Assembly: GCA_037447655.1 (NCBI GenBank)
Contig: JBBHKE010001386.1
Coordinates: 90,585-154,584, forward strand
Origin: Zygnema cylindricum
Taxonomy: Eukaryota; Streptophyta; Zygnematophyceae; Zygnematales; Zygnemataceae
DNA: 64,000 bases
Reading direction: 5' to 3'
The number at the start of each line of letters is the position of its first letter. The stretch's first letter is position 1. A model generated the notes under the pieces. It saw nothing but the letters and a program-made list of their open reading frames with translations, did no database searches and was not told the origin of the DNA. A program made the translations under genes and the position numbers. This document shows positions 1 through 64,000 of this stretch, piece by piece.

Positions 1-338
1 GGACTTTGTAAAGCAGATCTCTACAACTCAAATCACCGACTGTACAATTGCAGACGCAAAAAAAAAGACTTGACCGTGACATTTCCTCAGGGATAAAATT
101 GCTTTTAAAAAATGAAAAAATAAATAAAAAATGCACATCCTTTCCTTATCAAATACGTTCCACAACAAATCCCACTAAGTTCACATGCTTTCAAGCAGCA
201 GGGCAACTGCGCGCTAAAAAAACTGAGGCAATATAATAACTACAGACTTACAAATGTCCTCTGGCTTTCCTTAATTTGGAGACTAATTACCCGCTCTTTT
301 GTTGCTAAATTGACAGAATCGTCCATTGGCTTACTTAC

Positions 339-2468
339 ATTCCAGCAAAACATTAGCCCACACTTGCAGACAATGTCATACGTCGTACTGCCATGTACAT
401 ACTCCACCCCATATTCGCATCCAGGAGCTGGGCACCACTTGGTCTGCATAAATTTCATCCCAAACTAGTCAACATGAATGCATGCCCAGACTCGCAGATT
501 AAAAACAAAGAAAAATGAAGACAAAAGAGACGCGTTTTAATAGTGGCCAATTATTAAAATTAAATATAAGCTCACGAAGCAAACACGCATGTCAACAACA
601 GCCTTTTCAATCACAAAAATATAGCTTAAAAAACAAATCTTTGGGAAAATAACAAACAGCTGATTTTCTCACCTTTCTGTTGTCCTCAACATAAGATCTC
701 AACAAATATCTCCTGTACTTCGTTTTTAAGTCATCTGATATTAATGAAATCACCATATCTTCTCGGACTGCTGAGCCACAAGAAGGGTCCGGGCATCGCA
801 AGCTAAGACAACCAGGCCCATCCATGATTGCATTGTTAAGGTAACCTGCCAAACCAGGCACCCCACAAAACTTTCAAAACACACCCCTGAATACTAAACA
901 CCAATCGTCAAAAAACATACCTGAGTAGTAAACACCAACCTTCAGAAAACATTCCTAAATACTCCCACACTCTCACCCATGTCCTAGACGAGGACTTTCC
1001 AGCTTTACCACATTCTCTCCAGACACAACATACAGTTGCCGAGGGGACACAACAACAGGTCCAAGAGTACAAAAACAGCCTCACAGGACAATCTAAGCCA
1101 CACAAATATCTTACTGACAAACATGCATCAGGTTAGTTCTAAAAAAAATCGACTTTCCTTCTCCATGAAAGTGATATGAAAAACTTTGAAAAATGTCCAA
1201 AATGAAACAGGTTTCTCATTATTGCTTTTTCCAAAGGCAAATGAGTACTTGGAACAGTGGAGATTGAAATCAGAAGTGTGAGCTTTCCAGAGAGCTTCAT
1301 TGCTTTTCTTACACAAAATTACAATGTTTGGCAGTCTGTAGGCAAATTCAGACTTACATTTTTTTGGTCATGTTTTGGTCACCTTTTGGTCATGTTACCC
1401 AATACTAGGCCAAATATCGTGTAAAATGATGAAACGATCAACAACACATGACCAAAAAAAATTAAGTAAGAATATGACCCGTGAGAGAATACCAGCAACT
1501 ACAACAAGCTTACATCAAAAGCAGCCACCCATCCCATGTATCCACTCCACACCTGTCCAGCAGCAATTGCAGAAGAAATGCTGACCACACGACGGAGCCT
1601 TCATTTCCTTACGAGAGAACGTGTCAAAGCATATCCCGCAAGTCAACTGCATAAAAAGCAAAAAGCAAAAAAAAGCGAAGTGCAGTGTATTAAAAAAATC
1701 AAGAGTAGGAGAATCCTGCAATAAGTAAGTGCACCGGATCCATACAGGCCCAATGGCAGAAATAACTCAACGAATTCCTACCTGAGTCTGTGATGTTCCT
1801 GCTTCACCTGAAGCCTTAAGCAGACCGACTGCTTTTCGCACACCCTCTTCATCTTGAAACCATTCATCGTTCACCTTGTTCACACTCCTGCACAGATGAA
1901 AAATAGGTTATATGTCAGGAAATTGAGAAAACTGAGGTTTCTATGCCGAGGACAAGAAAAAATCTCACATGCACATCCGCCATAGGAAAACCTAAATTGT
2001 TTACTAAACGAAAAGTAATCTCTTCACATCTTAGCTTTGAATACATACCACTTAAAATGTCGAAGGAGGATTCCAGCATCTGGTTTGGAGACAGAGAGGA
2101 CAGCTGACACATTTTCAATATCTTCAGCCTGTCGGCGAAGTATCATAGCTTCTGAAAGAATAGTGTAATGTGCCTGGATACCACGGAATCACAAGACAGT
2201 AATACTCACAAAATCAAAATCTCTCAATTAAAAAGGATAATTTCAATAACAAGAAAAACCAACAGTGTTAACCAGACACTCGGTTACAAATGCTGATGTA
2301 AGAAAAAGGCAAGTGAAATATCACCTGAGGCTGACGAGGGCCAGCGTCTTCAAATTCATCTCCTGCAGAATACTCGAAAAAATCTTCTTCTCCATCTGTG
2401 TCGCTTTGAAGACATTCTTCTTGCTCCTCGTCTGAATCAGACATGTACTCCATGTCTTCAGAATCCAT
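339..2468 (-). CDS. ARIADNE-type RBR E3 ubiquitin ligase, 5' part (six exons; gene continues past left edge)
   Basis: RBR ligases take ubiquitin from an E2 at RING1 and pass it through a RING2 cysteine to the substrate. Exons, read on minus: 2468-2325, 2173-2049, 1887-1782, 1646-1553, 845-673, 443-339. Each is bounded by GT/AG and the phases join. The start is the ATG at 2468, followed by an acidic N-terminus (MDSEDMEY, then Asp/Glu-rich) typical of plant ARI proteins. Next comes the ARI N-terminal region (YTILSEA, ILLRHFKW, VNDEWF), then RING1 (CGICFDTF, CGQHFFCNCCW, CPDPSC) and the start of the IBR (YLLRSYVEDNRK, KWCPAPGCEYGVEY, CKCGLMFCWN). The end of the IBR, RING2 and the Ariadne domain are not in the window; I could not place the next exon in 1-338. 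An in-frame ATG upstream at 2549 exists, but the family normally starts at the acidic tract. Family is certain from motifs; the ARI subgroup is not resolved. Confidence 0.88.
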
Positions 2469-3096
2469 ATGTAAATAAATGGCCCCTGATTGCTCGCGGA
2501 AATCCTTTATTGCACTACTCGTGTGAAACAGAGAGCCAAAAATCTGCAATCAGAAATTACTCCGAATGTGGCAACCTCAAAAAATAACCCAAAAAAAGTA
2601 CTACTGTAGTGCGATCTGTTTGTTCGTGTTGTTACTTTTTACATACATTGTTACAATGACATTTCCAATGATGTGTCAAGCCAGGTATAATGAAGTACAG
2701 TAATATCTAGTACAGCACAGTACATTACAGTACCGTACTGTTTCTTTACCGTACAGTATCGAGATGTACTATAGAACTAGCGATTTAACAATATGAAAGC
2801 CATGGAATTATAGAAGTATAGATCCAACTCACATGGGAACGCTCAGACGATGTTCACAATTTCTTATCTGCATGGAGAATATGGGAATGCTTGAACTACG
2901 GTAAGGGGCGTTCCCTGTGGTTTCCTGAATCTTTACTAACACGCGATGCATTGACGGAGAGTGCTTACCGCATACGGTCACCCTGATACGGTTGACCTGA
3001 CTTCTAATTCCGTTAAGCTTTCGTCCGACTTTCCATCAAAAGTTAAAACCAAACGTCAAATCGGACAAAACGGGTGACATATCGCCTAGTACTGTA
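2469..3096. other. Intergenic, upstream of the ARIADNE gene
   Basis: This should hold the promoter and 5' UTR of the minus-strand ARIADNE gene, but I see no convincing TATA box. A run of seven GTAC tetramers lies at about 2695-2770. No coding evidence. Confidence 0.4.
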
Positions 3097-3099
3097 CAG

Positions 3100-3602
3100 T
3101 ACACCGCGAATCGTAATTAGAGTAAATTACTCTAATTCGGTCGCTCGAAATTTCGACTATATCACATGAAATAGAGAATGATTCTAATTTTTTCATTATG
3201 CTATTTAAGGTAAGGTTTAATAAGCGTTTTTAATTCTAATATAGGTTCGTTTAAAATAGTGTGGAGTACGGACGACGTCCGACTGTGCAAAATTGTACTT
3301 TTATAAGTTAAAAAGTACAAATAATGATTTAAAACAGGCCATTATCATGTAAATGCGTTTTAACAAACCGCGTAGTGCAAACGTCATAGTGACGATAAAC
3401 TGTACGTTTTTTCAGATTCTGTACGAATACCTTATTTATAGTAGAGGATATTAGCTTGCCAAATTAGAGTACACCGCATAAATTAGAGTAAATTCCTTTT
3501 TGAAACAGTTCTATCACATAAATTAAAGTAAATTACTCTAATTATTTTTTTCTCTTTTTTTACTCTAATTTTTTCATTACTCTAATTACGATTCGCGGTG
3601 TA
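3100..3602. mobile_element. MITE with TACACCGC terminal inverted repeats (copy 1)
   Basis: The left end reads TACACCGCGAATCGTAATTA followed by GAGTAA. The right end is its reverse complement, ending GATTCGCGGTGTA. Both ends are flanked by CAG (3097-3099 and 3603-3605), which fits a 3-bp target duplication. The interior is AT-rich with internal TTAGAGTAA/TTACTCTAA repeats and no transposase. A 3-bp duplication suggests a PIF/Harbinger-type origin, but that is inference. Confidence 0.7.
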
Positions 3603-4275
3603 CAGTAATATAGCATATTTGCAATTCATACGGTATGACTAGCCGCCAGATATATTTTGTCGTCATCCCTATAGTCTGTATCAAATTTATGGCTCATAAC
3701 ATAAAAGCTTAAGGTACGTCCCCATGTGTTAAAGTATCTACTTTTCTCTGTCCTTTTGCCCTAAAATTCAGGGAACTTTGACAAAAACTTTAGCCGTACG
3801 AGAAAATCGTTTTTACCAAAGTAGAGTGAACGTCAATTCTAGTGTTAGGTATCGGGTAAATTCATATCACGATAATTTCGATATTAGATATATCGAATAT
3901 CGATCAAACAGATACCTCGATATATCGTACCGGGACCAACGTAAATCATCGCGATATATATCGCAAAAAATGGGTGTCTGTACAGTTCAAGTACGGAAAA
4001 TCATACATAAAATCGTACAAATATTTACCCCCCCCCCCTGTAACAGTAATAGTGGATCGAAGTTGTTCGTAAATGGGTATTTAAGTATTACGAAAATAGA
4101 GTTTTGAATTTGATAGACGTCCGCGAAAGAATCGCACGATTTGGGGTTGTATTTAAAAAGATATATTGATTGATGTATTTAGGCGACAACGCGAGGTCAA
4201 AATAACGATTCGTTGTTCATTGTTACGGATTAAGGGTCAAACTATCCGCGGAATTTAAGGCGTAGGTTTATAAAC
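3603..4275. other. Gene-free stretch with palindromic CGATAT-rich DNA
   Basis: AT-rich sequence. 3865-3965 carries many overlapping self-complementary words (ATCGATAT, CGATATAT, TATCGCGATA-like). A run of Cs sits at about 4028-4040. The open frame here has low-complexity composition and no family features, so I do not call a gene. Confidence 0.4.
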
Positions 4276-4477
4276 TACACCGCAAATCGCTATTAGAGTA
4301 GATAACGCTAACACGGTGCCCCTAAATTTTGACCCCAAAACCTGATATAGAATTAATAACGTTATTTAAGGACGTGGACCATAATCTGCCACGTATCAAG
4401 CACTAAATAAGAATCAATAACGCTATTTTTTTTTTGACGCTATTTAATCCTTGACTCTAATAGCGATTAGCAGTGTA
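4276..4477. mobile_element. MITE, same family (copy 2)
   Basis: The left end is TACACCGCAAATCGCTATTA followed by GAGTA. The right end is ACTCTAATAGCGATTAGCAG followed by TGTA, an imperfect inverted repeat of it. About 200 bp long and non-coding. I see no clean target duplication at this copy. Confidence 0.65.
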
Positions 4478-4964
4478 CCAAACGAAATCAATATTTCGTT
4501 GGGTACGCACGATGGTTCGTTTCGTACAATTTTTAGTACGAAAGGTCACTTTCATTTTTTGGAATTTCGTAGGAAGTTTCGCATGCGAAATTTGCAACGC
4601 ATGTTCGTGCAGAGTCGCATTTCGTTTGGCGCGCATTTTTGCACGTAAATGTTACGTAGTGAAACGTAACGTTTGATTGGTTAGAAATGCTACGTAGTTG
4701 GTAAGAGATTTCGCATGTTTTTGCATTAGTCAGTTTGAGTCCTTGCTGATCAACGATTGACCCAGGTAAAACCTGTTCAACGAAGCGTTGACTCTGGCCT
4801 TGCGAGTCCAGGGCGATGATGGATAAATAGTGAAGTCTAAGAGGAAAGTAAACATCTTTTCCTTTGAAAAAATTTGTGGAAATTCTGACTGATCTTGGTC
4901 TTGACGATTAAAACCAAATTGGAGCATTAGCATTTTGGCATTGAAATCTCTTACAAACTAAGTA

Positions 4965-5215
4965 GTGTTTTAGTAGTTAAGAGATATAATTATAAAGAGT
5001 GGAGAGTAGAGGAAAACACTTTATTAAGAAGGGTTCAGCCACGAGGGCAAGAGACCAAGCTAATGTTATGTAGACAAAAGCTTCTTCTAATTTAAAATTT
5101 ATCCTTATGTGAGTGCTTTCCAATGTGGATGTGTATTTTCCAATGTGTGAAATGTGTGGTTGAAATTGATTGAAGTAATGGGATTTTTTGAGAGGTTAGA
5201 AATCCTATTATATAT
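4965..5215 (+). repeat. Possible LTR or TRIM end next to a tRNA-Met-type primer site
   Basis: TGGTATCA at about 5216 matches the start of the usual plant copia primer site (3' end of initiator tRNA-Met), but the following bases diverge. The preceding ~250 bp has LTR-like words such as repeated CCAATGTG. I could not find the partner LTR, so this is weak. Confidence 0.25.
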
Positions 5216-5674
5216 GGTATCAAGTTTTGGTTAAAAACTAAAGAGAAGTTTGCTCACTCGAATATCGAATGTTGTGACCGGTGATGGTGCTCTAACCTGT
5301 GTCGGTAGAACCACAATGTAAAGTGGTAGGGGATTAGAGGGATACTGAGTGATCACACTGCCAGCGGCCGCTGGTTAGATGTGGGGCGTGCTCAGGTCCT
5401 AAAGATTAAGGCGGGGTGGGCAGTAAAGCCACCGCTGGAGCTCAATCCAATTACCTAGAGGCCAAACAAACTTGCCTTCTCCTAACAATGATTCATGTGT
5501 AGAGGGAGGGCTTAAAGCCACGAAAGGTGAGGATGTGAGGATTAGAGAACAAACGATCCCGATACAGTGAGAAATGGGAAATTTTCTGATGGTGAAGAAG
5601 GAAAGTGGAGCACTTTACTTCTTCAAGAGCAAAGGAGTCCAAAAATGACTTACACCTTTTCAAACCCTAAATTG

Positions 5675-5776
5675 TTACCTTTGAGAGCTTTTCAATTTTG
5701 CTGTTGCAAAATTTATGGTTGAACCTTACCTTTAAGAGCTTTCAATTTTGCTCTTGCAAAATTTGTGGGGAAATTG
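5675..5776. repeat. Two-copy 51-bp tandem repeat
   Basis: Two adjacent near-identical units, starting at 5675 and 5726, each carry TTACCTTT, then AGAGCTTT, CAATTTTGCT and TTGCAAAATTT. Non-coding. Confidence 0.65.
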
Positions 5777-6019
5777 TTACCTTTTTCATCAATGTTTAGG
5801 AAATTCAAGAAGTGAATTTGCACTAACTTACTTTCAATATCTTATTGATTTCTCAGATTTTGATCTTTTTCAAAAGATTTGTTAAGGAGAACAAGCCTTG
5901 GATTGGAGCAATCAAAGGACTTCAAACCTGTAGCAAATTTCTTTGGGAAATTATATTCTATCTTTTTTTTACTCGATTTCATTTGTGTGATAATGGCAAA
6001 TTCTGCATAAAAACGTGAA

Positions 6020-6295
6020 ATGGAAAATGCCTTAAATATTTTGAAGAAACGTAGTGTGAAATTGGTCAAAAGATTTAACAAACATGCTGCTGCTGTGGAT
6101 GAAACAATTTCAAAGTTGAAAAGTGAATTAAAGGATGTTAAGGAAAATGGAAATGTTTCAAATCAAAAATTGGATAAGCTAATTAATTTTATTCACACCA
6201 AAAATGATGTTAATGACCAAAAGGGTGAGAGTAGTAAGAGAAATGCCAGTTTTAAGGAAGATAATCGCGATAGACCTAAGAGGATAAGGGCGTGA
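6020..6295 (+). CDS. 91-codon orphan ORF, Lys/Asn-rich, coiled-coil-like
   Basis: ATG at 6020, TGA at 6293-6295. Rich in Lys, Asn, Glu and Asp, with heptad-like Leu/Ile/Val spacing over residues ~10-60 and a basic tail (RDRPKRIRA). I do not recognise a family. It could be a truncated gag or the N-terminus of a lost gene. Its AT-rich composition is like the flank and unlike the DNA that starts at its last codons, so it probably marks the left side of an insertion junction. Confidence 0.3.
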   Translation: MENALNILKKRSVKLVKRFNKHAAAVDETISKLKSELKDVKENGNVSNQKLDKLINFIHTKNDVNDQKGESSKRNASFKEDNRDRPKRIRA

Positions 6296-7705
6296 CAGTG
6301 GTGGACACGTCTCACTTCCTGTCCAAACTTCACAACAGTGAGTACCCGAGCTTTGCGCTTGAGATGCTTGCATTATCCGTGGGCGTGCCTGGCAAAAAGG
6401 GGCACCCCTCGATGCTCATTGCTCTTGATGATTGCGAGACTGATGTGACAAAGTTGATCGAGTACAATGTGCATGATGCATGGCTCCATCTGCAGGTGGC
6501 ATTGAGGACCAGGTGTGTGGAAGAGATATCAATGATGTGCGGAGTGTACAAGTCTCCCATCAATGGTGTGACACGATTCATCAGTGGCACGCTTGTATGT
6601 TCCATGAGTGCATCGTACGCCTTGTCCAGAGGCATGTTGATTGATTGGTCGGAGGAGCAGTACATGGGCCAGTTCAGAGGCGCGCACGTCCAGACGCCAG
6701 TGCCTGGCTTTCACGAGCAGGTGTCGGTAGCAGACTTTGCATCCATATATCCGAGCATTATCATACGTGCCAACATCTCATGCGAGACAGTATATGTGAT
6801 AATCGAGGAGAAGCACAGAGCTGCTGTCATGCGTGAGTACGACTTGGATGAGCCCTGCCCTCCCACTTGGCTCAGCTTGTACTACGATGCATGCAAGATT
6901 GTGGCAATCACTGATGGCGTACTCGGAGTGGTAGACAAGACGCGACCAGGCATCGCTAGTGACATCGTGGCTAGTCTCATCGCCACGAGAAGACTGCGGG
7001 CTGACAAGAATGACTCAGTCGGATGGGCCTTGAAGGTTGGAACGAATAGTTACTACGGGGCCTTCGGGAGGGAGATGTCAGGACTGTCATGCAGGTTCGC
7101 GCCTTCACTGGTCACGGCTATCGACAGGCTGCTTGTCATCTCAGTCGTCAATCATGCCCGTGCTTGCAAGTACGAAGTCGTGTACGGCGAGAGTGATTTA
7201 GTGTTCGTCAAGCCGCTCCCTGATTGCACCACATCATTCCAGCAGCTGATACTCCTACCATGCCAGCACTGCGGGTACTCCATTCAGTACTGTGAAGCTT
7301 GAGGTGGACAAGCACTACCATCAGCTCATCATGCTCAAGCCGAAGTTGTACTATGGCGAGGGCGAGAAGTCTGGGTGCCTTGTCATTGACAGGAAGGGGA
7401 TGGCATCCACGAGGCCTGATAGACTAGACATTGCACGCACGGCACTTGACGACACGTGCAGGCTCGTGTGTGAACACGGCCCGGTTGCAGCCGTGCCACA
7501 TGTGGCAGATCTGCTGTTCAGTAGTGTCAAGTCTAACATAAGGGCAGTGGTGCCAGTCATTAAGTGCATGGAAGAAGTGAGGTCCGACTCTGCCATCATG
7601 CTCATGTACCGCGGCAGGTCAGGTAAGTGGGTGATGATTAACAAGTCGAAGCACAGTGGGCGTGTGGACGTGCTGCCGAGCGTGGAGTATGTGTGCACAA
7701 CATGA
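6292..7705 (+). pseudogene. Family-B DNA polymerase fragment, virus-like, frameshifted
   Basis: The first part (6292-7302) shows an Exo III-like YNVHDAWLHL, motif A DFASIYPSII, the helix before motif B (IVASLIATRRL), motif B KVGTNSYYG and a motif C position reading YGESDLVFVK. The second part (frame of 7292-7705) carries the LEVDKHY and KPKLYYG segments and the KGM...RPDRLDIAR palm/thumb region. The reading frame changes between about 7220 and 7290, so at least one indel breaks the gene. There is no ATG at the left end (a stop lies just upstream at 6277-6279), so the N-terminal half including Exo I is missing. Motif C has Glu where the first catalytic Asp is expected. It does not resemble host replicative polymerases closely; large DNA viruses or viral-like replicons are the likely source. 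Confidence 0.8.
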
Positions 7706-7809
7706 CAAGCGTAGTGAATCCAGTGCTGCATGCATGTCGCATGCCTGAATTTGACAAGTTCGTGGAGTTCAAGCAGAACCGAGTGACCAATATTGATGAG
7801 TTGTTGTAA
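7702..7809 (+). CDS. 35-codon ORF overlapping the polymerase stop (ATGA), unknown
   Basis: The ATG at 7702 overlaps the TGA at 7703-7705 of the polymerase frame; it stops at TAA 7807-7809. The peptide holds EFDKFVEFKQNR. It may be a separate small gene in a compact viral layout, or the true C-terminus of the polymerase displaced by a second frameshift. No family recognised. Confidence 0.3.
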   Translation: MTSVVNPVLHACRMPEFDKFVEFKQNRVTNIDELL

Positions 7810-7829
7810 AAACTTCATCCCTTCACACA

Positions 7830-9545
7830 ATGGACAACTATCAGAGTGACCACGTGCATGAGTCTCTCGGCTCCTCGCAAGCAGGCCTGAGTGATGTGGA
7901 GACGGTCGAGTTGTCGAATGGCCAGTTGGGCTCGGAGGTGAGGAGATTGCTGGCAAAGTATGAGTGGACGAAGGAGTCAGTGTTGCCGGACTGTCTCGAG
8001 TCAGTGCTCGCACTACGCATGGCACACACTGACTTCTTCAACTCCAAGCTTGGAGTGTATCACTCGTTCTAGCTGGAGAAGGAGCCGGAGTACAGACTGC
8101 CAGCAGAGAGGAATCGAGCGTGCATGCCTCGCATGTTCCCTCTCGTGCTGGGCTATCCGATCAGTGTCGAAGGCACATTGGTCACAGTGTGCAATGCAGG
8201 CACCAGTGGGGCAGACGGAATGTACGAGCTGCTTGATTCCATGCAGAGATCGCAGTCGGTGTGGATCCCACTCTGCACGGAACTCATCAGTCTCGACACC
8301 AGTTGTGAGGACGTGAGGCGACTCGCTAGTTGCTACACTGACGTACCACTGCACGCATTCAACATCAGCGCAGTGCATGAGTTGTCGGGTTGTAGTGCCA
8401 GTCGGGACCTGTGGGGCAAGGTGTATGACGAACTGTCCCATGGTGCAAGGAAGGCAGGCATCAATGGTGTTGTTCGTGACAACACTGTGATTGACATCCG
8501 AGCCTATGAGAGTTGGAGAGAGAAAGAAGATAACACTCGTGACGTCACTGCCAGGATGTCAAAGGATGAGTGGGACGGCTTCATTGACTGCACGTACACG
8601 CCTGCTGGCATTGAAGCAAGTCGTATTCGATCACTCAGTCACGGCTGCATGTATCGCATCTGCACTCCTCGCACACTCAGTGAGGCATGCAGGATTGTGA
8701 GGATTGCACATGAGGGCCAGTGCAAGGCGCATGCATCCTCGTGGCTGTTCCACTTCGCAGGCTTGACAATGACAATGCACACCAGTGCCAGTGCTGCACG
8801 TACCATTGCGCATGAGACATTAGGCATGACACGCAGGGACGCACCCACCATGCATGTGTTCTCCAGTGAGAGAGTGGTCAATCTGGCCATCACTTCAGGC
8901 CAGCTTGTCAGGCCAGTCAATGTGATGCAAGTGATGACGAGTGCGATGATGGATGCTTGCAAGATGGTCGACTCACTCACCTCCTCGCGTGATGACTTGT
9001 GGTATGTATGCACAGGCATGACTCGAGTAGTACCACCAGTCTTGCATCAGGTGAGGACACTCACACTCCTGTGCTCGTACCTGCTCATGGACGAGCCGCC
9101 TCGTCCACTGTTGGGTTCATCACTAGCAGTGCAGGCAGTGTGCAAACCAAGAGTCGAGCTGACATCAAGTGTGACTCCCCTGTCGAGCTTCCTCCCAGTG
9201 GTGCGCACTCCACTGATGCATGAGGTGTGCAAGCAGCTGGACGAGCATGACTCACTGAATATACTAGGCGTCCCACTGGTGGTCGTGTTTGCGAACATGA
9301 AGCACAACTATGAGGACGCGGTGATAGTAAGCCAACGGGTCAATGATGATTGCTTGTTCAGTCATACGGGGGTGGTCTATCATGATGTGCCATACGGTAC
9401 GCCTAGACTGAAACCATGCCAGGTGCTGGGTGATGAGGATGGATGGTGGAGGCCAGGCGGGCAGGGGACAGTGCTGAAAGTCTCCACGTCGACAATGTCC
9501 CAAAGATTGTACAGCGTGCGGTTTGACGTCTCAATTTGCAGGTGA
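7830..9545 (+). pseudogene. RPB2-like (second-largest) DNA-directed RNA polymerase subunit, truncated, internal amber
   Basis: The frame opens with ATG 7830 and is interrupted by an in-frame TAG at 8070-8072. It then stays open through the next ATG (8124) to 9545. Recognisable RPB2 landmarks in order: a segment like the GR..RPL region (ITSGQLVRPV), a PRPLLGSSLAVQAV segment matching the SPRN...QAMG region, HNYEDAVIVS (the NQEDS..MN signature of RPB2), CLFSHTGVVYHD (GLF...) and DGWWRPGG (the DGL..PG signature). The reading ends just before the region where GDKF.SRHGQKG is expected, so the catalytic C-terminal third is missing. It is far too divergent for a host RPB2. Same strand and composition as the DNA polymerase fragment upstream. 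The assignment rests on spaced motifs read by eye. Confidence 0.7.
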
Positions 9546-9647
9546 GTTTAAGTTTCGCATAATTTTGTGTATCACATCACCTGTCACTATATCGTACACG
9601 TCTACGTGAGTCACCTTTGTAAAGTAACAATTTTTTTCGTTCACAAC

Positions 9648-10092
9648 CGAATGCTTTGAAAACTGTACGGAGAATCTTCGCTAAAAAACAAAGTAACAAG
9701 ACTAAGTTTCGGTTACATGCGAAAGTACCCTAAGTGTCAATGACTCAAATCCATCCGTACCAAGCCATCGTTTTTGACATTTTTTTATGTTATATTTTAG
9801 ATGATTGTTTCGTCAAAATTACAAAAAAAAACGAACTTTACATTTTTTTACGTTCGATTCTAGTTGTTTTTGATTGGTTATTCGTTTATGGGTTACCATT
9901 TTAGAAATTTTGTACAGTACGGATGAATCATTCGAGATGCGACTTCATGTTTTTTCAAAGTCGGATTTCTGCATTCCGAAAAGGGTTCCCGAAAAAGAAG
10001 ATGACTTAGGGTATTTTCGCATGTAACCGAAACTTAGTCTTGTTACTTTGTTTTTTAGCGAAGATTCTCCGTACAATTTTCAGAGCATTCGT
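9648..10092. mobile_element. Inverted-repeat element with ~88-bp arms
   Basis: 9648-9735 and 10001-10090 are reverse complements with only a few mismatches; key words are GGAGAATCTTCGC, CAAAGTAACAAGACTAAG and TTACATGCGAAA. Similarity continues more weakly outward to about 9560 and 10190. The central ~265 bp is AT-rich and codes for nothing. Fold-back transposon or MITE-like. It lies immediately downstream of the truncated RPB2-like gene. Confidence 0.75.
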
Positions 10093-10119
10093 ATGTAAAG
10101 AAATGAAATCGTAACTTTA

Positions 10120-10275
10120 AATTGTGACGGATGTAGACGTGGGTGTAATTTGTGACGATTGTACACGAGTACAAAACTCGCGACAATCGATGACGTTTAC
10201 AAAATAGAGACGGTTGTAGACGTCTACCTACTTGTGACATTGTAGATGTTTAGGGTTTGTGACATTTTGACGTCA
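10120..10275. repeat. Degenerate TTGTGAC / TGTAGACGT repeats
   Basis: Words such as TTGTGACG, TTGTAGACGT and ACGTCTAC recur several times. Probably part of, or adjacent to, the inverted-repeat element. Confidence 0.4.
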
Positions 10276-11500
10276 CGCGTACTTATGATAGCGTCGACGT
10301 CACTAATTCCAAAACATTCCGCCATGGTTTCCCGATTTTGTTTTTTCGTCCGTTCTCACTCTACTTGCCATCAAATTAAGCTAAAAGACAGCCAAAACAA
10401 ATATTTTTCATAGATCTTTCATTTGATACCTTTCTTGCATTTTTTGATTGCAAGAATTGTGAGATAGACGCGTTAGGTGGAGAGGGAGAGAAAGAGAGGC
10501 GCTTTCACCATCTTCGCTTTTGCGAAATGGCGTCAGTTGGTCGAAACCCCCCTCCACGGGCCCTGTACGGAAAAAAGCGCACGGAAAAAAGTCACGCATA
10601 GGTTGGAAACGTGCAGTGGGTTTTTTCTTTGGTACTCCGCGGACAAAAATTGTCAAAAAATCTGACATGTGCAACAACATCTTCCTATTCGCTCTTCTTT
10701 TTGGACTATATTTAAAATCACCTCGCGAGGTGATTTGACGCAAAGTTTGAACGTGTGATGAAAGGACGCGAAAATGGGTCGAAATGCGCTAAACGACAAA
10801 TTGCATCGCGCTAGTCGACAAAGTTACGTACGTCTAAAGTTTCACTGTAATGTAACTTGTACGGTGCTAATTTCAATTTTTTGGTACGGCTGCGGATTTT
10901 CTCGTTTTTTTCTAAGTTATGAAGGAAAACGACACGAAATAACTGTAACTTTACCACATGCGAAAATACCCTTACCACAGTTGTCAAGTTTTGACGCACT
11001 TGATCGTACGTTTTTGTCCGTCGCTACGCTCCAAATCGTATATTTTATCTGTCGCTACGCTCCAAAAAGGTTGACAGCCGAGCAGTCGGTCAGTTTGGCG
11101 CCTCTGTTTTCGTTTTTTTGCGAAATGAATGGTACGGGATCATTCATTTCCTCATCTCATTCATCATCCATTTCCGGTGTGAATGCAGCAAATTGGGATG
11201 CTCTTCAACGTAGTACGAAGAATCTTCACTACAGTCCAAAATACTTTATCACAGTACCGATTACATGGGGACACCCCCTAAGTGCACGCTTCTCCAGTAT
11301 GGACGCAAATACCTCCTGAAAGGCGAAACGATATAGCCCGACCCCGGCCTCCCGTAAGACATCTAGATTCTGAGGTTAAACATAAATAATTGAATTTCTA
11401 CCGGTTCAATTATCTTCTTGAAGCCATCGTCGTAATGGCTAATGATGCTTTCGTTTATAACCTCCATGTCAAACTTCGCGTGCGAGGATGACATTCGGAC
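10276..11500. other. Gene-free stretch upstream of the LYR gene
   Basis: Contains a perfect 22-bp palindrome at 10715-10736 and a short direct repeat of GTCGCTACGCTCCAAA at about 11022-11066. A segment at ~10957-10976 (ACATGCGAAAATACCCTTAC) resembles the arm of the element at 9648. The open frames have no recognisable family. The promoter of the downstream genes presumably lies at the right end. Confidence 0.4.
10715..10736. repeat. Perfect 22-bp palindrome centred on CGCG
   Basis: The left half AAATCACCTCG is exactly complementary to the right half CGAGGTGATTT with no spacer. Confidence 0.9.
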
Positions 11501-11767
11501 ATGTTCACGGCACCTCGACATTCTGCTGCTTCCCTGAGTCTCTATCGCAGGCTTTTGAGGGAGGCAAGGACGTTTCCAGTTGCAAAAGTTTCACGTAAAG
11601 TGCACCAGAACATTCAAGATTGCTTTAGGTTGTATCTGCAAGAGACTAACCCTGTGACCTTAGATCACATACTAGGAGACGGAGAAGCTGCCCTGAGAGT
11701 TCTCCGACAGTTGAAAAATCTTCCAGATAATCAGTTCAAACTTGTTTTCTCTGACTTCTGTCCATAG
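11501..11767 (+). CDS. Small LYR-motif (Complex1_LYR) protein, 88 aa
   Basis: ATG 11501, TAG 11765-11767, single exon. The LYR motif (SLYRRLLREARTFP) sits at residues ~13-26, followed by a basic helix, then a conserved-looking Phe (CFRLYLQE) and a second helix (GDGEAALRVLRQLKNLP). This matches the size and layout of LYR proteins, which act in mitochondria as adaptors for Fe-S cluster delivery or as assembly factors of respiratory complexes. I cannot say which member it is. No cleavable presequence is obvious, which is common in this family. The stop lies only 102 bp before the ATG of the BIG gene on the same strand, so the ORF may sit within the BIG transcript leader or the two genes may share a promoter. 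Confidence 0.65.
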   Translation: MFTAPRHSAASLSLYRRLLREARTFPVAKVSRKVHQNIQDCFRLYLQETNPVTLDHILGDGEAALRVLRQLKNLPDNQFKLVFSDFCP

Positions 11768-11869
11768 AAACTTCTGTTTTCCATTGTAAGTATAGCTGCT
11801 GCTGCAGATTCGCTTTTTCATCTATAGGATACAGCATTTTTAACGGCGACAAAATCCGTTGACTACCTT

Positions 11870-14800
11870 ATGGCAACAAAGGCGTCCGGCCAGAGTAAGC
11901 TTGCTCGTTTAGTGGTCCCTACATTGGAGAAGATTATTAAGAATGCATCTTGGAGGAAGCATTCGAAGCTAGTACAGGAATGTAAGAATGTCATTGAGTG
12001 GTTTCAGAAGAGGCCTTTGCCTCTTCGTGCAGATCTGTCTAAGGCAGCATCTGCAAATAATGTCTCTCAAGGACCTAGTAAAGTGGAAACTGGCAGTCTT
12101 CAAAGTCCTACAAACGAATCAATCCAAAGCGTCCCTTCGACGCCTAAAGCCATTGTAGAAGTCCCAGCTGGCAGCAATGGGACCACACCGCTAACTCAGC
12201 AGGTCGAGGAAACTTTTGAGAAGGTCCATGAATCTGAACAAGTGGCCGCTGACCAATCCAGTACAGAGACTGTCCCAGAGACTGTTCCTACAGAGCCATT
12301 ACCTGTTCCTACTGAGCCATTACCTGTTCCTACTGAGCCATTACCTGTTCCGGAAAAGGAAGCGACTGCATTATCAAAAGAGGAGGAGAAGAACGGTCTT
12401 CTAGAAAGCTCTCCCTCTCAGGATCAGGACATTAATGCCACCGGTAATGTTGCTGAAGTATCAGCGAGGGAGGAATCACAGAAAGCTGTTGAAGTTGTAC
12501 CTGAATTGCCTGTTTTGTATGATGAAGGAAATCAACCCTATTCGAACGCAGATGCTGAGTTCATCTTGCACCCTTTGCATTCTGCCTGTGAAACCCTTTC
12601 TGCGAAGGTCGTGGAACCTGCGCTAGACTGTTTTCAGAAAATGATTGCCCATGGTCATCTCAGAGGAGAGATGGATCAGGGGCAATCTTTAGTAGAGAGC
12701 AGGCCTCTTTTACGGGTAATGGATTCGGTCTGCCGGTGCTATGACATGGCTGACGAGTCGGTGGAACTTCTTGTGCTTAAAACGTTGTTATCTGCCATAA
12801 CAGCAACTTCTGTACGTGTCCATGGAGAATGTCTATTGAAGGCTGTCCGTACTTGCTACAACATTTTCCTTGGGAGCAAAGTGCCAGTGAACCAGACTAC
12901 TGCTAAAGCGTCCTTGACTCAAATGCTAGTCATTGTATTTCGGAGAATGGAGGCAGATTCATCGACAGTGCCTGTACAGCCTATTGTCGTTGCTGATTTG
13001 ATGGAGCCCGCGGAGAGGTCGTCCTCTGATCAAAATGTGACTCAGTTTGTGCAAAGTTTTATTACTAAAGTAGTACAAGATATCGAAGTTGTATTTACTC
13101 CACCGCCACCTTTGAAGACTATGAAGCATGACGGGGCGTTTGAGACAACAGCAAGTGAAACCAAAGATTCCACTGATTTGTTGGGCGAAACTGATAAAGA
13201 TATGCTGGATGCAAAATATTGGGAAATAAATATGTATAAGACTGCAATGGAGAAAAAAGAAGCCACACCCATTCTTGCCTTGGGTGATATAGATATGGAA
13301 AAAGAAGGTGATTACGATGTTCAAATCACAAACAAGCTCCGGCGGGATGCTTTTCTTGTTTTTCGTGCGCTGTGCAAATTGTCAATGAAAAATCCTCCAC
13401 AAGAAGGTGTTGTAGATCCATTCGCTGTCAGGGGGAAAATTGTGGCTCTGGAGCTCCTTAAAATTGTGCTTGAGAATGCTGGAGCAGTTTTTCGAACAAA
13501 TGAGAGGTGTGTTGGCAACTTGTACTCTGGACCAGTAACTTTTTTAGAGGTTTCAGGATTCTTGGATTGTATGAATTTGAGCAGCTTTGGGGAATTTTGG
13601 GTTGTTTACATTTTTTTGGTATTTTGTCAAATAGTTTTTGACTTTTGTGTGGGTGCCCTCTGGTTTTTTTGGTTTCCAGGTTCTAACTTTTATGGTCGAG
13701 AAATACCTAATCATTCTAAAAAAGTAAAAGCATAACAAAAGATATTTGAATGGATAAGTCTTGAAACTTCTTGTTCTCTGGAGTGAGGTTCTGACATGGG
13801 ATATCATCTTAAACTGTCACATATGGGCCTTATTAGACTGTAAAATACAAACATTTTTTCCCTCTTGCACTAACAATTTTCTTCTTGTGGTTGCAGGTTC
13901 ATAGGTGCTATTAAACAGTACCTTTGCTTATCCCTCCTAAAAAACTCGGCGTCCTCCTTAATGGCCGTTTTTCAGCTTTCATGTTCAATCTTTATGAGTC
14001 TCGTATCACGCTTTCGTGCGGGACTGAAAGCAGAAATTGGTGTTTTCTTTCCCATGATTGTATTGCGTGGCCTTGAAAATGTGCCCCACGCCAATTTTCA
14101 GCAGAAAATGATTGTTTTACGGTTCTTGGAGAAGCTCTGTGTGGACCCTCAAATCCTGGTGGATATTTTTGTAAACTATGACTGTGATGTCGACTCACAA
14201 GACATTTTCGGAAGGTCCATTTCTCCTCCTAGCATGCTCTATCACTTAGAAGTTTGTTTAGACTATGCATTTTGAATAATCTTCTCCTTATTTTCCTGTC
14301 ATCTTGCACTATGGCTTTTGTCTTTTATGGATGAAAAGGTTTAAGATGGAACCCAGTTTTGTTGACCATCCTTCAGCAAAGATGGGAAGAGTAGAGATGG
14401 CGAGGAAGGCAAGGTTTTGATGTTTGGTTGGGCCTTGTTTCTAGTGGATGATGGACTAAACCCACTTTCTACCCTCTTCTGTACATCAGATGCGTCAAGG
14501 GTCAGATTTAATATGTTTTTTTTGAAAGCTTTTAAGCTTTTTTATCTGTTCTTTGAGATAGAAATCCACTCATCTAACTTGAATATTCTGCATTTTACAC
14601 AAAACAGGACGGTAAATGGATTGTTGAAGACTGCTCAAGGAGTATCTCCAGGCTCGGAAAGCACATTGAATCCTGCCCAGGATACTCAACTGAGATTGGC
14701 AGCTATAAAGTGTTTGGTGGGGGTACTGCGTTCTATGGGCAATTGGACCAACCGTCAAATGCGTATCTCCGACAGCATTTCTATGAAGGGAGCAGATGGA

Positions 14801-17800
14801 GATGACTCTGTTTCACATGAGCTGGGTCTTTTATCCACCGATGTGGGTACAGACGAGGGACACTCAGAAAACAATGATGGACGTCAGGAAATGGGCTACA
14901 ATCAAGGAGAACAAACTGAAGTTTCCACTTTTGAGCAGCGTCGTGCGTACAAGCTGGAAGTTCAGGTGGGACTTTGAACCTCTGGCCAGTGTGCCTGTCA
15001 AAAAAAGACAGGGGGGTTGATGTTCGGGTGGTTACTGGTCCAGTTCAGTTGTTACCAGTCCAGTTCTTACTACACCATGCATTGCGTTAATGAAATTGAT
15101 TTAGGACACTAATCAAAGGCATGGACGGGAGGCCCCATGTCAGCCAACCATAAGTTAGAATTGTTGATTCTAAAGTCACTACTTTACACATAATTATTTT
15201 TACTCTAATAGAGATAAGTTTAGTATATCATAGTGTATTTTTGGCCTCTGTTTTTACTTTAAATGTAAGATATGATGATTGCTGGAGTGTCTTTACAATG
15301 GGGTGAGTTGTATGATTGCTTTTTTGAACTGTTAACTCAAATGGACCCAGGTTGTCATCTGCACAGCTTGCTCTCTATTTGCTGTAGAAGTCAAAACTAC
15401 AGGAAGGGATGCATCAGGACAGCAATGTAAAGAGAGAAAAGGGGAAGTATTATGGTAATGGTAGAAAGACCAATGCAAGGAGCTTGCAGGTGTAGTTCCA
15501 AATTGGAATAGGAGTGGGTGAATCAGATGTATTTTAGTTGTTCACACAGTTTTTTCTCCCATCCTGCTCGCTGTCATGCACGTCATTTGGAATGCTTGTC
15601 AAGAGAGAATGTATCGATGGCCTAGCCTGCTGTCGATTTGGACAGACTCCAGAAAACTGCACCCACGGATGTTAAATGTGAAGGATTGTTCATGACATGT
15701 TGGTAAAGCTCGACTTTCGGAAATACGTAAAGAATGCAGTCTGGCTGGTCACCAAACATATGGGCATTCAGGCCAGTTAGCTGATGGCAACTTATTCTGA
15801 TTTGGTTCAGTCTTGAAGCTTGTGATTTTATTTAGACTAACTCAGAAAGTGTCACATATTGACTTGTTTCCTTTGACAATCCTTGCATGATAGGAGTCCA
15901 CGACTTGTAGGTATTAAACCTCCTTACGTTGAAATTACTTCTTGTCTTTGTTCTCAGGAAGGAATCAACCTCTTTAACAAGAAACCATCCAAAGGGATAT
16001 CATTTTTGATTAAGGCAAATAAACTTGGAGAGACTCCAGAGGAGATTGCAACATTCCTGAAGGATACACAGGGACTTGACAAGAGCATGATTGGTGATTA
16101 TTTGGGCGAGCGCGACGACCTTGCAATGAAGGTCATGCATGCATACGTGGATTCGTTCAACTTTCAGGTATATTTGTTCTACGAGATTGTGCATTTTTTT
16201 CCAGGGTTCAGTGTTGTTTTAGAAGACAAATTGTTCGCCACATGCTTGAATGATAGGTTCTTGGGAAGTCTGTTTTAAAGTATGTGATCATGGTATTGTT
16301 CCATGTTATTTGTGTCATTTCCACAGTCCTAAAACCGAATGGATTTTTTTCTTTTTGGGTGATACCCATGTACACATCACCGCTTAGATTTGTTGATGCC
16401 AATCTCTCAAGCTTTTCTAAGTTAAGTCAAGCGAGTTATAAGCTCAAGCGTAAGAAGATAAATATAAATGATTTGTTATTGAGCGACTCGAGAACTGCTG
16501 TAAGTTATACAAGAAGATGAAAATTCTAAAGAAATTGTAATGATCAATGGCTATAAATGTTATTCTACGAAAGTGTTTTTTAATTAACATTGCCAAACAC
16601 TGTTTCTTTGGACGCCATCCATTTTCACAATGTCAAGTTTATTTGCATGATACCCAAGCTATCATGTCTGGAAGTTAAATTGAATTCAACTTCTTTTTGG
16701 CAGCAAAATCTTCGATAGGCAAAAGCTTGTCTTTCTGAGAGCATTCTCATATTTTGCTAATGAAACAGGTTATGGAGTTTGATGAGGCCATCCGGGCGTT
16801 CTTGAACGGTTTTCGATTGCCTGGTGAAGCCCAAAAGATTGATCGCATCATGGAGAAATTTGCAGAGCGATACACCAGGTGTAACACTCGAGCATTTACA
16901 AGTGCAGACACGGCATACATCCTTGCCTATTCTGTTATCATGTTAAACACTGATGCTCACAATCCAATGGTGAAAGTGAAGGTAAGCTCCCCTGGTCTAC
17001 TCTTGCGTCCTTCTCTCTTGGATTTTAGTTTTGGTATTGCTTTGGTTCTCTTCTAAATGGGCTGGATTTAGGACAGAAAACGACGTAAGTTTACTGTTGA
17101 CAGTATTGGTTTTTATTTAATCTATCGCATGTCAGTTTGTTTTTTTAATCTTTGACGATGATTTTTCAAAACAGTCTTTTGTTGTAATTTTTTAGTGATT
17201 TTTGGAGTCATATAGCTTGTGTACCTCCTTGTTCTTTTTCGTATTCTTGGTGTTTGATTTGTCACAGTCGAATATTATTATTATTCTGTTTATTTATGGT
17301 GATGCTTTGGGGCCGTGCTTATTACCTCTGCAGACTGATAGACCGTTTCTAAAACTAAAAGAAAGTAAAAACTTGGACGAAGCAATTCACATACATATTG
17401 TTTCTGAAATGATTTAGAAAGAAACAAGCTAAATGATCAAAAACGAAACGGCGGTATACAAGGAATAAATATGGGAAACGATATCAAAAGTCAACATATT
17501 GCATTTGTTTGCATTTACACTCCCTTCATTTTCATATTTATTTACTTCTTGAAATCCTTCATTCACTCTCCATCCCCATATACAAAAAATAAACCCTACA
17601 GAATCAACTACCAACTACTTAACAAGATTTGTTTATATTGTATTGTTGGTCGATAGTTTGATAATTTTTCGGTTATCAAATTTCGTTAGGAAAATATTGA
17701 TGTGCCACATCGAACCAAGTAATGTGAGAAGGCCATGAGTGGCTGCGATTTTTTTTCTGAACAAAAGTAACTCATTCTGCTTCCATGATGAAAAGCAATT

Positions 17801-20800
17801 ACGAATAATTAGAGAATACTTTAATTCCACAGGAGCTCCACTCAGAGGAAATGTAGAAGACGAAAAGTCTTACAACTGATGGAGAAAGTGTCCCTGTGTT
17901 ACCATTTTAACTATTTTTTAGCCATATTTCAGTCATCATGTCATGTCTCGATGAAGTTCAAAGATTTTGATATTGAGCATGAAGACTTGCTAAGAGCAAG
18001 TGATGGTATGATGTAAATAGTCACATTTGATTTTGCAGGAGTCAGAGAAGGTCGTTTATGCTTGCATAAGAAGTCTGAAGCGTGTATGGATTTTGTGCTA
18101 CTATGCATTTATGGCGCGTTTCAATCTTGCCGTTGAGTTTGCAGCAAAAGCGCTGTAGATGTTGAAGCTGGCAGACACTGGCGTGCGAGAAAAAAGAATG
18201 GATGTGAAGTTGTTATGGGGTCGACCTATTTGTTTGGCTTGTTTTTGCCATATATTTCACGTCCATTTATATTTCTGGAATTTACCCTTGCTCTGTGGAT
18301 AATCCTGCCGTTTTGTGAGTAACAGTTTGTGCCATAACTTGATTACTTATGTTTTATCCACAAAACGACGGTGAATTTCAATGGTGTAATTTCCGTATCG
18401 GAAAACACATCTGCACCTTCGTAATTGATGTGTTTCACATTATCCATACGTCAGTTCCATGATGAAGTATGATATGGAATAAGTAACTTTTCCAGGAGGT
18501 TCTCCATTGTGGATTGTGACGCGATGTTATTACAGTGATTGTTGTGAGGTCAGGAAGGGATGGGCTATATTTGCCCATGAACCTTCTGGCAATTGATTTC
18601 ATTTTTGGTTCAAGTTGAAGTTCCTTGCCCTGGGTATGATTATCTGTCAACTTGTGGCTTTTTGAGAGGCTAGTTCTATTTTTGGATACGATTTGGCCAG
18701 TCTCTGAAAAGTTGAGCCCTCTTTATAAATTAAAGTCCACTGCATAGTCCACCTCATTGTTTGGGGTTGATGGTGTTTCAGTCACATTGTGGCTCAAGCA
18801 GTTTAATATGCCACTGACTAGCAAGAGTAGGTATTTTGCAATCGGAAACTGAACGGTTGTATCAACCATTTAAATGATAACCTTAGACTTTTTCTCGCTC
18901 TCTGTTAGAGGTGAACTATTTCTCCGCCGCAATGCAGTCACTTTTATCTTTGTCTTGCTTCATTTAAAGTGTGTATTGTTGTAGACTATCATGGATTGAA
19001 GGTAGGTCTGTGTGGGAGTTAATTTTTTGCATTCTTTGTTGAACAGATGTCCAAGGCAGAATTCATCAAAAATAACCGCGGCATTGATGATGGAAATGAC
19101 CTCCCGGAGGAGTTTATGAGTGGCCTTTATGACAGAATCAGCAAGAATGAAATTAAAATGAAAGCGGATGTGCTGGTTCCCAACAGACAGGCAGCTCAAC
19201 AAAAGAATACAATGTTGGGTCTTGATGCGATACTTAACCTTGTGGCTGGAAGGAGCCGAACAGCTGCTCCGGAAGAAACGAGTGATGAAGTAATTCGTCA
19301 CATGCAGGATCAGTTTCGCGCTAAGGCAGGAAAATCAGGGTGAGTTTAATTATTTCTATTCAGTGTCTTGCTGACCTCAATTCACCAAAGACCACGAGGG
19401 CATCATTTGCAGTTTGAATTGATGGTAAGTTTTGGAAAGGTGGGATATTCTGATTCCCCTTTGAAAAGTGAATTGACTTTGCAGATTGCAGGCTTCTGTG
19501 ATAATTTATGGTCTCGACCAATCTTTTTTTCCTGTGTTCAGGTCCATATACTATGCTGCTTCTGATGTGGAGATCATTCGACCGATGGTACAAGTGGTGT
19601 GGGCTCCTATGCTGGCAGGTTTTAGTGTTCCTCTAGACAACAGTGAGGACGAGGTCGTGACTTTCCAGTGCCTTGAGGGTTTTCGACATGCCATTCACAT
19701 CACTGCTGTCATGTGCATGCAAACCCAAAGAGATGCTTTTCTTACCTCTCTTGCAAAATTTACTTCCTTGCACTCAGCAGCCGATATCAGACAGAAGAAT
19801 ATCGACGCCATCAAAGTGAGTAATGTCGCAATTACTCATGTTTTTCTGTTAAATTGTATTAACATGTGTCTTGTCGAGAAGGCAACATCACAATTATTTT
19901 GTTGGGCAGATTGAGGTTCATGTCGGCTTTCGATAGATGTTAATCAGCCGTATATCCAGCCATCCTCCTTTCTCATGCGGTAAACTTTTATTAATCTTAG
20001 GTAGCAACCTTTTTAGCCCTTGTGATTGGTTTTTATTAAAGTGGGTCTCCTTATCGTTCCAGGCTGTCATTGCAATTGGTGATGAAGACGGCAACTATTT
20101 GCAAGAGGCTTGGGAACATGTCCTTACATGCGTATCTCGATTTGAACATTTACACCTTATTGGAGAAGGAGCTCCACCAGATGCAACATTCTTTGCAGCT
20201 CCTTTGTCTGAAACGGAAAAGGCCAAACCCAGCAAGCAACCTTCATTACGTCGCAAGGTGCACATCATCATCTGATCAGTTATTCTTAACTGTGGTTTTT
20301 CTTCCTCTTATGGTTTCCCTTTAGTTTTTGTACTAAATATCTGAAGGGCTGACAGCATGAAAGTGTGTGTGGGCTGACTTGCTGGTTCTTTTGTCATTAA
20401 TAGCTCATTTCAGTCAGAAAGTAAAAAAATGACTGTCGTCTCTATGTTGGCTCTCTGGTCGCCTTGTACCGGACGTCAACCGTCAATAAATTTTGGCTGT
20501 TTCTACTGCAGGTCCCTGGCAAACAGGTTCATTTTGAGAGGCTTGCTAGAAGAGGCTCGTATGACAGTACAGGTGTCGGTGGACATGCGACCGGCACTGT
20601 GAGTGCAGAACAAATGAGCAATTTGGTGTCCAATTTGCATCTCCTGGAGCAGATTGGAAGCTTTGAACTTAGTAAAATATTCACACGGAGTGACAGGCTT
20701 AACAGTGAGGCTATTGTAGAATTCGTCAAAGCACTTGTTAAGGTATCGTTGGAGGAGCTGAGGTCTCCATCAGATCCTCGAGTATTCAGTTTGACAAAGA

Positions 20801-23800
20801 TAGTAGAAATTGCGTAAGGACCACAAGCACCTACTTTCTCAGAGCTGGTATTTTATATACATTTATGATGCAGTCTGGCAAATGGGAACTTGAGTTGTTA
20901 ACTTGTGCCGTATTTTGCTGCGGCTTACCCTCAGTATACTTATTGATTCTTGTTCTTCCTGGATTAAATCGATGGAACTGGTATTGAAAGTTAAAATTAT
21001 TTCCTGTTGGGTGTTGGCTGGGTGATGTGGTCAGGCATTTCAACATGTCACGAATTCGACTCGTATGGTCTCGTATATGGGCTGTTTTAGCCGATTATTT
21101 TGTCACAGTGGGGTGTATGGAAAACCTTAGTGTGGCAATGTATGCCATAGACTCGTTACGGCAACTTGCCATGAAGTTCTTGGAGCGGGAAGAACTGGCA
21201 AATTATAACTTCCAAAATGAATTTCTTAAACCGTTTGTAGTTGTTATGCGCCGCAGCAAGAGTGTTGAAATCCGTGAACTAATTATTCGATGCGTCAGTC
21301 AAATGGTTTTTGCTCGTGTGACAAATGTGAAGTCTGGTTGGAAGATTATGTTCATGGTGAGTGAGCTCTAATTTGCTCTGTAGTTTTTTGAGCTAGAAAT
21401 GATATTAGGCGCTTTCTTATTGGGAGTTGGAAACCGATTTTTTTCCCTTTTGTGGGATATTTATCCACTTGAACATTCGGCAACTCTAGCTGTCTATGGC
21501 AGGTTGACCAAATAATTGCTTGTCGTATTTTATTTGGTAGTTGGTAGACTACTCTTATGATTTTGCTGATGTGGGATAGAATTCACTTGTTGTCAAGAAT
21601 AGAGCTAAGGCTACTCCTGTTTCTAAAATACTTGTTCTGGTTTGTGTCTTCCAGGTTTTTACAAATGCAGCAAACGATGACCACAAAAACATTGTTCTGT
21701 TGGCATTTGAGACCATCGAGAAGATTGTTCGTGAATATTTCCCTTATATTACTGAGACTGAAACCACCACTTTTACTGACTGCGTAAACTGCCTTATTGC
21801 CTTCACAAATTCGCGGTTTAACAAAGATGTCAGTCTGAACGCTATTGCGTTTCTGCGTTTCTGTGCCCTCAAACTAGCGGAAGGGGAGTTGGGAGCATCT
21901 GCTTTGGACAAAGATGGAAAGGAACCATTGACAAAAAGGACAGCACAGGCTGGAGACGCTATTGGTGGCATTTTTACAGACGATCACCTCTATTTTTGGT
22001 TCCCTCTACTCGCTGGTGAGTTTAGTTTCTTTAGTGGTTTAGTTTCTTTAAAGGTTTAACTTCTCTATTTTCATCAAAAGTGTCTTATACGTTAAACCTG
22101 TATCTTTTATCTTTCATGTGTTTTTGCAAAAAATGGTCACACACAATCTCAATTTGCAGGTCTCTCTGAATTGACTTTTGATCCACGACCTGATATTCGA
22201 AAAAGTGCGTTGGAGGTTCTGTTCGACACTCTACGATTTCATGGACACATGTTTTCCCCTGCATTGTGGGAAAGGGTCTTCGATTCGGTTCTTTTTCCCA
22301 TTTTTGACTATGTGAGACGTGCAAGTGAACCACGTCCTCCGAATCAAAGGACAGGAGGACAAAATCAAGGACAGAGCGAAAAGGATCAGAGTGAATTAGA
22401 AATGGATGCCTGGCTATATGAAACCTGCACACTGGCTTTGCAGCTAGTTGTAGATCTGTTTGTAAAGTTTTATTCTGTGGTTTCTCCCCTTTTGGGCAAA
22501 ATCCTCACTCTTCTCACTGGATTTATCAAACGACCACACCAAAGTTTGGCAGCAATTGGTGTCGCTGCGTTTGTAAGATTGATGAGCAATGCTGGCGACT
22601 TGTTTTCAGACGATAAATGGAAAGAGGTAATATTCCTGTCCTGGTTTTTCTGCCAGATTTACTCGTTAACTACCGTTCGCAATGGAAAGTTCTGGGGATT
22701 TTTGGTGGTGAGGTTGATTCCTGTCAAAGGGATTGAGCCCAAGTGAATGCCTTCTGGGTTTATGCTTTAGTGTTGACTTTTCGGTGCGTTAAGGTTCAGA
22801 AATTTTGTCTGCTGTCAACCTCAGAGGATGTAGTATGTGTGCCCAAGGATTAGTGTTCCGTACACATTTTCTCATTTTTCGTTTTTTTATGTGCCTGGAA
22901 AAAGGTTCTTGATGCCCTTAGGGATGGAGCCAATTCAACCCTTCCCGATCTCGCTGGAGTTGTGAGAGCATCAGAAGATGAAGATGAGGACGAGATGGAG
23001 TTGGCAAGACAGCAGGAATACAACCATAGTTACGAAGAAGAAGATGAGAGTTTGTGGCAAGGTGGAGGGGCTGTAAATTTACAGCATGCGATTGCCGATG
23101 TGCGCTGTAAAATAGCAGTACAGCTTTTGCTGGTACAGGTGAGTGGTTGATTACGAGGATGATTCTGTTTTTTCCAAAAGACACTTATTTTTAAAGATGA
23201 GCTTAAAGCATCGTCCAGGGTATTATATAGTTAATACGGCTGGTGGCTCAGCAGGATTTTCACTCGGCACCAAGATCAGTGTCTGTTGGTAATGATTATA
23301 TGGATCTTAAACATGTGAATATGTTTTTGACAGATTGTATGTGACATGAAGGCCTAGTCTTGTTTTAATTTTTTATGTTCTGTGAAGTGGTTCGTCACGG
23401 TGTTGGTACACTTTTGAGTGTTTTTCTCCTTCTTGGTGGTGTATGTTGTGTCAGATAGAATGGATAAATGTTTCTGGTTTTTTTTGTTAAAATATCGTCC
23501 AAGCCTGTAAGAAGGGTCGTGGTGAAATGACTCATCACACCACCTCTCGCTGAAGTAGAAAAACATGTGATTATTAAATCATTTCTTGCTTGTTGCCTAA
23601 AATTTCGACAAATAATGTCCTTAGTCACCAACAGTTATTTATCATTTTGTTTTTACACCAGTGACATTATCTCTTGTTGAGACGCAACCATCAATTTCAA
23701 AACTGGGAGAGTGAGAACTTTCAGTCTAAAACTGAACTCGCTTATGCTAATACTGAACCCTTAAACCTGCTGATCTTCTACAGTCTTTTGCTGATTCCTT

Positions 23801-25189
23801 TCTCCATACTCTATGCACTGCAGGCCATGACGGAAATTTACGGTATGCATGGAACCTCGTTATCGTCTTCGTTTGTACTTATTCTTTTGGACACTCTTCA
23901 CACGATTGCTTCTCACGCACATGCTGTCAACAGTGACCATATTCTTCGATACCGTCTTCAGGAGCTTCGGACGTCCACGGCCATGCCAGATCCCCCATTA
24001 TTGCGTTTAGAGAGTGAGGCTTTCCATGCTTATTTGGGAATGCTTCAGCGGCTGCCTCAGGATAAACCGGATCTCGCTCAGGAGGTCTCTGTGGAGCTGC
24101 GACTTGTCCAGCTTTGTCAGGAGGTTTTGCAGGTGGGTAGATGTTCTGATCATGTCCTTTGATCTGGTCTGTTCATCTGGTCCGTCGATCTAGGTTTTTT
24201 TTATTTGGTCCCTTAATCGTTCTTTGATCTCCTCTTTTGATTCCGTACTTTGATCTGGTTCACTGATCTCGTCCTTTGGTCTTGGCCTTCTATGATCTGT
24301 TCTGTTGATCTCGTCCATTGATATTCCCCTTTGACCTTGTCCTTAGATCCCGTCCTTCAAACCGTTGATCTTGGTCCTTCTATCTCCTCCCTCGTCCAAT
24401 TCCATCTTCTAGCTAGAGCTTATCTTTGCTATCTGACGATTTCATTTCTTCATAGGCTATCTTCGGTGATATTTCTCCTATATGCTTAAATGAGACTCTT
24501 CTGCTGGCAGATATTTATGATTACTTTCACTTGAACATCTGTACTTTTGTTGGTCGAATGTTGAGGACAATATTGAACATGGCTTAATTCCATAAACATC
24601 AAAAAGAGTTTGCATATATAACTGTTTGTTTGACTGTATTCTGTAACTGTTTTTGTGGAACTCTCATGTGTAACTGTTATTCGAAGTCAATTGTAATTAG
24701 TGTGACTGTTATTGTGTAACTGTTATTGCGTAACCGTTTTTGTGCAGTTGTTTTTGTGTAATCAGTAATGTGTAACCGGTATTGTGTAACTGCTATTAAT
24801 TGTTATTATTTACTGTTATAAGTTGTTATTGTTGTTATTACTAACTGTTATTAATACGGATGTGAGGTTATTTGCAGGTGTATGTGAGCACCGCAGCAGG
24901 AGGTTTGGCCCCATTGGCCGATGAGCCGAGTAGTGAGGCACAGGCCAACCATTGGGCGATGCCGTTGGGTTCAGCTAGAAGGAGAGAACTCGTGGCACGA
25001 GCCCCGTTGGTGGTGGCGACTCTAAGGGCCGTGGCTGGGTTGAGAGACGCAGCTTTTAAGGAACATCTGTCGCGGTTTTTCCCGCTTTTGGCTGAACTAG
25101 TGAGTTGTGAGCATGGAACTGCGGAAGTACAGATGGCTTTGAGCAGTATGTTTTCGTCAAGAATAGGTCCTATTTTGTTGCATGCTTGA
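11870..25189 (+). CDS. BIG-type Sec7 ARF guanine-nucleotide exchange factor (15 exons, about 1934 aa)
   Basis: Loads ARF GTPases with GTP at the trans-Golgi network to start vesicle coat assembly. Exons: 11870-13506, 13897-14214, 14608-14965, 15958-16167, 16769-16981, 19047-19339, 19542-19815, 20063-20257, 20512-20813, 21035-21356, 21655-22015, 22160-22626, 22905-23138, 23824-24132, 24878-25189. All have GT/AG ends, compatible phases and no internal stop. N-terminus [14 protein letters not shown] is typical of plant BIG1-4. DCB domain from about residue 225; HUS box NYDCDVDS near 638; Sec7 from about 771 to 965 with the catalytic glutamate in [12 protein letters not shown] (near 861) and [15 protein letters not shown] repeats follow ([21 protein letters not shown]). 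Residues ~140-165 are an EPLPVPT repeat in a long linker, making the protein somewhat longer than the usual ~1750-1800. Intron 5 (16982-19046) is the longest at 2.1 kb. Confidence 0.95.
12289..12354 (+). repeat. In-frame 24-bp tandem repeat in BIG exon 1
   Basis: Three near-identical units encode TEPLPVP repeats in the disordered linker between the N-terminal helix and the DCB domain. Confidence 0.8.
15196..15240. repeat. Possible decayed MITE end in BIG intron 3
   Basis: TTACTCTAATAGAGATAAG resembles the right end of the TACACYGC MITE family. No partner end found in the 992-bp intron. Confidence 0.25.
24160..24400. repeat. Degenerate GATCT-TGGTCC repeats in BIG intron 14
   Basis: GATCTGGTC, GATCTCGTCC and TTGATCT recur about a dozen times, a decayed short tandem array inside an intron. 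Confidence 0.6.
24620..24860. repeat. Degenerate TGTGTAACTGTTATT array in BIG intron 14
   Basis: Units of about 15-20 bp (GTGTAACTGTTATT and variants) repeat through the right part of the intron, close to the acceptor of the last exon. Confidence 0.65.
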
Positions 25190-26479
25190 TTGGGGCAGAA
25201 CGAGTGTATTCTGTGAATTTAGTGGCTCTGCTAGTTTTAGGTACATTTTTGAGCTTTCTTGAAATAGAGAAGTAAGCAGTTTAGATTTATATTGAATTCG
25301 TTTGTATCAGTCAGGAAATGAATTTATGATGAATATCTGGTTAATTAGTTAAGGAACTGAGCTTTTGAGAAGCTGCTTCCGACTTAGTTGCTGCACGAAT
25401 TAGACAATTTTGTATGGTATTGTAGTAATCATATCTTCTTTGCTTTTACAAACGTCCTGCTTATGAAGTGTTTGTGTTTGTCTGAGGCAACATGTTTTAT
25501 TTTCAGAGTTACGTGTCATTCATGAAAACTGGGCCCAGCATATTGCAAGAAATGATTCTTGGAAAATGGCAGCTTTGAACCTGCGTTCATTGCTATAAAT
25601 TTGTTTGCAGTGCATTTCACAAAAAACAATTGAATGGAGATTTTGCGATTAAACCATTCAATTTCAAAGGATGAATGAAGCTTTTCACTGTTTAGGTAAT
25701 GTCGTTGTTTTCGTTGTAGCTGTTGCTCTGTTTGCTTTGTTATTTTATTTTTGTTGTTAATTTGGCAAACGGAGGCACAAATTTATGTTCTACCGTGAGT
25801 TTCACATACGCGTTTTACTTTCCCAATTCGAACACCCAGTTCTGTCTCATCATCCGCCCCAGCTGACGGCAGCTATAAATAACACATGCATGTTCTTAAA
25901 TTGTCACAAACTACAAAATACCAATAAACCACAAAACTTCTATCTGCCGAAAGGTAAGAATGAAATGCGCTTTGGTATGTGTCTAAGTAACTTTTGTTGG
26001 ATGTGGACAACCATCAGCCTATTGTTAGTCAACCGTTCGGTGGTCCTCTATTTTTTCCTTATCAAATGTTCCGTGCACCAAGAAAACCTATGCACAACAT
26101 TCAAACTCTCACTCTTGGCACATGCAAAAATCTGTCGTAAGCACGCAATCTAGGAAGCTTTTAAAATCTGCATGTAAATCATGTACGCAAAGATCTCTCG
26201 ATAAGTTTATGGACATGTATTAATAACAATAATAAATACAAAACAAAATAGAAAATCAAGCTGTCAGGTAGTGGTGCTGCCTCATAAGCTAAGCATACTA
26301 TTTTATACAATAAGACGAATAAACCTGCCAGGTAGGAAAACTGTTAACTATGTAAGCATTTAACTCTGTGCATGTGATTTGCTCGTGACAGAAGGTACTA
26401 TGTTTCTGACAGCTTTGTTTTTTTGCCAGCTCTGCAGATGGCAAAGAAGTCTCAAACCAGTGACTTTTGGCCAGTTGAG
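25190..26479. other. 3' flank of BIG; no further gene seen
   Basis: The first few hundred bases are presumably the 3' UTR. The rest is AT-rich without coding features. The open frame at 25785-26153 has no family signature and lacks homologous structure, so I do not call it. Confidence 0.4.
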
Positions 26480-26682
26480 TACACTGCATCTTTATTAACC
26501 TTAATAACACTAATGCGGTGTCTGTTTTTTTTGCCCTCTGACCACAAAATAGTGTTAATAACACTAATTGTTTTTTTCTTTACGCTAAATCAGCCACGTC
26601 ATTTGGAACTGAAGTAGAAGCAGTAACACTACACTAAACCCAATGCTACTAGTTTCTTTACTCTAATCGAGATGGGCAGTGT
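26480..26682. mobile_element. MITE, same family (copy 3, decayed)
   Basis: The left end TACACTGCATC and the right end CTCTAATCGAGATGGGCAGT followed by GT are imperfect reverse complements. The interior carries AATAACACTAAT words. About 200 bp, like copy 2. Confidence 0.5.
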
Positions 26683-26997
26683 GGCGGAGAACCATAATCC
26701 TCATTGAAGCGTTTACTGGATGTGTCTGAATATTATTTTAGACTTCTGCACATTACAAAGAAATCACGCACTTTCACATTTACCTCCTTAAGAAACATTC
26801 CGGCCTGTTATGCCACTGAAGTATATTCTCCGGAATTCTCAGGAAAACTCATTCACATACCTCAAAAAAACCATCCAGTTCATTATGCCACTGACATGTA
26901 TTCTCGTGAAAACCGGCTCACAAATGATGGCAGAGGACTTCCCAAGATGCTTAAACCTAAGAGAGGATCGATGTGGGAAATTGACTTTGAGACTCAC

Positions 26998-27200
26998 TTT
27001 AAGAGATGTACGCTGGGACCAATTGTTAGGACAGATAAGAATAAAGGAAGTTGTTTTTGACACTTTTTTTAAGAGATAATGCTTATTTTAAGAGATACGC
27101 CCCCGAGGCCAAATATAAGAGAAAGAAGAATAAAGGAAGCTGACTCTGGCACTTACTTGAAGAGATACACCCCGAGGCCAAGTATAAGACAAATAAGAAC
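26998..27200. repeat. Tandem repeat of about 70-90 bp, three degenerate units
   Basis: AAGAGATAC...CCGAGGCCAA.TATAAGA...AATAAGGAA recurs from about 26998, 27090 and 27160. A shorter repeat of ATGCCACTGA...TATTCTC lies just upstream (26810 and 26885). Non-coding. Confidence 0.55.
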
Positions 27201-27523
27201 TATGTCGATAATGAACATTCGGCTGGAACGAAGCTGTGAAACAATTGCACAAGAAAAAAATTATTCGACGAGTCTATCTTCTGATACACGCCTCGTACAT
27301 CAGAGCACGTGGCTTCCATCTCTACGGGTTCTGATCTAGGGCAAGGATTTCTTAGAAGTTTGGGAATGAGATATAGTATGGAAAAATAAAGTTAACAAAA
27401 CTAAAGTTGACAGACTCTAGCAAAACGAGAGGAAGGGCAGCATTTGAACCACAACAGCGTACACAGAATTGAACAGAATAGGATTGAATTGAACCGCGTA
27501 TACAGATTGCTTGATATACTTAC

Positions 27524-27683
27524 CTGCTTGATAGTTTGTTTCATCCGTCTGTTTGTCTGTTTCAGCTTTTCCGTTGATGAGTCTACCTACATCACCAACA
27601 ATAGGAATATCATCAATGAAACCTTTCATTTTGTCCTTCCATAATGTGCTCAAAAAGGCACGGGTGCGATATATGGAGCAAGG
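27524..27683 (-). other. Candidate extra exon downstream of the SYP7-like gene, not family-like
   Basis: 160 bp, open in the phase required by the preceding exon and bounded by a CACTAG acceptor and a GTAAGTAT donor on minus. The encoded sequence (FLSTLWKDKMKGFIDDIPIV) does not look like the second half of a SNARE motif or a membrane anchor. It may be a chance open frame. Confidence 0.2.
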
Positions 27684-27914
27684 CTAGTGAGTAAACTGAC
27701 TACCAAATTGATGAACTGTCCATCATTGTAAATTTTCATACTGAAAGGCTCAAGAGATAAGCGTTGCCACATAGAAATTGTTGACTAGTACCACATCTTT
27801 TATTCACATTCACGCCTTTTTTTGTTTCAAAAAGTAAGAAAACAGACAATAACTGTGTTTCCTTATTAGCCCTCTGAATAATCTTGCAGTGGTCAAGGAA
27901 CTAGAATAGCTTAC

Positions 27915-30334
27915 CTTGTTTTCAATATCATCAGTCAGAACTTGTTGTCTATCCAATTCCTGCATCCATCAGATATAGAAATCATTAATGGCCTAATGCG
28001 TTGTCAAAGAAAACAGCATTTCAGTGCCACGTGTAACTTCCAAATTAGTTTTAAAATTTGATCAAGAGCCATTTTGTGACATCCCTCTTCAAAGAAATTA
28101 AGAGGGTCAGATGATAATTCAACAAATAGTGTTGAGCTGGAATGTGCCTTTTACCAAAAAAAATAAGTGTCAAGCATCCACCAGGTCAACCTCACCTCAC
28201 CCATGTCTCTGGCTAAATTCTTTAGTGTGTCGAGACCCTCCGATATTATATCGAGGTTTTGATCCTGTGAGCAACCAACACAACGGCAAACCAACAACAG
28301 GCTGATTCCAGGTATGGATAATCTTCTTCAAATCTTACAGAATCCAGGACTCAGTTAGAATGCATGAGACATGTTGAATTCGAATAAATGTTCCATCCAC
28401 AAGAACAAACTCTCTTGGTTTACTTTGTGTTAGCAGTCATTAGAGAGCTACCACAGTTCAGTTACCAAGCCCTTGTTGGTGCAGCGACTGATAACATATA
28501 CCTGCTTAATTTTTCTCATCTCCACCTCCGATCGAAATGCTGTTGAAAGTTCCGTCTCCCTCCAATAATCTTCGTGAGGCTCTATTTCATCTGGACCCAC
28601 AGAAATGACAATCCATACAGTTTTTTGCTACTGAGAAAATTTTAGTGAAAGTGAAGAAGATGACATAGCTGTCATGCTAACATCTACAAACGCACATAAG
28701 GGGCTGCTTTGAAGCCATGCCAAATAATCGGTAAAAGAAAAATTATAAGAAACTCTAAATTGTTACAATTGATGCCCAAATGGTGCCTTAAAACCCACCG
28801 GATTCAAATTCAATTTTTTTTGAAAGGTGCATTGCCTTTTTCCCGTAACGATCCACCTGTATGTCATTGCCAATATCATTAATCATTTCCCGCACAGCAA
28901 TAACAAGATCAGGCCGGTTCGCAAGGTCTTCGGAGGAAACTCCTTTAACCTGTCAAAAAAAAAATTGCATTAGAGAAATTATAGTGAATGCCCTATGTGT
29001 CACCGAGAAAAACCATCGCAAAACATGTTGAGAGTACACTACACATGAATCACTATTAGAGTAAAAAATTAGTAGTGTGTGGTTTACATTAGTGTGAATA
29101 ATTTAAATTCAGACATGGCTGATTCTAAATAATTTAAGGAATCATTAAATCTATTTTGTCAGATGGGCAAAAAGTACCGGCAATAAATTCGAGTTATTAA
29201 CACTGAAATATTCACATTGTAGTTTATGGCGTGTTTGAAGGCAATCATTCCGGCAAAGAAATGCAAAGCTGTAATTCTCAGTCTTTGGAGCCCGAAGGCA
29301 CCCAACATCACAGACATTGCAATGCAGCATATTACTAACATGAGCAAAACTATTCTACATAATAATACAAAATTATGCTGAATGACATTACAAATTTATG
29401 CTACATGTACATACTATGGACTACGCGGCTGGCAACAAGCAAGGCCTCCAAAATTCCTTCAAGAAATTTATGCCAAAATTCTATTCGAAGTTGATTGCTG
29501 AAGACCGTTTTTTGACGCACATACATTGCTCAAACATATTCCACATGAAATACATAGCAAAATTACATGAGCAGAGACACCTAATACCTTGGAAGTCTTT
29601 TATTCTTTGTACATTCGACATCATGAAAATTAAGAAGATAATGAATGTGATGATCAAACGCAATAGAAATAATCCCGATACACATCTCTAAAAAAAAAAA
29701 AAAAAAAAACAGTCAGTAAAGGAAAATGTGGTTCATTCGTCAGATCCAATAATGTACCTCATTTGAATTTTCCAAACAAACCAAATAGAGTTACAAAGAA
29801 ACCTGTCAGATAACATATAATTTACCTTACGAGAAGCTAGCTTTTCGAGCTTAGGAATTTCGCCAAGTAGAGACGCCTTCAAACGCCTTATATCTGCATT
29901 TAATGCCGCCATTATGGCTGGATTCTTCTCCATCGCTGCCTCAACAACTTTCTGCACACAACCAAACGAGATAAATCTAAGAAAAATGAATCGTTGAAAA
30001 TGGAAGCGAAATTTACAAATTGCACCATAAGAAGAACGAAGCATTTTTGAAATGGACCCTAAAAATTGCAACCAAAGAACAACCCATTGAGAAGAACTAT
30101 GCATTCAAATTAGAAAAAAGAAAGCTACAAAATTAGATGTTTATTAGAATACAAATATCGAGAGTTATGAAATAGTACTTGTTCAGCTGCCTGGGCATGG
30201 AGTTGCACGTCCGAATAAAGCAGCATGAAGGCGTCATTACTGCTCTGATTGGCTTTCCTCTGCTTCTCCAAATCATACTTCTCATACTTTTTGCAGATGG
30301 CCTCAACTCTTGCAATAACATCTACTACACTCAT
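27915..30334 (-). CDS. SYP7-type Qc-SNARE (syntaxin of plants), six exons, C-terminus not found
   Basis: Plant-specific Qc-SNAREs of the SYP7 group act in fusion at the plasma membrane, cell plate and ER. Exons on minus: 30334-30179, 29951-29826, 28949-28799, 28590-28502, 28264-28196, 27959-27915, all GT/AG and phase-consistent, 212 codons. Start MSVVDVIARVEAICKKY matches the SYP7 N-terminus. The Habc-like region follows (NADIRRLKASL, PKLEKLASRK, VSSEDLANRPDLV), then EMRKIKQDQNLDIISEGLDT and the first half of the SNARE motif with its central-layer glutamine in ELDRQ. What should follow (second half of the SNARE motif and a C-terminal transmembrane segment) is not visible down to 25190. Either the exons are too divergent for me to see or this copy is truncated. 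An in-frame ATG upstream (30376) exists but is not family-like. Confidence 0.85.
29035..29068. repeat. MITE end fragment in SYP7 intron 2
   Basis: TACACTACACATGAATCACT followed by ATTAGAGTAA resembles the left end of the TACACYGC family; a short inverted TAGTAGTGTGTG follows. Probably a deletion derivative. Confidence 0.35.
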
Positions 30335-30412
30335 CGCCGCTGTTTTCTTTCTAACGACAGGATTTTTTTCATTCAACCAGAGATATATTTAGAAAACAAA
30401 TATCTTGCAATC

Positions 30413-30590
30413 GCCCAGGAAATCTCTGTACAAGAAATGAGAGCAAATATGTTTCCAGTCAGCCAGGAACTCCCTGCAAGACAGGAGAACAAATGTTATT
30501 TCAGTCGAATAGGGATCCCTGTGCAAGAAACGAGAATGAACATGTTTTCAGTGAACCAGAGATCTCTCTGCAAGAAACGGAACCAAATTT
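30413..30590. repeat. About 48-bp tandem repeat upstream of the SYP7 gene
   Basis: Three and a half degenerate units, each with CAGG/GGGA, TCCCTG-CAAGAAA, GAGA and TGTTTTCAGT words. They lie about 80-250 bp upstream of the SYP7 start codon, so in its leader or promoter. Confidence 0.6.
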
Positions 30591-30729
30591 GGGAGATATT
30601 GACAGCAGCAAGCTCTTAATGAAAGTTGCCTGTTCGGATTTCCGCCGGCTTAGCATCGCGGTACGGTGTACGCTAACTGTATACGGCACTAAATTTACAA
30701 CTCTAGAATTCAGTCGACAACGAATACGG

Positions 30730-30985
30730 TACACCGTGAATCGCTAATAGTGCGTGCAACGCTAAAAGCTCAAAAAGCACCGAAAATGTCGACTAGCGAT
30801 AAATTGGAATATCGTAGAGGAAGAAATTGTACAACAAGGATTCGATTAATCGATTTACATGTACGGATAAAGAGCAAGGGTACATCGGCAGATACCCAAG
30901 ATTGTACGATACCCAAGATTTCAGTGTAGTACACACAATACAGTACACCGCCAATCGATATTAGCGTACAGGTTTCTTTTAGCGT
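30730..30985. mobile_element. Two left-type MITE ends in direct orientation
   Basis: TACACCGTGAATCGCTAATA at 30730 and TACACCGCCAATCGATATTA at 30944 both read in the same direction. This looks like two nested or tandem truncated copies of the same MITE family. Confidence 0.45.
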
Positions 30986-33956
30986 ATAGGAATAATTACA
31001 GTGATTTACGCTAATTAGGAATTTGTAAATTTTCAAAAAAAACATACATTCTAATTGTTTACTAATGCTAATTTGGGTCTTTGAAAAAAATAGATGTCGG
31101 TAGCAAACATGCTTACACTAATGTAGGTACTTGTACAAAATCTGACAAATCGTACGTTCATACAGTCGAAACGTGGTTGCTGGACAAATGCATGCGAACG
31201 TGATATTTGACAGCCCGATTTCATCCCCTTTTAAGAGCGCATATTCTCATGCGTCCGCGGTTACTAAAACTCATTAATTATTCCTTTTCACTTAAAAAGG
31301 TACAATTTTGTAAAGTTTGACACTTACCATACACCACACTATTTAAATGACAACTTACTTTCGTTTTTACCCTAATTGGACAAAAAACCCTAAGTGGCGT
31401 AACGGAAGTAAATAGTTGCGGGCGACCCGGTGCTTTGCCCTTTGGTTGATGTATCGTTACAGGTGTACGGTGTATGTTACACGACCGGAGTAACTTATTA
31501 TTTTGTCGTTTAGTGGATTGATCTTATGTTAGAGTGTAAGGTTATTTTTGACGGCACTGACTTCAAATGTCCGCCTAACTTATTATGTGTGTAAGTGTTT
31601 ATATTGTCGCATGGCATCGTTTGATGTATTCTTGTTGGATGTTGTTTGTTTTTTGTTTGTGGCTTGAATGAACTTTTAGAGCAGGATTTTAGATGTATGT
31701 GGCTGCTTGTTGTCTTATTTGTAGCCTGTTTTCGCATGGAGTTTAGCTTAGATTACCTAGTGAAAATACAGGAAGAGATTTCGAGCGAGAGAAATAGAGA
31801 GCAAAAAGAGAAAAAAAAAGGCGGAGAGAGAAAACGAGTTATTATGATATGAAAGAGTGAGTGAAAGGTGGGATGAGGAGGCATGCAGAGAACATTCACA
31901 TTGATGTGTTATGCTTTTTAAATTCACTTTATTTTTAAAATTTCTATAAGGGCCACTTTTGTATTTCTCGTTTTTTGATAAAATGACTGTGTTTTTCTCC
32001 TAATGATTTTTTTTCTTTCGCTGGTCCATAAAAATTATATCTATGTGTTATTTACACAAGCATTACACTTAGGATACAATTTATTACACTATGTCACCGG
32101 TATATCGCAGCTTGGACCTTGAAGCATAAAGCCTTACAATTTATGACCATTATTATCAATCTTATTTTGCTGGGAATGGAAATGCATTTTATTGTGGTTC
32201 TGTAAAATGCTAATGGTCTTACGAAGCCTGTCTGTAGTTATGTCCAAGGTTAAGTGTGATAAGTAAATTCTCATAAACAATGTGAGGTTTGAGCCACTAA
32301 ATATCACTATGAAGTAGCAAGTAAATTCTACTGCAATTTGGTTATCGGGTGATGTTGTATTGAAGCTTTATAAATAGGTTAATATGTCGTCTTTGTTCCC
32401 AAATTCTAGCACCTTTCACAGTTGAAATAAATATTGTTGTTATTTGTCTAGACTCCAATGTTTGTTGTAGGTCTCATGTGCAGGGTTTATTCTTTAATGT
32501 TTACAAATTTGGGGAGCTGGATGTTTCTTTCTAATTTTTTTTGCTCTATACATTTCAAAGTTTGTCGTTGAAAATCTAGTATGGTGTCAAGGTAAGATCC
32601 TCCTATGTAGCTGCTTAACCTGGGTTGTTGCTATTTCAAATTCCCAGAGACAATGTGGCTTCATAGTTTTATAACCTCAGTTTTGTTAAGTTCCCAAACT
32701 AACCTAACTGTGAAATGAACACATAATTTTTCTCTACGTATAGGACAATGCCAAATGGCTTTGAAGACGGACTCTGTTGGGTTGGGTCCAGCACACGGGC
32801 CTGTGGCCGGAGACGGTTGTAGCAATAACCCAACCATACACCACAAAGGTGTCCTATTTAGCAAATCACAAAGGTAGACAGGAGATGGGAGAGGGAATAG
32901 ATAGAAGGATAGGATGGTAGGCAGGTTTAGAACAGCTTGTATTATTCCATTAATAGAAAAAGCAATGTACAAATGTCTAAAGGACTTTCTCTCTAATAAA
33001 GTTGTAATTGTCCTCATAAGTTCCTAAAACATCTACCTCTATGAATAATGGTTCTTCTAATGATTAAAATGGTTATGTGAGATAAATTCCTATTGCATAT
33101 GTCTGTTATTTATCAATGTATGCCTCTTTGCATATCTTTGTGCAATGGAATGCTTTATGATGTGTGGTCAAATGAAATGCTGCCACGTGTCTCCGGTCCA
33201 CCGCTTTCAGTCGCTTTTAACTGCACACCGATTTTCGTTTCACTGGTACACTAAAAGGTTCGTGGAATTGTCTGTCGGATTCCGTACAGGTCGCCTGGTG
33301 ATGTCACGCCAATATATTGACCCGATTCTGTGGTACATAATCTATCGCCTGAACTCGCAAAAACCAATAGACTCCCTCCCAGGCTAATCTTTGTAATCTC
33401 TTTCAGGTTGTCGTATCGTAATGCCTACCAATCGGAGTTAAAACTTAAATTCTCCTTCAACTGAGGTCGTTCTTCTCGGTTTCCTTCCCAAAAACTAGCC
33501 TCATGACTTCCCTTCCAAACCCTAATCTGTGGAGGAGTTTTCTTCTTCTTCTTCCCAACCACGTATTTCGCCACGACATTTATTTTAGGACTCCTATTCT
33601 GGGAGAAATTCTGATGTCTACCAGCTATATTAAAAAAAGGTATGATTCATTTTCTAACCTCAATTCTATGGTGGAAAGTGTTCTTGTTACTTTTTTCTAT
33701 ATTCATTCTTAAGAAGCCCATCTTTTGTGAATTTCCCCTCTGGATTTGTCTGAGCATGGTTTTTTCTGCTTTTGTTNNNNNNNNNNCCAAGTAGGTCCAC
33801 TCTTTCACATCAATGGAACAACAATTGAACAAATAGAATTTTGGAAAACGACGAAGAAGAAGGAGGGAGTTTTTGACACCGGCCTTATCTACCAAGGGCA
33901 CCTAAGAAAGCTTAGTGGTGTCGAAGAGGGGATAGGGAACCTAGATATAGGCAAAG
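30986..33956. other. Gene-free stretch; contains the N gap at 33777-33786
   Basis: AT-rich sequence without recognisable genes. A purine-rich patch (GAGAGAAATAGAGAG...) lies at about 31785-31860. The 10 Ns mark an assembly or sequencing gap. Open frames here are short and show no family features. Confidence 0.5.
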
Positions 33957-35908
33957 GTGGTGCAGAAAGCGAAGTCCATATCCATAGTGGCCAAATCCTC
34001 AAAGTCAATCAGAATCAGATTTGAGTCAGACAATTCTGATGACTTTCACCTTCCTAACTATCCGGGTCTCGAGGAAGAAGATATCCTTGCAGGCTCAAAA
34101 CAGACCGATAAAAACTTAGAAACACCGGTGATACCTATACCTGAAGCGAAAGACGTGGTGGAAACGGATATAGATCCAAGGGATAGGGGAGAAGCTGTGG
34201 TGATTCGAAAGAATCCACGGGAACCATCTATTCCGGCCACAGTTTTTGAGGGAGGAAGAAGAAGCAGCAAAAGGTTTTAAGATAAACAAGTTAACAACAA
34301 GGTAACTACACTTTCTCACCTGGATGAACCTCAAACATATGGAGAGGTAATGAACTGCCTGGAGAGAAACCGATGGAAGACGGCCATCAATGAGGAGATG
34401 GCTTCAATCATGATGCCTGATACATAGGAGTTGGTGGACTGTCCACCTGATCGCAAACGAATTAGATGTGAGTGGGTTTCCAAATTGAAACTGAATTCGG
34501 ACAATACTAGTGAGCGCTATAAGGCCCGGTTAGTGGCCAAAGGTTTCACTCAGAAAGAGGGAATAGACTACGAAAAAACATTTGCTCCGGTCGTCAGATT
34601 CCCCTATGTCCACATACTTGTCAGTCTAGCAGATGTAGTAGATATAGAATTACACCAGATGGACATCAAAACTGCCTTCTTGCATGAAGAACTGGAGGAG
34701 GAGATCTTCATGCGACAGCCGGAAGGATTCTTGGAACAAGGAGAAAAAAGTAAGATATGTCGGTTGATCAAATCTCTCTATGGTATGAAACAGGCACCCA
34801 GACAGTGGAACAAAAAACTTGATGAGTTCCTTACTAGTCTGGGATACATTCGGATCAGTTCAGATCATTCAATTCAGGTTTTCGAAGATGAAAAAGGTGT
34901 CATCTTTATTGCAATTTATGTTGATGATTTGCTTGTTTTAAGTAAATCAATGGAGAAAATAAAAAAACTAAAAACAGATCTGAAAAGAAGATTCGAGATG
35001 AAGGACATGGGGGAGGCGAGATATATTTTAAAAAGAAGTAGAGAGAGATAAAGAAAAGAGAATTGTTAGACTAACTCAGAAAGAGGCAATTGAAAACATG
35101 TTGGAAAAATTTCTGATGGACAAAGCCAACATTTGTACAACTCCCATGGATCTAAAGAAGGAAAGTGAGGGGAATGAGGAATGAGACATCCTAATTCTAG
35201 ATGATGAACAAGGTTTAGAAGAGAGGAAGTTCATGTAGACTATCCCATACAGACAAGTAGTGGGCAGTCAGATTAATTTCATGCATACCAGACTGGATTT
35301 GGCAGCGGCTGTAGGATTGTTAAGTAGGAGTCTGAATGCTCCTACCAAAAAGGATTAGAAAACTGCTAAGAGGGTCCTCAGATATCTCATAGGGAACTAG
35401 GGATCTATGGTTGTATCCGGATGGGGAAAATACTGACATCACCACTTGGAGTGATGCCAACTATGGGGATGCTCCGATGCGAAGATGTACATCTGGATAT
35501 ATGTTGTATGTGGGGAATGGTGCTTGTTGCTGGAGCAATAAGCACCAAAAGGTCGTTGCTCAGTCCACCATGGAGGTTGAGTATATGGCATCTTGCTCTG
35601 CTGTGAAGGAATTGTTGTGGGTCAAATCCTTGCTTGGTGAATTGGGACATCTTAAGATTAAAACACAGAAAATATTCTGTGATAATCAAGCAGCAATTGC
35701 AATTGCTGCTAATCCTAAACATCACTTTAAAGCAAAGCACATGGATATCAAACTTAGCTTTGTTAAAGAAAAGGTGGAGAACAAAATAATAAGTCTAGAA
35801 TATAAACCACCCAATGAAATGGTAGCAGATATGATAACAAAGCCACTGCCTTCACCTAAATTTATATTTTACAGAGAGAAGTGTGGACTTAAACTAAAAG
35901 ATGACTAG
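33957..35908 (+). pseudogene. Ty1/copia pol remnant of element A (INT tail, RT, RNase H)
   Basis: 33957-34280 carries the integrase-to-RT spacer (SKSIRIRFESD, GGRRSSKRF). RT follows at about 34319-35051 with YKARLVAKGFTQKEGIDYE, KTAFLHEELEEEIFMRQ, LYGMKQAPRQWNKKLDEF and the catalytic YVDDLLVLSKS. RNase H is at 35411-35908 (TWSDANYGDAPMRRCTSGY, STMEVEYMASCSAVKELLW, FCDNQAAIAIA, NEMVADMITKPLPSPKF). Stop codons and frameshifts occur (for example at 34425-34427 and around 35030-35400), so the copy is dead. Gag and most of integrase are missing on the left, where the sequence loses similarity before about 33950. Confidence 0.9.
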
Positions 35909-35921
35909 AAAATAAGGGGAG
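35909..35921 (+). promoter_or_regulatory. Polypurine tract of element A
   Basis: AAAATAAGGGGAG directly before the LTR start TGTTGAA; the same tract precedes the LTRs of B, C and D. It primes plus-strand DNA synthesis. Confidence 0.85.
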
Positions 35922-36922
35922 TGTTGAATTTAAAAGGATTTCTTATGTATTTTCTAGGTTTCTTAAAGTAATATAAAATGAGGAAGAAAAAGCAGAGGCA
36001 GCTTGCTTCTAACTTCTTTCTCTCTAGCTCCATACTTGTCGTAGTCACTAGAGGCTAAAGAATAAGCTAGAGCCATGGCTGCATATGCTTCTCCTAGAGT
36101 CAGAAGGCAGTTCTTTGTTAAACTTACCAAAAAGTTTAACAAACTCATGATTTGATCCTGTTACCTACCGTCCGTCTGAATAGACCAGCGTCGTTACCAT
36201 GTAGCCTAGAAACTGTGTCGAGGTATATAGGGTACGATAGCTACTTAAATATGTACAAATAGGAAAGTTTATGTAACTGACAAACGGACTACAATCACAT
36301 AGATATAGTTAGATACAATCACGTCTAAATGTACTACTTGTATTTTAACGGCTACAAATTAAAGCCAATATCAATCGGACGGCAAAGGAAGAAACTGGCA
36401 TCGCGGAATAGACGATTTGGCGGTTTGCGGTCTCACCCACGGCGGGTGACACGTGGCAACATGACATTGGATGGCGGCATCTCCGGAACATACCATGGCG
36501 AACCCAAAAATGGCAGGAGTCATCTTCTTGGCCATGTCGTACAATGGCCGTACATAATGTACTCCGCGCCAAGTACCTTTGTGTACCGTACACTGAATTG
36601 ATTGGCTCCGTACTTCAGTAATAGAGGGATTAGAGAGGGGTCCAGGACTTAGAAATATTTAGGTAAGAGCCTCTCTCCCAAAGCGTACCTGTATAAAAGG
36701 TCATCTTTGACCATTGATAATTTACTGCTCAAAGGAGCAAATTCAACAATTTTTTTTGTGGCAAACGAATGGGAGTCAGCTCTTCCAGAAAGTGCAGTTT
36801 GGTCAGTCTGTATTCAGTCAGGGTGTCAACAATATTCAGACTAAGATCAAAGAACCGAGGTTTTCCTAGAGGCTTCTAGTAAGCTGCCTAATTTTAGTAC
36901 CAATGGAGGTCTCAGAGTTGCA
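35922..36922 (+). repeat. 3' LTR of element A (1001 bp)
   Basis: Begins TGTTGAA and ends ATGGAGGTCTCAGAGTTGCA, so TG...CA. It has a TATA box (TATAAAA) at 36692-36698 preceded by CGTAC/GTAC words, and a hairpin-like segment GATCCTGTTACCTACCGTCC near 36154 that is related to the module in element D. Length matches the LTRs of B and C. Confidence 0.85.
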
Positions 36923-37345
36923 GATGAGGACGAGTCCAAAGGAGACACGCGTCCACTCCATGGCCTTTTCGTACACAAACCGTATAGAAAGTATATCGGC
37001 CTTAGTACCTTTCTGTACTGTTTAGTCTTATGATTGTTTCGCACATCAGTAGATAGGGGTTGCGAGTGGGGTTTAGTACTTAGAGGATTGAGGAGGTAGC
37101 CACCTCTCTCCCAACGAGATTGTATAAATATTGGCATCTTTGCCACTCGATAATTAATCGGCTGGTTGGGCGTTTTAAGTGATTCTTTTTGCTGTGGACT
37201 CAAGGGAGTTGAGATTGCACAGAGGTGCAGTCACATTGTTTGTTTGTTTGCTTGAGTGGCAGTTGCTCTAGTTGAAAGTGGGTTAGTGTAAAACTACCTA
37301 GAGGCTTCGTCAATTTTGGTCCATAATATGGGACACAGAATTGCA
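36923..37345 (+). repeat. Partial LTR (right half) of element B
   Basis: Matches the right ~420 bp of the 3' LTR of B, including the CGTAC region, TATAAATA at about 37123 and the terminal GGGACACAGAATTGCA. The left half is missing; it abuts the LTR of A directly, suggesting deletion or recombination between elements. Confidence 0.75.
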
Positions 37346-37385
37346 AAAACAAGATGAGTTTCTCACCGGTCAAGGATAAATCCGA

Positions 37386-38463
37386 ATGAGCTCTGACCAT
37401 TCTATCTATATGTTTGACGATGACAATGGTGTCATTTCTATTGCAATTTATATGGATGATCTACTTGTGTTGAGTAAATATTTGGAAAAAATCAATAAGT
37501 TAAAGAAAGATCTTAGAAGCAGATTTGATATGAAGGATTTAGGGAAGGCAATATATATTTTGGGGATTCAAATAGAGAGAGATAGGGGGAAGAAGATATT
37601 TTGACCTACTCAGAAAGAAGCAATAGGTAACATGCTTGAGAAATTCTAGATGGAAAATGCTAACAATTCTACCACTCCCATGGACTTGAAAAAAGTAAGT
37701 GATGGGAGTGTAGAAGGAGGAGTGATGATCTTAGATGATCAGATGAGTCCAGAGGAGAGAGAGTTTATGAAGTCTATCCCTTATAAACAGGTCGTAGGAA
37801 GTTTAATCGATTTAATGAACTGTACAAGGGCGGACATTGCGGCAGAAGTTGGAGTACTCAGTAAGAGTCTCAATGATCCTAGGAAGAGAGACAAAGAAGC
37901 AGCGAAGAGAGTCATGAGATATCTGGTGGGAACCAGAGAGCTATGGTTGCGTTTGGGAGGGGAGCACAATGGCATCACTACTTGGAGTGATGCCAGTTAT
38001 GGGGACGTACCTATGAGAAGATGCACTTCTGGGTATGTTTTGTATGTTGGTGAAGGTGCTTCCTGTTGGAACAGTAAGCAACAAAAGGTGGTTGCTCAGT
38101 CTACTATGGAGGCAAAGTACATGGCCTCTTGTTCTGCTGTGAAAGAGTTGATGTGGGTCAAGTCATTGCAGCGAGAACTAGGGTATATGAAAGAGGGAGT
38201 GCATGAAGTGTTTTGTGATAATCAAGTTGCCATTGCAATTGCAGCTAATCGAAAACATCATTTTAAGGCTAAACATATGGACATAAGATTGAGTTTTGTA
38301 AGATAGAAAGTTGAGAGTAAAATCATGAATCTTGTATATAGATCTGATGAAGAAATGGTAGCTTATATGATGAAAAAACCGGTGCCTTCTCCCAGGTAAA
38401 AATATTGCAGAGAAAAGTGTGGATTAATAGTGAAGTTATAATTGGACTAGAAAATAAGGGGAG
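37386..38463 (+). pseudogene. Ty1/copia RT/RNase H remnant of element B
   Basis: Starts inside RT (MSSDHSIYMF), with YMDDLLVLSKY in place of YVDD, then FDMKDLGKAIYILGIQIERD. After stop codons at about 37600 and 37648 the frame resumes with MDLKKVSDGSVEGG. RNase H follows (TWSDASYGDVPMRRCTSGY, STMEAKYMASCSAVKELMW, FCDNQVAIAIAA). It ends with a polypurine tract before 38464. Gag, protease, integrase and the front of RT are deleted, so the partial LTR at 37345 joins RT almost directly. Confidence 0.9.
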
Positions 38464-39465
38464 TGTTGAAATTATTAATTTTATATGGTATTTTCTAGGT
38501 CTTAATTTAGTACAAATAGGAAAAGAAAAGGCGGACATCTTGCCTCCGCCTCCTCTCTCTGCCCACCATACTTGTCGTAGTCACTGAAGGATAGAAAGGG
38601 TGGCTGAGCCATGGCTGTCCTAGCTTAAGCACGTAGGGCTAAAGAGTGATTTATGTCACTCTCAACAAACGGTTGAGTCCGACAGGACTCGAACCTCTGA
38701 CCGACAGAGCGCGGCGTAGCCGTTAACTCTAACCAGTCTATCGTAAAAGTCCGTTAAGATAGATTAGGTTTGATAATTGTATAAACACTGTTGAAACCAT
38801 GATTCCGATTAACGTGATGACGAACGGCAGAACATAAAACCAATGTTATATAGTGCGAACATTATCTTGCACGAAAACAAATGAATCGGACATGTTTTTG
38901 ACGGCGGACATTTAATGTCGGATTTAATCCGACGGCGTGTATAAATATCAGATCGCGGAATGGTCACTTTGGCGTTTATGGACGTGGCATGACATGGCGC
39001 CAAGTGGAGGGATGACATCTGGTCGCACGAATTCCGGGGAACATAAGGACAAGTTAAAAGAGGACACGCGTCCAATCAATGGCGTTGCCGTAAATAGGTC
39101 GTACATAAAATACATCGGCCATAGTAATTTTCTGTACCCTATAGTGATTTGATTGGTTCGTACTTCAATAGATAGGGGTTGTGAGAGGGATTTAAGACTT
39201 AGAGAATTTGGTAGATAGGTACCTCTCTCCCTTTGAGAGTTTGTATAAAAATTAGGATTTTTGCTGGCTCACAACTTATCGCTGGTTGGCCGTTTTCAGT
39301 GATTCTTTTTTCTACAAACTCAACAGAGTCTAGGCTGCACAGGGGTGCAAACAAACTGTTAGTTTGCCACCTTGGGGAGCAGTGATTATGGCTTGAAGTG
39401 GGTTAGTTATACACTATGTAGAGGCTTTCTGTATTCTGTCGTCCAATGGAGGACACAGAATTGCA
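38464..39465 (+). repeat. 3' LTR of element B (1002 bp)
   Basis: TGTTGAA...GAATTGCA. TATA box TATAAAAAT at about 39243. CGTAC words lie upstream. The antisense tRNA-like module is at 38671-38734. Confidence 0.88.
38671..38734 (-). repeat. tRNA-like hairpin module in LTR of B
   Basis: Read on minus: GGTTAGAG (A-box-like), then GGTTCGAGTCC (B-box match), then GGACTCAACC, which pairs back to GGTTCGAGTCC. Equivalent modules lie antisense in the LTRs of C and E. Confidence 0.55.
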
Positions 39466-39488
39466 CATTGCTTAGAGAAATAGATCAT

Positions 39489-40213
39489 TGTGTGGGATGA
39501 ATCATTCGGTTATATTGTCATGGGTTATCGCATGTCTGTACAAGCCAACTTAGCAAACTTCGGTCCCTATTATGTGTTATTTGGTCGACAGCCACTGCTA
39601 GGTAGAAATATAAAGAAAACCGTTAGATTTTCCTTTGCCGTTTATGTCTGATTCTATTTTTTTGGAAGATCTAACCAACCGAGCTTTGTTTTTTGCTACG
39701 AAAATTCCAATTGTTTTAGAAAACTTGCAGATTGATCAAGATCGCGACTCCTAACGGTTTGCAACAACTCACAGTGGCAGTTACCGGCCACAACAAAAAC
39801 CCTATCGGGTGGGGGACTATGTATATTTGCGTTGGCAAACATTTGACACACTCGACATAGATGTCTCGACTCACATATTAAGGATCACAAAAATTGACTC
39901 CAATAGACTATTATGCCTACAAGGGGCCGACACGCGAACTTTGCGAGAACATTCAAAAAATTGTGCCCTCTGCTACCTACCTGATCTTTCCCACAGTATG
40001 GATCCGTGACAGATGCCGATTACCGAGGCCACCGAGTGTCACTTGTGTCGGCGGTCTGATGGAGACACAACGATGCTTCTTTGCGACTATTGCAATCTAG
40101 GATTTCATATGAAGTGCTTCGTTCCACCTAAGCACGCTATTCGGGCTAGACACTGGTTATGCCATAGATGGCGCGACCTACCGGCTGTCATTACCAGCTC
40201 CCCTGCAGGCTAA
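39489..40213 (+). pseudogene. Integrase C-terminus plus PHD-finger remnant of a non-copia retroelement
   Basis: 39523 onward reads YRMSVQANLANFGPYYVLFGRQPLLGRNI in one frame, as in the end of a Ty3/retroviral-type integrase core. From about 39647 the next frame continues LTNRALFFATKI, then (after a stop) VGDYVYLRWQTFDTLDIDVS and the chromodomain-position segment ADTRTLREHSKNCA. A stop at 40007-40009 precedes a PHD-type finger: CHLCRR...LLCDYCNLGFHMKC...HWLCHRW, whose last Cys is lost. At least one frameshift and two stops. A PHD finger at the end of pol could once have bound histone H3 tails and guided insertion; that is inference. Confidence 0.6.
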
Positions 40214-40230
40214 CAAGCTGGGGGTTGGGG

Positions 40231-40460
40231 GAATTCTATCCTTTCTCATCTTTACCTACTGGACTTGTCTTTGTACTTTTATTTGTTTGCTTGTTTTTTT
40301 GGGTTGATTTATTGATATTTCTGTTGGTATATATTATTTGTATTCTAGTCCTGGTCTTGACCACTGGAAATGAGTGAGATTCATACAATTTCTGATGTTT
40401 ACTGTCAACGCTAGCTGGTGGTGATGCATCTTACACACGATTGTATGCTCATGCACGACA
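40231..40460 (+). repeat. 230-bp direct repeat, copy 1
   Basis: About 90% or more identical by eye to 52179-52408; both start at GAATTC.ATCCTTTCTCATC and end at GCTCATGCA.GACA. It follows the PHD-finger remnant here, so it may be the 3' untranslated end or LTR part of that element. Confidence 0.8.
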
Positions 40461-40624
40461 GTTGACACGCTGCAAGGCGCCGGCAGGTATCATTGCTAAA
40501 TCCTATACTAATTGGCGTGTATGTGACGTGACAGGTTTGTAATTCTGCGTACAACTGAAGGTACGAGATAATCAAAGGTCGTAATACATGCACATACGAT
40601 GCAACAGGAAACCGACGTGGAACT

Positions 40625-41625
40625 TGCAATTTTATGTCCTCCATTGGACTACAGAATACAGGGAGACTTTAGATAGTTATTAGCTAACCCACTTTCAATC
40701 GCAACCAGTGTTACCCAAGCACACAAGCAGACAAAATAAATGCACCCCTATGCAGCGTGGACTCCCTTAAGTCCGTAGGAAAAAGAATCTTTGAAAACGC
40801 CCAACCAAGCGATAAGTTAGGAGGCTGTAAAAATGCCAATACTTACAAACTCTCAAAGGGAGAGGTGATTATCGACCAAAACTTTCTAAGTTTTGATTCC
40901 CTATTATAACTTCTATCAACTGAAGTACGGACCAATCAGATTACAGTACCGTACCAAAAAGTACTACTGGCAGTGTACCTTTTGTACGACATATGTACGA
41001 CAAGGCTATTAAGCGGACGCGTGTCCGCTTTTCACTCGTTCGTACGTTCCTCGGAATTCCCACAACCGAATGTCATCTCTCCACGTGGCTCTAGGTCATG
41101 CCACGTCACAAAACGCCAAAGTGACCTTGCCGGGATCTCGGCGAAGACGTATGCCGTTGGATAAGAACCGGCATTAAATATCGTCCGTCGAAACAAATGT
41201 CAGATTCATTTGCTTCGTGCGAAATCCAGTCCGCACTGATTTTTAACTTGTTTTATGATGTTACATTTACAATTCCGTTAATCGGATTAGGGGACCTAAC
41301 ATACTTTAAATATGAATCACACCTTATATTCTCTAGCAAACATCTATGACAGACAGGTTAGAGCGGACGTCGACGCCACGCTCTACCGGTCGGGGGTTCG
41401 AGTCTTGCAGGACTCAACCTTTTTGTAGAGAGTGACTTCAGGTCACTCTCTAACCTTGTCTATGGAGCTGAGGCAACCATGGCTCCATCACTCTCTCTCT
41501 CTCTTTCAGTGACTACAACAAGTATGGGGGTAAGAGAGAAGAGATGAAGGCAAGCTGCCTGCATGTTTTTTTTTCCGCTAATACATTAAGACCTAGAAAA
41601 TACCCAAAAACTATTTATTTCAACA
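40625..41625 (-). repeat. 3' LTR of element C (1001 bp)
   Basis: On plus it starts TGCAATTTTATGTCCTCCAT and ends TTTCAACA. It carries a GTAC array at about 40924-41003 and the tRNA-like module at 41356-41424, followed by a GAGAGTGACTTCAGGTCACTCTC hairpin at about 41427-41450. Confidence 0.9.
41356..41424 (+). repeat. tRNA-like hairpin module in 3' LTR of C
   Basis: GGTTAGAGCGG (A-box/D-arm-like), AGAGCG...CGCTCT pairing, GGTTCGAGTCT (B-box-like), GACTCAACC pairing back, then TTTTT (Pol III-type stop). It runs antisense to the retrotransposon. No full tRNA cloverleaf can be drawn with confidence. Confidence 0.5.
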
Positions 41626-41638
41626 CTCCCCTTATTTT

Positions 41639-44600
41639 CTAGTCTAATTTTAATTTTTCTTTCAACCCGCATTTTTCTTGACAATATTTTAATTTAGGAG
41701 AGGGCACAGGTTTGGTCATCATGTCAGCCACCATTTCTTCATCAGATCTATATACAAGATTTAAAATTTTATTTTCAATGTTTTCTCTCACGAAGCTTAA
41801 CCTTATCTCCATATGTTTTGCTTTGAAATGGTGTTTTAGATTGGGTGGAATTGCATTTGCAGCTTGAATATCGCAAAAGACTTCATGCACTCCCTTCTTC
41901 ATATATCCTAGTTCTTGCAACAACGACTTCACCAACATTAGTTCTTTTACAGCAGAACAAGACCCCATATACTCAGCCTCCATAGTAGAGTGAGCAACCA
42001 CCTTTTGTTGGTTACTGCTCCAACAACAAGCACCTTCCCCCAAATACAAAACATATCCAGAAGTGCATCTTCTCATAGGTGCATCCCCATAACTGGCATC
42101 ACTCCAAGTGGTGATATCAGGGTGCTCCCCTCCCTAATGTAACCATTATTCCCTGGTTCCAACCAGATATCTCAAAACTATCTTTGCTGCCTTCAATCTC
42201 TCTTTCTAGAATCTTTAAGACTCCTACTGAGGACTTTTACAGCTGCTGCTATGTCCAGCTTTGTACAGTTCATAAAGTAGATTAAACTTCCTACGACTTG
42301 TCTGTAATGAATAGATTTGATAAACTCTCTCTCATCTGGACTCATGTGATCATCTAAGATTATCAGTCCTCCTTCTACACTCCCATCACTTACTTTCTTT
42401 AAGTCCATGGGTGTGGTACAACTGTTAGCTTTCTCCATTTGAAATTTCTCAAGCATATTTTCTATTGCTTCTTTTTGAGTGAGTCTTATGATCCTCTTCC
42501 CCCTATCTCTTTCCATTTGAATTCCCAAAATGTATCTTGCCTCACCTAAATCCTTCATATCAAATCTGCTTCTAAGATCTTTCTTTAACCTATTAATCTT
42601 TTCCAAAGATTTACTCAACACAAGCAGATCATCCACATAAATTGCAATAAAAATGACAACATTCTCATCTTCAAACATATAGATAGAATGGTCAGAGCTG
42701 ATCCAGATATATCGCAGACTAATGAGAAACTCATCTAGTTTCTTGTTCCACTGTTGGGGAGCCTGCTTAAGTCCATACAAGGACTTTATAAGCCTGCAGA
42801 CTTTGCTCTCTTCCCCATTCTCCACGAATCCCTGTTGTTGCCGCATGAAGATTTCTTCCTCTAACTCACCATTGAGAAATGCGGTCTTAATGTCTATCTG
42901 ATGAATTTCCATGTCTAGCAATGTTGTTAAACTGAGGAGAATCTTTACTGATGGGAACCGAACAACTGGAGCAAAAGTCTCTTCATAGTCAATCCCCTCT
43001 TTTTGGGTGAACCCCTTTGCTACCAAACGAGCCTTATATCTCTCAATATTATGATGTGGGTTCAATATCATTTTAAACACCCGTTTACAGCCGATAGGTT
43101 TTCTATCAAAAAGACAACCCGCTAGTTCCCAAGTAATTGTTTCCATGATAGAGGCTATCTCATCATTTATGGCTCTAATCCATCTGTCTTTCTCGGGGCT
43201 GTTTACTGCCTCCGAGTATAACCGAGGTTCATCAGGGTGAGATAGCTTAGTTACCTTGTGAGCCGCATGTTTTTTTTTAATCCTTTTGTTGCTCCTTCTC
43301 GCCCCCTCAAACTCTGAGGCTTCCATTTCTCCTTACTGTCTCATCGGCTCCCCAATCTATGGAAGCCGATTCCGATCCCTCCTCTTCTGTCTCCTCGAAG
43401 TCTATAGGAATATGTGACGTTTCAGGTGGATTGCCTGTGTCTTGGATCTCCCTTAGATCCAAAATCCCAGTTTCACTCCTGTGCTTTTCGGGAAGGATGG
43501 AGTCCTCCTCATTTTCAAACTCACATCTGATTCTTATCTTTTTGGTATATTTAAAAGGGTCAAATGATTTCCCTTCATCCATCACAACTAGGTGTTTGAC
43601 CAGAATGATATCTCTCTTTGCTAAGTCATAGACTCTATATCCCTTGACATCCTCATCATATCCTACAAAGTATCCGAGTTTTCCCTTAGCATCTAGTTTT
43701 CAGTTTTTCTTATTTGTGTCAAGACTGTAAACTTGGCTACCAAATACATTAAGGTGAGAGATATTTGCTTTCATTCCCACCCATCTCTCATAAGGTGTCA
43801 TTCCTTTTATAGCTGAGGTAAGGACTCTATTTTCTTAATGTAATTGGCACAGTTCATGGCCTCTGACCAAAATCTCTTTCCTATTTTCTTGTCTGCCAAC
43901 ATACTATATGCACTATCTCTTAGTGTTCGGTTAGCTACCTCTCAGCTACCCCATTTTGTTCCGCGTTATATTGTACGGTTTTCAGGTGTTGAACTCCCTG
44001 ATCTCTCAAGTATTCCTCAAACTGGTTAGAGGTATATTCCCCCCTATTATCACTCCTTATCATCTTAATGGGGGTTCCATGCAACTTCTCACTCCAAGCT
44101 TTATATTCTTTGAAGTAAGTTGATGTTTCGGACTTTGTTTTTAGGAAGTAGACTCTAGAGTATCTAGACCAGTCATCTGTTATTCTCAATATAAACCTCC
44201 TTCCTTCAACCGATGGCACTTTTGCAGGTCCCCATATATCTGTGTGGACTAGATCTAGTACCTTCTCACCTCTACATGTGGCGGCTTTGGGAAAGGGATG
44301 TTTGTGAGCCTTACCTTGAGCACAGTCACTACAATCATTTATCATTTCATTATCCCCAAACTGAATGCCTTTTACTACCCCAAGCTTTTTCATTTCCCTC
44401 AACCTATCAAAATTCACATGCCCCAATCGTTTATGCCAAATCTTCAATTTAAGAACACCGACATAGTAAGCATTCTTCTTTTCATTACTCAGGTTAAGCC
44501 TAAACAATTCTTGGCTACCCTTATCTGCCGTGAAGTAAACCCTTATCTGTCGTGAAGTAAACTTCATCCCCATACTTAACTGTAAAGACTCCTTTTCCAG

Positions 44601-44838
44601 TGAAGGTATCAAACTCATTGTTATCTAACACAGATGTAGAGACAAGATTTTTACTTAGCTGATGAATGTAGAGTACATCTAAAAATGTGAGTATAGAAGT
44701 CTTACCCTCTACTAAGACTTTCATATCTATTGATCCCACTAGATTTGTAGTAACCACTCTCCCATCCCCATACTCTATTTCTACAGTAGGGATTTTCTTT
44801 AGCTTAGTGAAGAGGTCCTTGTCACGACACATATGCAT
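41639..44838 (-). pseudogene. Ty1/copia pol of element C (protease end, INT, RT, RNase H)
   Basis: Going down the minus strand: the protease site DSGAS at about 44848; integrase zinc region WHKRLGHVNF...CSDCAQGKAH (about 44440-44300) and the acidic triad region VHTDIWGP, SDNRGEYTSNQFEEYL; the INT-RT spacer with FDPFKYTKKIRIRCEF at 43307-43585; RT at 42193-43326 with RYKARLVAKGFTQKEGIDYE, KTAFLNGELEEEIFMRQ, LYGLKQAPQQWNKKLDEF, YVDDLLVLSKS; RNase H at 41639-42140. Frames are open over long stretches but are broken by shifts near 42080-42190, 43310-43330 and 43590-43930. Nearly full length, recently dead. Confidence 0.9.
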
Positions 44839-45897
44839 GGATGCACCTGAGTCGATGATCCATCCTTCGTGTGGAGCTTCCTGAATTGCTCCAAGGGCAC
44901 ACTTCGTCTCCGAGTGATCTCCTTCTCCTCCAGACTCTCGTCTATAAGAAGCTCCCCATCCTCCTCAGAGGACTCGTCCTCGATCTCTCTTGTCACCTTT
45001 GTGACCAAAAGTGCCTTTTTCTTTCCTCCGGAAGAACCTCCTCCATGGGTCTCTTTAAGCCTCAGCTGCGATAGCTTGACACAATCCGCGATAAAGTGTT
45101 CAACTTTTTGCAAAAATGACATAGGCCCTTTCGCGGCCTCGGTCCTCCATGCTGAACTCTTTCTCCTTCGTATGGTTTTTTCGGGTCTGACTTCCACCTA
45201 TCCCCTCCGGCGGCTAGAGCTTCAACGCTCTTTCCTCTTCTCTTGATTTCAATCGTGTTCTCCTGCAAAAGTATCATGCGGACCACTGTATTCCTCTTCC
45301 ATGAACTATCAGTCATTTCTTGTACTCTGTACACTATATTCTCATACTCGTCGGGTAACTTCATGATAAGGGTGTTAACCTTCATATTCATTGTACTTGT
45401 CCATCCGACAATCTCCATCTCCATATACAAACAAGAAAGATCATTAGAGTAGTCTAACATCTTTCCCCCCTTGTAAGCATAATTTCCCAACTTTTGCTCT
45501 GCCAACTAGAGCTTTTGAGTTGTACCAGCTCTATAGATCTCTATCAATCTCACCCAAAACTCCTCGGCCTTGTAAACGTGAAGGTGAGGAGTTGCCAAGC
45601 CTTGTGTGAGGTGTCTCAAAATGAAGTTCTTGGCAGCGATGTTGGTGTCTTCCCACATTTGAGTATCGATCTTCACGGTCTTAACAGTCGCCGCTCCGGG
45701 TGTCGTGGGAATAGGAGCAATAGGAGTTAAAGGTATCTCTTTTTCTTTCCTTTTTTTGGACACACTGTTGTCCCCATCATCTGCCTCCTCTGCTACAGCA
45801 GATGTTGCTACAGAAAACCTTATTCCACCAAATCCTGATGGTGTTCCCTAAGGTGGACATTTCACTTGTTCACTAACAATACCCCATTATCGTTTTT
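44799..45897 (-). pseudogene. gag of element C, distal part (left of the D insertion)
   Basis: 45763-45506 carries PTPGAATVKTVKIDTQMWED and FILRHLTQGLATPHLHVYKA (capsid N-terminal region). 45505-45062 carries NYAYKGGKMLDYSNDLSCLY and NTLIMKLPDEYENIVYRVQE, then a basic stretch. The zinc knuckle (LCHFCKK...) is frameshifted at about 45110. Gag is cut at 45897 by element D and its first ~25 codons continue at 50260-50350. Confidence 0.85.
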
Positions 45898-46266
45898 TGA
45901 AACTCTGAGACCTCCATTGGCCCTCAGAGTATGCAGATCCAAAAGAAGCTAATCTAGATAGTGCCGACTCCAAGTTAATATAAACCCAAGTGACTGACCC
46001 CTTGACAGTCAGAACCCCAATATAGATTCACCCCTGTGAAATAACACTTTCTGTGTGCTCAGTTCCACCACAGAATGCAAAGTTAGAATATGAGATTTGG
46101 ACACATTCACCCACTTTGACTTTCCCTTATAAATACAGCCACCCTGGCAGACAAAAACTCTGACCGACTACACCCCTGTGTAGCCTGGACTCCCCTGAGT
46201 CCGCAGCAAAAAGAATCACTGAAAATGGTCAAGTAAATTGATAGTTATGGCTGATCAAAGTTTGCC

Positions 46267-46428
46267 ATTTATACAAGGTGCTCTCTGGGAGAGGCAGCTG
46301 CCTACCCAAAATTTTCTAAGTCCTAAACTCTCTCTAAAACTCTATCTACTGAAGTACGGCACCAATCAAATTACTGTGTCGTACAGAAAAGTACAGGTGC
46401 CGGTGTACTTTCTGTACGGCCATTGTAC
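46267..46428 (-). promoter_or_regulatory. LTR promoter of D: GTAC array and TATA box (3' LTR copy)
   Basis: Six GTAC tetramers at 46354, 46381, 46391, 46405, 46414 and 46425 lie upstream (in minus orientation) of TATAAAT at 46273-46267. A CCAATCA word lies between the first two. The same layout recurs in the LTRs of B, C and E. GTAC is the core of SBP-box and copper-response sites in plants and green algae; binding here is inference. Confidence 0.55.
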
Positions 46429-46630
46429 GACATGGCCAAAATGTCGACACGTGTCAAATCAGGATTAGTTCCTGTAATCTCCGGAATTCCCGTAGTCCAA
46501 TGTTATCACGCCACGTGTCACCTGACGTGACAAAGACCGTAAAACGCCAAAAGTACCTTTTCCGTGATCGCGGCGCTTATCGTAGCCGTCCGATCAAAAC
46601 CGGCTATAATCCTAGCCGCTGAAATTCGAC

Positions 46631-46723
46631 GCGCGGTATTTGTTTCGCTATCGAAACAAATGCGCGGTATTTGTTTCGCTGTCGAAACAAATGCGCGGTA
46701 TTTGTTTCGCTATCGAAACAAAT
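46631..46723. repeat. Three 31-bp tandem hairpins in D LTR (left copy)
   Basis: Three units, each TTTGTTTCG-loop-CGAAACAAA with GCGCGGTA between, period 31 bp. Same array in the right LTR at 49747-49839. Confidence 0.92.
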
Positions 46724-46910
46724 GCGCAGTATCCGTTCTGCCCCCCCATTCCGTACTCCGTACTAAATTAAACTGTTTCTATGTACTAAATATCTATTTA
46801 GCCGTTAAACGGATTAATCTACATTTAACAATTTATATATTTGTCAAACCCTATATATCGTAATATCTGTTCTAGACATAACGGCTAGAGCTAACGGCTA
46901 TTGCACGTTT

Positions 46911-46949
46911 GACGGACGGTAGGTACCAGGATCAATTCCTGGGTCCGTC
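46911..46949. repeat. Hairpin with B-box-like loop in D LTR (left copy)
   Basis: GACGGAC pairs with GTCCGTC, and CCAGG pairs with CCTGG around ATCAATT; GGATCAATTCC resembles a B box. Position equals that of the tRNA-like module of C and E. Right copy at 50027-50065. Confidence 0.55.
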
Positions 46950-47161
46950 AAATATATTTTTTGGTAAACATACTTATTATCTATTCCTGTCTCTCTGGAA
47001 AGCTTAGGCAGCCATGGCTCTAGCTCCCTCTCCAGCCTTCAGTGACTACGACAAGTGTGGGGGCTTGGAGAAGGGAGTCAGAGGCAGACTGCCTCTACTC
47101 TTTTCTATCTAACAAAGACCTAGAAAATACCCAAATATCAACACTCCCCTTATTTTCTAGT

Positions 47162-49033
47162 CTACTTCCTTTCAACTCTTACAAACAAAATAAACAAAAC
47201 ACTCCCTCCCCTTTTCCTTTTTCTTTTCTTTTTTCTTTTATATAACTTAAGAAATTTGCTCTCGTATTTAAAACACTGCATTAGATGAAATGAAATTATA
47301 ATTGCATCACACATTTCATTTAGCATCCCACTTATCATAAATCCGAGCAAAGATTTTATCCACCTTATCTCTTTTCTATCCACACTAAATCCACTTTCCC
47401 TCTTGCAATTCAAACAACCAGCCCCATCTCCAATCTGCAACACACACCCTGAGGCTAACCCTTTTACAGGCACACCTTCATAAATACCATCACTCCCTTT
47501 AGTGAGGTCAAACCCATTACCCCCAAAACATGAACTTTCCTCACTCTCTCCCATGGATTTCTTTTCACTTTCACTTTCTAAATTTATTCCCAATAAACAT
47601 TTCTCCTCCCCTAAACCTTTCATTAAGTATTCCTCTTCTTCTTTATCCTTTAAAACTCCTAGTTTCACTTCTCCCCTTTCCTCGGAATCCGTTGAAGTCT
47701 CCCTTTCCGACCAGTTTTCTGGTTCCCTATTATATATAAAATTATCCTCATTAATTTTATCTTTCCCTTTTTCACTTATGGGTCCTAGAACTGACTTTCT
47801 CATTTCTAAGTCATACACTCTACACTCCTCGACATCCTCAAGTACCTCCTCTCTCTTTACTTCCCTTATACCTCCAAAAGCACACTGTTGCCTTCGTGCA
47901 ATTACTGTGTGCTTTTCTTTCTTCCCCATACTACTAATCTGGAGAAGCTCTAAAATATCTTCATCCTCTTTCTCCTCTTCCCCTTCTTCCTCCTCATCCA
48001 CATTCCAACTTCTAAGTTTTTCCAAACAAGGGCATTCTTCCATATAATGACCAGGTTCCCTACAAAAGAAGCAAACCCCTTTTTTCAAAGATCCCGTGTC
48101 TTTTCTTCTCCCTCTTTTTCCACCAAAGTTCCGATAAGGTTTACCTTTGTCTTTCTTCCTCTCATCACGCTTCCGCTCGTCACCACCGTTCCTCTCATCA
48201 CGCTTCCGCCAATCACCACCAGCTGAAAAAGCATTGACCCTGTCCTTTCCCCTTCGAAGCTCCAAAGTGCTTTCCCTCACAAGAATTATCCCCATGGTAA
48301 AGCTCCAAGTCCATGAGGAGCCATCCCTTGCCTGCATACGATAAATAATGCTTTCGTACTCACTTGGGAGTTTCATAAGTAGTGTATTAATCTTACCCTC
48401 CTCAGATTCTACACATCCCGCACTAGCTAGCTCAACATATAACGCAGCAATATCATTGCAAAACTCTATCATGCTACCGCCTTTATAAACATAGGCATCT
48501 ATTTCCTGTTTTACTAATTGCTGCCTCTGAATAGTCTCACTCTTATAAATCTGAATTAGTACTTCCCATATCTCTGAAGACTTGGTTAGACTTAAAAGAG
48601 TGATAGCTATCGACTTACACACATATCTAAGTATGAGATGTTTTGCTATAGTGTTTTTGTATTCCCATATTTTTCTGTCATTTTCCTCAGTTTTAATCCC
48701 TACATGTGGTACCATAGCTGAGAGCCTAGCTCCCCTCACCATAGGTGTCCCTTTTTCCTTCTCCCCTATTTCCCCATCCACGGAAAGATTCTTCCCTTCA
48801 CCTTCCGTTGCATCTGAGCTCCGGATGATATTCTGGGCAGCCTCAGATGAATCTCCATAGTAAGCTCCTCCAAAGCCAGGTGGCGGACATCTCACTTGTC
48901 CCGAAACGATTCCCCATAAGTGCTTCTCAAAAAGCAATCCCGCCATTGTAAACTCCCAATAAGTGAAGTCTGTTCCATCGAACATAGGCACCCTAGATGG
49001 TGGGCCCATAACCTGAAACTCTGAGACCTCCAT
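47162..49033 (-). CDS. Element D single ORF: gag with condensed pol remnants, 623 aa
   Basis: Starts at the ATG 49031-49033, 20 bp inside the 5' LTR, and reads through the primer site (QVMGPPSRVPMFDGTDF). The capsid-like gag spans residues ~1-260 (WEFTMAGLLFEKHLWGIVSG, YVYKGGSMIEFCND, NTLLMKLPSEYESIIYRMQ). A basic stretch and a CCHC knuckle follow (CFFCREPGHYMEEC, residues ~321-334). Residues ~385-580 are shrunken pieces of pol in order: CAFGGIREV (before the protease site, but DSGAS is gone), VYDLEMRKSVLGPI (INT tail), KGSDGIYEG (RT end), GDGAGCLNC and IRWIKSLLG (RNase H). All are in one frame, ending in a Lys/Arg-rich tail. No catalytic residues survive. Gag probably still forms particles. 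Confidence 0.85.
   Translation of the reverse strand: MEVSEFQVMGPPSRVPMFDGTDFTYWEFTMAGLLFEKHLWGIVSGQVRCPPPGFGGAYYGDSSEAAQNIIRSSDATEGEGKNLSVDGEIGEKEKGTPMVRGARLSAMVPHVGIKTEENDRKIWEYKNTIAKHLILRYVCKSIAITLLSLTKSSEIWEVLIQIYKSETIQRQQLVKQEIDAYVYKGGSMIEFCNDIAALYVELASAGCVESEEGKINTLLMKLPSEYESIIYRMQARDGSSWTWSFTMGIILVRESTLELRRGKDRVNAFSAGGDWRKRDERNGGDERKRDERKKDKGKPYRNFGGKRGRRKDTGSLKKGVCFFCREPGHYMEECPCLEKLRSWNVDEEEEGEEEKEDEDILELLQISSMGKKEKHTVIARRQQCAFGGIREVKREEVLEDVEECRVYDLEMRKSVLGPISEKGKDKINEDNFIYNREPENWSERETSTDSEERGEVKLGVLKDKEEEEYLMKGLGEEKCLLGINLESESEKKSMGESEESSCFGGNGFDLTKGSDGIYEGVPVKGLASGCVLQIGDGAGCLNCKRESGFSVDRKEIRWIKSLLGFMISGMLNEMCDAIIISFHLMQCFKYESKFLKLYKRKKKRKRKRGGSVLFILFVRVERK
48999..49013 (-). promoter_or_regulatory. 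Primer binding site of element D, matching the anticodon arm of initiator tRNA-Met
   Basis: On minus: GGTTATGGGCCCACC, 15 nt directly after the LTR end. It is complementary to GGTGGGCCCATAACC, the anticodon arm (CAU) of plant initiator tRNA-Met as I know it. Drosophila copia uses a 15-nt site in the same tRNA region, with a cleaved half-tRNA as primer. Confidence 0.85.
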
Positions 49034-50259
49034 TGGCCCTCAGAGTATGCAGATCCAAAAGAAGCTAATCTAGATAGTGCCGACTCCAAGTTAATATAAA
49101 CCCAAGTGACTGACCCCTTGACAGTCAGAACCCCAATATAGATTCACCCCTGTGAAATAACACTTTCTGTGTGCTCAGTTCCACCACAGAATGCAAAGTT
49201 AGAATATGAGATTTGGACACATTCACCCACTTTGACTTTCCCTTATAAATACAGCCACCCTGGCAGACAAAAACTCTGACCGACTACACCCCTGTGTAGC
49301 CTGGACTCCCCTGAGTCCGCAGCAAAAAGAATCACTGAAAATGGTCAAGTAAATTGATAGTTATGGCTGATCAAAGTTTGCCATTTATACAAGGTGCTCT
49401 CTGGGAGAGGCAGCTGCCTACCCAAAATTTTCTAAGTCCTAAACTCTCTCTAAAACTCTATCTACTGAAGTACGGCACCAATCAAATTACTGTGTCGTAC
49501 AGAAAAGTACAGGTGCCGGTGTACTTTCTGTACGGCCATTGTACGACATGGCCAAAATGTCGACACGTGTCAAATCAGGATTAGTTCCTGTAATCTCCGG
49601 AATTCCCGTAGTCCAATGTTATCACGCCACGTGTCACCTGACGTGACAAAGACCGTAAAACGCCAAAAGTACCTTTTCCGTGATCGCGGCGCTTATCGTA
49701 GCCGTCCGATCAAAACCGGCTATAATCCTAGCCGCTGAAATTCGACGCGCGGTATTTGTTTCGCTATCGAAACAAATGCGCGGTATTTGTTTCGCTGTCG
49801 AAACAAATGCGCGGTATTTGTTTCGCTATCGAAACAAATGCGCAGTATCCGTTCTGCCCCCCCATTCCGTACTCCGTACTAAATTAAACTGTTTCTATGT
49901 ACTAAATATCTATTTAGCCGTTAAACGGATTAATCTACATTTAACAATTTATATATTTGTCAAACCCTATATATCGTAATATCTGTTCTAGACATAACGG
50001 CTAGAGCTAACAGCTATTGCACGTTTGACGGACGGTAGGTACCAGGATCAATTCCTGGGTCCGTCAAATATATTTTTTGGTAAACATACTTATTATCTAT
50101 TCCTGTCTCTCTGGAAAGCTTAGGCAGCCATGGCTCTAGCTCCCTCTCCAGCCTTCAGTGACTACGACAAGTGTGGGGGCTTGGAGAAGGGAGTCAGAGG
50201 CAGACTGCCTCTACTCTTTTCTATCTAACAAAGACCTAGAAAATACCCAAATATCAACA
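49014..50259 (-). repeat. 5' LTR of element D (1246 bp)
   Basis: Identical in length to the left copy. One difference noticed: CTAACAGCTATT here versus CTAACGGCTATT in the left copy. GTAC array at 49470-49544, TATA box at 49383-49389, hairpin triplet at 49747-49839. The last 20 bp on minus contain the gag ATG. Confidence 0.95.
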
Positions 50260-50350
50260 TTTTTCACACAAAGCTCCGATCATCATGGCTTCCTAATAGA
50301 TAAACCCTGATCCATAGAAGATGGGCACCGTAGAGGGTGGGCCCATAACC
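50260..50350 (-). pseudogene. Start of gag and primer site of element C (right of the D insertion)
   Basis: 50336-50350 on minus is the primer site GGTTATGGGCCCACC, flush with the LTR at 50351. The gag N-terminus then reads QVMGPPSTVPIF and continues with a stop until the TTTTT duplication at 50260-50264, where D interrupts it. Confidence 0.9.
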
Positions 50351-51345
50351 TGCAATTTTGTGTCCTCCATTGGACTACAGAATACAAGAAGCCTCTTGAT
50401 AATTATTAGCTAACCCACTTTCAATGGCAACCACTACTACCCAAGAAGACAAGCAAAAAAATTGACTGCACCTTTATGCAGCCTGGACCTCCCTGAGTGC
50501 GTAGGAAAAGGAATCTCTAAAAACGCCCTACCAAGCGATAAGTTATGAGGCTGTAAAAATGTAAACTTTTACAAACTCTCAAAGGGAGAGGTGACTACAT
50601 ACACACATTTGCTAAGTCCTAATTCCCTCTAAGAACTTCTATCTACTAAAGTACGAACCAATCAGATTACTGTACCATACCAAAAAGTACTACTGTCGGT
50701 GTACCTTTTGTACAACATATGTACGACAAGGTTATTAAGCGAACGCGTGTCCGTTTTTCACTCGTCCGTACATTTCTCGAAATTCCCACGACCGAATGTT
50801 ATCTCTCCACGTGGCTCCGGGTCATCCCACGTCACAAAACGCAAAAGTGACATTTTTTAGATCTTGGCAAAGACGTATACCGTTGGATAAAAACCGGCAT
50901 TAAATATAGTCCGTCGAAACAAATGTCAGATTCATTTGATTCGTACGGGATCCAGTCCGCACTGATTTTAACCTGTTCTATGATGTTACATTTACATTTC
51001 TGTTAATCGGATTAGGGGACGTAACATACATTAAATGTTAATCAAACCCTATATACTCTAGCGAACATCTACGACAAACAGGTTAGAGCGGACGTCTACG
51101 CCACGCTCTACAGGTCGGGGGTTCGAGTCCTGCTAACTCAACCTTTTTGTAGAGAGTGACTTAAGGTCACTCTGTAACCTTGTCTATGGAGCTAAGGCAG
51201 CCATGGCTCCATCACTCTCTCTCTCCTTCAATATCTACAACTAGTATGGGAGTAAGAGAGAAGAGATGAAGGCAAGCTGCCTGCATGTTTCTTTTTCCGC
51301 TAATATATTAAGACCTAGAAAATACCCAAAAACTATTTATTTCAA
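50351..51345 (-). repeat. 5' LTR of element C (about 995 bp)
   Basis: Partner of 40625-41625, clearly diverged from it. GTAC words at about 50655-50733 and the tRNA-like module at 51081-51148 with TTTTT. The terminal CA pair at the right end is lost or mutated. Confidence 0.88.
51081..51148 (+). repeat. tRNA-like hairpin module in 5' LTR of C
   Basis: GGTTAGAGCGG, then GGTTCGAGTCC (exact B-box consensus fit), CTCAACC and TTTTT. Antisense to element C. Confidence 0.5.
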
Positions 51346-52178
51346 GAGAAGTGGATTGCGGTTCGGCATCGGTTGTCAAGAACTCAAACGGCTCTGAACA
51401 TGACAGATGGCTAAGTCGTGAACCCTCGGAGGTTCATACATTATTTTTTGTAGCGTAGGGAGGGTTTTTATCCTCGAGGTGTAGATGAAAGGCACCCCGA
51501 GGCGACCACGCAGCGGCCGTTTCTAGAAACTGGCAGCGATTGCACATAGAAACCTGCTTACTCAGAGACATATAGGAATAAGAGTAGTTGTACGATAGGC
51601 AACATCATAGGATAAAAGCCATGTGGCTGCGTAGGAATAGTTGCAAATTACAGCACGAAAATCTAACATTGGGAATATGTCGTTTTTCTGGCAATCTTTG
51701 TTCTTTGAATTTGTTGAACTTGGTCCGATTAGAGTTTCGGCCGTATATGTTGGATCAAGCTAGTTGTTCAGTTAGGGTTTCTTTTATCCTTAGTTTTTCT
51801 AGCTCTTGTCGCTGAGCTTTCTATCTTTTCTTCTCTTGTACCTAAGTCCTTGACTAATATAGCGGCGCAAGCGAGCCTACAAGGTTTCCCTCCAGACTGT
51901 GTTCCACTTGCTATGGCTTATGAATCCTGGTGTGGAGATCTAGTGTCCCTCCAGACTGTGTTCCACTTGCCATGGCTTATGAATCTTGGTGTGCAGATCT
52001 AGTGTTTTCTGGTCGCTTGTGCGTTGACCCCGCAGTCCAACATCCTTCCAGTCTAACGTCGAAAGTGTCGGCTTTCTCGGCTTCTTCGTTTGGTTACGCA
52101 GGGTTTGCTGCGTGCTCGTTAGACTCATGTAGGGAATATTGAAGACTTTAGGGCTTAGTGGCCATTGACGCAAATATT
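51346..52178. other. Gene-free stretch between element C and element F
   Basis: No recognisable gene. A 58-bp tandem duplication lies at 51891-52006 (CTCCAGACTGTGTTCCACTT repeated with TATGGCTTATGAATC). The open frame at 51588-51815 has no family features. Confidence 0.5.
51891..52006. repeat. Two-copy 58-bp tandem duplication
   Basis: Units start at 51891 and 51949 with CTCCAGACTGTGTTCCACTT and end GAGATCTAGTGT / CAGATCTAGTGT; few differences, so recent. Confidence 0.85.
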
Positions 52179-52408
52179 GAATTCCATCCTTTCTCATCTT
52201 TACCTACTGGACTTGTCTTTGTACTTTTATTTGTTTGCATGTTTTTTTGGGTTTATTCATTGATATTTCTGTTGGTATATATTCTTTGTACTTTGGTCGT
52301 GGTCTTGACCACCGGATATGAGTGAGATTCATACAATTTCTGATGTTTATTGTCAACGCTAGCTGGTGGTGATGCATGTTACACACGGTTGTATGCTCAT
52401 GCAAGACA
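52179..52408 (+). repeat. 230-bp direct repeat, copy 2
   Basis: Partner of 40231-40460. Here it lies directly against the RT/RNase H remnant of element F. Confidence 0.8.
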
Positions 52409-53177
52409 AAGTGCCACTCCTATAGAATTTAAGCAAAAGGTGGAAGGCATGGAGATTGAGGGAGGAGTCATGTTTTATGACACCTTGGAATCAAGGGAGA
52501 GAGATTCTATGGTTGCCATTCTATATCGTCAGATTGTCTGTAGTCTAATCTACTTCATGAACTGCACACGCCTGGACATTGCGGAAATAGTTGGTGCTCT
52601 AAGCCAGACTTTACAAAATCCGAGGAGATCGGATTGGGAGGCAGCAAAGAGGGTGCTTCAGTATCTTGCAGGGACACAAAATCTACGACTTGCTCTTGGT
52701 GGAGAAAAGGTTAAGATTTAGACTTGGAGCGACGCAAACTACGGAGACATGCCAAGCTGCCGCTCCACTATTGGATTCATTCTCAAGATCAGAAGTGGAA
52801 CATGGTGCTGGAGCAACAAGCTTCAAAAAGTCACAGCTCAGTCTACAATGGAGGCTAAATATATGGCAGCGAGCTCATCTGTCAACGAGTTACTTTGGGT
52901 AAATTCTCTCCTTGAAAAACTTGACTTTATACAATATGGGCCTCAAATAGTGTGGTGTGACAACCAGACAGCTATAGCATTTGCATCTAACCCAAGTGAT
53001 CACTTCAAAAGCAGGCACATTGATATCAAGTTGCATTTTGTAAGACAGAAGGTGGTGAACAGAACTTTAAAACTCAGTTATTTGCCGGATGAGATGATGG
53101 TAGCAGATATGATGACTAAGCCTTTACCTGCACCTGAGTTGAAGTTTTGTAGAGAGGCATGTGGACTTAGTGGATGA
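52409..53177 (+). pseudogene. Ty1/copia RT end and RNase H of element F (second family)
   Basis: SATPIEFKQKVEG, YRQIVCSLIYFMNCTRLDIA and QNPRRSDWEAAKRVLQYLAG mark the RT end. RNase H is TWSDANYGDMPSCRSTIGFI, STMEAKYMAASSSVNELLW, VWCDNQTAIAFASNPSDHFK, MMVADMMTKPLPAPELKF. There is one stop at 52719-52721 and a frameshift there. It differs consistently from elements A-E and H (for example PSCRSTIGFI versus PMRRCTSGYV), so it is a separate family shared with element G. Confidence 0.9.
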
Positions 53178-53200
53178 GAGAGTCTAAAGGTTTAGAGGAG

Positions 53201-53955
53201 TGTTGGTTTTGGAAACCTTTAGTCTTCACTATATCGCGTGTGTGAGAAAGAGATTCTAGACTTAGTCGGTTTTGTGTATAGACTAAATCCGCTTATACAA
53301 GATTTGGTGTGGTATGTAACTCCAAAGGGAGTTCACAGATTCGGTACACTCCATGTACACGTGTCGGTCCGTGGGGAAGTCAAGCTTGGTTAAGTTGGTT
53401 GACAAAGTACAGATTTACTTGAGTGACCAAATTTACGCGTGGAGGTTCATCTTCGGTGATGAATGAATGCGGGGACGGCGAACAGAGTTCGCCGTCATTT
53501 TTGGAAGAGAAATATTGACCGAGTCGTCATTTCAGCAGACGAACTTTGACTGCGTACTTTAGGGGCTACTAGGGTTAAAAATTGATGTAAATACTTGTAC
53601 GGTAGACGGCGGGGTTTAGTTTAATTAATGTTTCAGTGTACCGACAGACCACGGTAATTTTGGTACGGTGTAGATCAGTTGTAGGTTCACTTTGTATATG
53701 TTGGACTTAGAATATTTTAGAGTAAGGAGTTCATTGTATGGAAAACTGCGAAGCAGTTTTTGTGCACTTTTTGAATTGCAAGATCATTGTAATCTTTTGG
53801 CAAAACCTTGTGAAATTTTGCATGTGGTTTCTTTGTTATAATGTTTACATTTTAAAAATATTTCAGACCTAGTGTGAGTCTGGTTTTCTTGTGGCTTCAT
53901 TGTGAAGTCGGTCTTTTTGTGGTCTCCGTGAGAGTTTCCTCTTTTGTAATCTGAA
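53201..53955 (+). repeat. LTR of element F
   Basis: Begins TGTTGGTTTTGGAAACC after a purine-rich tract (GTTTAGAGGAG). The right border is uncertain; an ATG at 53960 starts a typical copia gag N-terminus (MATAGASSSSSSGFFRFPQ). That gag is lost after about 54010, where element E begins. Confidence 0.6.
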
Positions 53956-54019
53956 TATTATGGCAACTGCTGGTGCTTCTTCTTCTTCATCTGGGTTTTT
54001 CCGGTTTCCTCAATACAAC

Positions 54020-55665
54020 ACAAACTATCATCCATTTCCTACACTCGGTACACTATGCTCTCAAACTCATTAGGCAGCTTCATGATGAGGGTGTTGGCTT
54101 TCATCTTCATTGTACAGGTCTACCCGACACTCTCCATCTCCAAATACAAACACGAGAGGTCATTACAATAGTCTAGCATTTTCCCCCCTTTGTAAGTATA
54201 CTCCTCTAACCGTTGCTCAGCCAGCTAGAGCTTCTGAATGGTACCGGCTCTATAGATCTCCACTAAGGTCTCCCACAACTCCTTGGCCTAGAAAATGTGG
54301 AGATGGGAGGTTGCCAAAGCTTGAGTAACATGCCTTAGAATGAAGTGCCTGGCAGCCATGTTTCTATGTTCCAACATTCGAATATCGCTTTCGTCGGTCT
54401 TCACGGCTGCGGCTTCGGGTACCGTGGCGATAGGAGTAAGAGGTGTCTCCTTTCCTTTCCTTTTTTCGGACACACTGCTGTCCCCGCTGGCTGCCTCCTT
54501 CGTTGGAGCAAATTTTGCAGCAAAAAACCTCACTCCACTAAACCCTAGTGGAATTCCCTAAGATGGATGTTTCACTTGTCTAGTGACTATACCCGTGTAT
54601 CGTTTTTCACACAAAGCCCCCTAACATCATGGATTTCCAATGTATGAAACCAGAATCGTTGAAGATTCGCACCCTAGAGGGTGGGCCCATAACCTGCAAT
54701 TCTGTGTCACCCATTGGACTACAAAATTCAAAATGCCTCTAGGTAGTTTTTGACTAACCTTTCTTCAGCTAGGATCACAGATACCCAACTAGGCAAGCAA
54801 GCAATCTGACAGCACACTTGTCAAGTCAGGCCTCCTTCGAGTCCGCAGCAAAAAAAAAATCACTGAAAACGCCCAACTAGGCGATTAGTTATCAAGTGGC
54901 TAAGATGCCAAAATATATACAAGCTCATTGGAAGAGAGGCGGCTACCTCCTAAATCTCCTAAGTCCTAAACCCCTCTCACAACCCCTATCTATTGTTGTA
55001 CGAATCAATCAGAAAACTGTAAAGTACAGAAAGGTACTGTGGTCGGTGTACTTTTTGTACGGTGTGTGTACGACTCGGCCATTGAGTGGACGCGTGTCTC
55101 CTCCGAACTCGCCCTCATGCTCTCCGGGATTCCCGCTACCCAATGTTATCTTGCCACGTGGCGCCAGGTCATGTCACGCCCAAAAACTTCCAAAGCGACC
55201 ATTCCGGGATCTCGGCGATGATGCGTGTCGTCGGATCTAAACCGCCTTTGAATGTTAGCCGTTGAAAATCAATGTCCGGTAAATTTGTTTCTATGTTACT
55301 TATCCGTTATTGCGCTAATCCGATTAGTGAATCCTGACATGTTTAAATACTCATCATACCCCATGTACTCTAACGTACTTCAACGAGAGACCGGCTAAGG
55401 CTGACGGCTATGCCTTGCTCTTCCGATAGGAGGTTCGAGTCTTACCAGACTCAACCTTTTTGTTAGAAGTGACTTATGTCACTTTTTTTGACCTGCCTAA
55501 GGAGCCAAGGCAGCCATAGCTCCACCACCCTCTCTTTCATTTAGTGACTACAACAAGTATGGGGGATAGAGGGAAAAGGTGGAGGCAGACTGCCTACGCT
55601 TTTCTTTTCTATTTTCACTAAGCTATTGAGACCTAGAAAATACTTTATAAATCTAATAATTCACA
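54020..55665 (-). mobile_element. Ty1/copia element E: gag remnant plus 5' LTR
   Basis: Gag remnant 54020-54679 (minus) with MKLPNEFES-like and FILRHVTQALATSHLHIF segments and several stops. The primer site is 54680-54694 (GGTTATGGGCCCACC on minus), flush with an LTR at 54695-55665. Pol is missing. It preserves the empty target site of element D (TATCGTTTTTCACACAAAGC). Confidence 0.85.
54695..55665 (-). repeat. 5' LTR of element E (about 971 bp)
   Basis: On plus it starts TGCAATTCTGTGTCACCCAT. Carries GTAC words at about 54998-55072 and the tRNA-like module at 55393-55461 (GGTTCGAGTCT, GACTCAACC, TTTTT). The gag ATG is inside its last 20 bp as in D. Confidence 0.8.
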
Positions 55666-56282
55666 ATGATACTCAAAATAATCTAAGTCCTACAAGTTAT
55701 ACTGAATATAGTTTACTACTGAATGTACGGAAGCATATCAGTCGTATGTAATCTACCGCCTACCTAAATTAATGTGAGTATACCCGGATAATTTGAGGTA
55801 TGTCAGAATGAATAAATCTACCCTAGTAAAATAAGTAGCAAAAAGACGAACTGTTGTTGTATATAATATTTACATTGACACCTCCGCAAAATCCGCATAC
55901 TAAGCGTCAACTTGCTTAGTCACTTGTGATCCTCTTATGAATCTCGTTCGCCGACTTCATTCATATCAACCACAACTGTGTTGTCCCGTACCGGATCATG
56001 TCCAAAATAACTGCAGCTGCGTTTGTCCCGAACCGGATCTTATCCAAAATTATGGCAGCTGCGTTGTCTCGTTTGATGTATAACACTCGCATGTTGGATG
56101 TCGGCGCCATTCAATTAATCCCCTACGTCACTTTAGGTTTATCCGTACGTTCGCTCCCCCAATCCGTCAATCCATTCGAACCTCCATCTTAAATCCAATT
56201 ACGCACGAAACGTCGCGTGCGCACAAAATATGGCGTACGCACAAAACTAAGTTTTCAAAACCGTAGATAGATGGTGTCAAAT
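55666..56282. other. Gene-free stretch with a short tandem duplication
   Basis: 55980-56072 holds two imperfect ~45-bp units (TTGTCCCG.ACCGGATC.T and CCAAAAT...GCAGCTGCGTT). Nothing coding recognised. Confidence 0.45.
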
Positions 56283-57815
56283 TAGGACAAAAAGAGTCTC
56301 ATGTATGTGATGGATGTGCTTTGGGAAAGCTTTATAAGCTACCCCTACCTGAAATCGCGGATAACTGGGCCACGGATTTTTTGCAAATAATTCATTCGGA
56401 TGTGTGGGGACGTTCAAAAGTCCCCTCTCTCAATGGCAACCGGTTTTTAGTCACTTTTACAAATGATTTCTCCTGATACAGCAAAGTTTCTTGTATGAAG
56501 GAGAAAAGTGAAGTGTTTACTCACTTCAAGTATTTTCGAATTTGGGCAAAAAAACTTCACGGAAAGCCGATTCTCTTCCTTCGGTCCGACAGCGGAGGTG
56601 AATATATTTCGAATGCATTTTCAGATTATTTAAAGGAAAAAAACATCTCTCGTCAATTTATAGTTCCCTATACTCCGAAGCAAAACGGAGTATCGAAAAT
56701 GCTTAACTGGACTTTAACGGAAAGTTCAAAATATATGATGTTAGATAATAAGATAGATTTTAAATTTTGAGGTGAGGCTTTCTCTTGTGCTTCTAATATT
56801 AGGAAGTGAATAGAAACTAGAGCCGTAAAAGGAAAAACACCCGATGAAGTGTGGACCGAAAGAAAACCTAATGTTAATCACTTCCGGGTTTCTGGTGGTA
56901 AATTTTTTATTTTGGATAATCTTCATATTTCTAAGCTTAGTCCGAAATCGGTTCCCGCGAATTTTAAAGGATATGATGATGAGTCCGTATGCTATAGAGT
57001 ATACAATACGGTTAGACAAACTCTCCAAGTTGCTAAGGAATATTCAGGTTAAGGATGAGAGTCAAGCGGTTGATATTTTTGGCATGACAGATTTTGAGAA
57101 AAATGCCAAAATTCAAGAATATGTAATTTTGGAAAATGTTTCTTTTACCTCTTCCACCCAATCTCCCTCATCTCTCATTGGAGATTCGTCTCCAACAGTT
57201 CGAGCCTCAGATTTTATGGGGGGAAGAAGGCAAAGCAGCAAGCTGCGGGGTGAACAGGTGGAGCATGCTCTATTTTTCTGCCAGCACGATGGAGCCGATC
57301 ACCATGCTCTATTTTCTGCTAGCACGATTGAACCGATCACCATACAGGAGGCTTTTTCAGCTCCAGAAAATGACCAATGGATCTCGGCGGTGAACAACGA
57401 AATCCGATCGATAATGAAGGCTCAAAATTGGGAGGTTGTGGAGCTTTCGCCGGACCAAAAGGCAATCGGCGATATAAGGCTCAGCTTGTTGCAAAAGGCT
57501 ATAGTCAGAAAGAGGGAATTGACTATGAAGAGATTTTCTCTCCGGTTGCCCAGTTTCCAACTGTCAAAATTTTGTTGTCTTTAACACCCATTGAGGATAT
57601 GGAATTACACCAAATGGAAGTTAAGCAAAAAAGGTCTGTAAGCTGTTGAAATCCTTGTACAATCTGAAACATGCTCCACGTCAATGAAATCTGAAACTAG
57701 ATGAGTTTCAACTGGTCTCGGCTTTGTGAGGATTAGTTCAGATCACTCAGTGTATGTTATAGAAAGGGAAGATGGGATTATTGACATTGCGGTGTATGTA
57801 GATGATTTGCTGCTA
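56283..57815 (+). pseudogene. Ty1/copia INT and RT front of element G (second family)
   Basis: Integrase: CDGCALGKLYKLPLPE (zinc C..C), IIHSDVWGRSKVPS (first Asp), FLRSDSGGEYISNAFSDYLK (second Asp and Glu region), YTPKQNGVSKML. Its tail holds GKTPDEVWTERKPNVNHF. The RT front has QWISAVNNEIRSIMKAQNWE, AKGYSQKEGIDYEEIFSPVA and ends with VYVDDLLL at 57815, where a MITE interrupts it. Several stops and frameshifts (for example 56476, 56768, 57050, 57470-57480). Confidence 0.9.
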
Positions 57816-58366
57816 AACAGTCAATCAAGATTAGAGTATATGACGCCAATTCGGTGCCCTTTTTTCAAAAAAACAAACCCGAAATACCATCCATAATTCT
57901 ATTTTTTCCATTATTCTAATTAGGTTTTTTTTTCAATTAGCATTAATAATGAAAGTACACTTCGATGGAAATAGTGTGGCGTACGGAGAGAATATTTTCG
58001 TACGAAATGGTACTTTTTGAATTACAAAGGCATAAAAAGACACTTAACATTATTGCGCACACATGTGAATGTGCACTGGAAGAAAGAGATGCAAACTCGT
58101 CGACAAAAATCACATTCTCATATGTTCGTCCGTCGACCATGTGAACAGCGCGATGGCGTAAGAATTGTCAGATTTTGTACCGATACACATATTACTGTAG
58201 ACATCCAAAGGGCGGATATTTATTATTCAGGACAACCCAAATTATAGTTAGGGATTAATTAGTATATATATTTTTTTTCAAAAAAAAAAAAATCCCGATT
58301 AGTGTTAATAACACTATTTTTTTTTACACTATTTATTCCTTTACTCTAATAGCGATTCACAGCGTA
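57816..58366. mobile_element. MITE, same family (copy 4), inserted in the RT of element G
   Basis: The right end, TTACTCTAATAGCGATTCAC followed by AGCGTA, fits the family ends. The left end is mutated (AACAGTCAATCAAGATTAGA). CTA flanks both sides (57813-57815, 58367-58369). Removing the element and one CTA restores a continuous RT frame across the YVDDLLL/SKS junction, which fixes both borders. About 551 bp, no coding capacity. Confidence 0.85.
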
Positions 58367-58369
58367 CTA

Positions 58370-59334
58370 AGTAAGTCAGTAAATGAGATTATTAAAACAA
58401 AGGCAGCCTTGAATTCCAGATTTGAGATGAAAGATTTAGGGGAGGCAAAGTATATTCTTGGAATTCAAGTAGAAAGGGATAAAGATAGGAGAATAATCTA
58501 TCTAATGTTGCGGGAAGCGATTGGGAATATGCTTGAGAAGTTCGGCATGGCAGAGGCAAAAGGAAGTGCCACTCCCATGGAGTTTAAGCAAAAATTTGAA
58601 GAAATCGAGACCGATGGAGGAGTTATTTTTGATGACACCTTGGAATCATGGGAGGCAAATTATATAGCTAGCTACCATTCCATACCGTCAGATTGTTGGT
58701 AGCCTAATCTACTTCATGAATGCACACGGCCAGACAATGCGGCAGTAGTCGGTGTTTTAAGCCGCAGTTTACAAAATCCGAGGAGATCGGATTGGGAGGC
58801 AGCGAAGAGGGCTCTTAGATATCTTGAAGGGACACATAATCTGCGACTTGCTCTTGGCAGAGATGAAGTCAAACTTCAGACTTGGAGCGATGCGAGCTAC
58901 GAGACTTGCCAAGCCGTTGCTCCACCACCAGATTCATTCTGAAGATTGGAAGTGGAACATGCTGCTGGAGTAGCAAGCTTCAGAAAGTCACATCTCAGTC
59001 TACAATGGAGGTTGAATACATGACAGCCAGCTTAGGTGTAAAGGAGCTACTTTGGGTAAAGTCTCTCCTTGAAGAACTTCGTTTCATGCAATCTGGACCT
59101 CAAATAGTGTGGTGTGACAACGAGGTAGCAATAACACTTGCATCTAACCCGAGTCATCGTTTCAAAAGCAAACACATTGATATCAAGTTGCATTTTGTAA
59201 GAGAGAAGCTGATGAACATAATTTTAAAGCTTAGTTATCTGCCAGATAAGAAGATGGTAGCAGATATGATGACTAAGCCTTTACTTGTACCTAAATTGCA
59301 GTTTTTTCGAGAGGCATGTGAACTTAGTGGCTGA
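58370..59334 (+). pseudogene. Ty1/copia RT end and RNase H of element G
   Basis: Continues the RT after the MITE: KTKAALNSRFEMKDLGEA, YILGIQVERDKDRRI, SATPMEFKQKFEEI. RNase H: STMEVEYMTASLGVKELLW, VWCDNEVAITLASNPSHRFK, KMVADMMTKPLLVPKL. Frameshifts around 58690-58720 and 58900-58930. It ends GAGAGTCTAATGGTTTAG like element F, but the LTR is missing because element H follows directly. Confidence 0.9.
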
Positions 59335-59344
59335 GAGAGTCTAA

Positions 59345-61915
59345 TGGTTTAGGGTTTTCATTTTTTCCAAAGTCAAAGTCAAAAAACTGATCCGGTACAA
59401 ATCTGATTTTAACTTCCTTGTTATATTTAAATGGATCAATGGACTTTCTTTCATTCATCACCACTATGTGTTTTACCAAAATTACACCTTTCTTTTTCAG
59501 ATCATACACTCGGTATATCTTTTAGTGCTCTCAACATATTCTACAAGATATCCCGGTTTCCCTCTTCCCTCTAATTTCCATTTAGCTTTATTTGAATCCA
59601 AACTGGAGATTTGACTTCCGAACACTATCAAACTAGATAAATATGGTTATCTTCCTGTCCACCTCTCAAAGGGAATTTCCTTGTTATTTGTCGAAGTTAA
59701 GACTCTGTTTTTGATGATGTTAGAATAGTTCATAGCCTCAACCGAAAATTACATTCCTATCCTCTTATCAGTTAGCATACTTCTGAACATATTTCCTAAA
59801 GTTTTGTTTACTCTTTCTTCTACTCCATTGTGTTCAGGATTGTAAGGGACAGTTTTTTATTCCCTTTAAAAAATTATTCAAACTCCCTTGAGGTGTATTC
59901 TTTCCCATTATCACATTCTTATATCTTTTATTGAGTTCTATTCTAATTTTTCACTCCATTCTTTATATTCTTTGAAGTATCCTAATACTTTTTACTTATG
60001 TCTGAGAAATTTTACCTTAGTGTATCTGGAGCAGTCATCTGTTGTGGTGAGCATATATCTTTTCCCTCATATGAAGTATACCTAGCATGTCTCTAAACAT
60101 CAGTGTGCATTAAATCTAATACTTTCTCTCTTTTTAATGTGGATGCCTTTGGGAATGGAAGTCTTTGAATCTTTCCTTGAGCACATCCACTCAATCATCT
60201 GAAGTTTCATCATCTCCAAACTTAATCTCATCCACTATTCTATTTTTCTTCATTTTTTTAATTTTATCTAGATGCACATGCCACAACCTTTTGTGCCAAA
60301 GCATCATATCACTTTGACATGAGTAGAGAACACTCTTTTCATCACAAAGTACAACTCCAAACATTCTTCTTTTCTTAGATATGAAATAAACCTTATCATC
60401 GAAGCTAGATGTGACGATTCCTTTCTTAGTTCCTGTTTCAAACTCTTTGTCATCTAGTACAAGTGTAGATACAAGATTCTTACTGAGGTGTGGAATGTAA
60501 AGGACGTCTGATAGTGTTACAATTGAAGCCTTCCATAAACTAAAACCTTTATATCAACAAATCTAACAGGACTTGTGGTTTCTACTTTACCATCTCCGTA
60601 CTTTATCTCTACTGTTGGAATTTTCCTCAATTTAGTGAACCACCTCTTATCATTGCACATATGCATGGAGGCCCCCGAGTCAATGATCCATCCATCCTCA
60701 GGTGGATCCCTCTTACCTCCGAAAGCAAATTTATGTCTCTTTGGAACGTCGGCATGCTTCTTAGTGGTTTCTGGATTGAGGAGGAGTTCCTCAAGCTCTT
60801 CTTCCGGTTCGGTTGCTTCCTCTTCTTCATCTTCATGAACGTGTGTCAGAAAAACCTTTTTCTTTCCTCCATCCCTTAAAGTTCCTTGTCTATCTTTGAG
60901 CAGGAGATTTGCAGGTCTGACACAATGTGCCATATAATGTCCCAGTTTATCTACCATAGTGTCCCGGTTTCTTGCAGAAGTGACATAATCTACCCCGTGG
61001 ACCTCCTCTCCCCTGTTGGTCAAATCTGCCTCCTCCTTGTCCTCTTCCCCCAAAATTTCGATAAGGATCCTTTCCCTTTTGCTCATCACGCTTTCTCCAA
61101 TCAGATCTTGCAGTTTGTGCTTGCACACGCGAATTTCCTCTCTTTAGTTCCATGGTATTTTCTTTCAATAGTATCATCCCCACAGTATTGTCCCAATTCC
61201 AATTGCTATCGCCTATATCCTACATTCTGTTAATTATTTTCTCATACTCTTAAAATAGTTTCATCACCCAAATTTGAGAAAAAGATCTGGTTTTCATAAA
61301 GGGAATGGCAATGCCTTTCACTACATTTTTAAGAATTAAGAGTTTAACAACGATGTCATTATAGTGTCGTTTTCATACTTTGACCCTTCACTCCGGCTCC
61401 TTATCACCATTATTCTTGGTGGTTGCCACTCTTATATTTGTTTACTAGTGACACCCAAATTTGAGAAAAAGATCTGGTTTGCATAACGGGAATGGCAATG
61501 CCTTTCACTACATTTTTAAGAATGAAGTGTTTAGCAACGGTGTCTTTATAGTGCCATTTTTCATACTTTGACCCTTCAGTCTGACTCCCAGCCACCATTG
61601 CTCGTGATGTTGCTGCCGATATTGTTTTTGACAATGGAGTTCCTCGAGATGTGGCTCCTCCCATTTCTCCCTCCTTCACAGTTTTCCTCCCACTCCTCAC
61701 TATCCTCAGTAATAGTGGCAAATGTTCTGGCTACTGCAATTAGGGAGGCGCCAGAAAAACATGTTCCTCCAAACCCTGGTGGTGGTGGAAATCGAATATG
61801 TCCAAACATTATGACCCATAGGTACTTCTGAAAGAAAGGCCCTTTCACCATCAACTCCAAATAAAAAAAGTTTGATCCATCAAATATGGGCACCCAAGAG
61901 GGTATGCCCATAACC
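59345..61915 (-). pseudogene. Ty1/copia element H: gag, protease and integrase remnant
   Basis: On minus from 61915: primer site 61901-61915 (GGTTATGGGCATACC, one base pair changed), gag N-terminus SWVPIFDGSNFFYLELMVKG, FILKNVVKGIAIPV, the knuckle region LCHFCKKPGHYG at about 60950, FAFGGKRDPPEDGWIIDSGA with the protease site DSGAS at about 60673, then integrase fragments downstream to the INT tail (SIDPFKYNKEVKIRF) at 59345-59509. RT and RNase H are absent, so H is cut at its 3' side where it meets element G. Many stops. A ~150-bp duplication lies in its gag. Confidence 0.85.
61264..61600. repeat. Tandem duplication in gag of element H, period about 182 bp
   Basis: CCCAAATTTGAGAAAAAGAT and GGGAATGGCAATGCCTTTCA occur at about 61267/61449 and 61300/61482, with ~85-90% identity over ~150 bp. 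Confidence 0.8.
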
Positions 61916-62300
61916 TGAAATTATGTGGCCTCCACCAGCCCACAGAATATGCAACTTAATACTTGCCCTTGTCTCTTTCCCATTGAATAAGTGCCAACCT
62001 GGCACACAAATATTCAAACCACCCTTACCACTATGAAAGCCCTACTCCCTTGAGCCGAACGCTCAAAGAATCATTGAATTTGCTCCCCTCGCCACTATGA
62101 AAGCCCTACTCCCTTGAGCCGAACGCTAAAAGAATCATTGAATTTGCTCCCTTGGGCAATAAGTTATTGATGGTCAATGATGACCTGTATATATACAAAC
62201 TATCTGAGATAGAGGCGCCCTAAATTTCACAAAGTATTTGTCTGTCTACTCAAAACTGCCTCCTACTTAACCTTAGACCAATAAGATTACTGTGAGGTAC
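61916..62300 (-). repeat. Partial LTR of element H
   Basis: Starts TGAAATTATGTGGCCTCCAC, flush with the primer site, and has the TATA-like GTATATATA region near 62208. It carries a 64-bp tandem duplication at 62029-62155. The other half of the LTR is not recognisable beyond the C-rich tract at 62340. Confidence 0.65.
62029..62155. repeat. Two-copy 64-bp tandem duplication in LTR of H
   Basis: Units at 62029 and 62093 share CACTATGAAAGCCCTACTCC through GAATTTGCTCCC with only a few differences. Confidence 0.9.
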
Positions 62301-62319
62301 AAGAAGTGGTTGATGTCCT

Positions 62320-63348
62320 TGCCCCTGCCTTTGCCCTTCCCCCTCCCCCTCCCCCCCCCCCCCTTTCCCCCTCACGGCCCCTCCCTTCTCTTCCCCTCCC
62401 TGCCTCTCCTTTTCCCTCCCCTCCCTCCCTCCTTCCCCTCACATCCCAATTAAATATTAGACATACAATTAAAATTGCTAAAATAATTTTATTTTATTTA
62501 TTTAAATGAAAAAAGGTTCCAAATATAATGTACGGAAAACATTCACAAAATCTAAAGTAGATATCGATAAATAAAAACCACTTCGTAAAAATAATTTTAA
62601 TATTTAAATATTTTATTCGAGTTTTGAGAGTTTTTGAAGTTGAAATCACAATATAATCTTCAAAATGAAAAAATCAAATTTAATAAAGTAAAAAAAAAAA
62701 CAAACAAAAAAATTGTACACCATTTTTTTTATCCATTTATTTTTGTTTCTCTCATCAACAATTAAAAAAAAAAACTGGAGGAACTTACTAGGAAACAAAA
62801 ATAAAAGGATTTAATGAAAAGAAAAAAACACCCATTTTTCAACAAAAAAAAACAAATTGTACAACACAAAATGGACGTGATAAACGGAGAAATCTCAAAG
62901 GAAAACATTGCATGAAACACCCCAATATTCCACTATCTTTAAAATTCATAAAAGGAGAAAGAAAAAAAAAAGTAAAAAAAGAAAAAGGCAAGGAGAAAAG
63001 GAAGAAACTCTTCTCCTCCGAAAATCGGACGACATTCTCAAAAATCTCTATTCAAAAAATGGTTTTCTTTTTTCCATTTTCTTTTTTTCTTTTGTTTTTC
63101 TCTTTTATTGAACCCTTTTTTTCTGTTGCCGGTTTGTTTTTAGTAGCTTCATTTCTTATAATTTTTTTGTCTTTATTTGTCTTTTTCGTGTTTTTTGCCT
63201 TTTTCCCTAATGACAGCCGGTGGCCCAGGCGATGACCCCCAACACCCCCCCGCCCAAAACTGCAAAAGGAGCCTGAAGTATCACAATATTTTTCGGAACC
63301 TTAAAAAAAAAAAAAAAAAAAAAAAAGAGAGAAAAAGAAAAGAAAAAG

Positions 63349-63379
<31 letters not shown>

Positions 63380-64000
63380 TGTAAATAAAATGAAATATGA
63401 GAATGAATGAGGAGGAATCCAAAGGAATAAAGAAGGAATGGAATGGATCAGCCAGTAAAAAATCCTTGAAAAAGACAAAAAAAATCCAGAAAATTCTAAA
63501 AAAAATCCAAAAAACCCCTGTGAAAAAAAGATAAAAAAAAAAAATAAAGAGACAAGAAAAATAATTAAACATACCGGAATAAACTTTGTTGCCCAAAATC
63601 CGATAATTCCAATACAAACGGAGGCGGTGGGAAAAGGGCTTGCATTATAAGCTTTTAGACCGAGTGTAAAAACGGAAGCGTAAATAAGACCGATCTTTTA
63701 GGGTACAAAACACCATAAAATTAGTAGGAAAAGGGTAAAAGATGTTACTCGAAAACGTTTAAAATTTTGAAACGCAAAAAAATGAAAAAAAAGACAACAA
63801 AAAACGATGAAAAATAGAGGTAGAAAGAGGGGGTGGAAAAGAGATGGTGGAATTTTTTGCCAGCTTTTTGGGTATGAATTGGGATAAATTTAACATCAAA
63901 AATTATAAAAAAACAAAAAAATATTACATGATAATGTTAAGAATTTGAAAATGCAGAAAAAATGAAAAAATAAATAAAAAAACAACGAAAATCGGTGAAA
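62320..64000. other. Low-complexity pyrimidine tract followed by A-rich DNA
   Basis: 62325-62450 is a C/T-only tract on plus. 62460-64000 is strongly A-rich on plus with poly-A runs and a GA/A purine tract at 63301-63380. The open frames are made of Lys/Phe runs and are not credible genes. No repeat family recognised. Confidence 0.5.

Follow-up and report, generated by a model that had tools for sequence, protein, structure and literature searches.

A truncated family-B DNA polymerase gene and an RPB2-like gene, probably derived from a large DNA virus, between host repeats of a plant nuclear genome

The window, that is, the whole stretch of 64,000 nucleotides analysed here, contains at about 6292–9467 a viral-like segment that, judged from its sequence, comprises two truncated genes, one for a family-B DNA polymerase (PolB) and the other, which is very divergent, RPB2-like. 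We consider it very probable that this segment is a dead, double-truncated genome fragment of a large dsDNA virus. An initial annotation had taken the segment for an endogenous remnant of a large DNA virus or of a viral-like replicon, a reading supported by further copies in the same genome, one of them with an RPB1-like gene, and by the distance of the proteins from cellular versions. Both genes lie on the plus strand, have no introns and are broken. The two open reading frames first described, 6292–7302 (+, 336 aa) and 8124–9545 (+, 473 aa), are found at those coordinates, and the GC content of the segment is ~0.53 versus ~0.40 in the surrounding host DNA (by kilobase, 0.53–0.54 at 7–9 kb versus 0.38 at 5–6 kb and 0.41 at 10–11 kb), which bears out the description of two intron-free, same-strand replication/transcription genes with a composition unlike their flanks.

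Both junctions of the segment fall in host repeats. The left flank is a host repeat at 5200–6291 (+), which contains a 91-aa open reading frame (6020–6295); window positions 5200–6262 are 81% identical to positions 80435–81474 of contig C2312, and the end of the repeat was read by eye. The left edge of PolB is placed by the end of this repeat together with a protein match to contig C666, and the GTG at 6292, which coincides with the junction, is no start codon. At the right, residues ~447–473 of the second open reading frame belong to a dispersed host repeat, with 20 of 26 genomic matches concerning solely that end, and the viral segment therefore ends at ~9467. Thus, of the extent originally given (6292–9545), the left edge holds, whereas the last ~78 nucleotides are host transposon. 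The transposon sequence at 9465–9735 (+), the terminal portion of a dispersed host element, is 94–95.5% identical to copies on contigs C435 and C2152, its first ~27 codons accounting for the 20 matches, and it shares a 3-bp microhomology with the viral DNA at the junction. A second copy in inverse orientation lies at 10004–10974 (−), of which the pieces 10005–10141 and 10482–10974 match the same two contigs on the other strand; 9597–9735 and 10004–10141 form an inverted repeat of 87% identity. A splice donor at the GT after 9542 was considered and rejected, as this GT falls inside the dispersed repeat. The neighbouring host gene is represented at 11870–13735 (+) by an exon of a BIG/Sec7-type ARF-GEF (PF16213, E 1.5e-34; PF12783, E 4.7e-11).

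The first PolB piece, at 6292–7302 (+), is 5′-truncated, with the exonuclease half mostly absent, and comprises the end of the exonuclease domain and the palm motif A, B and C region. Its identity, proposed from the motifs DFASIYPSII and KVGTNSYYG, both present, is confirmed by PF00136 (65.3 bits, E 6.1e-18). The frame is PolB but not the whole gene, since PolB continues past 7302 in another frame: the remainder, at 7292–7809 (+), is broken into shifted frames, matches PF00136 positions 264–330 (E 0.0013, from 7292–7705) and is collinear with the C2312 copy, in which PolB occupies one open frame. The first piece is 84% identical in amino acids to the C2312 copy and 41% identical over 127 residues to that on C666. 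The open C2312 frame matches PF00136 at E 5.3e-28, and its best PDB matches are Pol delta and archaeal PolB at E ~1e-15, none of them phage enzymes. With the polymerase pieces Pfam reported PF00136 and no other family (window, E≤0.1; C2312, E≤1), and by this family the B-type DNA polymerase expected of Nucleocytoviricota is apparently present in both copies. Archaeal PolB1 of the Sulfolobus type (E 1.6e-21) and eukaryotic Pol delta are the best or near-best profiles, but at ~60 bits over ~360 residues the polymerase is a member of neither group. Host nuclear genes (plant Pol delta and RPB2) were rejected on similarly low scores, with 60 bits over 363 residues between C2312 PolB and human Pol delta and, for the window piece, no match to eukaryotic RPB2 chains at E≤1, and the two proteins are indeed divergent, as first remarked, from cellular versions with solved structures. 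Matches on contig C1485 look by eye like host Pol alpha exons. Predicted structures of RPB2 and PolB, with mean pLDDT of 32 and 34, are unusable.

The RPB2-like frame begins at 7830 and is cut short by a premature stop codon near 8070; the gene therefore does not start at the ATG at 8124. This opening part (7830–8072, +) is in the same frame as 8124–9545, and the C2312 homologue aligns from window position 7980 onward. The main piece, 3′-truncated, at 8124–9467 (+), is 78–80% identical in amino acids to the C2312 copy and matches bacterial beta chains at E 0.03, the alignment lying on the motif HNYEDAVIVS; no Pfam family was matched at E≤0.1 and no NCBIfam family. The RPB2 assignment is accordingly weak from the window and gains from the C2312 copy, which runs on into PF00562 (E 2.1e-4, 21.0 bits, below the 23.4 cut-off) and matches archaeal RpoB at E 0.0037. 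A PDB search with the C2312 piece at E≤1 found no RNA polymerase chain, and a profile of the two copies ranked antibody chains (E 0.25 and 0.33) above bacterial beta (0.54 and 0.71). Sub-threshold scores and motif order thus point weakly to RPB2. The LEF-8 and LEF-9 subunits of Naldaviricetes were rejected, as no LEF family appeared when the RPB2 and RPB1 pieces were scanned against Pfam.

The same pair recurs elsewhere in the genome. Contig C2312 carries PolB with the RPB2-like gene directly behind it, in the same order as the window and at 84–88% nucleotide identity, and on the same block a separate RPB1-like open reading frame of 494 codons (PF00623, E 2.5e-8, over the cut-off). RPB1 copies had been named beforehand as something to look for. 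This frame matches plant Pol V and archaeal Rpo1 at E 0.0009–0.002 and archaeal RpoA′ at 1.1e-5, and is nearer to archaeal and eukaryotic than to bacterial subunits. The own RPB1 and RPB2 expected of Nucleocytoviricota are therefore represented by PF00623 over its cut-off and by sub-threshold PF00562, with RPB2 PDB searches negative. Fragments are also found on C2168, C2194 and C1006, those on C2168 including a second RPB1 piece arranged as on C2312. More distant PolB pieces occur on C666 (41% identity) and C571 (38%). Beside the C666 polymerase is a helicase open reading frame 34% like one on C2116, which is unlinked to the window copy and matches the P4-type primase family TIGR01613 at E 1.9e-8 (33.5 bits, far below the 108.7 cut-off); a PDB profile search with this pair gave nothing useful. 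It is at most a candidate for the D5-type primase-helicase of Nucleocytoviricota. For five other C2312 frames (L007, 4249–7776), neither PHROG nor, at E below 0.1, Pfam gave a match. GC is 0.51–0.56 on C2116 and on the C2312 block outside LTR sequence, and 0.43–0.50 on C666; the C571 piece is not GC-rich. Two LTR-type insertions break the C2312 block, one a 1,060-bp LTR-like element within the RPB2 gene, with a duplicated CATGC, and the other a 6.45-kb copia-like element that resembles the copia of the window and is missing from C2168. The viral DNA was therefore already within host DNA when these elements inserted.

Over 938 codons, the window and C2312 copies differ with dN/dS 0.214 (bootstrap 0.167–0.263) and dS 0.38; differences by codon position are 0.10/0.08/0.21, so that the ~13% overall divergence is concentrated at third positions. 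Pieces of C2168 and C2312 give dN/dS of 0.19–0.35. Neutral decay gives a value of about 1, and these genes have been under past purifying selection. At dN/dS 0.21 the two copies would have diverged mostly while the genes worked, which argues for separate integrations rather than one duplicated insert and suggests that related viruses invaded host ancestors more than once.

The pieces could instead descend from an autonomous intranuclear replicon, or a very large mobile element, that carried PolB and RNA polymerase and never formed virions, which we regard as unlikely. Several dispersed, related and decayed copies speak for it, a dN/dS well under 1 fits any functioning replicon, and no capsid was recognised in the one family searched (double jelly-roll PF04451, 0 matches in 1 genome, with a control that also matched in no genome). 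The window and C2312 copies have left edges no more than ~25 bp apart, which likewise favours it and counts against independent random breakage, since that would not predict such closeness. However, C2312 continues beyond the right edge of the window segment and C666 reaches further upstream than its left edge, and a two-subunit RNA polymerase is not known to us from any eukaryotic nuclear transposon.

We regard as very unlikely an origin from a bacteriophage of the T4-like or jumbo kind, such as one infecting a plant-associated or organellar bacterium. Window PolB residues 2–174 match phrog_262, which we take to be the T4-type phage DNA polymerase (E 4.9e-20), tblastn matched 1,068 phage records, the RPB1-like frame matches phrog_2987 (E 8.6e-9) and the helicase matches P4-family primase. 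Yet among the 20 of the 1,068 records listed identity is 22–25% (lowest E 1e-6), archaeal PolB1 and Pol delta score equally or better, the affinities of RPB1 and the PDB matches of the C2312 polymerase lie elsewhere, and a phage would hardly be expected to integrate several times into a eukaryotic nucleus. An inserted cytoplasmic linear (killer-type) plasmid, a source first left in play, is now disfavoured to the point of being most improbable: such plasmids do carry PolB and an RPB2-like protein, but protein-primed polymerases have their own Pfam model, only PF00136 was reported here, and RPB1 stands as a gene of its own. Contamination or misassembly, with foreign DNA erroneously attached to plant contigs, has an equally slight chance, for although both window junctions lie within host repeats, repeat-mediated misassembly requires long identity and the right junction shares 3 bp, LTR-type elements have inserted into the separate C2312 copy, in one case with a duplicated target, and the genes are broken. 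Nor is segmental duplication of one old viral insert a credible account of all copies: some copies may be duplicates, given 98% identity between C2194 and C2312 over 203 bp, but the third-position divergence and low dN/dS described above, the 41% and 38% identities of the C666 and C571 polymerases, and the edge alignments, in which no shared host sequence was seen directly beside the window and C2312 copies, all speak against it.

Repeated endogenization of a large DNA virus is thus the best explanation. The virus would have encoded both a family-B DNA polymerase of the RNA/DNA-primed type and a two-subunit RNA polymerase of its own, and related viruses would have entered nuclei of the host lineage repeatedly. 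End joining at short microhomologies may have brought pieces of their DNA into repeat-rich host regions, where they were later eroded by frame breaks, stop codons and host retrotransposons. Nucleocytoviricota, mirusviruses and an unnamed lineage are all candidate sources. Against this reading stand the PF04451 search without a match, the weak RPB2 scores, the C571 piece that is not GC-rich and a viral contig collection in which no relative was found, although generic delta/NCLDV PolB motifs matched nothing there either. The single pattern match in that collection (L011) looks by eye like a phage contig.

Algae are familiar hosts of large DNA viruses, whereas such viruses are almost unknown from land plants. 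PMC5294986 reports large-DNA-virus core genes in 1 of 110 land-plant genomes, and its table marks genes of the moss Physcomitrium patens as putative Pithoviridae. Like those insertions (Maumus et al. 2014, as cited in PMC5294986 and PMC12142844), the present segment is fragmentary and consists of core genes of large DNA viruses lodged in the nuclear genome of a plant; it is set apart, on the description given there, by a PolB–RPB2–RPB1 block in several divergent copies. With the giant endogenous viral elements of Cymbomonas (PMC10675990) and Euglena (PMC12455990), as described, it shares host-embedded viral DNA in many fragments, transposable-element insertions and non-host composition, but here the pieces are short, no capsid gene was recognised in the PF04451 search, whose control was also unmatched, and no packaging gene was recognised among the annotated frames. 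No account of this locus was found in the literature listings searched, though an earlier one may exist.

Several related, partly collinear fragments in one genome provide sequence for asking to which viruses they are kin, when these disappeared and by what route they reached plant nuclei, and, with dN/dS between copies this low, repeated infection becomes a testable idea. Tentatively, an undescribed large-DNA-virus lineage with a small, strongly diverged RNA polymerase may have infected germ-line cells of one lineage of land plants repeatedly, its polymerases forming at least two, and perhaps three, PolB lineages of only ~40% identity to that of the window; we hold this as a possibility short of an even chance. 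If true, land plants would have had giant-virus-like parasites of their own in the past and might have them even now.

The genome searched comprises 352.8 Mb on 2,689 contigs, and the window was located at C1036:90585-154584. The two open reading frames of the initial annotation were both found on the plus strand, at 6292–7302 and 8124–9545. The first is, as had been proposed, a family-B DNA polymerase (Pfam scan, PF00136, 65.3 bits, E = 6.1e-18), and the match resumes in an overlapping second frame (7292–7705, profile positions 264–330, E = 0.0013). In the genome comparison, window 6316–9472 is homologous, at 84–88% nucleotide identity, to a more complete viral block on another contig, C2312. 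There the polymerase is a single open frame of 531 codons (PF00136, E = 5.3e-28), about 32 of which are upstream non-viral sequence; relative to it, the window polymerase carries two frame changes. In both copies, catalytic motif C deviates from the family consensus.

The second frame alone has no match in Pfam or NCBIfam, and its best PDB match is that of the HNYEDA region to bacterial RNA polymerase beta (E = 0.03). Its ATG is not the gene start, as the RPB2 frame is already open at 7830 and a premature stop near 8070 precedes that ATG; the polymerase and RPB2-like genes of the window are pseudogenes. The C2312 protein extends beyond the end of the window copy into RPB2 domain 6 (PF00562, 21.0 bits, E = 2.1e-4, under the cut-off of 23.4), and this continuation matches archaeal RpoB (E = 0.0037). 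The C2312 gene is interrupted by a 1,060-bp LTR-like insertion with a 5-bp duplication, CATGC, read by eye. Against the RPB2-like claim, a PDB search with the C2312 piece up to E = 1 yielded no RNA polymerase chain, and a two-copy profile ranked two antibody chains over bacterial beta chains (all E = 0.25–0.71). We nevertheless keep the name, because both copies show the motifs and profile matches in the expected order and the block also carries an RPB1-like gene.

This RPB1-like frame of 494 codons matches PF00623 (34.8 bits, E = 2.5e-8), an RNA polymerase family of the PHROG phage collection (E = 8.6e-9), and plant Pol V and archaeal Rpo1 (E = 0.0009–0.002), and its metal-binding motif reads NLDFDGHE. 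A search of the same genome for RPB1 copies, which the initial annotation had called for, returned two places, C2312 itself and a piece on contig C2168 (72% amino acid identity over 100 residues). On C2168, RPB1 and neighbouring frames are kept without the 6.45-kb copia-like insertion that parts them on C2312. Several frames after RPB2 on C2312 have no known relatives. The same contig also holds an 854-codon open frame (L021 492–3053, C2312:90492-93053; GC 0.57, no Pfam match), which could be another viral piece.

The contrast in composition between insert and surroundings holds, with GC of 0.53–0.54 in the kilobases at 7–9 kb and 0.30–0.47 in the remaining kilobases of the window. The right edge, previously placed at 9545, moves inward. 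Of 26 genomic matches to the second frame, 20 cover just its last ~27 residues, which belong to a dispersed element with further copies on C435 and C2152 (94–95.5% over ~265 bp); the viral part ends at ~9467, where three bases are common to viral and element sequence. This element has a second, inverted copy in the window (9597–9735/10004–10141 and 10008–10559), and also occurs at 4147–4685 of L010, a piece of contig C571, ~1.1 kb from a polymerase fragment (L010 5811–6056). The left flank is a host repeat (1,075-column alignment to C2312:80435-81474, 81%) that ends by eye at about 6292–6296; viral coding starts there, with TVVDTSH in the window and TVVDSYH in a distant polymerase on contig C666. 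The insert is thus ~3.18 kb, flanked by two different host repeats in copia-rich surroundings, and is without most of the polymerase exonuclease half and the RPB2 end. The window (6292–6316) and C2312 (~9097 of the piece L006) copies have left edges no more than ~25 bp apart, with differing flanks; since the C666 polymerase extends further upstream, this shared edge is not a viral genome end. A BIG/Sec7-type gene lies ~2.4 kb from the insert, the start of its protein presumably similar to plant BIG proteins; this likeness, the copia-rich surroundings and the initial annotation are the grounds for calling the host a plant. Elsewhere in the window, two direct 1,246-bp repeats, 99.92% identical, enclose little beyond a copia-type gag frame (47162–49033, minus strand); the stretch 45898–50259 looks like an LTR element of very recent origin that carries gag only.

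A genome search with the window polymerase returned four places: itself, C2312, C666 (41% identity over 127 residues) and C571 (38% over 71 residues, one stop, AT-rich surroundings). Upstream of the C666 piece, another frame (L035 3102–3689, minus strand) resembles by eye the first exonuclease motif of family-B polymerases, and this copy may retain part of the exonuclease domain. The frame adjoining the C666 polymerase carries a Walker-like motif, GPQGGEGKS, recognized by eye, and alone matches just PF00910 (E = 0.036) and one PHROG (E = 0.0062). Among the 135 of 360 genomic candidates scored, its core is covered, besides itself, by contig C2116 alone (34% identity); the other scored matches begin at residue 236 or later, mostly in a repeat at its 3' end. 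The C2116 frame matches the P4-type primase/helicase family TIGR01613 (E = 1.9e-8, 33.5 bits; whole-protein cut-off 108.7), and is followed by two GC-rich frames without clear Pfam relatives (L037 5708–6781). Short RPB2 pieces lie on C2194 and C1006. A family-B polymerase gene among very long simple repeats on contig C1485 (L001/L004) is apparently host Pol alpha.

Over 938 codons in four in-frame blocks, the window and C2312 copies differ by dS 0.38 and dN 0.08 (dN/dS 0.214, bootstrap 0.167–0.263), with differences of 10, 8 and 21% at codon positions 1, 2 and 3. This ratio and pattern therefore place most of the divergence under protein constraint, in replicating ancestors before integration. 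For C2168 against C2312, dN/dS is 0.35, 0.31 and 0.19 over 99, 112 and 118 codons (no bootstrap); the comparison of C2194 with C2312 (six differences in 68 codons, ratio 1.5) is uninformative. The simple reading is two or more integrations, and later duplication may account for some copies, such as C2194 (98% to C2312 over 203 bp). The TpG/CpA excess stands at 1.6 in window 6296–9470 and the C2312 viral block, against 1.2 for host sequence; of the 230 transitions between the two copies, 61 fall in a CpG context. Decay driven by methylation, or the composition of the virus, may lie behind this.

PolB, RPB1, RPB2 and a D5-like helicase belong to the Nucleocytoviricota core, and mirusviruses have much of that set too. 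A profile search covering one capsid family, PF04451, found none, its control being likewise empty. No relative turned up in the viral contig collection; generic polymerase motifs also returned nothing there, so its silence is not evidence. There is an open chance that the source was a new viral lineage. A phage source is a minor alternative: the window polymerase matches phrog_262, a phage polymerase profile (E = 4.9e-20), and tblastn matched it to 1,068 phage records (22–25% identity among the 20 listed). A protein-primed linear plasmid does not fit, PF00136 being the sole Pfam family reported for the polymerase and RPB1 being separate. A cellular origin does not fit either: the open C2312 polymerase scores 60 bits with Pol delta and has a similar score with Sulfolobus PolB1.

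End joining at short microhomology is well established, and the three bases at the right edge would be in keeping with it. A virus encoding both a PolB and a two-subunit RNA polymerase of its own probably entered the nucleus, where pieces of its DNA would have been joined to broken host DNA; these pieces have since decayed. Of 110 land plants, PMC5294986 lists a single one, P. patens, with NCLDV core genes, and PMC12142844 credits the moss insertions to Maumus et al. 2014. We file the segment as an endogenous fragment of a large DNA virus, of a kind already known, in a plant-like genome.
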